A DNA stretch of 42,243 nucleotides. Source: an uncultured Cetobacterium sp. Lineage in GTDB: Bacteria; Fusobacteriota; Fusobacteriia; Fusobacteriales; Fusobacteriaceae. The notes beneath the pieces were generated by a model that had not been told where the DNA came from, did no database searches, and saw only the letters and a program-made list of their open reading frames with translations. The translations under genes were made by a program, and so were the position numbers. The number at the start of each line of letters is the position of its first letter. The first letter of the stretch is position 1. The DNA lies in contig NZ_CAMTIK010000018.1 in the NCBI RefSeq assembly GCF_947072685.1, positions 1-42,243 of the forward strand. Reading direction: 5' to 3'. Positions 1 to 42,243 of this stretch are shown in pieces.

Positions 1-56
1 GCTCCAAAAGCTGTCATAGCCATAGTTAAAGATAAAAGTGTAATTAATTTTTTCAT
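1..56 (-). CDS. Exported protein, N-terminal fragment (cut by window edge)
   Basis: Only the first 18-19 codons are in the window. They read MKKLITLLSLTMAMTAFGA, a Sec signal peptide: two lysines, a hydrophobic core and a TAFGA-like end. An AGGAGG Shine-Dalgarno site lies a few bases upstream of the ATG at 54-56. The mature protein is outside the window, so function is unknown; it must be secreted to the periplasm, outer membrane or surface. The gene is read from a strong promoter through a cyclic-di-GMP-class riboswitch and terminator (102-215), so expression is predicted to respond to a cyclic dinucleotide. Confidence 0.75.
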   Translation of the reverse strand, partial: MKKLITLLSLTMAMTAFG

Positions 57-101
57 TATTTTTTTCCTCCTCCAATTTTAAAAGAACTTTATAAGTATAA
101 A

Positions 102-151
102 TAAAAAAGCCAGTTGCAACTACTCTTCAAAGAGTAGATATGCAACTGGCT
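102..151 (-). terminator. Riboswitch-controlled intrinsic terminator
   Basis: On the minus strand an 11-bp perfect stem (141-151 with 108-118) encloses a second 7-bp stem (131-137 with 120-126), followed by a run of T (107-102). It lies between the promoter and the start codon of the exported protein gene. Its 5' arm is the 3' end of the riboswitch aptamer, so terminator and folded aptamer should exclude each other. Confidence 0.85.
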
Positions 152-215
152 GTCATTTTAAAGACCCTGTAGTTTTGCGTCATAGAGTTTCCTCTACTTT
201 GCCAAAGTTTAATTT
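141..215 (-). promoter_or_regulatory. Cyclic-di-GMP-I (GEMM-class) riboswitch aptamer
   Basis: Reading the minus strand, the hallmarks of the GEMM-I aptamer appear in order. They are GGCAAAG, a 5-bp hairpin with a GAAA tetraloop (TAGAG-GAAA-CTCTA), then TGACGCAAAACTACAGGGTCT, then an ending of the AGCCAGTTGC type seen in clostridial members. Known family members bind c-di-GMP; a related subset binds 3',3'-cGAMP, and I did not settle which applies. The 3' end overlaps the terminator stem, so ligand binding would most simply prevent termination (an ON switch). That direction is inference. Confidence 0.82.
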
Positions 216-223
216 ATACAGTT

Positions 224-252
224 ATAATATATTAAAAAATAAAAAATGTCAA
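224..252 (-). promoter_or_regulatory. Promoter of the riboswitch-controlled gene
   Basis: On the minus strand TTGACA (252-247) and TATTAT (229-224) are separated by exactly 17 bases, a near-consensus housekeeping promoter. Transcription would start near 217, just ahead of the aptamer. The rest of the gap to recG (253-410) is AT-rich and holds only the recG promoter region. Confidence 0.75.
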
Positions 253-379
253 TACAAAAAATACACAAATCAAGTAAATAAATTTTTCACAAATGCTTGT
301 TGTATAAAGGGGAATTGATTCAAATTAACTTTAATACAATGACACATATAAAAAAGTGTTATCAAAATTTTTGATATGA

Positions 380-385
380 TATAAT
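380..385 (+). promoter_or_regulatory. Candidate -10 element for recG
   Basis: A perfect TATAAT lies 26 bases before the recG ATG. The matching -35 region is poor, so only the -10 is annotated. Confidence 0.4.
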
Positions 386-410
386 AAATAAAAAAGAAAG
401 GTGGAATTGG

Positions 411-2462
411 ATGTATAAAAATATTTATAAAGACATAGAGAGTTTTAGCATAAAAGGTGTGGTGACAGCTACATATACAAAGTTAAGAAAATTAGGAATA
501 ACTAGCTTATATGATCTGTTTTATTACTTCCCAAGAGCCTATGATGATAGAACAAATTTAAAAAAAATAGGGGAGCTAAGAGGGGACGAATACGTTGTGC
601 TAAAGGGTAGCATAATGAGTGTTTCAGCTCCGCCAACAAGAACGGGACTAAAAATGGTGAAGGCAACAGTTAATGATGGGACAGGAATGCTTGAAGTCAT
701 TTGGTTTCAAAGACCATATCTAAGAAAGAGTTTACAGATTGGGGAGGAGTATATCTTCATTGGAAATATAAAAAGAGGGTACACATTTCAAATGGTAAAT
801 CCAGAGTTTAAACTCTATAAAGGACAGCAAAACAGTGGCGAAATTCTACCTATATACAGTTCAATAAAAGAGATCAATCAAAACGTTTTAAGGAAGATAA
901 TAAAAGGAGCTATGCAGGAGTACAGCGGAGCTTTTTTAGAAAATATTCCAAAAGATATAGTTAAAAGATATAAGATTATGGCAAGAGAGGAAGCTTTAAA
1001 AGAGATTCATTTCCCAACAAGCCCAAGAGCGTTAGAGGAAGCTAAAAGAAGATTTGCGATAGAGGAGCTACTTGTTTTAGAGATGGGTATTTTACAGAAA
1101 AGATTTGAAATAGATTTAGCCAATAGAGGAACATATACTCTTCCAGGGTATAAAAAACTTGTATCAAAATTTGTGGAATCTTTATCCTTTGATTTGACAT
1201 CAGCTCAAAAGAGAGTCATAACTGAGATATATAGAGGATTAAATGAGGGAAAGCTTATTAACTATTTGATTCAAGGAGATGTGGGGAGTGGAAAGACGAT
1301 AGTGGCTGTACTTCTACTTCTATACATGGTAGAAAATGGTTACCAAGGTGTTATGATGGCGCCAACAGAGATACTTGCAACTCAACACTATCTATCTATA
1401 TATGAAACTTTGGAAAAACTGGGAGTGAGAGTGGAGCTGTTGACTGGAAGTGTAAAGGGTAAAAAAAGAGAGACACTTTTAAGAGATTTATCCTCAGGAG
1501 AGATCAATATAGTTGTAGGAACCCATGCCATTATAGAGGACAGTGTTGAATTTGATAAGTTAGGATTAATTGTAATAGATGAACAACATAGATTTGGTGT
1601 ACTTCAAAGAAAAAGATTAAGAGACAAGGGTGTCTTAGCAAATTTGATTGTAATGAGTGCGACCCCTATTCCAAGATCACTTGCTCTTAGCATATATGGG
1701 GATCTGGATGTGGCAGTTATAGATGAGCTTCCACCAGGACGAAAACCTATAAAAACTAAGTGGATATCAAGTGAAGAGGATGAAGATAAGATGTATGGGT
1801 TCATAGATAAGAAATTAAAAGAGGGAAGGCAGGCATATTTTGTGGCTTCTCTTATAGATGAAAGTGAAAAGCTCTCGGCAAAATCGACAGAGGAACTTTA
1901 TAACGAGGTTACGAATAAGCTACCAAACTATCGGGTTGGAATTTTACACGGTAGAATGAAAAATAAAGAAAAGGATGAGGTTATGCATCTTTTTAAAAAT
2001 CATAGTTTGGATATACTTGTTTCAACACTTGTAATAGAGGTAGGAGTGAATGTTCCTAATTCAAGTGTGATGGTGATAACAAACTCTGAAAGATTTGGTC
2101 TTTCAACTCTTCACCAGTTAAGGGGAAGAGTCGGAAGAGGAGAGCATCAATCCTATTGCTTTTTAATATCAGCAACTGAAAATGACAGCTCTGGGGCAAG
2201 ACTTAAAGTTTTAGAGAGTACTGAAGATGGATTTAAAATTGCTGAAGAGGATTTGAGACTTCGTAAAGCTGGAGAAATTTTTGGTGTAAAACAGAGTGGG
2301 CTGAGTGATTTGAAATTTGTAGATATAGTTCATGATGTTAAAACGATTCGTTTGGTGAAGGATATCTGTACAGAGTATCTAAAATTGAATGAGGGAAAAA
2401 TAAAAAATAGTATTTTAGAATGCGACATAGAGGAAAAATTTAACAAAAGTTTGACCTCGTAA
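411..2462 (+). CDS. recG: ATP-dependent DNA helicase RecG
   Basis: RecG remodels stalled replication forks and recombination intermediates by driving branch migration in the cytoplasm. The 683-residue length is normal for the family. An OB-fold wedge domain fills the N-terminal third (GSIMSVSAPP... onward). It is followed by two helicase domains with Walker A GDVGSGKT near residue 289, the DEQH box (DEQHRFG) near residue 390, SATPIPRS, and the C-terminal ...HQLRGRVGRGEHQSYC motif. The ATG is preceded by AAAGAAAGGTGG. It stands first in a run with proS, which begins 51 bases after its stop and has its own ribosome binding site. Assignment is secure. Confidence 0.97.
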   Translation: MYKNIYKDIESFSIKGVVTATYTKLRKLGITSLYDLFYYFPRAYDDRTNLKKIGELRGDEYVVLKGSIMSVSAPPTRTGLKMVKATVNDGTGMLEVIWFQRPYLRKSLQIGEEYIFIGNIKRGYTFQMVNPEFKLYKGQQNSGEILPIYSSIKEINQNVLRKIIKGAMQEYSGAFLENIPKDIVKRYKIMAREEALKEIHFPTSPRALEEAKRRFAIEELLVLEMGILQKRFEIDLANRGTYTLPGYKKLVSKFVESLSFDLTSAQKRVITEIYRGLNEGKLINYLIQGDVGSGKTIVAVLLLLYMVENGYQGVMMAPTEILATQHYLSIYETLEKLGVRVELLTGSVKGKKRETLLRDLSSGEINIVVGTHAIIEDSVEFDKLGLIVIDEQHRFGVLQRKRLRDKGVLANLIVMSATPIPRSLALSIYGDLDVAVIDELPPGRKPIKTKWISSEEDEDKMYGFIDKKLKEGRQAYFVASLIDESEKLSAKSTEELYNEVTNKLPNYRVGILHGRMKNKEKDEVMHLFKNHSLDILVSTLVIEVGVNVPNSSVMVITNSERFGLSTLHQLRGRVGRGEHQSYCFLISATENDSSGARLKVLESTEDGFKIAEEDLRLRKAGEIFGVKQSGLSDLKFVDIVHDVKTIRLVKDICTEYLKLNEGKIKNSILECDIEEKFNKSLTS

Positions 2463-2513
2463 AAGAAGTTATGATAAAATATGAGGTAAAATTAAATTGA
2501 AGTGGAGGAGAAA

Positions 2514-4223
2514 ATGAGATTAAGTAAATATTATGTTAAAACTCTTAAGGAAACTCCTAAAGAGGCGGAAGTAATCAGTCACAAGTTATTACTTAGATCA
2601 GGAATGATCAAAAGATTAGCAAGTGGAGTTTATACTTACCTTCCTTTAGGATTAAAAGCTTTGAAAAAGGTTGAAGGTATAGTGAGAGAAGAGATGAATA
2701 GAGCAGGAGCACAGGAGATATTCATGCCAGTTTTACAACCGGCTGAGCTTTGGAAAGAGAGCGGAAGATGGGACGCTATGGGTGCTGAAATGATGAGAAT
2801 ACAAGACAGACACTCAAGAGAGTTTGCACTTGGACCAACTCATGAAGAGGTTATAACTGATATTATAAGAAATGATATATCTTCATATAAATCATTACCT
2901 TTAAATCTATATCAAATTCAAACTAAATTTAGAGATGAGAGAAGACCTAGATTTGGACTTATGAGAGGTAGAGAGTTTCTTATGAAGGATGCCTACTCAT
3001 TCCATGCAAATAAAGAATCACTAGATGATGAGTTTGAAAATATGAAAGCAGCTTATACAAGAGTCTTTGAAAGATGTGGACTTAAATTTAGAGCTGTAGA
3101 AGCTGATTCAGGAGCTATTGGTGGAAGCGGATCTCAAGAGTTCCATGTACTGGCAGAGTCTGGAGAGGACGAAATTATATATTGTACAACATGTGATTAT
3201 GCTGCAAACGTAGAGACTGCAACAAGTGTAATAACAGATTTACCAAAAGCGGAGATGTTGGAGAAAAAGTTAGTGGATACTCCAAATGTTTCTAAAATAG
3301 TTGATGTAGTTGAATTCTTAAATGTTCCAGTTGAGCAAACAGTTAAAGCAATGATGTATAAAGATGTTGTAACTGATGAGGTTTATATGGTTCTTATAAG
3401 AGGAGACTTTGAAGTTAATGAGGTTAAGTTAAAAAATATAATTGATACATTGGATGTAGTTATGTTAACTGACAATGAGTTAGAGGATTTAGGACTTGTT
3501 AAAGGGTTTATTGGACCAATAGACACGGACTTATCTAAAATAAAAATTATTGCAGATAAGAGTGTTGTTGGAATATCTAATCATACAGCAGGTGGGAACA
3601 AAGTTGATACTCATTTTGTAAATGCAAATTACGGTAGAGATTATGAGGCTTCAGTTGTGACAGATGTAAGAACAGTAGTTGTTGGAGAGAGATGCCCTAA
3701 GTGTGAGGGAGAGTTAGCTAGTGCTAGAGGAATAGAAAGCGGGCATATCTTCAAATTGGGAGATAAGTATTCAAGAGCTTTAAATGCAACGTTTTTAGAT
3801 ACAAATGGAAAGAGTCAAGTTATGGAGATGGGATGTTACGGTATCGGAGTTTCTAGAACTATGGCTGCTGCAATAGAGCAAAATAATGATGAAAATGGAA
3901 TCATTTGGCCAGCTGCAATAGCTCCGTTTGTTGTGGAGGTTATTCCAGCTAATATGAAGGCAGAAGAGCAAGTGTCTTTAGCTGAGGAGTTGTATAAAGA
4001 GTTTCAGGAATCAAATATTGATGTAGCTTTAGATGATAGAGATGAAAGAATTGGATTTAAATTTAAAGATGGTGATCTGATTGGTTATCCGTTCAAAGTA
4101 GTTTGTGGAAAAAAAGCTGCTGAAGGAATAGTGGAGCTAAAAATAAGAAGAACGAATGAAACTCTTGAAGTTTCAAAAGAGGATGTTCTTTCTAAAGTTA
4201 AAGAGTTAATGAAGCAATATTAA
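2514..4223 (+). CDS. proS: Prolyl-tRNA synthetase
   Basis: ProS charges tRNA-Pro with proline. The 569-residue protein has the long bacterial architecture. It begins MRLSKYYVKTLKE, then shows class II motifs (GVYTYLPLGLKALKK; FRDERRPRFGLMRGREFLMKDAYSF as the motif 2 region, near residues 140-165), an inserted editing (INS) domain around residues 230-390, and the C-terminal anticodon domain with DDRDERIGFKFKDGDLIGYP. An in-frame GTG twelve bases earlier overlaps the Shine-Dalgarno GGAGG, so the ATG at 2514 is the better start. The gene ends at a strong terminator shared with the opposing sigma-factor gene. Confidence 0.97.
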   Translation: MRLSKYYVKTLKETPKEAEVISHKLLLRSGMIKRLASGVYTYLPLGLKALKKVEGIVREEMNRAGAQEIFMPVLQPAELWKESGRWDAMGAEMMRIQDRHSREFALGPTHEEVITDIIRNDISSYKSLPLNLYQIQTKFRDERRPRFGLMRGREFLMKDAYSFHANKESLDDEFENMKAAYTRVFERCGLKFRAVEADSGAIGGSGSQEFHVLAESGEDEIIYCTTCDYAANVETATSVITDLPKAEMLEKKLVDTPNVSKIVDVVEFLNVPVEQTVKAMMYKDVVTDEVYMVLIRGDFEVNEVKLKNIIDTLDVVMLTDNELEDLGLVKGFIGPIDTDLSKIKIIADKSVVGISNHTAGGNKVDTHFVNANYGRDYEASVVTDVRTVVVGERCPKCEGELASARGIESGHIFKLGDKYSRALNATFLDTNGKSQVMEMGCYGIGVSRTMAAAIEQNNDENGIIWPAAIAPFVVEVIPANMKAEEQVSLAEELYKEFQESNIDVALDDRDERIGFKFKDGDLIGYPFKVVCGKKAAEGIVELKIRRTNETLEVSKEDVLSKVKELMKQY

Positions 4224-4232
4224 TTAAAAAAT

Positions 4233-4269
4233 AAAAAAGAGAGATTGTTTTATTCAATCTCTCTTTTTT
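4233..4269. terminator. Bidirectional terminator between proS and the sigma factor gene
   Basis: A 15-bp perfect stem (4233-4247 with 4255-4269) has a 7-base loop and A/T-rich ends. It therefore gives a T-run on either strand and serves both converging genes. Confidence 0.88.
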
Positions 4270-4270
4270 A

Positions 4271-4298
4271 GTAACTGCTCAGCCAACTGAGCAGTTAC
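4271..4298. repeat. Perfect 12-bp inverted repeat beside the terminator
   Basis: GTAACTGCTCAG (4271-4282) pairs without mismatch to CTGAGCAGTTAC (4287-4298) around a CCAA loop. It is more GC-rich than its surroundings, has no T-run of its own, and lies between the sigma-factor stop codon and the terminator hairpin. It would fold at the 3' end of the sigma mRNA. Role unknown. Confidence 0.7.
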
Positions 4299-4306
4299 AT
4301 TTCTGA

Positions 4307-4897
4307 TTAGTGTGTATAAGAATCTAGGTATAACAAGATTTTTTTCTTGATTCTTTGAATAGTGTTGTCTATTTTTTTAGGTGGTTCGCTTAAAAGTTCA
4401 GCTATTTCAATATACGAGTATTCTTGACAAAGATGTTTAAAAACTTTCTTTTCGAGCCCACTCAAATTTTCACTAAGAAAATCTGTTAAAAGATTAACTA
4501 ACTCTTTACCTAAAAATATATCTTCAGGAGAGTAAAATCTTAGTGATGGAGAGTTATATTTGACACTTTCTTCGTGATTTGAATAACCGTCTCCTTGCAT
4601 AGCTAAATTCAGATTTTTATATTTATCTGAATTGTAATTCTTTACTGCTGTGATCATCTGTCTTCTAATACAAAGATTGGCAAAAGTACTAAAACAAGCA
4701 TTTCTTGTTTCGTCATAGGATTTGATAGCTTTTATAAGCCCTATAAATCCTTCTTGCATTAAATCATCGCTATCGCCACCTTTTAAGAAAAAGGATCTAT
4801 TGTTTCTGTAAATAGTTCCTTGATACTCTTTGATGATTTTTTCGATAGACTCTTCGTTTCCATTTTGTGCTAAAATAATATCTTCTCTTTCAATCAT
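4307..4897 (-). CDS. SigH-like RNA polymerase sigma-70 family factor
   Basis: This 196-residue protein is a sigma factor lacking region 1. Region 2 spans about residues 20-90, with DDLMQEGFIGLIKAIKSYDE as the core-binding part and FSTFANLCIRRQMITAVK as the -10-recognition/melting part. Region 4 lies at the C-terminus (LSGLEKKVFKHLCQEYSYIEIAELL...IDNTIQRIKKK). Length and both motifs resemble Bacillus SigH, the transition/early sporulation and competence factor, more than ECF sigmas. GGGGGACGG precedes the ATG. No anti-sigma gene is adjacent; its head faces the encapsulin operon across 269 bases. The regulon is unknown, and Fusobacteriota are not known to sporulate. Confidence 0.85.
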   Translation of the reverse strand: MIEREDIILAQNGNEESIEKIIKEYQGTIYRNNRSFFLKGGDSDDLMQEGFIGLIKAIKSYDETRNACFSTFANLCIRRQMITAVKNYNSDKYKNLNLAMQGDGYSNHEESVKYNSPSLRFYSPEDIFLGKELVNLLTDFLSENLSGLEKKVFKHLCQEYSYIEIAELLSEPPKKIDNTIQRIKKKILLYLDSYTH

Positions 4898-5166
4898 AGT
4901 TCCGTCCCCCGACTTCTCAGAAATTAAAATAAAATAGTTATAAATTAGCTGACATTTTAAACAACCACATACCTAAATTTAAATTCACACACAACTTTTA
5001 CTAGATAATGATACCATTTAAAGGAGAAAATATCTATATTCCAAATTTTCTTAAATTACAATATTATTTGATATATATTCTGAAAAAATTTAAAAAAATA
5101 ATAAAAAAAGGAAAAGAAGTATCGGAATAATATAAACAGTAATAAGTAGTAAGTGGAGGTGTTTAT

Positions 5167-5520
5167 ATGTTAAGTGGAATCAGCAAAAAAGCAGCGGACT
5201 TAGATTTTGCAATACAAAGCTTAAAAGAGGAGTTACAAGCGGTGGATGACTATAATCAAAGAGCTGAGATGGCGGTTGACCCTGAGCTCAAAGAGATTAT
5301 GCTACACAATAGAAATGAGGAGATGGAACATGCGGCGATGATAGTTGAATGGATTCGTAGAAATCAATTGGAATTTGGTGGGGAGATTGAGGATTATCTT
5401 TTCACTCAAGGGAAAATAATAGGCGTGGAAGCTCAGCTGATGGGAAGAGTTTCTGGCGGAGAGGATAAACCGACCGAAAAAGCTTCAAGTTTGTCGTTGA
5501 ATATAGGTTCTTTAAAATAG
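5167..5520 (+). CDS. Encapsulated ferritin-like cargo protein (EncFtn)
   Basis: EncFtn proteins are half-ferritins that form an annular decamer with a ferroxidase centre at dimer interfaces, and are loaded into an encapsulin shell to mineralise iron. This 117-residue protein has the two-helix core with E22, Y29, and the HNRNEEMEHAAM motif giving E51, E52, E54 and H55, which line up with the metal ligands of the Rhodospirillum rubrum protein from memory. The tail after residue 88 is a flexible linker ending in SLSLNIGSLK, a typical encapsulin-targeting peptide. The usual Trp of the EAVDWY motif is Asp here (AVDDY, residue 28). The shell gene starts 23 bases downstream, which strongly supports the role. 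Confidence 0.93.
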   Translation: MLSGISKKAADLDFAIQSLKEELQAVDDYNQRAEMAVDPELKEIMLHNRNEEMEHAAMIVEWIRRNQLEFGGEIEDYLFTQGKIIGVEAQLMGRVSGGEDKPTEKASSLSLNIGSLK

Positions 5521-5543
5521 AGAGATATTTAGGAGGTATAGAG

Positions 5544-6329
5544 ATGGATTTTTTAAAAAAGGAGCTAGCTCCAATAAGTGCAAAAGTTTGGGAAGAGATA
5601 GAAGAAAGAGCAAAAGAGGTCTTAGGAACACAACTTTCAGCTAGAAGGTTTGTTAGAGTAACAGGACCTATTGGAAAGGAAAAAGGAGGAGTGAATTCGG
5701 GAAGATTATCCATTCAAACTGAGGATGGAATATCTTATGGAATCCATCAAATTCAACCTTTTGTAGAAAATAGAATAACATTTAAATTGAATAGATGGGA
5801 ACTGGATAACATTGAAAGGGGAGCAAAAGATATTGATTATACAAATTTGGACGAAGCTTTAAAGAAGGCTGCTAAATTTGAGGAGAAAGCTGTTTTTTCT
5901 GGACTTGACAAAGCCTGTATAGTTGGTCTTTTAAAAGGTGAAAAAGAAAGATTGGAGTTTGGAAAAACGGAAGCAGAAACTATAAAAAACTTGATGTATG
6001 GGGTATCGAAATTAAGAAATACAGGATTTAGTAAAGGACCTTATGCTCTGGTTGTAGGACTTGAGAAATTTATTTATTTAAATATGATAAATTTAAATGA
6101 TTCTTTAGCAAAAAGATTGGAAAAGATATTGGGTATGCCAATAATAGTATCAAATACCATAACAGAAGCTATTATGTTACCGTTTGACAATGAAAATATT
6201 GAGTTGATTTTAGGCGAGGATTTCTCTTTAGGTTATCAAGGTCATGACAATAAAGAGGTTGAATTATTTGTGACTGAAACATTTACATTTAGAATTCTAG
6301 ACAACACAAGAGTAATAGCGTATAAATAA
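5544..6329 (+). CDS. Encapsulin shell protein (family 1, HK97 fold)
   Basis: Encapsulins are HK97-like proteins that self-assemble into icosahedral compartments (usually 60-mers for this size) around cargo bearing a C-terminal targeting tag. The 261-residue length and N-terminus (FLKKELAPISAKVWEEIEERA, then TQLSARRFVRVTGPIG) fit the linocin M18/encapsulin family. A later P-domain/A-domain region includes GPYALVVGLEKF, and the C-terminus has ELFVTETFTFRIL. An AGGAGG site precedes the ATG. It is cotranscribed with the EncFtn cargo gene and ends at a strong hairpin terminator. Predicted role is iron storage and oxidative protection in the cytoplasm. The older label 'bacteriocin' for this family is not supported. 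Confidence 0.94.
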   Translation: MDFLKKELAPISAKVWEEIEERAKEVLGTQLSARRFVRVTGPIGKEKGGVNSGRLSIQTEDGISYGIHQIQPFVENRITFKLNRWELDNIERGAKDIDYTNLDEALKKAAKFEEKAVFSGLDKACIVGLLKGEKERLEFGKTEAETIKNLMYGVSKLRNTGFSKGPYALVVGLEKFIYLNMINLNDSLAKRLEKILGMPIIVSNTITEAIMLPFDNENIELILGEDFSLGYQGHDNKEVELFVTETFTFRILDNTRVIAYK

Positions 6330-6367
6330 AAAAATGGCTAACCTCATTGAAGGTTAGCCGTTTTTTT
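6329..6367. terminator. Bidirectional terminator after the encapsulin gene
   Basis: GGCTAACCT (6336-6344) pairs with AGGTTAGCC (6351-6359), flanked by an A-run on the left and a T-run on the right, so it works for both converging genes. The T-run overlaps the stop codon of the minus-strand gene. Confidence 0.88.
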
Positions 6368-7064
6368 ATATATCAAATTTATAACCTACAGAAAGAGTTA
6401 CTCTTTGGTAGTTGTTATCAATTTTTTCATTGTTAGTTTTTAATTTAGCGTAGTTAACACCATAAAGAACATCTACATTAACGTTTTGATATTCTGCTCC
6501 TAAACCAGCTGCCCAGTAAGCTCCATCATCAATAGATGCAGACCCTTTGTGTATTCCAGAGTTTATATCTTTTTGATCAAAGTTGAAAGAGTATCCAGCA
6601 TTAGCTTTTAAGTATGGTGTAAATGGAAGGTTGAAGTAATCCATGTTGTGTCTAGCAGTTAAATAAACTGGTATAGATTTATATTCTCCACCGTCTGCAC
6701 TACCATCTCTTTTAGCATGACTTTGATAAGCCACTCCTAAACCTAAATCAACATACTGATAAGGTTTGTATGCTTCTGCAGCAATTTCATATCCAAGATC
6801 TTTTGTATTCTTATTTAAGAATTCATGTTTGCTATATCTAGACCAAACATCTCCTCCAACTCTTAAGTTGATGTAGCTAGGTAGTTGTTCAGCGATAACA
6901 GGAGCAGGAGCTTCTGTAACTAAAGTTACTTCCTCGATAACTTCAACAGGTTCAGATATAACCTCTTTTGAGCTTGTGATAACAGGTTGTTGAACAATTT
7001 CTTTAGCTTGTGCTATGCTTCCGATAGAAAGTAATGCACAAGTAAGTAGTGCTAATTTTTTCAT
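6366..7064 (-). CDS. Small outer-membrane beta-barrel-like protein (paralogue A)
   Basis: The 232-residue protein begins with a clear signal peptide cleaved after AQA (residue 20). A low-complexity, Val/Glu/Pro-rich segment (about 21-60) comes next, then alternating hydrophobic/polar strands (YINLRVGGDVW, YVDLGLGVAYQSH, YLTARHNMDYF, YLKANAGYSFNF, WAAGLGAEYQ, VDVLYGVNYA). It ends in RVTLSVGYKFDI, a terminal barrel strand. I infer an 8-10 strand outer-membrane barrel; substrate or role is not visible. It is a close paralogue of the next gene upstream, including near-identical 3' ends. It has its own promoter and structured leader. Confidence 0.8.
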   Translation of the reverse strand: MKKLALLTCALLSIGSIAQAKEIVQQPVITSSKEVISEPVEVIEEVTLVTEAPAPVIAEQLPSYINLRVGGDVWSRYSKHEFLNKNTKDLGYEIAAEAYKPYQYVDLGLGVAYQSHAKRDGSADGGEYKSIPVYLTARHNMDYFNLPFTPYLKANAGYSFNFDQKDINSGIHKGSASIDDGAYWAAGLGAEYQNVNVDVLYGVNYAKLKTNNEKIDNNYQRVTLSVGYKFDI

Positions 7065-7084
7065 TTTAATTCCCTCCTAAAAAT

Positions 7085-7144
7085 GAACATCCTACCGTGT
7101 TGAAAAAGGATGTTGAAACAGTTTGTGGTCTTTTTTCGAACCAC
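7085..7144 (-). promoter_or_regulatory. Structured 5' leader of outer-membrane paralogue A mRNA
   Basis: With transcription starting near 7144, the mRNA would begin directly with a hairpin (7140-7144 with 7125-7129). A second perfect 8-bp hairpin follows (7107-7114 with 7086-7093), just upstream of the AGGAGGG ribosome site. 5'-terminal hairpins stabilise outer-membrane protein mRNAs such as ompA in other bacteria; that parallel is inference. Confidence 0.5.
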
Positions 7145-7150
7145 GAGCGT

Positions 7151-7180
7151 ATAATACAACGGAATACGTAACTAAGTCAA
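7151..7180 (-). promoter_or_regulatory. Promoter of outer-membrane paralogue A
   Basis: On the minus strand TTGACT (7180-7175) and TATTAT (7156-7151) are 18 bases apart. Upstream of it, on either strand, lies a perfect inverted repeat at 7194-7213. Confidence 0.65.
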
Positions 7181-7193
7181 TAAAAGTTTGTTT

Positions 7194-7213
7194 AAACTGT
7201 TTTATAACAGTTT
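7194..7213. repeat. Perfect inverted repeat upstream of the paralogue A promoter
   Basis: AAACTGTT (7194-7201) and AACAGTTT (7206-7213) are perfect arms around TTAT. They sit 14-33 bases upstream of the -35 hexamer. On the plus strand it is followed by T residues and could also be read as a terminator, but no plus-strand gene needs one. A regulator-binding site is an alternative. Confidence 0.45.
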
Positions 7214-7274
7214 TTTTATACAAAAGAAGGAAAAGTAAAAAAAATCAGTACATTCGATAAGATTTTACACAAAT

Positions 7275-7304
7275 AAAAAAGTCGAGAGTTTAAAAACTCT
7301 CGAC
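7275..7304 (-). terminator. Terminator of outer-membrane paralogue B
   Basis: An 11-bp perfect stem (7294-7304 with 7281-7291) is followed on the minus strand by six T residues. It lies downstream of the stop codon at 7327, so the two paralogues are separate transcription units. Confidence 0.85.
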
Positions 7305-7326
7305 AGAATTGAATTTATATTATTTT

Positions 7327-8085
7327 TTATTGGATGTCAAATTTATAACCTACAGAAAGAGTAACTCTCTCGTAGTCGTTATCAAATTTATCCGATCCTC
7401 CTGTTGGGTTATCAACTTTAGTTTTAGCGTAGTTAGCTCCATAAAGAACATCTACGTTGAAGTCTTCATATTGAACACCAAATCCAGCTGCCCAGTATAG
7501 ACCGTCGTCAACTTTAGTTCCATAACTAGTAGATCCAGCATCAACATCTTTTGAATTGAAATTGAAAGAGTATCCAAGGTTAGCTTTTAAATATGGAGTA
7601 GCTGCCCAATCCCAATAGTTTATATTATATCTACCAGTTACATAAATAGGTACAGATTTATATTCAGCACCTGAATAATCTACAGATTCGAAATTACTAG
7701 TTTTTCTTTTCATATGACTTTGATAAGCAACTCCAAGTCCTAAATCCACATAATCCCAATGCTTATAAGCTTCAATTGCTAGTTCTCCACCAAAATCTTT
7801 AGTCTTTTTAGAAAGAGTTGTATCATATGTTTCATGTCTTTTGAAATTTCCATATTCACCCCAGAAATCCCATCCAGCTCTTAGGTTAACATATCCCCAA
7901 GGATTTTCAACAACTGGAGCAACAATAACTTCTTCTACAACTATTGGCTCAACAAGAACCTCTTTAGAACTGACAGGGGCTGCCATAACCTCTTTGGATC
8001 TGCTTACAGGAGTCATAGCCTCTTTGGCTTGTGCTACTGCAGTAAAAGCGAATAAAGAACATGCTAAAAGTGTTAATTTTTTCAT
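7327..8085 (-). CDS. Small outer-membrane beta-barrel-like protein (paralogue B)
   Basis: The 252-residue protein has the same plan as paralogue A. There is a signal peptide to AQA (residue 20), then a repetitive Ser-Lys-Glu-Val segment (SRSKEVM, SSKEVLVEPIVVEEV) that may be periplasmic or surface exposed. After that come barrel-type strands (YVNLRAGWDFW, YVDLGLGVAYQSH, YLKANLGYSFNF, WAAGFGVQYE, VDVLYGANYA) ending in RVTLSVGYKFDIQ. An AGGAGG site precedes the ATG. Identity with A is strongest at the C-terminal half, which points to tandem duplication. No function can be assigned beyond outer-membrane protein. Confidence 0.8.
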   Translation of the reverse strand: MKKLTLLACSLFAFTAVAQAKEAMTPVSRSKEVMAAPVSSKEVLVEPIVVEEVIVAPVVENPWGYVNLRAGWDFWGEYGNFKRHETYDTTLSKKTKDFGGELAIEAYKHWDYVDLGLGVAYQSHMKRKTSNFESVDYSGAEYKSVPIYVTGRYNINYWDWAATPYLKANLGYSFNFNSKDVDAGSTSYGTKVDDGLYWAAGFGVQYEDFNVDVLYGANYAKTKVDNPTGGSDKFDNDYERVTLSVGYKFDIQ

Positions 8086-8276
8086 AAAATAAACCTCCTC
8101 GTTATAAATGCTTATTTAGAAAATCTTAAAATGAAATAGTAAAAAATACCATTCATTTCTTGTTATACGGAGAAAAAAAAATTTTCTTTTTTTTATTTGA
8201 ATATTTTTGTAAAGCAAAATAAGTTGTGATATAATTTTTAGTAAGAAAAAAGTATTAAAGGTTGGGATGTGAAAGA

Positions 8277-9227
8277 ATGGAAGGGTTTAAAGAGTTAGTA
8301 GAAGTAAGGGTTTGTCAGGATGATAGAGGTAAAAGATTGGACGCTTTTTTAAGTGAATTTTTTGAAAATACAACAAGAAATTATATTCAAAAATTAATAG
8401 ATAATCAAAATGTTACAATAGATGGGAAAAATAAAATTAAAAATGGAGTTAAACTTAAAGGTAATGAACTGATAGTTATTAGAATTCCCGAGGATGAAAT
8501 ATTAGAAGTGTTACCAGAAGATTTACCGCTAGATATTGTCTATGAAGATAAGCACATGGTTATAATAAATAAAGATCCTGGTGTTATAGTGCATCCAGCT
8601 CAAGGGTTTTATACAGGGACTTTAGTGAATGCTGTTCTATATCATATAAAAGATTTATCCACAATAAACGGAGTAATAAGACCAGGGATTGTGCATAGAT
8701 TGGATAAAGATACGAGTGGTCTAATAGTGGTAGCTAAAAATGATGTGGCACACGTTAGGTTGACAGAGATGTTTAGAGATAAAACAATTGAAAAGCGATA
8801 TCTATGTATATGTAAGGGGAACTTTAAAAATATAAAAGGAAGAGTGGAAACCTTAATAGGAAGAGATCCAAAAGATAGGAAAAAAATGGCTGTGGTAACA
8901 GAAAATGGAAAAGTTGCAATAAGCAATTATGAAGTTATAGACAGTGTGGACAATTACTCTTTGGTAGAGGTGGGAATTGAAACTGGAAGAACACATCAGA
9001 TAAGGGTTCATATGAAAAGTTTGAATCATCCAATTGTTGGGGATACAACTTATGGAAATGCAACAGATATCGCCAAAAGACAGATGTTACATTCCTATTA
9101 TTTGAAATTTAATCACCCTATAACAGGTGAAGAACTTGTAATAATTGGGGAGTTAAAAGAGGATTTTAAAAATGTAGCCAAAAGATTGAAATTGGATTTG
9201 AAAAAGGTATTGAGATTAAATAAATAA
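8277..9227 (+). CDS. RluA/RluD-family 23S rRNA pseudouridine synthase
   Basis: Enzymes of this family isomerise uridines in large-subunit rRNA (RluD) or rRNA and tRNA (RluA). An N-terminal S4 RNA-binding domain (GKRLDAFLSEFF...IQKLIDNQNVTIDGK) is followed by the catalytic domain, with the signature HRLDKDTSGLIVVAKN carrying the catalytic Asp (residue 143 from this start). GRTHQIRVHM comes later. Presence of S4 and the 316-residue length fit the RluD type, but the exact target base cannot be read from sequence. A TTG 15 bases upstream (8262) is an alternative start; I prefer the ATG at 8277 because GGGA lies at a workable distance and the TTG has no spacing from its purine run. Confidence 0.9.
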   Translation: MEGFKELVEVRVCQDDRGKRLDAFLSEFFENTTRNYIQKLIDNQNVTIDGKNKIKNGVKLKGNELIVIRIPEDEILEVLPEDLPLDIVYEDKHMVIINKDPGVIVHPAQGFYTGTLVNAVLYHIKDLSTINGVIRPGIVHRLDKDTSGLIVVAKNDVAHVRLTEMFRDKTIEKRYLCICKGNFKNIKGRVETLIGRDPKDRKKMAVVTENGKVAISNYEVIDSVDNYSLVEVGIETGRTHQIRVHMKSLNHPIVGDTTYGNATDIAKRQMLHSYYLKFNHPITGEELVIIGELKEDFKNVAKRLKLDLKKVLRLNK

Positions 9228-9266
9228 AAAGGAAAAAAACTTTTATAAAGGTAAAATCTGTAGAAT

Positions 9267-9893
9267 ATGGAGTTGAAGTGTTTAATGGAGATAAAAAATG
9301 AAATGTATTTATTTGATTTGGAAAAAGGTGATATAATAGGTGTAGATGAAGCTGGAAGAGGGCCACTAGCCGGACCAGTAGTTGCAGCAGTAGCCAAATT
9401 AAAAAACTATGATAAGAGATTGGATAAAATTAACGATTCTAAAAAGTTATCTGAAAAGGTCAGAGAGGAATTGTTTGATGTAATTTTATCAAATTTTGAG
9501 ATAGGTGTAGGGATAGCAACAGTTGAAGAGATAGATGAAATAAACATTTTAAATGCAACTTTTTTAGCTATGAGAAGAGCGATAGAAGATATATCTGAAG
9601 ACGTCAAATTTGAAAAAGTTTTAGTTGATGGGAATCATAAGATAAGAGAGTTCTCATTAGAACAAGAACCTATTGTTAAAGGTGATTCTAAAAGTTTATC
9701 CATAGCAGCAGCTTCAATTATAGCAAAAGTTACAAGGGATAGAATTATGATAGAATGCGATAGAGAGTATCCAGGATATGGATTAGCAAAACATAAAGGA
9801 TATGGAACCAAAGTACACAGAGAAGCAATATTAGAAAAAGGTGTAAAAAAAATTCATAGAAAAAGTTTCTTAAAAAAGATTTTAGGAGAGTAA
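9267..9893 (+). CDS. rnhB: Ribonuclease HII
   Basis: RNase HII nicks RNA-DNA hybrids 5' of ribonucleotides embedded in DNA. The metal-binding motif GVDEAGRGPLAGPVVAA is near the N-terminus. KKLSEKVREEL, DGNHKI, the SIAAASIIAKVTRDRIM motif and YGLAKHKGYGT follow, all standard for the family, at about 208 residues. The start is uncertain: in-frame ATGs at 9267, 9285 and 9303 all leave the catalytic motif intact, and none has an ideal ribosome site. The one at 9303 has GGAGAT upstream at long spacing. yraN begins three bases after the stop, so the two are surely cotranscribed. Confidence 0.95.
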   Translation: MELKCLMEIKNEMYLFDLEKGDIIGVDEAGRGPLAGPVVAAVAKLKNYDKRLDKINDSKKLSEKVREELFDVILSNFEIGVGIATVEEIDEINILNATFLAMRRAIEDISEDVKFEKVLVDGNHKIREFSLEQEPIVKGDSKSLSIAAASIIAKVTRDRIMIECDREYPGYGLAKHKGYGTKVHREAILEKGVKKIHRKSFLKKILGE

Positions 9894-9895
9894 TT

Positions 9896-10255
9896 ATGAA
9901 CAATAGAAGCAAGGGTCATATGTATGAAGTAAAAGCAAGAGAATATTTAGAGGAAACTGGAGTTAAAGTCCTGGATATGAACTATCAAGGAGCTCTTGGA
10001 GAGATAGATATTATTGGATATGAAAATACTACCCTTGTTTTTTTTGAAGTTAAATACAGAAAAAACAATTTTTTTGGAATGCCACAAGAAGCCATAGATA
10101 AACGAAAACGATTGAAAATATATAAAACTGCAAGAGAGTTTATAAAAAAAAATAGGCTAGAAAACGAAAAGATTAGATTTGATGCGGTTGTATTTTTAGG
10201 CGAAGAGATTCAATGGCTTAAAAATATTTTTTGGGGTGATGATCTTGGAATATAA
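9896..10255 (+). CDS. yraN: YraN family protein (UPF0102, endonuclease-like fold)
   Basis: The 119-residue protein has the family hallmarks GEIDIIGYENTTLVFFEVKYRK, matching the PD-(D/E)xK-like acidic/lysine arrangement (GEIDII and EVK), plus a KRKRLKIYKTAREFI helix. Its cellular job is not established. The neighbours fit the common bacterial cluster rnhB-yraN-comF. The ribosome site GGAGAG lies inside the end of rnhB. The 3' end overlaps the next gene. Confidence 0.9.
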   Translation: MNNRSKGHMYEVKAREYLEETGVKVLDMNYQGALGEIDIIGYENTTLVFFEVKYRKNNFFGMPQEAIDKRKRLKIYKTAREFIKKNRLENEKIRFDAVVFLGEEIQWLKNIFWGDDLGI

Positions 10256-10460
10256 ATGTTTGAAATGTGGAGGAGACAGATATACCGTAAAGACTGCAAT
10301 AATACCAGAAAAAAACCCAGGGCTCAAATTAGAGATTGGAAGTTATTATGTAAAAACCTGTGTAGAGTGTGGCTACACAGAGTTTTATTCTGCCAAAATA
10401 GTGGATAAAGAGTTTGAAAAAAATAAAAGAGTGAGAAAGTATGCTAAGGCAACTCCTTAG
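10239..10460 (+). CDS. Small zinc-ribbon protein (DUF2082-like)
   Basis: This 73-residue protein has two Cys-x2-Cys knuckles, CLKCGG near the start and CVECGYTEFY near residue 45. The spacing and the aromatic end are typical of a small nucleic-acid-binding Zn ribbon. GTG at 10236, ATG at 10239 and TTG at 10245 are all possible starts; GGGGTGAT lies best for the TTG. It overlaps yraN by 17 bases and the following gene by 20, so translation is probably coupled. No specific function is known to me. Confidence 0.75.
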   Translation: MILEYKCLKCGGDRYTVKTAIIPEKNPGLKLEIGSYYVKTCVECGYTEFYSAKIVDKEFEKNKRVRKYAKATP

Positions 10461-11067
10461 AAAAATACTGTTTGATAACAGTTGTTCTATGTGTGGGAAA
10501 AATAGAGTGAGCCAGGGTTATATTTGTAAACAGTGTGATTTAAAATTAAAAGAGATGAGTTTTTTAAAAAAGAGAAATGGTCTGTACTATATCTATCTAT
10601 ACTCAGATTTTAGGGATGTTCTCTGGGATTTTAAATTTAAAAATCGTAGATTGTTAGCTGAAAATTTAAAGATATACATAAAAGATTTGATTGCAACTCT
10701 CATAGAGGATGAGAAAATTGATTTGGTAATACCTGTTCCAGTAAGTGAGAAAAGAAGACTGGAGAGGGGGTATAATCAAGTTGAAGAGATACTTGAAGCT
10801 TGCAAAATTAAGTTTGAAAGTATTGAAAGAGTTAGAAATACAGAGCATATGTATAATTTAAAAAGTCCAGAAAAAAGACGTGAAAATATAAAAGGTGCAT
10901 TTTTAATAAAAACTGATTGCTCTGGGAAAAGAGTCTTGATAGTGGATGATATAGTCACAAGTGGTGCTACTTTGATGGAGTTAAAAGAGGAACTGGAGTC
11001 AAAACACGATGTTGCAGAAGTAGTTTTGTTTACACTGACCGTAGTGAGAAAGTATTTTAAAAAATAA
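10441..11067 (+). CDS. ComF-family phosphoribosyltransferase-like protein
   Basis: ComF/GntX proteins join an N-terminal four-cysteine zinc motif to a type I phosphoribosyltransferase domain and take part in DNA uptake in some bacteria. Here C15, C18, C29 and C32 form the zinc site. VIPVPVSEKRRLERGYNQ is the family signature, and VLIVDDIVTSGATL (about residues 164-177) is the PRPP-binding loop. Length 208 is normal. Its start overlaps the preceding zinc-ribbon gene. Whether this organism is competent cannot be told from here, though a SigH-like factor (a competence sigma in some Firmicutes) lies 5.5 kb away. Confidence 0.87.
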   Translation: MLRQLLRKILFDNSCSMCGKNRVSQGYICKQCDLKLKEMSFLKKRNGLYYIYLYSDFRDVLWDFKFKNRRLLAENLKIYIKDLIATLIEDEKIDLVIPVPVSEKRRLERGYNQVEEILEACKIKFESIERVRNTEHMYNLKSPEKRRENIKGAFLIKTDCSGKRVLIVDDIVTSGATLMELKEELESKHDVAEVVLFTLTVVRKYFKK

Positions 11068-11082
11068 AAGGGATGAGTGAAA

Positions 11083-11673
11083 ATGGATATTTTTATAAAT
11101 GGAGAAAAGGTAGATATCGGGATAAAAAGCGGAAAGCTTATGACGGTTTTGCAAAGGATAGAAACTAAAATTATGAAACACGGAGAGGTGATTGTCGAGT
11201 TAAGACTTGATGGTGAAAGTGTTGATGGAAGAGAGTTACCGTTGAATAAAAAAGTCAAAGTACTAGAGATGAAAACACGTTCTCATAGACAGATACTTAT
11301 AGAATCACTATATCTCTTTGAGGCCTATGCAGAAAAATTTCACAAATCTTTTGAAGAGTTGGAAGAAAATCCTGAAGATATAACAAAAATATTTGAATTG
11401 GTAAGTTTTGTCGAGTGGACTTCAGGGATAGTGTTTTCAATTAAAGAAGCTACGAAAATAGATATGCTTTATTCAGATTTTGATGAGTATGTTCTGGAGT
11501 TTAAAAAATTTGCTGAAGAGATGTCAGAAGCCTTTAAAAAAGAGGATTACGAAGAGGTGATTGAACTATTTGATGGGGCAATATTTGATTTGATAGAAGA
11601 CTTGAGAGCAAACTCTAAAGATTATTTAAGAGAGATTATGAAAGAGGAAAGTAAGAAAAATCTTTTTAATTAG
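11083..11673 (+). CDS. Protein of unknown function
   Basis: I do not recognise this 196-residue protein. The first 65 residues look like a small beta-rich domain (MDIFINGEKVDIGI, EVIVELRLDGESVDGRELPLN). The rest is strongly helical and acidic, rich in Glu/Lys/Phe, ending KEESKKNLFN. There is no signal peptide or membrane segment, so it should be cytoplasmic. GGGATGAG precedes the ATG at 11083; an in-frame GTG six bases earlier overlaps that site. It follows the ComF-like gene by 15 bases and is likely the last gene of that operon, since tpiA has its own promoter. Confidence 0.75.
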   Translation: MDIFINGEKVDIGIKSGKLMTVLQRIETKIMKHGEVIVELRLDGESVDGRELPLNKKVKVLEMKTRSHRQILIESLYLFEAYAEKFHKSFEELEENPEDITKIFELVSFVEWTSGIVFSIKEATKIDMLYSDFDEYVLEFKKFAEEMSEAFKKEDYEEVIELFDGAIFDLIEDLRANSKDYLREIMKEESKKNLFN

Positions 11674-11719
11674 AGAAAAAAATACTCAAATTAGGATGAA
11701 AATATAGACACGATGCGTC

Positions 11720-11749
11720 TTGTTAAAAAATAAAAAACTATGTTATTAT
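11720..11749 (+). promoter_or_regulatory. Promoter of tpiA-gpmI
   Basis: TTGTTA (11720-11725) and TATTAT (11744-11749) are 18 bases apart, 34 bases before the tpiA start codon. Confidence 0.5.
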
Positions 11750-11782
11750 TTAAATAAAAAAATATTTTGGGAGGAACCAACA

Positions 11783-12541
11783 ATGAGAAAGACAATAATT
11801 GCAGGAAACTGGAAAATGAATAAAACTGTATCTGAAACAAAAGCTATGTTATCTGAGTTAAAAGAGTTAACAAATGGAGTGGAGGGTGTAGAGGTTGTAA
11901 TTGGAGCTCCATTTACAGCATTAGAATCAGCAGTTAAGACAGTGGAAGGGTCAAATATTGCTATTGCAGCTCAAAATATGTATCCTAAGGATTCTGGAGC
12001 TTATACTGGAGAAGTTTCACCAGTTATGTTGAAAGAGTTAGGAGTTAAATATGTAATTTTAGGACACTCAGAGAGAAGAGAATACTTCCATGAGTCAAAT
12101 CTATTTATAAATGAAAAAGTAAAATCAGCATTATCTCACGATATAACACCAATTTTATGTGTTGGAGAGAAGTTAGAAGAGAGAGAGTCTGGAAAGACTA
12201 TGGAAGTAAACGAAAAGCAAGTTAGAGAAGGAATGGCAGGATTAACAGCTGAGCAAGCGGTTAAAGTTGTAGTTGCCTACGAGCCGGTATGGGCTATTGG
12301 AACAGGTAAAACAGCAACTCCGGAGATGGCAGAAGAGACTCATAAAGAGATTAGAGATGTTTTGGTATCTATGTTTGGAGCAGAGGCAGCCGCAGAGATT
12401 ACAATCCAATATGGTGGTTCAATGAATGCTAAAAATGCTGAAGAGTTATTAGCGATGGAAAATATAGACGGTGGACTTGTAGGTGGAGCTTCATTGGAGG
12501 CAGACATGTTCATTCAGGTAATCAAAGCAGGAGCTAGATAA
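11783..12541 (+). CDS. tpiA: Triosephosphate isomerase
   Basis: TpiA interconverts dihydroxyacetone phosphate and glyceraldehyde-3-phosphate in glycolysis. The 252-residue protein has catalytic K11 in GNWKMN, H95 in GHSERREYF, and E167 in YEPVWAIGTGKTA, at the classical positions. GGSMNAKNAEELL and GLVGGASL close the phosphate site. The open frame extends 21 codons upstream, but GGGAGGAA sits just before the ATG at 11783 and the family begins here. gpmI follows 20 bases later, giving a two-gene glycolytic operon. Confidence 0.97.
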   Translation: MRKTIIAGNWKMNKTVSETKAMLSELKELTNGVEGVEVVIGAPFTALESAVKTVEGSNIAIAAQNMYPKDSGAYTGEVSPVMLKELGVKYVILGHSERREYFHESNLFINEKVKSALSHDITPILCVGEKLEERESGKTMEVNEKQVREGMAGLTAEQAVKVVVAYEPVWAIGTGKTATPEMAEETHKEIRDVLVSMFGAEAAAEITIQYGGSMNAKNAEELLAMENIDGGLVGGASLEADMFIQVIKAGAR

Positions 12542-12561
12542 TTTAAAATAGGAGGCTTAAA

Positions 12562-14082
12562 ATGGCTAAAAAACCTTTAATGTTAATGATATTGGATGGT
12601 TGGGGAACAAACCCTAATTCAAGTGAAAAAAATGCTATAACAGCGGCAAATCCTGAGAATTTTAACAGATTATACGAAAAGTATCCGCATACAGCAATAA
12701 AAGCCTCTGGGGAAGCTGTTGGACTTCCAGATGGTCAGATGGGAAATTCTGAGGTAGGACATCTAAACTTAGGAGCTGGAAGAGTTGTGTATCAACCTCT
12801 TGTAGAGATTTCTAAAGAGATTAGAGACGGAGAATTTTTTGAAAAAAATAAGGTTGTTGAGGCGTTTAAACTCGCTAAAGAAAGTGAAAAATCGATTCAT
12901 TTTATTGGTCTTCTTTCTGATGGTGGAGTTCATTCACATATAAATCATCTTTTTGGTCTTTTAGAAATGGCTAAAAGAACAGGGCTATCAAAAGTTTACA
13001 TACACGCATTTATGGATGGAAGAGACACAGCACCGAGCTCAGGTCTTGGTTTTATGAAACAGCTTGAGGCTAAAATAGCCGAATTAGGTGTTGGAACAAT
13101 TGCCAGTATTTCTGGAAGATACTATGCTATGGATAGAGATACTAACTGGGAAAGAACTAAAAAGGCTTACGATGCTATGGTTGGAAACGTGGATGTCACT
13201 TCTGAAACAGCCGATGAAGTTATTGAAAAATCATATGCTGATAAAGTGACAGATGAGTTTATTGAACCAACTTTATTGACAAAAGCTGGAGTTATAGGTG
13301 AAGGGGATGTTATTATCAACTTTAACTTTAGACCAGATAGAGCTAGACAGATAACTAGAGCTCTAGATGATAAAGAATTCAAAGGGTTTGAAAGAAAATA
13401 TTTAGCTCCAAAATATTATTGTATGAGACAGTACGACTCAACAATAGATGCTGAGGTTATATATAAGGATAGAGACATAAATAATACTTTAGGAGAGGTT
13501 GTTTCAGCTCACGGATTGACTCAACTGAGAACAGCTGAAACTGAAAAGTATGCCCATGTTACATTTTTCTTTAATGGTGGAAAAGAAACTGAGTTTGTTG
13601 GAGAGGGAAGAAAACTAGTAGCTTCACCAAAAGTTGCAACATATGATCTTCAACCGGAAATGTCTGCACCAAAATTAACGGAAGCTGTATTGGAGGCATT
13701 ATCTGAAGATAAATATGATGTTATCGTAATGAATTTTGCAAATGCTGATATGGTTGGTCATACAGGTGTATTCGAAGCGGCTATCAAAGCTATTAAAGCT
13801 GTAGATAATGGAATGGCTAAGATAGTAGATAAAGTGTTAGAGTTGGACGGAACGGTTCTTATAACAGCAGATCATGGGAATGCTGAGAAGATGGAAGATC
13901 CTGAAACTCATGGTGTATTCACAGCTCACACAATATATGATGTGCCATTGATCTATGTATCAAATAATTTCCACGGAGAATTGAATAAAGGAAAGTTAGC
14001 TGATATAGCTCCAACAATGTTAGAAATTTTAAATATTGAGAAACCTGCCGAAATGAACGGTGTTTCGCTTATAAAAAAATAA
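12562..14082 (+). CDS. gpmI: 2,3-bisphosphoglycerate-independent phosphoglycerate mutase
   Basis: GpmI converts 3- to 2-phosphoglycerate with two Mn2+ ions. The 506-residue protein begins with MLMILDGWG (metal Asp), has the catalytic serine S63 in QMGNSEVGHLNLGAGR, the FMDGRDTAP motif, and the C-terminal metal sites NFANADMVGHTG and TADHGNAE. It is full length. An AGGAGGC site precedes the ATG. It shares the tpiA promoter; no other glycolytic gene is adjacent. Confidence 0.97.
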   Translation: MAKKPLMLMILDGWGTNPNSSEKNAITAANPENFNRLYEKYPHTAIKASGEAVGLPDGQMGNSEVGHLNLGAGRVVYQPLVEISKEIRDGEFFEKNKVVEAFKLAKESEKSIHFIGLLSDGGVHSHINHLFGLLEMAKRTGLSKVYIHAFMDGRDTAPSSGLGFMKQLEAKIAELGVGTIASISGRYYAMDRDTNWERTKKAYDAMVGNVDVTSETADEVIEKSYADKVTDEFIEPTLLTKAGVIGEGDVIINFNFRPDRARQITRALDDKEFKGFERKYLAPKYYCMRQYDSTIDAEVIYKDRDINNTLGEVVSAHGLTQLRTAETEKYAHVTFFFNGGKETEFVGEGRKLVASPKVATYDLQPEMSAPKLTEAVLEALSEDKYDVIVMNFANADMVGHTGVFEAAIKAIKAVDNGMAKIVDKVLELDGTVLITADHGNAEKMEDPETHGVFTAHTIYDVPLIYVSNNFHGELNKGKLADIAPTMLEILNIEKPAEMNGVSLIKK

Positions 14083-14111
14083 TTGACAGCTAGAAATAAT
14101 AGTGTTACTAT
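14083..14111 (+). promoter_or_regulatory. Promoter of the lysine riboswitch-transporter unit
   Basis: TTGACA begins immediately after the gpmI stop codon (14083-14088). TACTAT follows after 17 bases (14106-14111), overlapping a TATAAT at 14109. Confidence 0.72.
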
Positions 14112-14135
14112 AATATAAGTTTCGAAAAAATAATA

Positions 14136-14313
14136 TTTAGGTAGAGGTTGCAGACAACAAGAGTAATTTAAGTGAGTTAGACAAAACGTTGAACTTGAAT
14201 GAAAGGGTAGTTTGCCGAAACAAGAATTGTGTCAAAAGTTCTTGTTGGGCATATGGAGAATATCTATATGACTGTCATTAGAAAGAGGTTTCTAGTGTTG
14301 TGCTATCCAAAAT
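14136..14313 (+). promoter_or_regulatory. Lysine riboswitch (L-box)
   Basis: The aptamer shows the ordered L-box landmarks: AGGTAGAGGTTGC, then AAGAGTAA, GAAAGGGTAGTTTGCCGAAA, CTTGTTGGGC, ATGACTGTCATTAGA, and the closing GTTGTGCTATCC. P1 can form between 14140-14144 and 14303-14307. The family binds L-lysine and turns genes off. An intrinsic terminator follows directly, so lysine is predicted to stop transcription of the transporter downstream. Confidence 0.93.
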
Positions 14314-14335
14314 TTGTAATATAATTGCAGATTAG

Positions 14336-14365
14336 CTACCGTATTTTAATACGGTAGTTTTTTTT
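14336..14365 (+). terminator. Lysine riboswitch terminator
   Basis: CTACCGTATT (14336-14345) pairs perfectly with AATACGGTAG (14348-14357), followed by eight T residues. It is the expression platform of the lysine riboswitch. Confidence 0.92.
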
Positions 14366-14415
14366 ACCTAAAATTTCGATGAAGCTAAAAACATAAAAAC
14401 TTGGAGGTTTTAGGA

Positions 14416-15900
14416 ATGAGCAGAATTTCAGAATTATTAAAATTAAGTCCAGTAGCACTGTTGGCAATATTGATGTTTATGGGCTATGATGCGTTGATAG
14501 CAGCCCCTCTTGCAACAATATATGCAGCTTTGGTGGCTGTGATAATTGAAAGAAAAAAAATTAACGATATTATGGATGCAGTTATAAACAACGCCAAAGA
14601 GATGCAGATAGCATTTTTTATTCTTATGGTAGCTTATGCTATGGCAGAGGTATTTATGGCAACGGGTGTGGGAGCATCAATAATAAATTTGGCCTTGAAT
14701 GTAGGGTTGACTGGAAGAACTGTTGCGGTAGTTGGAATAGTTGTGACATCTGTACTTTCAATAGCAACGGGAACTAGCTGGGGAACGTTTGCAGCATGTG
14801 CACCAATATTTTTATGGTTGAATCATATTGTTGGTGGAAATATTGATTTGACAGTTGGAGCAATAGCAGGTGGAGCTTGTTTTGGAGATAATATAGGACT
14901 TATTTCAGATACAACAATAGTGAGTTCTGGAATACAAAAAGTAGAAGTTATAAAAAGAATTAGACATCAAGGGTTCTGGTCACTGTTTGTATTGATTTTA
15001 GGGATTATAGCATTTTATGTGGCTGGTGTGGTAATGGGGTTACCAACTACAACTGGAGATGCAGCAACAGCGATAACACAAATTCCTGAAGGTGTTTGGG
15101 CAGTTTTAGCAGAAAAAAGAGAATCGGCAGTGATTCTTTTAAATCAGGTGAAGGATGGGGTTCCAACTTACATGATAATACCTTTAGTTCTTGTTTTAAT
15201 AGCAGCTTTTAAAGGGATGACAACATTACTTTGTCTATTCATAGGGATATTTTCAGCTTATGGATTGGGATTAATGGCTGGAACAGTGACAGATACAGGT
15301 GAGTTTTTAAATATGGTTATGTCGGGATTTGCAGGTGCAGGATCTTGGGTTATCGTTATGATGATGTGGGTAGCGGCATTTGGCGGTATTATGAAGCTTA
15401 TGGATGCGTTTAGACCTCTATCAAACATAGTTGTAAAAATCTCAAGCAATGTTAGACAGCTTATGTTTTGCAATGGAATGCTATCAATATTAGGAAATGC
15501 GGGGTTAGCAGATGAAATGGCACAAATAGTTACGATAGGACCTATCATAAGAGAGATTGTTGAGAAGAACGTAGAGGGATCACCGGAGGATATAGAGGTG
15601 CTAAGACTTAGAAATGCAACATTTAGTGATGCTTTGGGTGTTTTCGGATCGCAACTTATTCCTTGGCACGTTTATATAGGGTTTTACCTGGGAATTGTTC
15701 AAGCGGTATATCCACTGTATACGTTTAGGGCTATAGATATAATAAAGTATAATTTCTTAGCAATGATAGCTGTTTCAACAATATTGTTAGCTACATTGAC
15801 AGGTTTAGATAGATTTATTCCAAGATTTGGATTGCCGAGTGAACCGAAGGTAAAATTGAAAAAATCTATGAAAAGTACAGTAGTTACAGAGACAGTGTAA
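14416..15900 (+). CDS. NhaC-family transporter, predicted lysine importer
   Basis: The 494-residue protein is almost wholly hydrophobic with about a dozen membrane segments. It carries NhaC-type antiporter motifs: TGTSWGTFAACAPIFLWL, then GGACFGDNIGLISDTTIVSS, and later ADEMAQIVTIGPIIREI. Members of this family downstream of L-boxes were named LysW by comparative genomics as lysine transporters. The riboswitch here makes lysine uptake (probably with Na+ or H+) more likely than simple Na+/H+ exchange. The frame opens at a TTG (14401), but GGAGG lies inside that extension and points to the ATG at 14416. It is a single-gene unit with its own terminator. Confidence 0.88.
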   Translation: MSRISELLKLSPVALLAILMFMGYDALIAAPLATIYAALVAVIIERKKINDIMDAVINNAKEMQIAFFILMVAYAMAEVFMATGVGASIINLALNVGLTGRTVAVVGIVVTSVLSIATGTSWGTFAACAPIFLWLNHIVGGNIDLTVGAIAGGACFGDNIGLISDTTIVSSGIQKVEVIKRIRHQGFWSLFVLILGIIAFYVAGVVMGLPTTTGDAATAITQIPEGVWAVLAEKRESAVILLNQVKDGVPTYMIIPLVLVLIAAFKGMTTLLCLFIGIFSAYGLGLMAGTVTDTGEFLNMVMSGFAGAGSWVIVMMMWVAAFGGIMKLMDAFRPLSNIVVKISSNVRQLMFCNGMLSILGNAGLADEMAQIVTIGPIIREIVEKNVEGSPEDIEVLRLRNATFSDALGVFGSQLIPWHVYIGFYLGIVQAVYPLYTFRAIDIIKYNFLAMIAVSTILLATLTGLDRFIPRFGLPSEPKVKLKKSMKSTVVTETV

Positions 15901-15906
15901 AATATA

Positions 15907-15938
15907 AAACCTTCACTTTTTAAAGTGGGGGTTTTTTT
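15907..15938 (+). terminator. Terminator of the NhaC-family gene
   Basis: A 13-bp stem with two U-G wobbles (15907-15919 with 15922-15934) has a TT loop and runs straight into a T tract. Confidence 0.85.
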
Positions 15939-15939
15939 A

Positions 15940-15968
15940 TTTACAAAAGCTTTTATATATGATAAAAT
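15940..15968 (+). promoter_or_regulatory. Promoter of ychF
   Basis: TTTACA (15940-15945), a 17-base spacer and TAAAAT (15963-15968) lie 35 bases before the ychF ATG. Confidence 0.6.
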
Positions 15969-16002
15969 CTAAAGTAAAATAAAATTTCAGGAGGAATCTC
16001 TA

Positions 16003-17097
16003 ATGATAGGTATAGGAATTGTAGGACTTCCAAACGTTGGAAAGTCAACACTTTTTAATGCAATAACAAAAGCAGGAGCAGCAGAAGCAGCTAACTACCC
16101 ATTTTGTACGATAGAGCCTAACGTGGGAATGGTTACTGTTCCAGATACAAGACTGGATGAATTATCAAAAATAATCAATCCTCAAAGAGTTCAAAATGCA
16201 ACAGTTGAGTTCGTAGATATTGCTGGACTTGTTGAAGGTGCGGCTAAAGGTGAAGGATTAGGAAATAAATTTTTATCAAATATCAGAACAACAGCTGCAA
16301 TTTGTCAAGTTGTAAGATGCTTTGAAGATGAGAATATTATTCACGTAAGTGGAAGTGTTGATCCAATAAGAGATATAGAGATAATAAATGGAGAGTTAAT
16401 CTTAGCTGACATGGAAACAGTTGAAAAGGCTATAGAGAAGCAATCAAAGCTATTTAAAGCTAAAAATAAAGAGGCTATGGCTATAATGCCAGCTTTGGAA
16501 AAGTGTAAAGCCCATCTAGATGAGTATCAGATGTTAAGAACACTTGTATTGACAGCAGAAGAGCAGGAATTAATGAGAACATATCAACTTTTAACTCAAA
16601 AACCTATGATGTTTGCAGCCAACGTATCAGAGGATGATTTGGCAACTGGAAATGAGTTTGTTGAAAAAGTTAAAGAATATGCTACTACTTTAGGAGCAGA
16701 AGTTGTTGTTGTTTCAGCAAGAGTTGAGTCGGAACTTCAAGAAATGGAAGATGAAGATAAAAAAGAGTTCTTAGAGGCTTTAGGAGTAGAAGAACCTGGA
16801 TTAAATAGATTAATAAGAGCAGGGTTTAAGCTTTTAGGACTTCAGACATACTTCACAGCAGGAGTTAAAGAGGTTAGAGCTTGGACTATAAAAGTTGGAG
16901 ATACAGCTCCAAAAGCAGCTGGAGAGATCCATACAGATTTTGAAAGAGGATTTATCAGAGCAAAAGTTGTTGCATATGATGACTTTATAAAGTATTCTGG
17001 ATGGAAAGGAGCACAAGAAGCAGGGGTGCTTAGACTTGAAGGAAAAGAATATATTGTTAAAGATGGCGACCTGATGGAGTTTTTATTTAACGTGTAA
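16003..17097 (+). CDS. ychF: Ribosome-associated P-loop ATPase YchF (Obg family)
   Basis: YchF/Ola1 is a universally conserved Obg-family protein that prefers ATP, binds ribosomes and affects stress responses. The 364-residue protein has the P-loop GLPNVGKST (residues 8-16) and the switch II segment [21 protein letters not shown] coiled-coil middle region and a C-terminal TGS-like domain ([28 protein letters not shown]...) follow. An AGGAGG site precedes the ATG. It is a monocistronic gene with its own promoter. Confidence 0.96.
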
Positions 17098-17127
17098 AAT
17101 ATAAAACTGGTTGTTAAGAAAAATTAC

Positions 17128-17156
17128 TTGACAACCTTTAAAAAAACTAGTAAAAT
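17128..17156 (+). promoter_or_regulatory. Promoter of yceD-rpmF
   Basis: TTGACA (17128-17133) and TAAAAT (17151-17156) are exactly 17 bases apart, upstream of the TTG-initiated yceD gene. Confidence 0.75.
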
Positions 17157-17188
17157 ATTATGGTATTGTAATTATAAGGAGGATAACT

Positions 17189-17671
17189 TTGATAATAAAG
17201 CTTAATGAAATAATTAACGAATCAGAGGTTGTCTTTGATTATGTTGAACAAACTATGGATTCTTTAGATATTCCTGAGGGAATAGTTATAAAAGGGAGAG
17301 CCTATAAAGAGGGAGATCAATATATAGTTGAAGGTTCTTATAGAGCAGTACTGAGGTTAGAGTGTGTTAGATGTCTAACGGAGATAGAACCATTAATCCA
17401 ATCGGATTTTCAAGGGTTTTATTTAGAACCGAAAGAATATTCTAAATACATGTCGAGCCTAAAACCGGAGGAAGAGTTTGGTGAAAACCATTTTGAAGAG
17501 GCTGTTAACAGCGAGATCAATATATCTAATCTGGTCAGAGAATATATAATACTTGATTTGTCACAATATGAGGCATGTCTTCCAGAATGTACTGACGCTT
17601 CTGAAGTTGAGAAGTACTTGAAGGATGATGTTGACCCTAGGTGGCAGCAATTATTAGACATAAAATTTTAA
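17189..17671 (+). CDS. yceD: YceD family protein (DUF177)
   Basis: YceD proteins are linked to 23S rRNA/ribosome large-subunit maturation and are almost always encoded next to rpmF, as here. The 160-residue protein has the family's Cys pairs, RLECVRCLTEIE in the middle and CLPEC near the C-terminus, with DPRWQQLLDIK at the end. Initiation is at a TTG: AAGGAGGA lies at good spacing and no other start is nearby. rpmF follows 36 bases later. Confidence 0.88.
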   Translation: MIIKLNEIINESEVVFDYVEQTMDSLDIPEGIVIKGRAYKEGDQYIVEGSYRAVLRLECVRCLTEIEPLIQSDFQGFYLEPKEYSKYMSSLKPEEEFGENHFEEAVNSEINISNLVREYIILDLSQYEACLPECTDASEVEKYLKDDVDPRWQQLLDIKF

Positions 17672-17707
17672 ATTTTAAAATATGAATGTATTAGGAGGGA
17701 AACTAAG

Positions 17708-17890
17708 ATGGCAGTACCTAAGAAGAAAACTTCGAAAGCTAAGAAAAATATGAGAAGATCTCACCACGCATTAAAAGGTTCTACATTAGCAACTTGTGAT
17801 AAGTGTGGAGCTCCAAGAAGACCTCACAGAATTTGTCTTGCATGTGGAGATTACAACGGAAAGCAAGTTCTAGCTACAGAAGCAGAGTAA
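17708..17890 (+). CDS. rpmF: Ribosomal protein bL32
   Basis: The 60-residue basic protein starts [19 protein letters not shown] and has an intact zinc-ribbon with C30, C33, C43 and C46, so it is the zinc-binding (C+) form. It is a large-subunit ribosomal protein. The ribosome site is AGGAGG. A hairpin terminator separates it partly from plsX, which is the usual downstream partner. Confidence 0.97.
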
Positions 17891-17897
17891 TAGCTTA

Positions 17898-17936
17898 TAA
17901 AAAAAAGCGGGATAACTAAATCTTGCTTTTTTTTAT
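17898..17936 (+). terminator. Terminator after rpmF
   Basis: An A-rich stem pairing AAAAGCGGGAT with ATCTTGCTTTT (with two G-U pairs) is followed by a long T tract. A TATAAT at 17951-17956 just beyond it is a candidate -10 for plsX, with a poor -35. Confidence 0.7.
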
Positions 17937-18004
17937 TTTCAAAAATATGATATAATATATTAATAATAATAAATAATTAATAATAGTTATATTGAGGAGA
18001 AGTT

Positions 18005-19021
18005 ATGAAAATTGCATTAGATGCCATGGGTGGAGATTATGCCCCTCTAGAAACTGTCAAAGGTGCAGTTCAGGCTTTACAGGATTTGTCGGATGTTACG
18101 ATAATACTTGTAGGGAAAAAAGAGATAATTGAAAAGGAATTAACAAAATACAACTACAATAAAGAAAAAATAGAGATAGTAGATGCCAGAGAGGTTGTTG
18201 AAATGACAGATGACCCAATAACTACTATAAAAACAAAAAAAGATTCATCGATGAATAGAACCTTAGAACTTGTGAAAAATGGAACGGCCGATGCTTGTGT
18301 TTCAGCAGGAAATACAGGTGCACTTATAAGTACGAGCCAGTTAAAATTAAGAAGAGTAAAAGGTGTTTTAAGACCGGCTATCACAACAATATTTCCAGCT
18401 AAAAAAAGAGATATAGTTTTGATGGATGTAGGTGCTAATTCAGATTCTCGACCAGAGTTTATAAATCAATTTGCAACAATGGGATCTCTTTATTTTGAAG
18501 AGTTGTTTGGAGTGCAAAAACCAAAAGTTGGACTTTTAAATATTGGAACAGAAGAGGGAAAAGGAAACGAGATAACAAGAGAGGCCTTTAACCTTTTGAA
18601 AGAGAATGATAAAATTAATTTTATAGGAAACATTGAGAGTAGAGATATAATGGATGTGGATGTGGATGTAGTTGTTACCGATGGTTTTACTGGAAATATG
18701 GTTTTGAAAACAGCGGAAGGCGTATCTAAATACATATTTACACTTTTAAAAGAAGAAATTAGTAAAAGTTTTTTAGGTAAGATAGGGGCGTTATTTTTAA
18801 AGCCTGTTTTTAAAAATTTGAAAAGTAAAATGGATTCTTCAGAATATGGAGGAGCTTTATTTTTAGGGATAAATGGTATCTCGATAAAAGCACATGGGAA
18901 TTCAACGGCCAATGGAATCAAAAATGCAATTAAAGTTGCAAATAAATTTGCTGAAGATAAATTTATTGAGAGATTGACAGAGGTTATGAAACAAGATCAA
19001 GGAGGAAGTAATGAAGCTTAA
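18005..19021 (+). CDS. plsX: Phosphate acyltransferase PlsX
   Basis: PlsX makes acyl-phosphate from acyl-ACP, the acyl donor for PlsY in phospholipid synthesis, as a peripheral membrane enzyme. The 338-residue protein starts MKIALDAMGGDYAPLE, the family hallmark, and includes CVSAGNTGALIS, MDVGANSDSRPEF, LLNIGTEEGKG, VVTDGFTGNMVLKT and a C-terminal GINGISIKAHGNS. GAGGAG precedes the ATG. It overlaps fabH by 11 bases and heads the fatty-acid cluster. Confidence 0.97.
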   Translation: MKIALDAMGGDYAPLETVKGAVQALQDLSDVTIILVGKKEIIEKELTKYNYNKEKIEIVDAREVVEMTDDPITTIKTKKDSSMNRTLELVKNGTADACVSAGNTGALISTSQLKLRRVKGVLRPAITTIFPAKKRDIVLMDVGANSDSRPEFINQFATMGSLYFEELFGVQKPKVGLLNIGTEEGKGNEITREAFNLLKENDKINFIGNIESRDIMDVDVDVVVTDGFTGNMVLKTAEGVSKYIFTLLKEEISKSFLGKIGALFLKPVFKNLKSKMDSSEYGGALFLGINGISIKAHGNSTANGIKNAIKVANKFAEDKFIERLTEVMKQDQGGSNEA

Positions 19022-20003
19022 AAATGTAGGAATAATTGGATTAGGAACTTATGTTCCAGAAAGAATAATGACAAATTTTGATTTTGAAAAAATTATAGAT
19101 ACATCAGATGAGTGGATTAGAACTAGAACAGGAATAGAGGAAAGAAGATTTGCAGATGAAACTCAAGCAACATCAGATTTGGGGGCAGCAGCTTCTCTTA
19201 AAGCTCTAGAAAAAGCAGGATTAACAGCCGAGGATATAGATATGATAATCCTAGCTACAACAACACCAGATTATCCTATTCAGAGTACGGCGTGTGTTGT
19301 ACAGGAACTAATAGGAGCTAAAAATGCGGCAGCAGTGGATATAAACGCTGCTTGTAGCGGATTTGTATATGCATTAACTATGGCTAAAGCATTGATTTCA
19401 TCTGGAATGAATAAAAATGTATTGGTTATAGGAGCAGAGGTGTTGTCTAAATGTGTGGATATGAAAGATAGAAATACTTGTGTTCTGTTTGGAGATGGAG
19501 CGGCAGCAGCAGTGGTGTCAGAAGTTGAAGATGGAACTGGAATACTATCTCAATTTTTAGGAGCTGAAGCGGACGTTAAGGGAGCACTTAGAACTCCGGC
19601 AGGTGGAACAAGAATGCCTTTAAGTCAACAAGTTTTGGATGAAAGATTGAATTTCTTACAAATGAAAGGGCAAGATGTATTTAAATTTGCTGTAAAAGCA
19701 TTACCTAAAGCTACTTTAGAAGCTTTAGAAGCAGCGGGAATGGTAGCGGAAGATATAGATATGGTTTTCCCACATCAAGCAAATGTAAGAATAATCGAGG
19801 CAGCATCAAAAAGATTAGGAATTCCAATGGATAAGTTCTATTTAAATCTAAATAGATATGGAAATACATCTTCAGCATCAATTGGACTTGCACTGGGAGA
19901 AGCTCTAGAAAAAGGACTGGTAAAAAAAGGTGACACAATCGCATTAACTGGGTTTGGTGCGGGACTTACTTACGCCTCAATGATTTTGAAGTGGTGTTAT
20001 TAA
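19011..20003 (+). CDS. fabH: 3-oxoacyl-ACP synthase III (FabH)
   Basis: FabH starts fatty-acid chains by condensing acyl-CoA with malonyl-ACP. Of the Cys-His-Asn triad, C115 sits in DINAACSGFVYA, the His in FPHQANVRI (about residue 257) and the Asn in NRYGNTSSASI (about residue 287). The N-terminus VGIIGLGTYVPERIMTN and the RTGIEERR motif are typical, and length 330 is normal. Its start overlaps plsX and has GGAGGAAG upstream. Confidence 0.97.
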   Translation: MKLKNVGIIGLGTYVPERIMTNFDFEKIIDTSDEWIRTRTGIEERRFADETQATSDLGAAASLKALEKAGLTAEDIDMIILATTTPDYPIQSTACVVQELIGAKNAAAVDINAACSGFVYALTMAKALISSGMNKNVLVIGAEVLSKCVDMKDRNTCVLFGDGAAAAVVSEVEDGTGILSQFLGAEADVKGALRTPAGGTRMPLSQQVLDERLNFLQMKGQDVFKFAVKALPKATLEALEAAGMVAEDIDMVFPHQANVRIIEAASKRLGIPMDKFYLNLNRYGNTSSASIGLALGEALEKGLVKKGDTIALTGFGAGLTYASMILKWCY

Positions 20004-20013
20004 ATAAAATAAA

Positions 20014-20042
20014 TTGACAGTTAAAAAATATTATGTTATATT
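20014..20042 (+). promoter_or_regulatory. Internal promoter before fabD
   Basis: TTGACA (20014-20019) and TATATT (20037-20042) with a 17-base spacer lie in the 74-base gap between fabH and fabD. This suggests fabD and later genes can be expressed apart from plsX-fabH. Confidence 0.65.
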
Positions 20043-20077
20043 AAAAAACACATGTTATTTTAAAAAAAGGAGTTAAT

Positions 20078-20983
20078 ATGAGCAAAATAGCTTTTGTTTT
20101 TCCAGGACAAGGAACTCAATATATTGGAATGGGAAAAGAACTTTATGAAAACAATGATATCGCTAGAAAAGAGTTTGATAAAATATTTTCTAATTTAGAT
20201 ATGGACCTTAAAACAGTTATGTTTGAAGGGAGTGAAGAGGAGTTAAAAGATACTAAAAATACTCAACCAGCAATAGTTGCAATGAGTTTAGTTCTAGAAA
20301 GACTTTTAAGAGAGAAAGGTATAACTCCAAACTATGTTGCAGGTCACTCGGTTGGAGAGTATGCGGCAGTGGGATCAGCAGGGTTTTTAACTGCAGAGGA
20401 TGCTGTTAAATTGACCGCTTTAAGAGGGAAAGCTATGAGTGAAGTTTCAGCTCAAGTAAAAGGTTCTATGGCAGCAATAATAGGATTAGATTCCGATAAA
20501 ATTGAAGAGGCTTTAAAAAATGTAGATGGTATTGTAGAGGCGGTTAATTTTAACGAACCTAAACAAACTGTTATAGCAGGAGAAAAAGAAGCGATTGGGA
20601 AAGCTTGTGTGATTCTTAAAGAAGCAGGAGCAAGAAGAGCTATGGAACTTGCAGTGTCAGGACCGTTTCATTCATCATTGATGAAGCCAGCAGGAGAGAT
20701 ATTGAAAACTGCACTGGAGGAGTTTGACTTTAAAGTTGCAAATATACCTTTAATAGCAAATACAACAGCAAAAGAGATAACAGATATAAACTCATTAAAA
20801 GATGAGCTATATAGACAAAGTTTTGGACCAGTAAAATGGGTGGATACAATAAACGCTTTGAAAGAGGCTGGAGTAACAAAAATATATGAGATTGGGCCTG
20901 GAAAAGTTTTGAACGGCTTAATTAAAAAGATAGATAAAGAGCTAGAAGTTGTAAATATAGAAAAACTTGTAGATTTAGATTAA
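20078..20983 (+). CDS. fabD: Malonyl-CoA:ACP transacylase
   Basis: FabD loads malonyl groups onto acyl carrier protein. The 301-residue protein has VFPGQGTQYIGMGK at the N-terminus, the nucleophile S91 in GHSVGEYAAV, and the His in SGPFHSSLM. It ends EIGPGKVLNGLIKKI. AAAGGAG precedes the ATG. It lies between fabH and acpP with its own candidate promoter. Confidence 0.97.
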   Translation: MSKIAFVFPGQGTQYIGMGKELYENNDIARKEFDKIFSNLDMDLKTVMFEGSEEELKDTKNTQPAIVAMSLVLERLLREKGITPNYVAGHSVGEYAAVGSAGFLTAEDAVKLTALRGKAMSEVSAQVKGSMAAIIGLDSDKIEEALKNVDGIVEAVNFNEPKQTVIAGEKEAIGKACVILKEAGARRAMELAVSGPFHSSLMKPAGEILKTALEEFDFKVANIPLIANTTAKEITDINSLKDELYRQSFGPVKWVDTINALKEAGVTKIYEIGPGKVLNGLIKKIDKELEVVNIEKLVDLD

Positions 20984-20998
20984 TCTGATTGATAAAAC

Positions 20999-21027
20999 TT
21001 GAAAAAATATATTAAATTTGCTAATAT
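20999..21027 (+). promoter_or_regulatory. Candidate promoter of acpP
   Basis: TTGAAA (20999-21004) and TAATAT (21022-21027) are 17 bases apart in the very AT-rich gap before acpP. An extra promoter would fit the high acyl carrier protein level cells need. Confidence 0.5.
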
Positions 21028-21064
21028 ATTTATATAAATTATTAAATTATTTAGGAGGAAACAA

Positions 21065-21289
21065 ATGTTAGATAAAATAAGAGAAATAGTTGTAGAGCAA
21101 TTAGGTGTGGACGCTGATCAAGTAACTTTAGAGTCAAACTTCGTAGAAGATTTAGGAGCAGATTCACTTGATACTGTTGAGTTAATAATGGCTTTCGAAG
21201 AGGAATTTGATATCGAAATACCTGATACAGACGCAGAAAAAATTAAAACTGTAAAAGATGTTGTAAACTACATCGAGGCAAATAAGTAA
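21065..21289 (+). CDS. acpP: Acyl carrier protein
   Basis: This 74-residue acidic protein carries acyl chains on a 4'-phosphopantetheine arm attached to S34 in the DSLDTVEL motif ([18 protein letters not shown]). AGGAGG precedes the ATG. A hairpin follows the stop codon, before fabF, and probably lowers read-through or protects the short abundant mRNA. Confidence 0.97.
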
Positions 21290-21298
21290 GATAAATTC

Positions 21299-21322
21299 AA
21301 AGGGGTATGAAAGTACCCCTTT
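21299..21322 (+). terminator. Hairpin between acpP and fabF (weak terminator or processing stem)
   Basis: AAAGGGGTA (21299-21307) pairs perfectly with TACCCCTTT (21314-21322). The T tract is delayed and interrupted (AGTTATATTTTTT), so partial termination or 3'-end stabilisation is likely rather than full stop. Confidence 0.6.
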
Positions 21323-21362
21323 AGTTATATTTTTTGGAAAAATAAAAAGAGGTGAATATATA

Positions 21363-22601
21363 ATGAGAAGAGTAGTTGTAACGGGAGTGGGTTTAATAAC
21401 TTCACTAGGAACTGGGACGAAAAAATCTTGGGAAGCTATAAAATCAGGTGCATGTGGGATAAAAGAGATAACATCTTTTGATGCAACGGAAAGTGCCGTA
21501 AAAATAGCTGGAGAAGTTACTGATTTTGACCCTACAGAGTTTGGAATTGAAAAAAAAGAGGTTAAAAAATTAGCGAGAAATACACAGTTTGCAATAGCAG
21601 CTACAAAAATGGCATTAGAAGATTCAGGTCTTGTTATTGACGAAACAAATGCTACAAAAATAGGAACTATAGTTTCATCAGGAATAGGTGGAATCGAAGT
21701 GTTTGAAGAGCAGTATCAAAATATGCTTGAAAAAGGAGTTAGAAGAATATCTCCGTTTACAATACCAGCTATGATAAACAATATGGCATCTGGAAATGTG
21801 GGTATATATTTTGGTGCAAAGGGACCGAACAAAGCTGTGGTAACAGCATGTGCAGCAGGAACGCACTCGATAGGAGATTCTTATGAGATGATCAAATCAG
21901 GTAGAACAGACGCAATGATTGCAGGTGGAACAGAGGCTTGTATAACAAAGTTTGCAATAAATGCTTTTGCTAATATGAAAGCACTATCTACAAGAAATGA
22001 TGATCCACAGAAGGCATCAAGACCTTTCACAGCTGATAGAGATGGGTTTGTAATGGGAGAAGGAGCAGGAGTTTTAATCCTAGAAGAGCTTGAAACTGCA
22101 AAGGCAAGAGGAGCTAAAATTTATGCTGAAGTTGTGGGATATGGAGAAACTTGTGACGCATATCATATCACATCTCCATCAGAAGGTGGAGAAGGAGCAG
22201 TCAGAGCATTCGTAATGGCTATGGAAGAGGGGAAAATAAAACCTGAAGAAGTAGGGTATATAAATGCACATGGAACTTCTACGCCAGCAAATGACAGAAA
22301 CGAAACAGCTGCTATTAAAACTGCTTTTGGAGAATCGGCATATAAAATGAACATCTCTTCAACAAAAGGAGCAACAGGGCATGGTCTTGGGGCTGCTGGA
22401 GGAATTGAAGGAGTTTTATTGGCACTTTCAATAGCGGAGGGAGTAGTTCCACCGACAATCAATCAGGACAATCCAGATGAAACTCTAGATTTAAACTATA
22501 CTCCAAATGTAGCAGTTAAAAGAGATATAGAGGTAGGAATGTCAAGTTCATTAGGATTTGGTGGACACAATGCTGTAATAGCAATGAGAAAATATAAATA
22601 A
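21363..22601 (+). CDS. fabF: 3-oxoacyl-ACP synthase II (FabF)
   Basis: FabF elongates acyl-ACP chains. The 412-residue thiolase-fold protein has C163 in VVTACAAGTHSIGD, the first His in GYINAHGTSTPAND and the second in SSTKGATGHGLGAAG. It starts RRVVVTGVGLITSLG and ends SSSLGFGGHNAVIAMRKYK. It follows acpP; rnc begins 20 bases after its stop. Confidence 0.97.
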   Translation: MRRVVVTGVGLITSLGTGTKKSWEAIKSGACGIKEITSFDATESAVKIAGEVTDFDPTEFGIEKKEVKKLARNTQFAIAATKMALEDSGLVIDETNATKIGTIVSSGIGGIEVFEEQYQNMLEKGVRRISPFTIPAMINNMASGNVGIYFGAKGPNKAVVTACAAGTHSIGDSYEMIKSGRTDAMIAGGTEACITKFAINAFANMKALSTRNDDPQKASRPFTADRDGFVMGEGAGVLILEELETAKARGAKIYAEVVGYGETCDAYHITSPSEGGEGAVRAFVMAMEEGKIKPEEVGYINAHGTSTPANDRNETAAIKTAFGESAYKMNISSTKGATGHGLGAAGGIEGVLLALSIAEGVVPPTINQDNPDETLDLNYTPNVAVKRDIEVGMSSSLGFGGHNAVIAMRKYK

Positions 22602-22621
22602 TAGATTTAAGGGAGAGATAA

Positions 22622-23332
22622 GTGAAAAAGTCATATCTAGAGTTAGAAAAAAAAATAGGTTATGTATTTAAAAATAAAGACTTGTTGAAAAACTCGCTTA
22701 TCCATAGATCTTTTGGTAATGAACATACAAGATATAAAAAGTTAAATAATGAGAGATTAGAACTGCTAGGTGATGCAGTTCTAGATCTTATTGTGACAGA
22801 GTATCTTTATAAAAGCTATCCCAATGCATTGGAAGGGGATTTAGCAAAACTAAAAGCTATGGTTGTTAGTGAGCCTGTACTTGCAAGAATATCTAAAACG
22901 TTAGGATTTGGACAGTATCTAATGTTGAGTAAAGGTGAAGAGTTAACAGGTGGAAGAGAAAGAAATTCAATATTAGGTGATGTTTTTGAAGCTATATTGG
23001 GAGCCATATATTTAGATTCAGATTTTGTTACAGTAAAAAATATTGCGATGGAATATTTAAAACATCCAATAGAACATGTGAATGAAAATGAGGATATTTT
23101 AGATTTTAAAACAATTTTACAGGAGTATAGTCAAAAAGAGTATAAGATTATTCCGACTTATCAGGTGGTAAGTGAAGATGGTCCAGATCATTTGAAGATT
23201 TTTGAAGTTGTTGTAATTATAAAAGATGAATTGAAGGGCTATGGAAAAGGGAAAAATAAAAAGGGTGCAGAGCAGGCAGCAGCTAAAGATATCTGTAAAA
23301 AATTAGGAGTTAAACTTTATGAAACACTATAA
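22622..23332 (+). CDS. rnc: Ribonuclease III
   Basis: RNase III cuts double-stranded RNA in rRNA precursors and mRNAs. The 236-residue protein has the signature NERLELLGDAVLDLIVTEYLY (about residues 43-63) with catalytic acidic residues, the later GDVFEAILGAIYLD, and a C-terminal double-stranded RNA-binding domain ending KGKNKKGAEQAAAKDICKKLG. It starts at GTG with GGGAGAG upstream. The 3' end overlaps the radical SAM gene by 14 bases. fab-acpP-fabF-rnc order is common in Firmicutes. Confidence 0.97.
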   Translation: MKKSYLELEKKIGYVFKNKDLLKNSLIHRSFGNEHTRYKKLNNERLELLGDAVLDLIVTEYLYKSYPNALEGDLAKLKAMVVSEPVLARISKTLGFGQYLMLSKGEELTGGRERNSILGDVFEAILGAIYLDSDFVTVKNIAMEYLKHPIEHVNENEDILDFKTILQEYSQKEYKIIPTYQVVSEDGPDHLKIFEVVVIIKDELKGYGKGKNKKGAEQAAAKDICKKLGVKLYETL

Positions 23333-24368
23333 CATCCCGATATTTATAAGTCATTTTGGGTGTCCGAATGACTGTGTATTTTGCAATCAAAAAAAAATCA
23401 ATGGTAGAGAAACAGATGTGAGTTTAGAAGATGTTAAAAACATTATAGAAACATACTTAAAAACTCTTCCAAAAAAATCCAAGAAAGAGGTGGCTTTTTT
23501 TGGTGGAACTTTTACAGGAATTTCTTTTAATTTACAAAAGGAGTATCTTTCAGTTGTGCATGAATATATAGAAAAAGGATTGATTGATGGGATAAGACTT
23601 TCAACAAGACCGGACTATATTGATAAAGAGATAGTGGATATGCTTGTGAGTTACGGAGTTACAACCGTGGAGTTAGGGGTGCAGTCTTTGGATGAAAGTG
23701 TTTTGAAAAAAACACATAGATTTTACCCATTGGAAAAGGTTTATACAGCTTCAAAACTGATTAAAGATGCGGGAATAGAACTTGGGATACAGTTGATGCT
23801 AGGTTTGCCTGGAGCTACAGAAGAAAGTGACTATATGAGTGCTTTAAAGACAGTGGAGATAAAGCCTGATATAGCAAGAATTTATCCAACACTTGTTATA
23901 AAAGAGACTGAGATGGCAGAGATGTTTAAAAATGGCAACTATAAACCACTCTCTATAGAGGAAGCGGTTCAAAGATGTAAAAAAATATATTCACTCTTAG
24001 AATATAATGATATAAATATTGTAAGAGTTGGACTTCAACCAACAGATGAATTAAATGATAGTGAAAATGTATTGGGGGGACCTTTCCATCCAGCTTTTAG
24101 AGAGCTTGTTGTAGGAGAGATATATTATGATTTTCTTAAAAAATTTGATTTATCAGACGGAAAAATAAGTGTAGAAATAAACGAAAAGAATGTTTCCAAA
24201 ATTGTAGGAAATAAAAAAATTAATAGAGTGAGATTTGGAGAAAAATTAATTATAAAGATAGATCACTCATTGAGTTTAGATACAATTGTGGTAAATGGAA
24301 AAAGCTATTTATGGAAACAGGTTCTTAGGGGAGAGATAAATGAACCAGATAATAATAAATACGAATAG
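23319..24368 (+). CDS. Elp3-like radical SAM protein without acetyltransferase domain
   Basis: The 349-residue protein has the radical SAM cluster motif CPNDCVFC (C15, C19, C22 bind a 4Fe-4S cluster). It also has AFFGGTFTGI, STRPDYID, VELGVQSLDESVLKKTHR and QLMLGLPGATEESDY, all as in the SAM half of Elp3-type proteins. The C-terminal GNAT acetyltransferase domain of true Elp3 is missing and the tail is short. Genes of this type often sit beside rnc in Firmicutes. Substrate is unknown; tRNA modification is a guess from the family. It overlaps rnc upstream and rng downstream, so all three are translated together. Confidence 0.85.
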   Translation: MKHYNIPIFISHFGCPNDCVFCNQKKINGRETDVSLEDVKNIIETYLKTLPKKSKKEVAFFGGTFTGISFNLQKEYLSVVHEYIEKGLIDGIRLSTRPDYIDKEIVDMLVSYGVTTVELGVQSLDESVLKKTHRFYPLEKVYTASKLIKDAGIELGIQLMLGLPGATEESDYMSALKTVEIKPDIARIYPTLVIKETEMAEMFKNGNYKPLSIEEAVQRCKKIYSLLEYNDINIVRVGLQPTDELNDSENVLGGPFHPAFRELVVGEIYYDFLKKFDLSDGKISVEINEKNVSKIVGNKKINRVRFGEKLIIKIDHSLSLDTIVVNGKSYLWKQVLRGEINEPDNNKYE

Positions 24369-25806
24369 ATTTAAAACTAGAGCTGCAGTATTAGAGCATG
24401 GAAAAGTGATGGAAGTCCACATTGAAAGAGCGGGAGAGGGAACTTTAAACGGAAATATATATAAAGGAAAAGTTGCCAATGTGTTACCCGGTATGGAATC
24501 GGCTTTTGTAAAAATAGGATTAGAAAAAAATGGATTTTTATATGTGAAAGATTTAAGAGATTTTGAAGAAAAATATTTAACAGGAATAGCAAATAGTGTA
24601 AAGCCAATAGAGGAACTTTTGACTGTTGGAGACGATGTTGTAGTGCAAGTGTTGAGTGATCCCAGAGGAAGTAAAGGGGCAAGAGTTACAACGCACTACA
24701 CAATACCTGGAAAATTTTTAGTACTTATGCCAAACAATACACATATAGCTATATCTAAAAAAATAAGAGATGAATCTGAAAGAGAAAGATTGGAGAAAGT
24801 TTTTTCTGAAATTGTACCCGAAGGGATGGGAGTTATAATAAGGACTGCTGCTGAGGGTAAAAGTATCTACCATTTTGAAAAAGAGCTACAATATTTAATT
24901 AAAAAATGGGAAGAGATAGAAGTGAAGATAAAAAAAGCTAAAATAGGAGAACTTCTATATAAAGATAATGGAATCGTGAGTAAAGTTTTAAGAGATATTA
25001 TAAATAATGAAATCGATGAAATAATCGTGGATGATGAGAGTGTTTATTGGGAAATAATAGACTATACTATGGCATTTAGTGATGGTAAATTAAAAACTAA
25101 AATAAAATTATATAGCGACAAGAAAGATATATTTGATAACTATGGAATTCAACAAGAGATTGAAAAATCCCTAGAAGAAACAGTTTGGCTAGAGTGTGGT
25201 GGTTCTATAGTTATAGAAAAAACAGAGGCATTGGTCAGTGTTGATGTGAATACTGGAAAAAATATAGGTAGTATGAATTTAGAAGAGACAGTTGTGAAAA
25301 CTAACATAGAAGCAGCCGAGGAAATCGCAAGACAACTCCGTATAAGAAATTTAAGTGGAATAATAATAATTGACTTTATAGACATGAAAGTGGAAGAGGA
25401 CAAAGAGAAAGTTTTGAAAGTTTTAGATGAACATTTAGCTAAAGATCGAGTAAAAACAAATATTATTCACTTCACAGATTTGGGGTTAGTTGAAATGACC
25501 AGAAAAAGGATAGGCAAACCACTAAGTTATTACTTTCAAGATGAATGTCCAATGTGTAAAGGGACTGGAAAAGTAAAAGGAAGTAGATCTATTGTAGAAA
25601 ATATAATAAAAGAACTAAAAGAAGTGGTTGAAGAAAAAGATATCAGCAAGATAAAGATAGTGACAAAAGCCTCTGTAAAACAGAAAATAGAAGAGATTTA
25701 CTTGGATTTTATAAAATCTTTATTGGCTCAACATGGGAAAAAAATTGAAATTCTAAGCCAAGGGAAAGAGATAGTTAAAGATTATGAAATATTGATGGAA
25801 AGATAG
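24340..25806 (+). CDS. rng: Ribonuclease G (Rne/Rng family)
   Basis: RNase G is an endonuclease that trims 16S rRNA and decays mRNA. The 488-residue protein starts MNQIIINTNRFKTRAAVLEHGK. It has an S1 domain (NIYKGKVANVLPGMESAFVKIG), the catalytic aspartates in VSVDVNTGKN and IIIIDFIDM, and the zinc-link CPMCKGTGKVKG near residue 405. It lacks the long RNase E scaffold tail, so RNase G is the better name. GGGGAGAG before its ATG lies inside the radical SAM gene. Confidence 0.94.
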   Translation: MNQIIINTNRFKTRAAVLEHGKVMEVHIERAGEGTLNGNIYKGKVANVLPGMESAFVKIGLEKNGFLYVKDLRDFEEKYLTGIANSVKPIEELLTVGDDVVVQVLSDPRGSKGARVTTHYTIPGKFLVLMPNNTHIAISKKIRDESERERLEKVFSEIVPEGMGVIIRTAAEGKSIYHFEKELQYLIKKWEEIEVKIKKAKIGELLYKDNGIVSKVLRDIINNEIDEIIVDDESVYWEIIDYTMAFSDGKLKTKIKLYSDKKDIFDNYGIQQEIEKSLEETVWLECGGSIVIEKTEALVSVDVNTGKNIGSMNLEETVVKTNIEAAEEIARQLRIRNLSGIIIIDFIDMKVEEDKEKVLKVLDEHLAKDRVKTNIIHFTDLGLVEMTRKRIGKPLSYYFQDECPMCKGTGKVKGSRSIVENIIKELKEVVEEKDISKIKIVTKASVKQKIEEIYLDFIKSLLAQHGKKIEILSQGKEIVKDYEILMER

Positions 25807-25814
25807 GTGGAAAG

Positions 25815-26297
25815 GTGAAGCTAGCCTTATATTCAGGAACATTTGACCCTATAACGAAGGGGCATAAAGATATTATAAAAAGAGCGAGTAGAATGTGTGA
25901 TAAGTTAATAGTGGCTGTATTAAATAATGTTTCTAAAAAAACTTTATTTACTTTAGAAGAAAGAAAAGATATGGTGGAAAAAAGTTTAGAGGATATTTTA
26001 AATGTCGAAGTTATTGAGTATAGCGGCTTATTAGTTGACTATATGAAACAAAGAGATTGCAAGTATATAATAAGAGGATTGAGAGCTGTTGTTGATTACG
26101 AATACGAACTATCGTTGGCTTATGGAAATTTTGATATTTCTGAAAAAGAGATTGAAACAGTTTTTATTCCTGCATCCAAACAGTTTTTATATGTTAGTTC
26201 TACTATAGTTAGAGAGTTAGCGGTTTATAATGGGAAGTTAGACGATTATTTGGATAGCTATGTGATTGAAAAGGTTAGAGATAAAGTTAAGGAGTAG
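25815..26297 (+). CDS. coaD: Phosphopantetheine adenylyltransferase
   Basis: CoaD makes dephospho-CoA from 4'-phosphopantetheine and ATP. The 160-residue nucleotidyltransferase starts KLALYSGTFDPITKGHKDII with the (T/H)xGH motif. It has YIIRGLRAVVDYEYEL and the SSTIVREL ATP-binding end. It starts at GTG with GGTGGAAAG upstream, eight bases after rng, and radA follows within four bases, so it is part of the same operon. Confidence 0.96.
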   Translation: MKLALYSGTFDPITKGHKDIIKRASRMCDKLIVAVLNNVSKKTLFTLEERKDMVEKSLEDILNVEVIEYSGLLVDYMKQRDCKYIIRGLRAVVDYEYELSLAYGNFDISEKEIETVFIPASKQFLYVSSTIVRELAVYNGKLDDYLDSYVIEKVRDKVKE

Positions 26298-26301
26298 CTA
26301 A

Positions 26302-27687
26302 ATGGCGAAGGCAAAAAGTTTTTATGTATGTGGTGAGTGTGGATATAAAACAATTAAATGGATGGGGAAGTGTGATAATTGTGGTGAATGGGGAACTTTT
26401 GAAGAAGAGATAGAGCTTCCTGCAAGTTCATCAAAAACTATGAAAACATCATCCAATTCAATGGTGAATATTCAAGATAAAGTAGTATCCTTTGCCAATG
26501 TTCAGTTAGAAAAGAATTTTCGGTACAAAACAACAATATCGGAATTTGATAGACTTCTAGGAGGTGGATTAGTAAAAGGAGAGGTTGTTCTAATAACAGG
26601 AAGTCCTGGGATTGGGAAATCCACTTTGCTGTTACAAACCGCTAAAGAATACACTGTTTATGGAGATGTTTTATATGTTTCTGGGGAGGAATCACCAGCT
26701 CAGATAAAATCTAGAGGGGAGAGATTAGGGATAGATTCAAATGATCTTTATCTTATGTCCGAAACAGATATTCAAGGAATCTATGAGTATGTTCTAACAA
26801 GAAAACCAAAAATTGTCATTATAGATTCAATTCAAACTCTTTATAATTCAGAAGTGGATTCGATTCCAGGGACTCCGACACAGATAAGAGAGTGTACGCT
26901 AAAAATAATTGAGCTAGCTAAAAAAAATGAAGTTTCATTTTTTATAGTTGGTCATATTACAAAAGATGGGAAAGTTGCAGGGCCGAAGCTTTTAGAGCAT
27001 ATGGTTGACGCTGTTTTTCATTTTGAAGGTGAAGAGGGACTGTTCTATAGAATTTTAAGAAGTTTAAAAAATAGATTTGGATCAACAAATGAACTTGCAG
27101 TATTTAGCATGGAGGACACAGGTATTCATGAGGTGAAAAATTCATCGGAGTTTTTTTTAAGTGAAAGAGATGAAAAGAATATAGGAAGTATGGTAGTTCC
27201 AGTTTTAGAAGGAACAAAAGTTTTTTTACTGGAGATACAAACTCTCCTAACGGATTGTACAATTGGAATACCTAAGAGAATTGTTCAAGGATTTGATAGA
27301 AATAGGATGCAAATATTGACAGCTATTGCTGAAAAAAGAATGGGGCTTCATTTAGGAATGAAAGATCTATTTATAAATATTCCTGGTGGATTATCAATAA
27401 ATGATCCAGCAGCCGATTTAGGAGCATTGATATCAATAGTTTCACTCTATAGAAATATTGCTATAAGTCAAAAGATTGCCGCTATTGGTGAACTTGGATT
27501 GAGGGGAGAGATAAGAAAAGCTTTCTTTATAGATAGAAGATTAAGAGAGCTAGAAAAGCTTGGATTTAAAGGTGTCTATGTCCCTGAAACAAATAGAAAA
27601 GAGATTGAAAAAAATAGTTATAAACTGAAAATAATATATTTGAAAAATTTAGAAGAACTTTTAGAAAGGATGAGTAAAGATGAATAA
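26302..27687 (+). CDS. radA: DNA repair protein RadA
   Basis: RadA (Sms) is a RecA-like ATPase/helicase that processes recombination branches. The 461-residue protein has the N-terminal zinc finger with C10, C13, C24 and C27, Walker A GSPGIGKS (residues 100-107), the RadA-specific KNRFG motif near residue 256, and a C-terminal Lon-protease-like domain (GGLSINDPAADLGAL, ELGLRGEIRKA). It overlaps disA by eight bases; in Bacillus the two proteins interact and are likewise neighbours. Confidence 0.96.
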   Translation: MAKAKSFYVCGECGYKTIKWMGKCDNCGEWGTFEEEIELPASSSKTMKTSSNSMVNIQDKVVSFANVQLEKNFRYKTTISEFDRLLGGGLVKGEVVLITGSPGIGKSTLLLQTAKEYTVYGDVLYVSGEESPAQIKSRGERLGIDSNDLYLMSETDIQGIYEYVLTRKPKIVIIDSIQTLYNSEVDSIPGTPTQIRECTLKIIELAKKNEVSFFIVGHITKDGKVAGPKLLEHMVDAVFHFEGEEGLFYRILRSLKNRFGSTNELAVFSMEDTGIHEVKNSSEFFLSERDEKNIGSMVVPVLEGTKVFLLEIQTLLTDCTIGIPKRIVQGFDRNRMQILTAIAEKRMGLHLGMKDLFINIPGGLSINDPAADLGALISIVSLYRNIAISQKIAAIGELGLRGEIRKAFFIDRRLRELEKLGFKGVYVPETNRKEIEKNSYKLKIIYLKNLEELLERMSKDE

Positions 27688-28741
27688 CCCGCAATTATTA
27701 GATATCCTTTCTCTTTTGGCTCCAGGTACAAAGTTGAGAGAGGGGATACACAATGTTTTAGATGGAGAGATGGGAGCCTTAATAGTTGTAGGACTAGATT
27801 CAGAAGTTCAGAAGATAATGGACGGAGGATTTGAAATAAGCTGTGACTACACTCCGGAGAAGTTATTTGAACTGTGTAAAATGGATGGGGCGATAATAAT
27901 TGATTCAGATATAACTAGAATTCATTCGGCGAATGTGCACCTTCAACCTAGCATGAGATTTTCTACAAATGAAAGTGGAACAAGACATAGAACCGCTCAA
28001 AGGGTTGCTAAGCAAACTGATAAACTGGTTATAGCTATATCGGAAAGAAAAAAAGTTGTAACTATATATAAGGGTGAAATGAAGCACAGATTGAGAAGTA
28101 CAACCGATCTTATGGGAGAGGCATCACAAGGGCTAAATACTTTGGAACGTTATCGTTTTGTATTGGATAGAGCTTTAGGGAACTTGACAATACTGGAGCT
28201 GGATGACCTGGTAACTCTATATGAAGTGACAGTGGTTTTACAAAGATTTGAAAAAGTAACTAGAATCTTTCAAGAGATGGGAACTTATATGACTGAGTTG
28301 GGATTAGATGGAAGACTTGTAAAACTTCACTTAAATGATTTAATTCAAGATATCGAAAATGAGAAAGAGGATTTCTTGAAAGATTATTGGAATGATGTGA
28401 ATACTGGTTTTGATATGGCAGAAATAACGGACAGATTATCTAAGTTAACAGATGATGAATTAAAAGAATTAGAAAAATTGTCATCCACTTTGGATTATGG
28501 AAAAACATATTCTGCACTAGGAAATAGGGTAACACCTAAAGGGTATAGAATATTAGATAAAATTACAAAACTTACAAAAAGAGATATAGATAAAATAGTT
28601 AATACCTATGGAAATCTTTCTAAAATTCAAGAAGCCTCAACAGAAGAGCTTTTAGAAATAAAAGGAATCAGTAAGTTTAAAATAAAAGCTATTCAAACAG
28701 GATTAAAAAGACTGAAGGTAACTGTTGAATTGGAGAAATAA
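27680..28741 (+). CDS. disA: DNA integrity scanning diadenylate cyclase DisA
   Basis: DisA makes cyclic di-AMP from two ATP and is inhibited by branched DNA. The 353-residue protein has the DAC domain with DGA (residues 69-71) and RHR (residues 102-104 in SGTRHRTA). A helical spine and C-terminal HhH repeats (NLSKIQEASTEELLEIKGISKFKIKAIQ) bind DNA. All catalytic motifs are intact. It closes the coaD-radA-disA operon and ends at a strong terminator. Confidence 0.97.
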   Translation: MNNPQLLDILSLLAPGTKLREGIHNVLDGEMGALIVVGLDSEVQKIMDGGFEISCDYTPEKLFELCKMDGAIIIDSDITRIHSANVHLQPSMRFSTNESGTRHRTAQRVAKQTDKLVIAISERKKVVTIYKGEMKHRLRSTTDLMGEASQGLNTLERYRFVLDRALGNLTILELDDLVTLYEVTVVLQRFEKVTRIFQEMGTYMTELGLDGRLVKLHLNDLIQDIENEKEDFLKDYWNDVNTGFDMAEITDRLSKLTDDELKELEKLSSTLDYGKTYSALGNRVTPKGYRILDKITKLTKRDIDKIVNTYGNLSKIQEASTEELLEIKGISKFKIKAIQTGLKRLKVTVELEK

Positions 28742-28769
28742 AAATCTACTTTTTTTAGTAGATTTTTTT
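28742..28769 (+). terminator. Terminator after disA
   Basis: AAATCTACT (28742-28750) pairs perfectly with AGTAGATTT (28757-28765), with a T loop and trailing T tract. Confidence 0.88.
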
Positions 28770-28791
28770 ATTTATCTATGTTATATTATGG

Positions 28792-28810
28792 TATAGGGGT
28801 GTACCCTATA
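28792..28810 (+). promoter_or_regulatory. Candidate CsoR operator at the copA promoter
   Basis: TATAGGG (28792-28798) and CCCTATA (28804-28810) form a 7-bp inverted repeat with a 5-base centre. G-tract/C-tract palindromes of this sort are CsoR binding sites. It lies just downstream of -10-like TATATT/TATTAT bases and upstream of the copA ribosome site, so a bound repressor would block transcription. Confidence 0.65.
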
Positions 28811-28826
28811 TTGATGGAGGTGTAAA

Positions 28827-31307
28827 ATGAAAAAGAAATATAGAGTGGGAAATGTAACTTGCCAGAGTTGCGTTGCACTTATTGAAAAAATACTTAACTC
28901 TACAGATGGAGTGAATGAAGCGAGAGTAAATTTAGCGACGGAAGAATTGTTTGTAGATTTTGATGAAAAAACTATAAATGAAGATAGTTTTAAAAATAAA
29001 ATAACAGTTTTGGGTTATAGTGTAAATGAAGTGAAAAAATTGAAAACAGTGACATTTTTGATAAAGGGATTACACTGCCAGAGCTGTGTTTCTATGTCTG
29101 AAAAAGTTATTTCGGGAATGGACGGGGTTGAGTCGGTGAATGTTAACTTAGCTACAGAAAAAGCTACAGTGACATATGATTCAAGTCTAGTAAAACTATC
29201 TGAAATTTTTCACAGCATCCAAAATTTTGGCTATACAGGTGAAAGAATAACTGAGGAAACAGTTGATAGAAGAGAACAAGAAAACCAAAAAGAACTCAAA
29301 AGAGAGTTCAATGAATTTTTAGTAGCTATCTCTTTGGGAGCTATAATTTTTTATATATCAATGGGAAGTATGATTGGATTACCTATACCGAATTTCCTTC
29401 ACTACAATACAGATCCATTTTTATTTGCAATGGTTCAACTTGTTTTGTCTATTCCAGTAGTGTATGTGGGAAGACATTTTTATACATCAGGATTTCAAAA
29501 GATAAAAGCTGGAGCTCCAAGTATGGATTCTTTAATAGCTTTAGGAACGGGTGCTGCATTTGCCTATAGTTTATACAGCACTGTTAAAATATATGAAGGG
29601 GATATTCAATATGTTCACAATCTTTACTATGAATCCGGTGTAGTGATTATAGCTTTAATCTCTTTAGGTAAATACTTGGAAAAATTGAGCAAGGGGAAAA
29701 CGTCAGAAGCTATAAAAAAATTGATGGGTTTACAGAGCAAAAGAGCAAACCTATTCAGAGATGGAAAGGTTGTAAGTGTTGATATAGAAGAGATTGAAAT
29801 AGGAGATGTTCTGCTGATAAAACCTGGAGAATCAATTCCAACAGATGGATTGGTAGTGGAAGGGATTTCAAGTGTGGATGAAGCTATGCTGACAGGAGAA
29901 AGTATCCCTGTAAAAAAAATCATAGGATCAAAGCTTTATGGAGCAACAATAAATGGAACAGGTAGTCTGAAAATGAAGGTTACAGAAACTGGAGAGAACA
30001 CAACACTTTCAAAAATAATAAGACTTGTTGAAAATGCTCAGGGATCAAAAGCTCCAATAGCTCGAATGGCCGACGTATTATCTGGATATTTTGTACCCGC
30101 AGTTATGATAATCGCTGTTCTATCAAGTCTGACATGGTATTTTATAGGTTCGCTAGGATGGGTCAATCTGGATTCGCAGCCGAGTGTTTTTGCTTTGAAA
30201 ATCTTGATTTCGGTACTGGTTATAGCCTGTCCATGCTCGTTGGGGTTAGCAACTCCAACAGCTATAATGGTAGGAACTGGTAGAGGAGCTGAATTAGGAA
30301 TACTTATTAAATCTGGGGAAGCACTTGAAAAGGCATGTAAGGTAGACACCGTTGTTTTTGATAAAACAGGGACAATAACAGTGGGAAAACCGACAGTTAC
30401 CGATATTATAACAACTGAATTAGAGGAGGAAATACTTCTTAAAGTTGTTGGAAGTTTGGAACAAAATTCTGAACACCCATTAGCTGATGCTATTATGAGA
30501 GAGATAAATATAAGAAATCTTGAACTGTACACAGTAAGAAATTTCAACTCTCGAACAGGAAAGGGAGTTGTAGGAACTTTAGAAAATACAAAAGTTGGAG
30601 ATGTAGAAGTAATAATAGGTAGTAAAAAGATGATGGATAAATATTCTATCGATGTGGAGGAACATTTAAAAGAGAGTGAAAAACTGTTCGATGAAGGAAA
30701 AACAGTAATCTATGTGGCTACTAAAAATAGATATCTAGGTTTAATTGCAATAGCGGATAAAGTTAGAGAGAATTCCAAAGAGGTTATTGAAGAGTTGAAA
30801 AAAATGGGAATAGATGTCATCATGTTGACAGGAGATAATGAGAGAACGGCTAGAGCGATAGCTAGAGAAGTTGGTGTGGAAAAGGTAATTGCAGAAGTAT
30901 CGCCAGAACAAAAGTATTCTCAGATAAAAAAAATACAAATATCAGGAAAAAATGTAGCTATGGTGGGGGATGGAATAAATGATTCTCCAGCTTTAACACA
31001 AGCGAATGTTGGAATTGCAGTCGGTGGTGGAGCTGACATCGCACTAGAAAGTGCAGATATAGTATTGATGAGTAAAAACATAAAGGATGTTCCAAAAGCT
31101 ATAGAGCTGAGTAGAGCTACTATGAAAAATATAAAACAAAACTTGTTTTGGGCATTTATCTATAATGGATTAGGGATACCGGTTGCAGCGGGATTACTAT
31201 ACCCATTTACAGGACATCTTTTAAATCCTATGATAGCAGGTGCAGCAATGGCAATGAGCTCTGTTTCAGTAGTTTCAAATGCGTTGAGATTGAAGTGGTT
31301 TAAATAA
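28827..31307 (+). CDS. copA: Copper-exporting P1B-type ATPase
   Basis: CopA pumps Cu+ out of the cytoplasm across the inner membrane using ATP. The 826-residue protein has two N-terminal heavy-metal domains with CQSC at residues 12-15 and 84-87. Eight membrane segments include the CPC motif (ACPCSLGLATP, near residue 468). TGES, DKTGT (Asp near 512), EHPLADA (the SEHPL motif) and GDGINDSPAL are also present. AGGAGG-like GGAGGTG precedes the ATG. csoR follows 14 bases later in the same operon, and a palindromic operator lies in the promoter. Confidence 0.97.
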   Translation: MKKKYRVGNVTCQSCVALIEKILNSTDGVNEARVNLATEELFVDFDEKTINEDSFKNKITVLGYSVNEVKKLKTVTFLIKGLHCQSCVSMSEKVISGMDGVESVNVNLATEKATVTYDSSLVKLSEIFHSIQNFGYTGERITEETVDRREQENQKELKREFNEFLVAISLGAIIFYISMGSMIGLPIPNFLHYNTDPFLFAMVQLVLSIPVVYVGRHFYTSGFQKIKAGAPSMDSLIALGTGAAFAYSLYSTVKIYEGDIQYVHNLYYESGVVIIALISLGKYLEKLSKGKTSEAIKKLMGLQSKRANLFRDGKVVSVDIEEIEIGDVLLIKPGESIPTDGLVVEGISSVDEAMLTGESIPVKKIIGSKLYGATINGTGSLKMKVTETGENTTLSKIIRLVENAQGSKAPIARMADVLSGYFVPAVMIIAVLSSLTWYFIGSLGWVNLDSQPSVFALKILISVLVIACPCSLGLATPTAIMVGTGRGAELGILIKSGEALEKACKVDTVVFDKTGTITVGKPTVTDIITTELEEEILLKVVGSLEQNSEHPLADAIMREINIRNLELYTVRNFNSRTGKGVVGTLENTKVGDVEVIIGSKKMMDKYSIDVEEHLKESEKLFDEGKTVIYVATKNRYLGLIAIADKVRENSKEVIEELKKMGIDVIMLTGDNERTARAIAREVGVEKVIAEVSPEQKYSQIKKIQISGKNVAMVGDGINDSPALTQANVGIAVGGGADIALESADIVLMSKNIKDVPKAIELSRATMKNIKQNLFWAFIYNGLGIPVAAGLLYPFTGHLLNPMIAGAAMAMSSVSVVSNALRLKWFK

Positions 31308-31321
31308 TACGAGGAGGAGAT

Positions 31322-31609
31322 ATGGAAGAGAATTGTTCTAATAAAATTTGCGGAGATAAAAAAAAATTAATAACTAGAGTTAACAGAATAGAGGGTCAGA
31401 TTAGAGGGATAAAGAGGATGATTGAAGAGGAGTCATATTGTGATGATGTTTTGAATCAAATAGCCTCAGCAAAAGCCGCTTTGGATGGAGTAGCAAAAGT
31501 TATACTAGAAAATCATTTAAGAAAGTGTGTTGTATCAGGTATAAAAAACAACGAAGAGAACAAAGTTATCGACGAGCTTATATACACATTGGGAAAAATG
31601 ATGAAATAA
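31322..31609 (+). CDS. csoR: Copper-sensing repressor CsoR
   Basis: CsoR is an all-helical DNA-binding repressor released by Cu+. The 95-residue protein has the fold signature RVNRIEGQIRGIKRMIEEE and the copper ligands C40, H65 and C69. These have the same spacing as C36-H61-C65 of Mycobacterium CsoR, which argues against the related nickel (RcnR), formaldehyde (FrmR) or persulfide (CstR) sensors. Two further cysteines lie at residues 5 and 10. Encoded directly after copA, it most likely controls its own operon through the palindrome at 28792-28810. Confidence 0.93.
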   Translation: MEENCSNKICGDKKKLITRVNRIEGQIRGIKRMIEEESYCDDVLNQIASAKAALDGVAKVILENHLRKCVVSGIKNNEENKVIDELIYTLGKMMK

Positions 31610-31620
31610 GTCTAAATTTT

Positions 31621-31635
31621 TCTTTAAATTAAAGA
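31621..31635 (+). repeat. Palindrome before the BMP-family gene
   Basis: TCTTTAA (31621-31627) and TTAAAGA (31629-31635) are perfect arms around one A. It lies between csoR and the binding-protein gene, 50 bases before its start. It may be an operator or a weak hairpin; AT-rich palindromes arise easily by chance. Confidence 0.3.
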
Positions 31636-31684
31636 AATAATATGTTAAAATTCTTATAGTATAAAGTTTTTAGGGAGGGTGTTA

Positions 31685-32650
31685 ATGAGAAAAATAGTTA
31701 CGTTTATAATGTCTATGATATTAGCTATTGGTTTATTTGCAGCGAAGCCACTTAAAGTTGGAATAGTTCTTTCAACTGGAGGGTTAGGAGATAAGTCTTT
31801 TAATGATGCTGCTTATAGAGGGTTAGAGCAAGCTAAAAAAGATTTAGGAATTGAATTTAAATATGTTGAACCTGCGTCACCAGCTGAAGATGAAGAGTTT
31901 TTAAGAGAATATGCAGAGGCTGGATATGATTTGATTATTGCAACTGGATTCCAAATGACAGAGTCAGCAAGAGCAGTGGCTGCAGATTATTCGGATGTTA
32001 AGTTTTTAATGATTGATGATGTTGTAGATCTACCTAATGTAAAATCATTGATTTTTAAAGAGGAAGAGGGTTCTTTCTTAGTTGGAGTTATCGCAGGATT
32101 GATGACGAAAAATAATGCTGTTGGATTTGTTGGTGGGATGGAAAATCCTTTGATAAAGAAATTTGAAGTTGGATTTAAGCAAGGTGCAGAGTATGTAAAT
32201 CCTAAAGTTAAATTCTTCTCAGTTTACACAACAGGACCAAATCCATTTAACGATCCAGTTAGAGGAAAAGAAAATGCTATTTCTGAAATCAACCAAGGTG
32301 CAGATGTTATATATCATGCAGCAGGGGGAACAGGTATGGGAGTTTTTGCAGCAGCAAAAGAAAAGGGAGTTTTCGCTATTGGTGTTGACTCGAATCAAGA
32401 TGCTGTAGAACCAGGAACAGTTTTAACATCTATGTTAAAAAATGTAGACGTTGCAGTTTATGACAGTATCAAAAATCTAATTTCAGGAAATTTTGTTCCA
32501 GGAGTAGCAGTTTATGGAGCTCAAGAAAATGGAGTGGGAGTAACTGATTTTGAATTTACAAAAGATATTATTGGTGCAGAAAAACTTCAGAAATTTGAAG
32601 AGATAAAAGCTAAACTTATGTCAGGGGAAATTAAAGTTAGTGATAAATAA
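31685..32650 (+). CDS. BMP-family (PnrA/TmpC-like) nucleoside-binding protein
   Basis: BMP-family proteins bind nucleosides and feed ABC transporters. The 321-residue protein has a signal peptide with likely cleavage near FAA|KP (residue 20). It then shows KVGIVLSTGGLGDKSFNDAAY, VGFVGGMENPLIKKFEVGFKQG, YHAAGGTGMGVFAAAKEKGVFAIGVDSNQD and LTSMLKNVDVAVYD, all typical. No lipobox cysteine is present, so it should be soluble in the periplasm, unlike Firmicute lipoprotein members. A GTG two codons upstream overlaps GGGAGGGTG, so the ATG at 31685 is chosen. No permease or ATPase gene is next to it, but deoB-deoD-cdd follow, consistent with nucleoside uptake for salvage. Confidence 0.88.
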   Translation: MRKIVTFIMSMILAIGLFAAKPLKVGIVLSTGGLGDKSFNDAAYRGLEQAKKDLGIEFKYVEPASPAEDEEFLREYAEAGYDLIIATGFQMTESARAVAADYSDVKFLMIDDVVDLPNVKSLIFKEEEGSFLVGVIAGLMTKNNAVGFVGGMENPLIKKFEVGFKQGAEYVNPKVKFFSVYTTGPNPFNDPVRGKENAISEINQGADVIYHAAGGTGMGVFAAAKEKGVFAIGVDSNQDAVEPGTVLTSMLKNVDVAVYDSIKNLISGNFVPGVAVYGAQENGVGVTDFEFTKDIIGAEKLQKFEEIKAKLMSGEIKVSDK

Positions 32651-32662
32651 AAAATAAATGGG

Positions 32663-32690
32663 GGCTGATTAATTTATTGATCAGCCTTTT
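32663..32690 (+). terminator. Terminator after the BMP-family gene
   Basis: GGCTGATTAA (32663-32672) pairs with TTGATCAGCC (32677-32686), one wobble, followed by TTTT. The short T-run suggests partial read-through into deoB. Confidence 0.65.
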
Positions 32691-32715
32691 GTTACCTTTT
32701 GAGAGGAGAGAGAAA

Positions 32716-33897
32716 ATGGAAAAAATAGAAAGAGTTACAATTATAGTTTTAGATAGTGCGGGAGTAGGAGCACTTCCAGATGCTAAAGAGTTTGGAGATG
32801 AGGGAACAAATACAATGGCGAATATAGCTTTGACAACAGGTGGATTAAATCTGAAGAATATGGAAGAGTTAGGGCTTGGGAATATCACTGAAATATTGGG
32901 TGTAGAAAGAAATGATAAAGCAAAAGGGGCTTTTGGAAAAGCGCTGGAGCTATCTAAAGGAAAAGATACGACGACAGGGCACTGGGAGATAGCAGGAATA
33001 GTTCAGGAAAAAGCATTCCCAACATATCCAAATGGATTTCCCGAAGCCACAATAAAGGCTATTGAAGAGGCTACAGGAAGAAAGATCATATGCAATTTAC
33101 CATACTCAGGAACAGATGTTTTGGATGTCTATGGAGAGGAACAATTGGCTACTGGGGCTTGGATAGTATATACATCTGCAGATCCAGTGTTACAAATAGC
33201 TGCGAATGAAGAACAGATATCTTTAGAGGAGTTATATTCAGCTTGTAAAAAGGCTTTAGAAATTTGTAATGAATTATCACCTGTGGCAAGAGTTATAGCA
33301 AGACCTTATATAGGAAAAAAATCTGGAGAGTTTACAAGAACATCAAATAGACATGACTACTCTGTTGAGCCACCGATTGAAAGTATGTTAGATAGAATAA
33401 AAAATTCTGGATTAGATGTGGTTGGTATAGGGAAAACAAGTGATATCTTTGCAGGAGTTGGACTAACTGAGAGCAGAGGAACGAATAAAGATAATTTGGA
33501 TGGAATTCTAAAGACAATTGATGAATTAAAAAAAGATACTAAAGGGTTGATTTTTACAAATCTTGTTGATTTTGATATGAAATTTGGGCATAGAAGAGAT
33601 CCAAAGGGATATAAATTAGCTTTGGAAGAGTTTGATAATTATTTACCTGAAATCATGTCGAATTTAAAAGAGAACGAAATTTTAATATTGACTGCAGATC
33701 ATGGATGTGACCCTACGTATAGAGGTAGTGATCATACGAGAGAGTATATACCAATTCTGGTATATGGAAAGCAATTGAAAGAGAATATAGATTTAGAAAT
33801 TCAAAATGGATTTTCAACAATAGCAGCAACAGTGGAGGAACTTCTTCTAGGGAAAACAAATTTAGTAGGAAGCTTTGCTGATAAAATAAAAAAGTAG
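32716..33897 (+). CDS. deoB: Phosphopentomutase
   Basis: DeoB interconverts (deoxy)ribose-1-phosphate and -5-phosphate in nucleoside breakdown. The 393-residue alkaline-phosphatase-superfamily protein has DSAGVGALPDA (metal Asp), KDTTTGHWEIAG with the phosphorylated Thr, VGIGKTSDIFAG, DFDMKFGHRRDP and TADHGCDPTYRGSDHTREYIP. The open frame extends 13 codons upstream through the hairpin, but GAGAGGAGAG sits before the ATG at 32716. It heads deoB-deoD-cdd. Confidence 0.96.
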   Translation: MEKIERVTIIVLDSAGVGALPDAKEFGDEGTNTMANIALTTGGLNLKNMEELGLGNITEILGVERNDKAKGAFGKALELSKGKDTTTGHWEIAGIVQEKAFPTYPNGFPEATIKAIEEATGRKIICNLPYSGTDVLDVYGEEQLATGAWIVYTSADPVLQIAANEEQISLEELYSACKKALEICNELSPVARVIARPYIGKKSGEFTRTSNRHDYSVEPPIESMLDRIKNSGLDVVGIGKTSDIFAGVGLTESRGTNKDNLDGILKTIDELKKDTKGLIFTNLVDFDMKFGHRRDPKGYKLALEEFDNYLPEIMSNLKENEILILTADHGCDPTYRGSDHTREYIPILVYGKQLKENIDLEIQNGFSTIAATVEELLLGKTNLVGSFADKIKK

Positions 33898-33915
33898 AAA
33901 CAACAGGAGGAAATA

Positions 33916-34620
33916 ATGAGTATACACATAGGAGCAAAAAAGGGAGAGATAGCAGAAACAGTATTATTGCCAGGGGATCCGTTGAGAGCGAAGTGGATAG
34001 CGGAAACTTTCTTAGAGGATGTAGTGTGTTATAACGAGGTTAGAGGGATGTACGGTTATACAGGTACTTATAAGGGGAAGAGAGTATCAGTTCAAGGTAC
34101 TGGAATGGGAGTACCTTCGATTTCAATATATGTGAATGAACTTATAAGAGATTATGGAGTAAAAAACTTAATAAGAGTTGGAACAGCTGGTTCTTATAGA
34201 GAGGATGTAAAAGTTAGAGATGTAATTTTAGCAATGTCTTCTTCTACAACTTCAGGGATGAATAGATTGAGATTTGGAGGAGCAGACTATGCACCTACAG
34301 CAGATTTTGGATTGTTTATGAAGGCGGCAGAGGTTGCTAAAGCTAAAGGGATAGCTGTAAAAGGTGGAAATGTTTTAACGGCAGATGAGTTTTATGGAGA
34401 TAATTTTGAATCATATAAAAAATGGGCAGATTTTGGAGTTTTATGTGTGGAGATGGAAACTGCAGCTCTATATACAATAGCAGCAAAACATAATGTAAAA
34501 GCTCTGACTATACTTACGATTTCAGATTCTCTTGTGACTGGTGAGGAAACTACATCGGAAGAGAGACAAACCACTTTGAAAGAGATGATAGAGATAGCTT
34601 TAGAAAGTGCAGCTGAATAG
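33916..34620 (+). CDS. deoD: Purine nucleoside phosphorylase (DeoD type)
   Basis: DeoD splits purine (deoxy)nucleosides with phosphate into base and (deoxy)ribose-1-phosphate, the substrate of DeoB. The 234-residue protein has [52 protein letters not shown] and [15 protein letters not shown], all typical of the hexameric family. AGGAGG precedes the ATG 18 bases after deoB; cdd begins two bases after its stop. Confidence 0.96.
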
Positions 34621-34622
34621 TC

Positions 34623-35021
34623 ATGAAGTTAGAAAAAAAAATAATATTGCAATATTTAGAAAAAGCAATCGAAGCAAGAGAAAAAGCGTATGCACCTTAT
34701 TCAAACTTTAAGGTCGGAGCTGTTTTAGTAGATGAAAACGGTGTTGAAACATCTGGTGCAAATATTGAAAATGCTTCATATGGGCTTTCCAATTGTGCTG
34801 AAAGGAGCGCAATATTTGCAGCAGCAAGTAAAGGTATGAGAAACATTAAAATAATAGCTGTGGTCGCAGATACTTCAAAACCTGTAAGTCCATGCGGAGC
34901 ATGTAGACAAGTTATAAAAGAGTTTGCTACAGAAGAGACGGTTATCATTCTAGGGAATTTGAAAAAAGAATATATACTTATGACAATGGAAGAGCTGTTA
35001 CCATACGGATTCGAGTTATAA
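34623..35021 (+). CDS. cdd: Cytidine deaminase
   Basis: Cdd converts cytidine and deoxycytidine to uridine forms. The 132-residue tetrameric-type enzyme has the zinc ligand and catalytic pair C58-A-E60 in NCAERSAIF and the CGAC pair (C91, C94) in SPCGACRQV. It starts AYAPYSNFKVGAVLV near residue 22. Its start has almost no Shine-Dalgarno and sits two bases after deoD, so it probably relies on coupled translation. Confidence 0.96.
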   Translation: MKLEKKIILQYLEKAIEAREKAYAPYSNFKVGAVLVDENGVETSGANIENASYGLSNCAERSAIFAAASKGMRNIKIIAVVADTSKPVSPCGACRQVIKEFATEETVIILGNLKKEYILMTMEELLPYGFEL

Positions 35022-35028
35022 GTTTTAG

Positions 35029-35065
35029 AAGAAGAGATAGGTGTATATTATCTCTTCTTTTTTTT
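35029..35065 (+). terminator. Terminator of deoB-deoD-cdd
   Basis: An 11-bp stem (35029-35039 with 35049-35059) is followed by a T tract. Confidence 0.85.
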
Positions 35066-35078
35066 AGAAATATTTAAT

Positions 35079-35107
35079 TTGACAAAATGACTAGTATATT
35101 TTACTAT
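35079..35107 (+). promoter_or_regulatory. Promoter of the GntR-family regulator
   Basis: TTGACA (35079-35084) and TACTAT (35102-35107) with a 17-base spacer lie 33 bases before the start codon. The bases ACTAGTATATTTTACTA around the -10 are nearly palindromic and could hold an autoregulatory site. Confidence 0.7.
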
Positions 35108-35139
35108 TAAATATACAAATAATTTTAAAGGAGGGCTTT

Positions 35140-35850
35140 ATGTCTAGAGAAAATAGTAATTCAGCGTATGCGTATAAAATTTTGAAGAGAAATATATTTG
35201 AACTTAATTTAAAACCAGGGAGTGAGCTAAGTGAAAAAGTAATAGGTGAAAAACTTGGAATGAGTAGAACACCTATAAGAGAAGCATTGATTTTATTGAA
35301 ACACGATCAGTTGATAGAGAGTATTCCACAAAAGGGTACGTTTGTAACAAAGATTAGTGCTCAAAAAGTGTTGGAGGCAAAAGTGTTGAGAGTAGCACTG
35401 GAAACAGCAGCATTTGAAAGGGTTGTAGAAAACTTAGACGAAGAGTTCATTGAAGATTTGAGAACAAATATAAAGATGCAAAGAGTCTATTGTGAAGGGA
35501 ATAGAAATTATTTAGAGTTTCATAAAATGGACAATGATTTTCATAAGATGATATTTGAAAAAGCTGGAATTCCAGGATTGTGGGAGTTAGCTATAAATGG
35601 AACTGGTCATTATCAGCGTGTAAGAGTTTTGAATGCAAAAAATAAAACTAGTGACATTTCAGTAGTTCAGGAGCATGAAGAGATATTGGAATATTTAGAA
35701 AAAAGAGATATAGATAAGTTGAGAGGCATGTTAGAACACCATTTGGGAAGAACTCTTTTGAAATTGAAAAAACTAGAGGCGGAAAACCCGGAATACTTTG
35801 AAAATAAAGAGGATGTTTCTAAAGAGGATACATTTATTTTGTTAAAGTAA
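35140..35850 (+). CDS. GntR family transcriptional regulator (FadR/FCD subfamily)
   Basis: The 236-residue protein has an N-terminal winged helix (LKPGSELSEKVIGEKLGMSRTPIREALILLKHDQLIESIPQ, about residues 28-66). An all-helical FCD ligand domain follows, with the metal-site pattern D/H (FHKMDNDFHKMIFE; later EHEEILEYLEKRD and EHHLGRTLLKLK). Such regulators usually sense organic acids or amino acids. It lies immediately upstream of aspA in the same direction, separated by a promoter and an inverted repeat, so control of aspartate/fumarate metabolism is a fair guess. Confidence 0.88.
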   Translation: MSRENSNSAYAYKILKRNIFELNLKPGSELSEKVIGEKLGMSRTPIREALILLKHDQLIESIPQKGTFVTKISAQKVLEAKVLRVALETAAFERVVENLDEEFIEDLRTNIKMQRVYCEGNRNYLEFHKMDNDFHKMIFEKAGIPGLWELAINGTGHYQRVRVLNAKNKTSDISVVQEHEEILEYLEKRDIDKLRGMLEHHLGRTLLKLKKLEAENPEYFENKEDVSKEDTFILLK

Positions 35851-35869
35851 AAAAATATTAGAAAAAGAC

Positions 35870-35897
35870 TTGACTTTTAAAAAAAATACAGTATACT
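35870..35897 (+). promoter_or_regulatory. Promoter of aspA
   Basis: TTGACT (35870-35875), a 16-base spacer and TATACT (35892-35897) give a leader of about 105 bases before the aspA start. Confidence 0.65.
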
Positions 35898-35940
35898 TTA
35901 AAACATAAATGACTAAAGTGAACTATTAAAGAACGAAATG

Positions 35941-35973
35941 TTTATTTTCAAAAAACTTAAAAATGAAAATAAA
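35941..35973 (+). repeat. Inverted repeat in the aspA leader
   Basis: TTTATTTTCA (35941-35950) and TGAAAATAAA (35964-35973) are perfect 10-base arms around 13 bases. The site lies about 40 bases past the predicted transcription start. It may be an operator for the neighbouring GntR-type protein or an mRNA hairpin. Confidence 0.45.
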
Positions 35974-36008
35974 GTTTTAAAGTTCTGGGGGATAATTTTA
36001 AAAGGACG

Positions 36009-37436
36009 GTGGAGATTTTGAATAAATTTAGATTAGAGAGTGATTCTATAGGAACAATTCAAGTACCTATGGAGGCTTATTATGGAGTTCAATCATTGAG
36101 AGGAAAAAATAATTTTTTTATAACAGGGTATAGATTGGGAAATGATTTTATAAAGGCTCTAGCATATGTAAAGAAAGCTTCAGCGATTGCTAACTTGGAA
36201 GCGGATATGTTATCAGAGGATGTAGTGAAAGCGATAGTTACGGCATCAGAAGAGATTATTGATGGAAAATTTATGGACCAGTTTATAACAGATGTTATTC
36301 AGGGTGGAGCTGGAACATCTATGAATATGAATATAAATGAAGTTATTGCAAATAGAGGTGGAGAGTTACTAGGTGGAGAGTTAGGAAAGTACGATAAAGT
36401 ACATCCTAACGACCATGTAAACTATGGACAATCTACAAACGATGTTATACCAACAGCAGGGAAATTAGCTATTCAAATAATGTCTGAAGATCTTTTGAAC
36501 ACTTTAGAGAAATTATATGATACATTAATTCAAAAAAGTGTGGAGTTTGATGGTGTTATAAAAATGGGTAGAACTCATTTGCAAGATGCAGTGCCTATTA
36601 GATTGGGACAGGAGTTCAAAGCCTACGCTCAACCAATAGCAAGAGATATCAAGAGGATTAAACTAGCTCTTGAGGATTTAAAAACTGTGAATATGGGAGC
36701 AACAGCAGTTGGAACTGGAATAAATGCTGATACAAAATATGTTGAAGATGTAGTTAGAATACTTTCAGAAGTATCAGGAGTAGATTTTGTTCAAGCTGAT
36801 GACTTAGTTGATGGAACAAGAAACTTAGATGGATTTGTATGGTTATCATCAGCACTGAAAGTGGCAGCGGTTAATCTGTCGAAAATGGCTAATGATTTAA
36901 GACTTATGGCTTCAGGACCAAAAACAGGATTAGCAGAAATCAACTTACCTCAACAGCAACCAGGATCTTCAATCATGCCTGGGAAAGTGAACCCAGTTAT
37001 ACCTGAGGTTATGAATCAAATATGTTTTCAAATTTTTGGAAATGATCAAACAGTAACTAAAGCTGCTGAAGCAGGACAGTTAGAGTTAAATGTTTTTGAA
37101 CCAGTACTATTCTTTAATCTGTTCCAATCGATTGAGATACTGAAAAATGGAGTAAATACGTTGATTGATAATTGTTTAGTAGGAATAACTGCCAATAAAG
37201 AGAGATGCCAACATCTAGTTGATATAAGTGTAGGAACAATAACAGCTTTAAATCCACATATTGGATATAAAAATGCTGCAGATATTGCAAAAACATCTAT
37301 AAAAACAGGAGTTTCAGTTGTAGATTTAATTTTAGAAAGAAAGTTATTAACAAGAGCTGAACTGGATATAATATTAAATCCGTTTGAAATGACTAAACCA
37401 GGAATACCTGGAAAAAGTTTATTGAAAAATAGATAA
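36009..37436 (+). CDS. aspA: Aspartate ammonia-lyase (aspartase)
   Basis: Aspartase splits L-aspartate to fumarate and ammonia, a route for amino-acid catabolism and fumarate supply. The 475-residue protein shows YYGVQSLRGK, GGAGTSMNMNINEVIANR, DHVNYGQSTNDVIPT, MGRTHLQDAVPIRLGQEF, and the superfamily signature GSSIMPGKVNPVIPEV near residue 320. NMNINEVIAN and the overall pattern favour aspartase over class II fumarase. The start is either GTG 36009 or TTG 36018; GGTGGAG and AAAGGA give neither perfect spacing. It follows the GntR-family regulator and ends at a strong terminator. Confidence 0.9.
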   Translation: MEILNKFRLESDSIGTIQVPMEAYYGVQSLRGKNNFFITGYRLGNDFIKALAYVKKASAIANLEADMLSEDVVKAIVTASEEIIDGKFMDQFITDVIQGGAGTSMNMNINEVIANRGGELLGGELGKYDKVHPNDHVNYGQSTNDVIPTAGKLAIQIMSEDLLNTLEKLYDTLIQKSVEFDGVIKMGRTHLQDAVPIRLGQEFKAYAQPIARDIKRIKLALEDLKTVNMGATAVGTGINADTKYVEDVVRILSEVSGVDFVQADDLVDGTRNLDGFVWLSSALKVAAVNLSKMANDLRLMASGPKTGLAEINLPQQQPGSSIMPGKVNPVIPEVMNQICFQIFGNDQTVTKAAEAGQLELNVFEPVLFFNLFQSIEILKNGVNTLIDNCLVGITANKERCQHLVDISVGTITALNPHIGYKNAADIAKTSIKTGVSVVDLILERKLLTRAELDIILNPFEMTKPGIPGKSLLKNR

Positions 37437-37442
37437 AACAAT

Positions 37443-37481
37443 AAAAAAGGTTAATCAAATTAAATTTGATTAACCTTTTTT
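37443..37481. terminator. Bidirectional terminator between aspA and bioD
   Basis: A 16-bp or longer perfect stem (37445-37460 with 37464-37479) with a 3-base loop has A and T tracts on the two sides. It serves both converging genes. Confidence 0.9.
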
Positions 37482-38152
37482 TATAGAGTTAAAAAGTGTA
37501 AAAGTTTCTCTTGAGGAATGATGTTATCATTTTTATTTATTATTAAGAAATTAGTAATTTTACTACACTCAAGAACTACTTTAATATTATCTTTTTCATA
37601 GAATTCATCTGTATAATTATTGAAAATAATACCTTGTATATGAATATTTTTAGATTTTAGAAAATCAATAGTCAACATAGTATGATTTATAGCTCCAACT
37701 TTAGAAGAGCAAACCAAGATGGCAGGTAAGTTTAAATCTCTTACAAAATCATACATATAGTATTTGTTTCTTATTATTGGAACATATATTCCACCAGCAG
37801 CTTCAACAATACATGTTTGATAATTATTCTTCATATTTTTCCAGTGGTTTAAAAGTGTTTCAATATTTATTTCTTTATTTTCCATCTCAGAAGCAAGATG
37901 TGGAGAGACAGGATTTTCAAAAAGATATGTTGTCATATCTTCTTTTAGAGAAATCCCACTAAAATCACATAAAAATTGAGGATCTAGAGGAACAAAAACA
38001 TTGTTTTTTTTATAACACCCTGTTTGTAAAGGTTTGTAATAACCAATATTTAGAGGAGATAATGACTTGAAAATAAGGGAAGACACGTATGTCTTCCCTA
38101 TATCAGTATCTGTCCCTATAATAAAATATCCTTCATTAAGTTTATTTATCAA
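37481..38152 (-). CDS. bioD: Dethiobiotin synthetase
   Basis: BioD closes the ureido ring of dethiobiotin from diaminopelargonate, CO2 and ATP, the step before BioB. The roughly 223-residue P-loop protein has YFIIGTDTDIGKTYVSSLI (Walker A), YKPLQTGC, EAAGGIYVPII and a central region typical of the family. Two in-frame TTG codons are possible starts (38158 and 38152); AGGAGGG is eight bases from the second and only two from the first, so I use 38152. It overlaps the end of bioB, implying coupled translation. Confidence 0.93.
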   Translation of the reverse strand: MINKLNEGYFIIGTDTDIGKTYVSSLIFKSLSPLNIGYYKPLQTGCYKKNNVFVPLDPQFLCDFSGISLKEDMTTYLFENPVSPHLASEMENKEINIETLLNHWKNMKNNYQTCIVEAAGGIYVPIIRNKYYMYDFVRDLNLPAILVCSSKVGAINHTMLTIDFLKSKNIHIQGIIFNNYTDEFYEKDNIKVVLECSKITNFLIINKNDNIIPQEKLLHFLTL

Positions 38153-39131
38153 GAACAAATCCCTCCTTTAATAACATTTCTTTATCTGATGAAATAGTGC
38201 TGCCGGTTGTTGTTAAGAAGTTTCCTGTAAGAGCCGAATTGATTCCACCTCTGATACCTTGAATTTCTAAACCTTCGAGTTGCAATCTTCCACCAGCATA
38301 TCTAATAGATGCATCGGGGTTAATAAAACGATAGACTGCAATAGTTTTTATAAGTTCTAATGGTTCAACAGTCGGATATTTTTCCATAGGAGTACCCTCT
38401 ATTGGAGTTAAGAAGTTTAGTGGAATAGACTTAATGTTCAATGTTTTTAGTTCAAACGCCATATCTAAACGATCTTTTCGACTTTCGCCTAATCCAAAGA
38501 TTCCTCCGCTACAAACTTCCATTCCAGCTTCTTGAGCTAAAATTATAGTATCAACTCTATCCTGATATGAATGAGTTGTGCAAATGTCATTGTAGAAATT
38601 TCTGGAAGTTTCTAAATTATGATGGTAAGTTTTAACTCCAGCTTCTTTTAGTGCCTTAGCTGATTCTTCATTTAAAAGACCATGAGAAGCACAAAGGTGT
38701 ATATCACAATTAGCTTTTAAATGTTCGTATAAAGCGATTATCTCTAATGTTTCTTTAGTTGTTAGAAGACCTCTTCCGCTAGTAACTAAAGAAAAACGAT
38801 TAGCTCCTTCCATCTTGACAGCCTGGGCTAAATTTAAAGCCTCAACTTTGCCTGTTAAAGGGTATACAGGAGAAGGAGTTGTGAAGTGAGCTGATTGAGC
38901 GCAGTATTTGCAATCCTCTGGACATTTTCCAGATTTAGCATTCATTATTGTACAAAGATTGAATTTATCACCACAAAAAAACTTTCTAACTTCGTTTGCA
39001 CATTCCGATAGATAGAAAATATCTTCAGATTGTTTATTTAAATCTAAATTTATAAGAGTTTCAGCCTCTTCAAAAGATATATTTTGTCCATTTTTTATTT
39101 GGTTCATTAGCTTGTATATAAAATTCTTCAA
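38142..39131 (-). CDS. bioB: Biotin synthase
   Basis: BioB is the radical SAM enzyme that inserts sulfur into dethiobiotin. The 329-residue protein has the cluster motif CPEDCKYCAQS (C70, C74, C77), NAKSGKC just before it, LCASHGLL, YHHNLETSRNFY, CSGGIFGLGES and RYAGGRLQLEG, all family hallmarks. It begins at TTG with AAGGAG upstream; an ATG eight codons in (39107) is less well placed. It follows the MscS-type gene by 24 bases. bioA and bioF are absent here, so precursors come from elsewhere or outside. Confidence 0.96.
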   Translation of the reverse strand: MKNFIYKLMNQIKNGQNISFEEAETLINLDLNKQSEDIFYLSECANEVRKFFCGDKFNLCTIMNAKSGKCPEDCKYCAQSAHFTTPSPVYPLTGKVEALNLAQAVKMEGANRFSLVTSGRGLLTTKETLEIIALYEHLKANCDIHLCASHGLLNEESAKALKEAGVKTYHHNLETSRNFYNDICTTHSYQDRVDTIILAQEAGMEVCSGGIFGLGESRKDRLDMAFELKTLNIKSIPLNFLTPIEGTPMEKYPTVEPLELIKTIAVYRFINPDASIRYAGGRLQLEGLEIQGIRGGINSALTGNFLTTTGSTISSDKEMLLKEGFVLDK

Positions 39132-39155
39132 AAGTTGTACACTCCTTGATTTTTA

Positions 39156-39980
39156 TTATTTTTGATAGACATCTATTTTATTGTATGGAATTTCAATTCC
39201 TTCTTGATCAAATCTCTTTTTAACAGTCTCTTGAAGGTCAAAGAAAATTTCCCAATAGTGCTCTTTTTTAGACCAAACTCTCATTGTGAAATCAAGTGAA
39301 CTAGAGTTGTGTTTGCTAAGTCTAACAAAAATATCTTTATCTTTTAAAATAAGAGGGTGATTCTCGGCGATCTCTCTTAAAATTTCCTTAACTCTATCAA
39401 TAGATGTATCGTATGAAACAGAGAATACAAAATCAACCCTTCTTTCATCATTAGCTCCAGCATTTATAATAACTTCTCCTGAAAGTTTTCCGTTGGGAAC
39501 AACAACAAACTTATTGTCAACAGTATGCAGCACAGTGTATAAAAAAGTTATTCTTTGAACGATTCCTTCGACACCACATGTAACAATATAATCCCCTTTT
39601 GTAAAGTATCTTGAAGCAAGTATTTGCATACCACCAGCAAGGTCGGATAAACTCCCTTTTAAAGCAAGTCCCACACCGATACCGATAGATCCAAGAAGAG
39701 CTAAGACAGATGTCATCTCAATACCTATTATCTGTATAACATCAAGGATATAAAACATGACAATAGCAATATTAAGTAGAGATTCTAAGAAATGGACTAA
39801 AAGTTCATCTATTTTTTTTAGTGATAAAAATTTCCTAAAAGCCCTAAAACAAAACTTTTTGAAAGGCTTATAAGTAGCCCATAAAATACCCAATAAAACT
39901 AATTTTTTTAAAATTACGGGAGCTGCCTTAGCCAGTGCATTAAGTAGCTCGTTTAAAAATGTTGATATAGCTTGTTCCAT
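39156..39980 (-). CDS. MscS-type small-conductance mechanosensitive channel
   Basis: MscS channels open under membrane tension to release solutes after osmotic downshock. The 274-residue inner-membrane protein has hydrophobic segments in residues 20-35 and 65-85. The pore helix region is SVLALLGSIGIGVGLALKGSLSDLAGGMQILASRYF, with the Gly/Ala pattern of MscS TM3. A cytoplasmic beta domain follows (GDYIVTCGVEGIVQRITFLYT, VVPNGKLSGEVIINAG), then a C-terminal alpha/beta domain. An AGGAGG site precedes the ATG. It lies between corA and bioB on the same strand with short gaps. Confidence 0.92.
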   Translation of the reverse strand: MEQAISTFLNELLNALAKAAPVILKKLVLLGILWATYKPFKKFCFRAFRKFLSLKKIDELLVHFLESLLNIAIVMFYILDVIQIIGIEMTSVLALLGSIGIGVGLALKGSLSDLAGGMQILASRYFTKGDYIVTCGVEGIVQRITFLYTVLHTVDNKFVVVPNGKLSGEVIINAGANDERRVDFVFSVSYDTSIDRVKEILREIAENHPLILKDKDIFVRLSKHNSSSLDFTMRVWSKKEHYWEIFFDLQETVKKRFDQEGIEIPYNKIDVYQK

Positions 39981-40008
39981 AAAAAAATCCTCCTAAAATA
40001 AATATGTT

Positions 40009-41058
40009 TTACCACCATTTTTTTCTTTTGAAAAAATAGATGGTTCCTAAAAAAAGTGCCCCCATAAGAGATAAGAGGAAAAAATATGCATATTTGAACT
40101 TAAGTTCGGGCATGAATTCAAAATTCATTCCATATAATCCAGCCAAAAAGCTAAGAGGAATAAATGTTGTAGAAATCATAGTCAGAACTTTCATAATTTC
40201 ATTCATACCGTTGCTAATTGTTGAATGATAAAGTTGTAAAAGCTCATTACCTCTATTGAAGAGAGATTCAGTAGCTTCAGTAACAACGACAATATGGTCC
40301 TGTAAATCTTTAAGAAAAATATCGATATTTTCACCCAAATACTCTTCGATATCAGAATCTCTAAGTTTTGATGAAAGTTCTCTAAGTGGAAGAATTGATT
40401 TTTTAAATTTTAAAAGTTCTTTTTTTAAATCTAAAATTTCATCAAAATTCATCTTTTTAGGATTTGTTGTAATCCTCTCTTCTAGATCATCAATTCTTTC
40501 TTCGAGGTCATCGATAATAATAAAGTAATTATCTACAATTCTGTCAATTAAAGAATAGGTTAGATACCCTTCTTTTCTATCTTTTAATCTCCCAATACCT
40601 TTTTCTATTCGACACCTGATGCTGTCAAAAACATCAAAAGAATTTTCTTGAAAAGAGATTAAAAGATTTGAGAATAAAACTAGTGAAATCTGTTCATATT
40701 CATATACATTTTTTTTGCTAGAGTGAGATATCATTTTTAAAGTTATAAAAATAAAATCCTCTCTTATTTCAACTTTGGGTCTTTGAGAATTATTTAACAA
40801 ATCCTCTAATATAAGCGAATCGATATTGAAAGAATCTCCAACTTGTTTGATTAAATCGGTATTGTGTATTCCACCGATATTAAGCCAGTTTACATGAGAT
40901 GGATGAAGTTCTATTAAGAGATTATTTCTAAAAATAAAACTATTCTTTTTAAAAGATTCACTATTATAAATATAGTGAGTGACAGGGATTTCTCCAGCTG
41001 GGTGCTTGTCCCCGGTGTAAAGTAGAGTTCCTGGTTGTAAACCAATTTTTTTATTCAA
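40009..41058 (-). CDS. corA: CorA-family Mg2+/Co2+ transporter
   Basis: CorA forms a pentameric channel for Mg2+ in the inner membrane. The 349-residue protein has the long cytoplasmic helical domain and two C-terminal membrane helices. The first is followed by the signature YGMNFEFMPEL (the GMN motif, near residue 315), and the protein ends in basic FFKRKKWW. It begins at TTG with GGGAGGGA at six bases. The mscS-type gene begins 28 bases after its stop, so corA probably heads the corA-mscS-bioB-bioD run. Confidence 0.94.
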   Translation of the reverse strand: MNKKIGLQPGTLLYTGDKHPAGEIPVTHYIYNSESFKKNSFIFRNNLLIELHPSHVNWLNIGGIHNTDLIKQVGDSFNIDSLILEDLLNNSQRPKVEIREDFIFITLKMISHSSKKNVYEYEQISLVLFSNLLISFQENSFDVFDSIRCRIEKGIGRLKDRKEGYLTYSLIDRIVDNYFIIIDDLEERIDDLEERITTNPKKMNFDEILDLKKELLKFKKSILPLRELSSKLRDSDIEEYLGENIDIFLKDLQDHIVVVTEATESLFNRGNELLQLYHSTISNGMNEIMKVLTMISTTFIPLSFLAGLYGMNFEFMPELKFKYAYFFLLSLMGALFLGTIYFFKRKKWW

Positions 41059-41235
41059 AATAAATCCCTCCCATATATTTTAAGGTTATATTTATAATTA
41101 TAGATATATTACTATAATTACAATATAAAAACAATAGTGTAGAATAAGTTGTAGAGAAAATGTGTAAAAATTATTTTAAACATGTTAAAATACGAATGAG
41201 TAAAAATAAATATAATAGAAAAGGTGATAAAAAAA

Positions 41236-42102
41236 ATGAAATACTTTTTATTTTTAAACCATCCTAAAGGTGAAGAAGTTTATAAAGTAAGTGAAGAGCG
41301 GGAAAATTTATTGAAAGAACATTTTAAAAGAGTTGATGTAATAATGACAGAGGTAGAAGTCAGAGGGGAAAGATATAGAGCGTTAGTTGATTACTCGGCT
41401 TTTTCAAATCTTGGAAATTTTGATTGTTTCAATTGCCAAGATCCTTGTTGTGCTGACAATCCAACTATTTATGAAAAACATACAAGAGAATTTGTATTAG
41501 ATAATTTGAAAGAATATAATGGGTTAACTAGAAATGTAGATATTCTATTAGAGTTAGGGCATGAACTTGAAGATGTTATTACAAGTATAGAAAATGATTT
41601 TGGAATGGTACCGGATGAAAATGTAGAAGAGGAAGTTTCTTTATGTACATGCTCTTACAAACCTAATAATAAGTCTACACTTTGTTCATTACATTCTCTT
41701 TGCTTAAATAAAGCATTAGATGTAAAAGATATTGTAGATATTAAACCGTTAGTTTGCAGTCTATGGCCAATAGATATAGTGATAGATGAAAAAGAGGAGT
41801 TGCTGTATATAACTGTTCCGGATGATTTCACAACAGGATTTACAATTGAGGATTACTATGATACTGTTTGTGTAAATAGAGAACTTTCACAAAGCGCTTC
41901 TTTTAGAAGGAAAAATCCTGACGGGTTTGAATTTAAAGATTATAAACCGCTAATTATAAACTATGGAGAAACACTGAAATATAGTTTAGGAGAAAAATTT
42001 TATAATGATGTAAAAAAAATATTATTAGAAAAAGAGCTTGTTTTTATTGATGAGTTCGAAGAAAAAGAGGAACAAATATTAAAAAAAATAAATATAGAAT
42101 AA
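41236..42102 (+). CDS. Cysteine-rich DUF3109-like protein
   Basis: The 288-residue protein has no signal peptide or membrane segment. Cysteines cluster as CFNCQDPCC (C64, C67, C71, C72), then CTC (C137, C139), C150, C156 and C174 in LCSLHSLCLNKALD...KPLVCSLWPID. The 'LHS..L..KPLVCSLWP' run resembles the DUF3109/YkgJ-like families, whose cysteines may bind zinc or an iron-sulfur cluster; function is unknown. AAAGGTGAT precedes the ATG at 41236, inside an in-frame GTG extension (41224). It is a single gene running divergently from corA. Confidence 0.75.
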   Translation: MKYFLFLNHPKGEEVYKVSEERENLLKEHFKRVDVIMTEVEVRGERYRALVDYSAFSNLGNFDCFNCQDPCCADNPTIYEKHTREFVLDNLKEYNGLTRNVDILLELGHELEDVITSIENDFGMVPDENVEEEVSLCTCSYKPNNKSTLCSLHSLCLNKALDVKDIVDIKPLVCSLWPIDIVIDEKEELLYITVPDDFTTGFTIEDYYDTVCVNRELSQSASFRRKNPDGFEFKDYKPLIINYGETLKYSLGEKFYNDVKKILLEKELVFIDEFEEKEEQILKKINIE

Positions 42103-42121
42103 AAAAAATAAAATAAAACAG

Positions 42122-42150
42122 TTGACGTTCTTTGAAAATTATGATATCAT
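42122..42150 (+). promoter_or_regulatory. Strong promoter of the unit at the right edge
   Basis: TTGACG (42122-42127) and TATCAT (42145-42150) are exactly 17 bases apart, so transcription should start near 42157. The gene it drives lies beyond the window. Confidence 0.75.
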
Positions 42151-42157
42151 TATTTTT

Positions 42158-42243
42158 GTCAGTGGGAAACACCACAGACGAAAATATAAAGGACATTAAC
42201 AACCGAATAGAGAAAATAGTCAGAAAGTTGCGAAAGCAACAAG
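42158..42243 (+). ncRNA. Structured leader RNA, unassigned (cut by window edge)
   Basis: The predicted transcript starts with a hairpin, GTC-A-GTGG paired to CCAC-A-GAC (42158-42179) with a symmetrical A-A mismatch and a GAAACA loop. An A-rich linker follows, then GTTGC-GAAA-GCAAC (42227-42240), a GNRA tetraloop stem. No start codon appears. It may be a ribosomal-protein leader, a riboswitch or a small RNA gene; I do not recognise the family. Confidence 0.45.

What the first reader, a model, noticed from the sequence alone, without database searches (positions are those of the whole stretch)
102..252. c-di-GMP-class riboswitch with overlapping terminator controls an exported protein
Promoter, GEMM-I aptamer landmarks (GAAA-capped hairpin, GACGCAAA, GGGTCT, AGCCAGTTGC) and an 11-bp terminator are in one 150-base unit, and the aptamer 3' end is the terminator 5' arm. 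This predicts an ON switch for a secreted protein in a lineage where c-di-GMP control is little described.
Basis: partly seen in the sequence, partly recalled or inferred. Interest (0 to 1): 0.65.

Follow-up and report, generated by a model that had tools for sequence, protein, structure and literature searches.

The report
c-di-GMP switch controlling pilin genes
This is a genuine c-di-GMP-sensing RNA switch in a Cetobacterium, very probably one that turns on genes for pilus-like surface fibres when the "settle down" signal c-di-GMP is high, and it is one of a genus-wide set of such switches that sit in front of nearly every gene of this fibre family.

Summary
Rfam finds a c-di-GMP-I (GEMM-I) aptamer on the minus strand at 213-138 (56.9 bits, cut-off 35). 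A TTGACA-17-TATTAT promoter lies upstream. An 11-bp terminator (151-108) takes its 5' arm from the aptamer's 3' end, including the ligand-pairing C. Aptamer and terminator exclude each other, so an ON switch is the best reading. Ligand binding itself is untested.

The genus is Cetobacterium. The gene is cut by the contig end (only 18 codons remain). Seven sister genomes and the facing contig of the same genome identify it as the first of a tandem array of secreted DUF4402 proteins. The predicted fold of a sister-genome relative resembles chaperone-usher pilins.

The genus holds 58 GEMM-I aptamers. In 52 a terminator overlaps the aptamer, with compensatory changes in the shared arm. All 26 DUF4402 genes detected in the genus follow a GEMM-I (one interrupted by an assembly gap). 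Other targets include chaperone/usher-like operons, an HD-GYP phosphodiesterase operon, EAL proteins and MarR regulators.

The RNA is a new member of a known kind, with the Geobacter pilM-type ON architecture. What seems new is a Fusobacteriota c-di-GMP riboswitch regulon for a non-canonical pilus system.

The parts
224..252 (-). sigma-70-type promoter: TTGACA (252-247), 17-nt spacer, TATTAT (229-224)
   Evidence: Scan, 11 of 12 consensus matches; a like promoter precedes most pilin-linked GEMM-I copies; 10 or more of 12 matches in 66% of 58 copies against 7% of shuffles
138..213 (-). c-di-GMP-I (GEMM-I) aptamer; G203, A176 and C142 are the equivalents of Vc2 G20, A47 and C92
   Evidence: Rfam RF01051, 56.9 bits, E 1.2e-8; residue equivalences by alignment and from knowledge of the Vc2 structure
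108..151 (-). intrinsic terminator hairpin; 5' arm 151-141 is the aptamer 3' strand, 3' arm 118-108
   Evidence: -27 kcal/mol; aptamer-overlapping terminators in 52 of 58 aptamers of the genus
103..107 (-). U tract of the terminator (run of six T from 108 to 103, counting the last stem base)
   Evidence: sequence
66..73 (-). Shine-Dalgarno-like GGAGGAGG, outside the terminator
   Evidence: sequence
1..56 (-). first 18 codons of the controlled gene (MKKLITLLSLTMAMTAFG...), a signal peptide; cut by the contig end at base 1
   Evidence: Window is the entire contig C18; 18 of 18 residues identical to the G006 orthologue, a DUF4402 protein

Best explanation
A transcriptional c-di-GMP-I riboswitch of the ON type controls a small array of chaperone-usher-type pilin genes in a Cetobacterium. 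Shown by sequence: the predicted transcript starts near 217 and makes the aptamer first; the terminator's 5' arm (151-141) is the same RNA that closes the aptamer's second hairpin and carries the C that pairs with the ligand, so both structures cannot form together. Inferred: with c-di-GMP bound early, the aptamer holds that strand, the terminator cannot form, and polymerase reads into the pilin genes; without ligand the 11-bp hairpin wins and transcription stops at 108-103. Inferred from the regulon: a rise in c-di-GMP coordinately switches on pilin subunits, assembly operons and an HD-GYP enzyme that would degrade c-di-GMP, giving induction with built-in negative feedback.
For: Rfam hit. Mutually exclusive folds; length-by-length folding switches to the terminator only when position 108 is reached. 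52 of 58 genus aptamers have a terminator overlapping the aptamer 3' end, and 50 of those 52 include the C92-equivalent; strict rule 48 of 58 observed against 8.7% in shuffles. Compensatory changes in the shared arm: T-A to C-G at arm position 7 and G-C to A-T at position 9. The pilM riboswitch, tested in vitro, works this way: its terminator sequesters C75, the ligand-pairing residue (PMC9262584). The genome encodes three GGDEF proteins, two of them with EAL domains. Gene identity: orthologous loci, DUF4402, pilin-like fold, array continued on contig C10. 25 of 26 DUF4402 genes in the genus lie within 6 kb downstream of a GEMM-I, and the 26th follows a GEMM-I split by a run of N.
Against: No ligand-binding or termination data. 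The terminator (-27 kcal/mol) is more stable than the unliganded aptamer, so the ON state depends on timing and pausing that cannot be computed here. Direction cannot simply be carried over between species: the functional class I switches of C. difficile are all OFF (PMC6366702). The pilin gene itself is missing from the window's assembly between codon 18 and its last codons. The pilin model has middling confidence (pLDDT 72, four sequences), and no classical usher (PF00577) was found.
Confidence: 0.82

Rival explanations
1. Same ON architecture, but the natural ligand is 3',3'-cGAMP (GEMM-Ib type) rather than c-di-GMP.
For: GEMM-I and cGAMP aptamers are nearly alike, and cGAMP switches were first annotated as c-di-GMP ones; the closest architectural parallel, pilM, senses cGAMP. 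Three of 58 genus aptamers carry A at the position-20 equivalent.
Against: This aptamer has G there (G203), as do 52 of 58. All three GGDEF proteins of the genome keep the Asp of GHxxGD; cGAMP-making Hypr enzymes are known for a Ser there (own knowledge).
Confidence: 0.06
2. OFF switch: c-di-GMP raises termination or blocks translation, as with the class I riboswitches of C. difficile.
For: The functional class I switches of C. difficile are all OFF (PMC6366702).
Against: An OFF design such as Cd1 lets the terminator coexist with the aptamer and uses a separate antiterminator. Here the terminator consumes the aptamer's own 3' strand, no third strand is evident, and the Shine-Dalgarno sequence lies outside any predicted structure.
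Confidence: 0.07
3. A decayed or non-switching copy: an aptamer-like leader with a strong terminator that is always off or is regulated otherwise.
For: Only 11 of the 16 c-di-GMP riboswitches of C. difficile 630 function (PMC6366702). The terminator is very stable.
Against: Core residues, promoter and gene link are conserved at this locus in seven other species, and the shared arm shows compensatory change.
Confidence: 0.05

Closest known systems
c-di-GMP-I riboswitch, Rfam RF01051 (GEMM-I; Vc2 and Bc2 are studied members)
   Same: full-length covariance match above the cut-off, GAAA tetraloop, GACGCAAA, G at the position-20 equivalent, C at the 92 equivalent; Bc2 of Bacillus thuringiensis is also a read-through ON switch for an adhesin (PMC6366702)
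   Different: short second hairpin (2 residues where the model has 13); controls DUF4402 pilin-like genes in Fusobacteriota
pilM riboswitch of Geobacter metallireducens (cGAMP, ON; PMC9262584)
   Same: aptamer and terminator mutually exclusive; the terminator captures the ligand-pairing C
   Different: ligand and position-20 base differ; controls a type IV pilus gene rather than chaperone-usher-like pilins
Archaic, alternative and classical chaperone-usher pili (Csu of Acinetobacter, CupE, type 1)
   Same: predicted fold of the controlled protein's relative (FimF, CsuA/B, CsuE, CupE among the matches); operon with a PapD_N chaperone; weak SCPU matches
   Different: no PF00577 usher in four genomes; the usher-like 864-aa protein has no clear family; subunits belong to PF14352

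Membership tests
c-di-GMP-I riboswitch (Rfam RF01051) | covariance-model score above the gathering cut-off | tested here: met
   56.9 bits against 35, positions 1-87 of 87
c-di-GMP-I riboswitch (Rfam RF01051) | G at the position-20 equivalent (c-di-GMP preference) with conserved A47 and C92 equivalents | tested here: met
   G203, A176, C142 read from the sequence and the alignment; G in 52 of 58 genus copies
c-di-GMP-I riboswitch (Rfam RF01051) | binds c-di-GMP | not testable with these tools
   needs in-line probing or ITC
ON-type transcriptional riboswitch | terminator and ligand-binding fold share a strand and exclude each other | tested here: met
   terminator 5' arm 151-141 lies inside aptamer 213-138; 52 of 58 in the genus
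ON-type transcriptional riboswitch | ligand increases read-through | not testable with these tools
   needs an in vitro termination assay
cGAMP riboswitch (GEMM-Ib) | A at the position-20 equivalent | tested here: not met
   G203
DUF4402 (PF14352) | Pfam match of the controlled protein above its cut-off | tested here: inconclusive
   the window's own gene is cut after 18 codons; its closest orthologue scores 37.8 bits against 25.2
Chaperone-usher pilus system | pilin (immunoglobulin-like, lacking one strand) fold of the subunit | tested here: inconclusive
   best matches are mostly chaperone-usher pilins, Foldseek E 8.8e-4, Z 8.0; model pLDDT 72; Z near 8 may reflect a common fold
Chaperone-usher pilus system | PapD-like periplasmic chaperone | tested here: met
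   PF00345, 30.1 bits against 23, in the C5 operon under another GEMM-I of the same genome
Chaperone-usher pilus system | usher of family PF00577 | tested here: not met
   0 of 4 genomes; the 864-aa protein in the operon is only inferred to act as an usher

The most novel reading that the evidence does not exclude
Cetobacterium runs a c-di-GMP regulon through riboswitches: one ON-switch architecture, reused 2 to 8 times per genome, puts a whole non-canonical chaperone-usher fibre system (DUF4402 and other subunits, chaperones, usher-like protein) plus an HD-GYP phosphodiesterase feedback under direct RNA control. Related regulons would occur elsewhere in Fusobacteriaceae.
Probability: 0.6. Interest if true: 0.6.

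Novelty: new member of a known kind. Interest (0 to 1): 0.45.

Why it matters
It gives the uncharacterised family DUF4402 a testable function (a surface-fibre subunit switched on by c-di-GMP) and gives Cetobacterium, an animal-gut genus, a concrete route from signal to surface attachment. [quoted passage not shown]

Tried and rejected
The simple terminator scan found nothing because the inner stem exceeds its loop limit; the hairpin is clear on folding. Classical usher search PF00577: none in four genomes. PDB sequence searches with the usher-like, pilin and second-type chaperone proteins gave nothing useful; only CsuC appeared, weakly, for the PapD_N chaperone. The first Rfam scan of related loci exceeded the size limit and was rerun smaller. 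I tested whether the contig break came from an exact repeat shared with the facing contig end; no shared 14-mer was found. No paper held mentions DUF4402. Literature on Fusobacteriota c-di-GMP riboswitches or on riboswitch-controlled chaperone-usher pili was not found, within an open-access library only.

Full report
WHAT IS THERE. On the minus strand, from 252 down to 54, the window holds a complete 5' leader: a promoter (TTGACA 252-247, 17 nt, TATTAT 229-224), an aptamer (213-138), a terminator (151-108 with a T run to 103), a Shine-Dalgarno sequence (73-66) and a start codon at 56. Rfam's c-di-GMP-I model matches the aptamer over its full length with 56.9 bits against a cut-off of 35 (E 1.2e-8). 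The folded leader is 6 SD more stable than shuffled versions.

THE GENE. Base 1 of the window is the end of contig C18 of a 51-contig assembly, so only 18 codons of the controlled gene remain: MKKLITLLSLTMAMTAFG, which reads as a signal peptide. A homologous leader, divergent from recG, is found in seven genomes of the same genus. There it precedes one to three tandem genes for secreted proteins of 139-179 aa, followed by a permease and/or yebC, convergent in most. The nearest orthologue (genome G006) shares all 18 residues and matches Pfam DUF4402 above cut-off (37.8 bits). In the window's own genome the array resumes at the right end of contig C10: the last codons of one such gene (AQVRYN, stop), a second DUF4402-like gene of 158 aa (sub-threshold Pfam match), the permease and YebC. 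The window's gene is therefore very probably the first of a two-gene array whose first member is mostly lost in the assembly gap.

ORGANISM. The closest named relatives of the window's RecG are Cetobacterium MAGs (82-84% identity); the contigs behind L063 and L064 have the same lengths as contigs of G008 and G009, which share the window's genus. The window is thus from Cetobacterium; the species is not established.

WHAT THE PROTEIN IS. A model of the L064 pilin from a four-sequence alignment (pLDDT 72) was compared with the PDB. The best Foldseek match is the FimF pilin (E 8.8e-4) and most of the top 30 are chaperone-usher pilins. VIA-align gives Z 8.0 for FimF, 7.9 for CsuE, 7.6 for CsuA/B, and lower values for CupE and CfaB. 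Z near 8 can arise from a shared sandwich fold, so this is support, not proof. Independent support: another GEMM-I in the same genome (C5:109270-109345) heads an operon with an HD-GYP protein, a solute-binding protein, a 275-aa DUF4402 protein, an 864-aa protein, a MORN-repeat protein and a PapD_N chaperone (PF00345, 30.1 bits against 23). The 864-aa protein is inferred to be the usher from its place and size; PF00577 finds no usher in this genome.

HOW IT WORKS. The terminator 5' arm AGCCAGUUGCA is the 3' strand of the aptamer's second hairpin and contains C142, the equivalent of the C that pairs with the ligand. Folding growing transcripts shows an aptamer-like fold until about position 112 and the terminator from 108. 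Across the genus, 58 aptamers were examined. In 52 a terminator overlaps the aptamer, and in 50 of these it covers the C92-equivalent. Under a strict ungapped rule 48 of 58 qualify, against 8.7% when downstream DNA is shuffled. In the 14 copies with the same full overlap as the window, both sides of the arm change together (T-A to C-G; G-C to A-T), although the 5' side is also aptamer. This matches the experimentally studied pilM ON switch, in which the terminator sequesters the ligand-pairing C75 and the two folds are mutually exclusive (PMC9262584). Bc2 of B. thuringiensis is a class I read-through ON switch for an adhesin, whereas the functional C. difficile class I switches are OFF (PMC6366702). 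The ON direction here is thus inferred from anatomy plus precedent; it has not been measured.

LIGAND. The position-20 equivalent is G (as in 52 of 58 copies), the c-di-GMP-type base; a G20A variant has been crystallised with cGAMP (PMC6274999). The genome has three GGDEF proteins, two with EAL domains, all with GHxxGD rather than the Ser that marks cGAMP-making enzymes (the Ser rule is own knowledge). c-di-GMP is the likely ligand.

THE REGULON. Grouping first genes of the 58 aptamers with Pfam scans gives: DUF4402 pilins 17 (with the window); HD-GYP operons 9; operons of a chaperone-like protein, a subunit, a second chaperone-like protein and an usher-like protein 9; MarR-type regulators 9; EAL proteins with a weak GGDEF match 4; a 75-106-aa secreted protein 4; HTH regulators 2; and four single cases (a lectin, a PAS protein, a large surface protein, one mixed). 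'Chaperone-like' for the second operon type rests on gene order and sequence look only; Pfam gave no match. All 26 DUF4402 genes detected in Cetobacterium follow a GEMM-I: 25 within 6 kb on the same strand and one behind an aptamer interrupted by an assembly gap. In other Fusobacteriaceae the link is partial (23 of 42). GEMM-I occurs in 9 of 29 genera sampled in the phylum, all in the window's own family and in none of the genomes of family f4.

NOVELTY AND VERDICT. The RNA is an ordinary member of a known riboswitch class with a known ON architecture. The target system and its genus-wide reuse appear undescribed in the papers I could search. F. nucleatum was reported to lack c-di-GMP domains (PMC5478684), so c-di-GMP biology in this phylum is thinly covered. 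I score the finding 0.45: solid, testable and useful, not a new kind of element.

Noticed in passing
window 14134-14313 (+): Lysine riboswitch (RF00168, 114.5 bits) 88 bases upstream of a 499-aa probable membrane transporter (14401-15900).
   Followed up: no
window 5167-6329 (+): Encapsulin nanocompartment pair: EncFtn-like ferritin (PF22277) followed by an encapsulin shell protein (PF04454).
   Followed up: partly
window 6366-8085 (-): Two tandem, similar secreted proteins (232 and 252 aa) with similar signal peptides, probably outer-membrane paralogues.
   Followed up: no
L084:596-2713; L085, L092, L125 and others: GEMM-I ON-type leaders in front of an HD-GYP c-di-GMP phosphodiesterase fused to solute-binding domains in nine genomes: predicted negative feedback.
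   Followed up: partly
L085 (G006:C4:213232), L110 (G007:C3:123236), L113 (G002:C10:222); L109, L111, L112: Six aptamers carry A (three) or C (three) instead of G at the position-20 equivalent; the A forms might sense cGAMP too, the C forms are unexplained.
   Followed up: no
L114, L115, L117 (20700 copy), L119: Four GEMM-I copies before a 75-106-aa secreted protein have no clear overlapping terminator; instead the aptamer 5' flank (TTAAAATAAAG) can pair with CTTTATTTTAA downstream. Possibly a different switching mode.
   Followed up: no
L087:4225-4663 and eight homologues: GEMM-I aptamers precede small MarR-family regulators in nine Cetobacterium genomes; the regulator's targets are unknown.
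   Followed up: no
G071:C3:967476-967719 and G075:C1:553405-553646: Pairs of GEMM-I aptamers about 90 bases apart, suggesting tandem riboswitches in another Fusobacteriaceae genus.
   Followed up: no

What the first reader, a model, noticed from the sequence alone, without database searches (positions are those of the whole stretch)
5167..6329. Encapsulin nanocompartment with EncFtn iron cargo in a probable Fusobacteriota genome
Cargo (EncFtn motif plus C-terminal SLNIGSLK tag) and shell gene are adjacent, with no flp/peroxidase cargo. The pair forms a complete minimal iron-storage organelle. The system type is known from other phyla; its occurrence and physiology in this lineage seem little studied.
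Basis: partly seen in the sequence, partly recalled or inferred. Interest (0 to 1): 0.6.

Follow-up and report, generated by a model that had tools for sequence, protein, structure and literature searches.

The report
Iron-storing protein shell in Cetobacterium
A fish-gut bacterium and its genus carry a two-gene iron-storage shell of a known type, but in this genus the enzyme inside has lost a key residue at the gate where iron is thought to enter.

Summary
Window 5167-5520 encodes an EncFtn cargo with a C-terminal SLNIGSLK tag, and 5544-6329 a family 1 encapsulin shell, 23 bases apart. The genome is Fusobacteriota and best named Cetobacterium. The pair is not an isolated occurrence: 25 of 98 Fusobacteriota genomes carry both genes, always adjacent (26 of 26 loci), including 11 of 12 in the genus. 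The system type is well known, and the shell gene of a Cetobacterium strain is already in print under the old name 'Linocin M18 bacteriocin' (PMC10745334). What is new here is in the cargo. The ferroxidase residues are intact, but the metal-entry ('C') site is altered. The acidic residue 34 (R. rubrum numbering), called highly conserved in a 2024 review, is Gln (10) or Ile (1) in all 11 Cetobacterium proteins, always with Asp at 38; 62 of 63 other EncFtn proteins compared keep Glu/Asp at 34 and none has Asp at 38. R. rubrum E31A and E34A variants are reported to raise ferroxidase activity, so these look like natural gate variants. The effect on iron flux is inferred, not tested.

The parts
5167..5520 (+). 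EncFtn-type encapsulated ferritin cargo, 117 aa
   Evidence: PF22277 E 1.8e-30; PDB relatives R. rubrum, H. ochraceum and N. europaea EncFtn; AF2 model, main helices pLDDT above 90, Foldseek best hits are R. rubrum EncFtn chains, TM to target 0.8-0.87
5230..5253 (+). Residues E22 to Y29: ferroxidase E22 and Y29 kept; entry-site residue 34 (R. rubrum numbering) is Q24 and residue 38 is D28
   Evidence: Alignment to R. rubrum EncFtn; sequence
5305..5331 (+). Residues H47 to H55, motif HxxxEExEH: outer metal sites H47, E51, E54 and ferroxidase E52, H55
   Evidence: Invariant in the 13-row alignment and in every strong EncFtn hit
5494..5517 (+). C-terminal targeting peptide SLNIGSLK
   Evidence: Sequence; aligns with H. 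ochraceum SLGIGSLR and R. rubrum SLGIGSLK; pattern once in genome
5544..6329 (+). Family 1 encapsulin shell protein, 261 aa, HK97-type by family; Trp85 aligns with the flavin-stacking Trp of T. maritima encapsulin
   Evidence: PF04454 E 1.7e-66, NF041155 above cut-off, nearest solved relative T. maritima encapsulin E 1e-52, Trp alignment
6337..6367 (+). Intrinsic-terminator-like hairpin (GGCTAACCT / AGGTTAGCC, then seven T) 3' of the shell gene
   Evidence: Read directly
5031..5050 (+). Block (TATCTATATTCCAAATTTTC) conserved upstream of the cargo gene in most of 11 Cetobacterium; regulatory role unproven
   Evidence: Upstream alignment of 11 genus members; the block is recognisable in 10, not in G013

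Best explanation
This is a two-gene family 1 encapsulin iron store. The EncFtn cargo (annular decamer in its relatives) is pulled into the shell by SLNIGSLK, oxidises Fe(II) at a dimer-interface ferroxidase centre (E22, E52, H55, Y29, all kept) and lets ferric mineral accumulate in the shell. In Cetobacterium the metal-entry C site on the inside of the ring has lost its conserved residue-34 carboxylate (Gln or Ile) and gained an Asp one helical turn on, at 38. I infer that this removes or moves the metal-holding 'valve' and so changes iron flux into the centre. Shown: genes, tag, residues and their conservation. Inferred: assembly, loading, mineral storage, the effect of the altered site.
For: Family matches; closest solved relatives are T. 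maritima shell and R. rubrum / H. ochraceum EncFtn; predicted two-helix fold matches EncFtn chains. Cargo and shell adjacent in 26 of 26 Fusobacteriota loci, 2-33 bases apart. Ferroxidase and outer-site residues kept in all strong hits; residue 34 non-acidic in 11 of 11 Cetobacterium, acidic in 62 of 63 others; Asp38 in 11 of 11 against 0 of 63. Review PMC11202242 section 5: Glu34/Asp34 highly conserved, E31A and E34A raise ferroxidase activity. No FtnA- or Bfr-type ferritin found in this genome: its two PF00210 hits are a Dps-like protein and a rubrerythrin.
Against: No protein data. The 11 Cetobacterium sequences share descent, so residue 34 was probably lost once there, and once more in the duplicate copy of G044: two events at most in what I saw. 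The comparison set covers three other phyla, one viral contig and three PDB proteins, not the whole family. Asp38 may simply take over the carboxylate role, leaving flux unchanged. The review itself prefers the outer (C') site as entrance and says the C site is not present in all EncFtns. NCBIfam TIGR04535 scores below its cut-off.
Confidence: 0.85

Rival explanations
1. Carboxylate relocation without functional change: Asp38 replaces Glu34 as ligand of the inner metal site, so the gate works as in R. rubrum.
For: Asp38 accompanies loss of acid 34 in 11 of 11 Cetobacterium; residues 34 and 38 are one helical turn apart; the E31 position is kept.
Against: The G044 second copy lost acid 34 with Arg, not Asp, at 38, so a replacement carboxylate is not obligatory. 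No structure of the dimer could be made here.
Confidence: 0.4
2. Residue 34 is unimportant drift: the C site is not the entrance (the outer HxxxEExEH site is) and the change has no effect.
For: Review PMC11202242 argues for the outer site as entry; that site is intact here.
Against: Acid at 34 is kept in 62 of 63 other proteins, and the Gln/Asp pair is the same in 10 of 11 Cetobacterium genomes with the gene.
Confidence: 0.25
3. The shell gene encodes a secreted bacteriocin (Linocin M18), as annotated for Cetobacterium sp. C33.
For: Old family name PF04454 Linocin_M18; PMC10745334 reports it as a bacteriocin (passages).
Against: Adjacent tagged ferroxidase cargo in 26 of 26 loci, tag divergent in two; NCBIfam equivalog is the encapsulin shell; 'bacteriocin' is called a false annotation in PMC8346489.
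Confidence: 0.02
4. The shell-bound flavin, not O2 alone, is part of the redox path in these anaerobes: Trp85 stacks FMN and helps oxidation or iron release.
For: Trp at the T. maritima W90 position in 26 of 26 Fusobacteriota shells; PMC8610991 reports that W90 shells carry FLP cargo and come almost all from anaerobes (passages).
Against: That paper found no difference between wild type and W90E in iron storage or release. My shells were picked by a pattern that included this Trp, so the count outside Fusobacteriota is biased.
Confidence: 0.2

Closest known systems
Rhodospirillum rubrum EncFtn (Rru_A0973) and its encapsulin
   Same: Cargo fold, ferroxidase E32/Y39/E62/H65, outer site H57/E61/E64, C-terminal tag
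   Different: C site E31-x-x-E34 with W38 is E21-x-x-Q24 with D28 here; about 46% identity over the domain
Thermotoga maritima encapsulin with FLP cargo
   Same: Closest solved shell, E 1.2e-52; flavin-stacking Trp at the aligned place
   Different: Cargo residues of T. maritima were not compared here; flavin binding untested in Cetobacterium
Haliangium ochraceum encapsulin:EncFtn
   Same: Tag core LxIGSL and cargo fold; cryo-EM shows the tag in a hydrophobic P-domain pocket (PMC8791618, passages)
   Different: C site is canonical EXXE with W38
Other Fusobacteriaceae EncFtn/encapsulin pairs (e.g. handles G041, G053)
   Same: Same gene order, shells form one clade with support 99/95
   Different: Canonical E34/W38 (or D34/V38 in genus g4, E34/F38 in G049, I34/R38 in the second copy of G044); only Cetobacterium has Gln or Ile with Asp38

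Membership tests
Family 1 encapsulin | Shell protein of the Linocin_M18 / encap_f1 family over its full length | tested here: met
   PF04454 positions 1-253 of 253; NF041155 220.5 bits against cut-off 100
Family 1 encapsulin | Cargo gene directly upstream with a C-terminal targeting peptide | tested here: met
   Gap of 23 bases, SLNIGSLK at the C-terminus
Family 1 encapsulin | Self-assembly into an icosahedral compartment with bound cargo | not testable with these tools
   Needs purification and EM; no complex could be modelled
EncFtn (encapsulated ferritin) | EncFtn-like domain, two-helix fold | tested here: met
   PF22277 105 bits against 27; model matches R. rubrum EncFtn chains
EncFtn (encapsulated ferritin) | Ferroxidase residues E32, Y39, E62, H65 | tested here: met
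   E22, Y29, E52, H55 in the alignment
EncFtn (encapsulated ferritin) | NCBIfam TIGR04535 curated cut-off | tested here: not met
   112.2 bits, cut-off 125; an annotation threshold for a subfamily model, while the Pfam family cut-off is passed
EncFtn (encapsulated ferritin) | C (entry) site with acidic residue 34; common but not defining, according to PMC11202242 | tested here: not met
   Gln24
EncFtn (encapsulated ferritin) | Decamer with ferroxidase activity | not testable with these tools
   Biochemistry needed
Bacteriocin (Linocin M18) | Secreted antibacterial activity | not testable with these tools
   Name only; encapsulin equivalog model fits

The most novel reading that the evidence does not exclude
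Cetobacterium has a naturally 'un-gated' or re-gated encapsulated ferritin: the inner metal valve was dismantled (acid 34 lost) and partly rebuilt one turn away (Asp38) in the genus ancestor, in a genome where I found no FtnA-type ferritin, giving a faster or differently selective iron sink suited to a fish-gut anaerobe. The duplicate copy in G044 (Ile34, Arg38) would be an independent second case with opposite charge.
Probability: 0.3. Interest if true: 0.55.

Novelty: new variant of a known kind. Interest (0 to 1): 0.36.

Why it matters
Where iron enters EncFtn is disputed between an inner C site and an outer C' site (PMC11202242). A whole genus that lost the conserved acid of the inner site while keeping the outer one is a natural experiment on that dispute, with canonical relatives in the same family as controls. 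It also corrects a published reading of the shell gene as a bacteriocin trait of a Cetobacterium strain, and suggests that the encapsulin may be the main mineral iron store of a common fish-gut genus.

Tried and rejected
Second cargo elsewhere in the genome: strict tag pattern 1 match (this gene); loose pattern 5 matches, none other at the end of a listed ORF. Rejected for this pattern only; a more divergent tag was not excluded.

Does the encapsulin replace classical ferritin across the phylum? PF00210 matches stronger than E 1e-35 occur in 5 of 25 genomes with the pair and 34 of 73 without (read off; Fisher p 0.03). Three such hits, taken as examples, match the non-heme ferritin model best, though below its cut-off. 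The threshold is mine, chosen at a gap in the list, and relatedness is not controlled, so I claim only the absence in this genome, not a general replacement.

Fur-type box upstream: a GATAATGATA half-site at about 5004-5013 has no good second half and is variable across the genus; not claimed.

Horizontal gain by Cetobacterium: not favoured; all 26 Fusobacteriota shells form one clade apart from Spirochaetota, Bipolaricaulota and one Clostridia shell (99/95). The tree root is a drawing midpoint and no species tree was compared.

The second structure job was not used.

EncFtn survey in plasmids gave 2 records and in viral contigs 1. The second plasmid record (Aquincola, 43% of query) was not aligned. 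From low-scoring matches were left out of the panel: 6 Spirochaetota matches listed without a locus and 6 Bipolaricaulota matches below cut-off.

Full report
What is there. Two + strand genes, 5167-5520 and 5544-6329, are separated by 23 bases. The first matches Pfam EncFtn-like (E 1.8e-30) and the second Linocin_M18 (E 1.7e-66). NCBIfam names the second a family 1 encapsulin shell above its cut-off; the first matches TIGR04535 (encapsulin-associated ferritin-like protein) at 112 bits, below that model's cut-off of 125. A terminator-like hairpin follows the shell gene at 6337-6367 (read). The own genome holds one shell gene and one EncFtn gene.

Organism. The nearest named shells are from Cetobacterium metagenome-assembled genomes (77-83% identity). 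One of them, L056, lies in genome G098, whose EncFtn match has the same contig, place and score as that of G012, a member of the window's genus, so I take the genus to be Cetobacterium.

Spread. Of 98 Fusobacteriota genomes searched, 26 match the shell family and 25 match the EncFtn family. The odd one out is G084, with only a weak partial shell-family match (26 bits). G053 has a second weak partial match (40.6 bits) and G044 has two full pairs. In all 26 loci with both genes the cargo lies upstream of the shell, 2-33 bases away by mechanically chosen starts. In the genus, 11 of 12 genomes have the pair; the twelfth (G014) is 1.2 Mb and 82% complete and lacks both. The 26 shells form one clade against 17 outside shells (99/95).

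Cargo residues. Aligned to R. rubrum EncFtn, the window protein keeps E31, E32, Y39, H57, E61, E62, E64 and H65 (as E21, E22, Y29, H47, E51, E52, E54, H55). It changes E34 to Gln24 and W38 to Asp28. Ten of 11 Cetobacterium proteins have Gln/Asp and one (G013) Ile/Asp. Among 63 other proteins in the panel, 62 have Glu or Asp at 34 and none has Asp at 38. The 63 are 15 other Fusobacteriota loci, 10 strong and 20 weak Spirochaetota, 7 strong and 6 weak Bipolaricaulota, 1 Clostridia, 1 viral contig and 3 PDB proteins. The exception at 34 is the second copy of G044 (Ile34, Arg38). The weak hits belong to another EncFtn class (Gly or Ala at 31, DxxxEExAH or DxxxEExTH in place of HxxxEExEH); without them the count is 36 of 37.

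Why that site matters. The eLife 2016 structure paper (PMC5012862, passages) places a calcium ion between Glu31 and Glu34 of two chains and proposes an entry site that acts as selectivity filter and gate. The 2024 review (PMC11202242; section 5 part 1, section 8 and passages) says Glu34 or Asp34 is highly conserved, that E31A and E34A raise ferroxidase activity, and that the site both attracts ions and restricts flow. It also says the site is absent in some EncFtns and prefers an outer entrance. I recall that W38 was studied as part of the same site in a 2020 JBC paper; that paper is not held and I did not see it.

Fold. The AF2 model (13-row alignment, mean pLDDT 74.5, main helices above 90, tail below 50) matches R. 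rubrum EncFtn chains first by Foldseek, E about 1e-6, TM to target 0.8-0.87. That the E34A variant heads the list means nothing by itself.

Shell. Trp85 aligns with the Trp in the LWELDN stretch of T. maritima encapsulin. I take this to be the flavin-stacking W90 of PMC8610991 (passages), residue 87 by my count in the chain, an inference from numbering. It is Trp in 26 of 26 Fusobacteriota shells and 17 of 17 outside shells, but my shell-finding pattern required that Trp; two outside loci gave no shell by that pattern. The paper reports W90 mostly in anaerobes and no effect of W90E on iron storage or release.

Iron context. PF00210 gives two hits in this genome: a Dps-like protein and a rubrerythrin (the names come from NCBIfam, rubrerythrin above and Dps below its cut-off). 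No FtnA- or Bfr-type ferritin was found, so the encapsulin may be the main mineral store. This is inference.

In print. Encapsulin with Cetobacterium: 0 papers. Encapsulin with Ilyobacter: 0. Encapsulin with Fusobacteri*: 2, each holding either word once (listing only). But the Cetobacterium sp. C33 genome paper reports Linocin M18 as a bacteriocin and mentions nanocompartments and ferritin-like proteins (PMC10745334, passages). A C. ceti genome paper has one ferritin mention, dps (PMC13346224, passages). Andreas and Giessen find family 1 in 31 of the 35 prokaryotic phyla with encapsulin-like operons; their main text does not name Fusobacteria (PMC8346489, passages), and figures and supplements were not seen.

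Verdict. An ordinary, well-conserved EncFtn encapsulin with one real and mechanistically interesting variation at the disputed metal entrance.

Noticed in passing
window 4307-4897 (-): A divergent sigma-70-family factor (196 aa, SigH-like by NCBIfam but under the equivalog cut-offs) lies just upstream of the pair in 9 of 11 Cetobacterium loci; in G011 the contig ends inside it, and G013 differs.
   Followed up: partly
window 6366-7064 and 7327-8085 (-): Two similar small outer-membrane beta-barrel-like proteins in tandem. The first matches OMP_b-brl and, in its first 46 residues, FomA-family models weakly; a similar MKKL... protein follows the pair in 10 of 11 Cetobacterium loci, the eleventh contig (G008) being too short.
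   Followed up: no
L024, L025 (genus g5, genomes G034 and G031): EncFtn cargo whose C-terminus is DDSDDIFLK / EDSDNIFLK in place of the usual LxIGSLK tag, next to the most diverged shells of the family: tag and shell groove may have changed together.
   Followed up: partly
L006 / L054 (G044, second copy): A second complete cargo-shell pair whose cargo has Ile34 and Arg38, an independent loss of the acidic entry-site residue.
   Followed up: partly
window 5004-5050: Conserved upstream blocks in an otherwise fast-changing AT-rich spacer of the genus (TATCTATATTTCAAATTTTC-like, and a variable GATATTATAATATC-like dyad about 25 bases before it); regulator unknown.
   Followed up: no
G004-G008, G010-G012 cargo C-termini: Extra residues after the tag in 8 of 11 Cetobacterium cargos (G, K, or SKGGK after SLNIGSLK), so the tag need not be terminal.
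   Followed up: no
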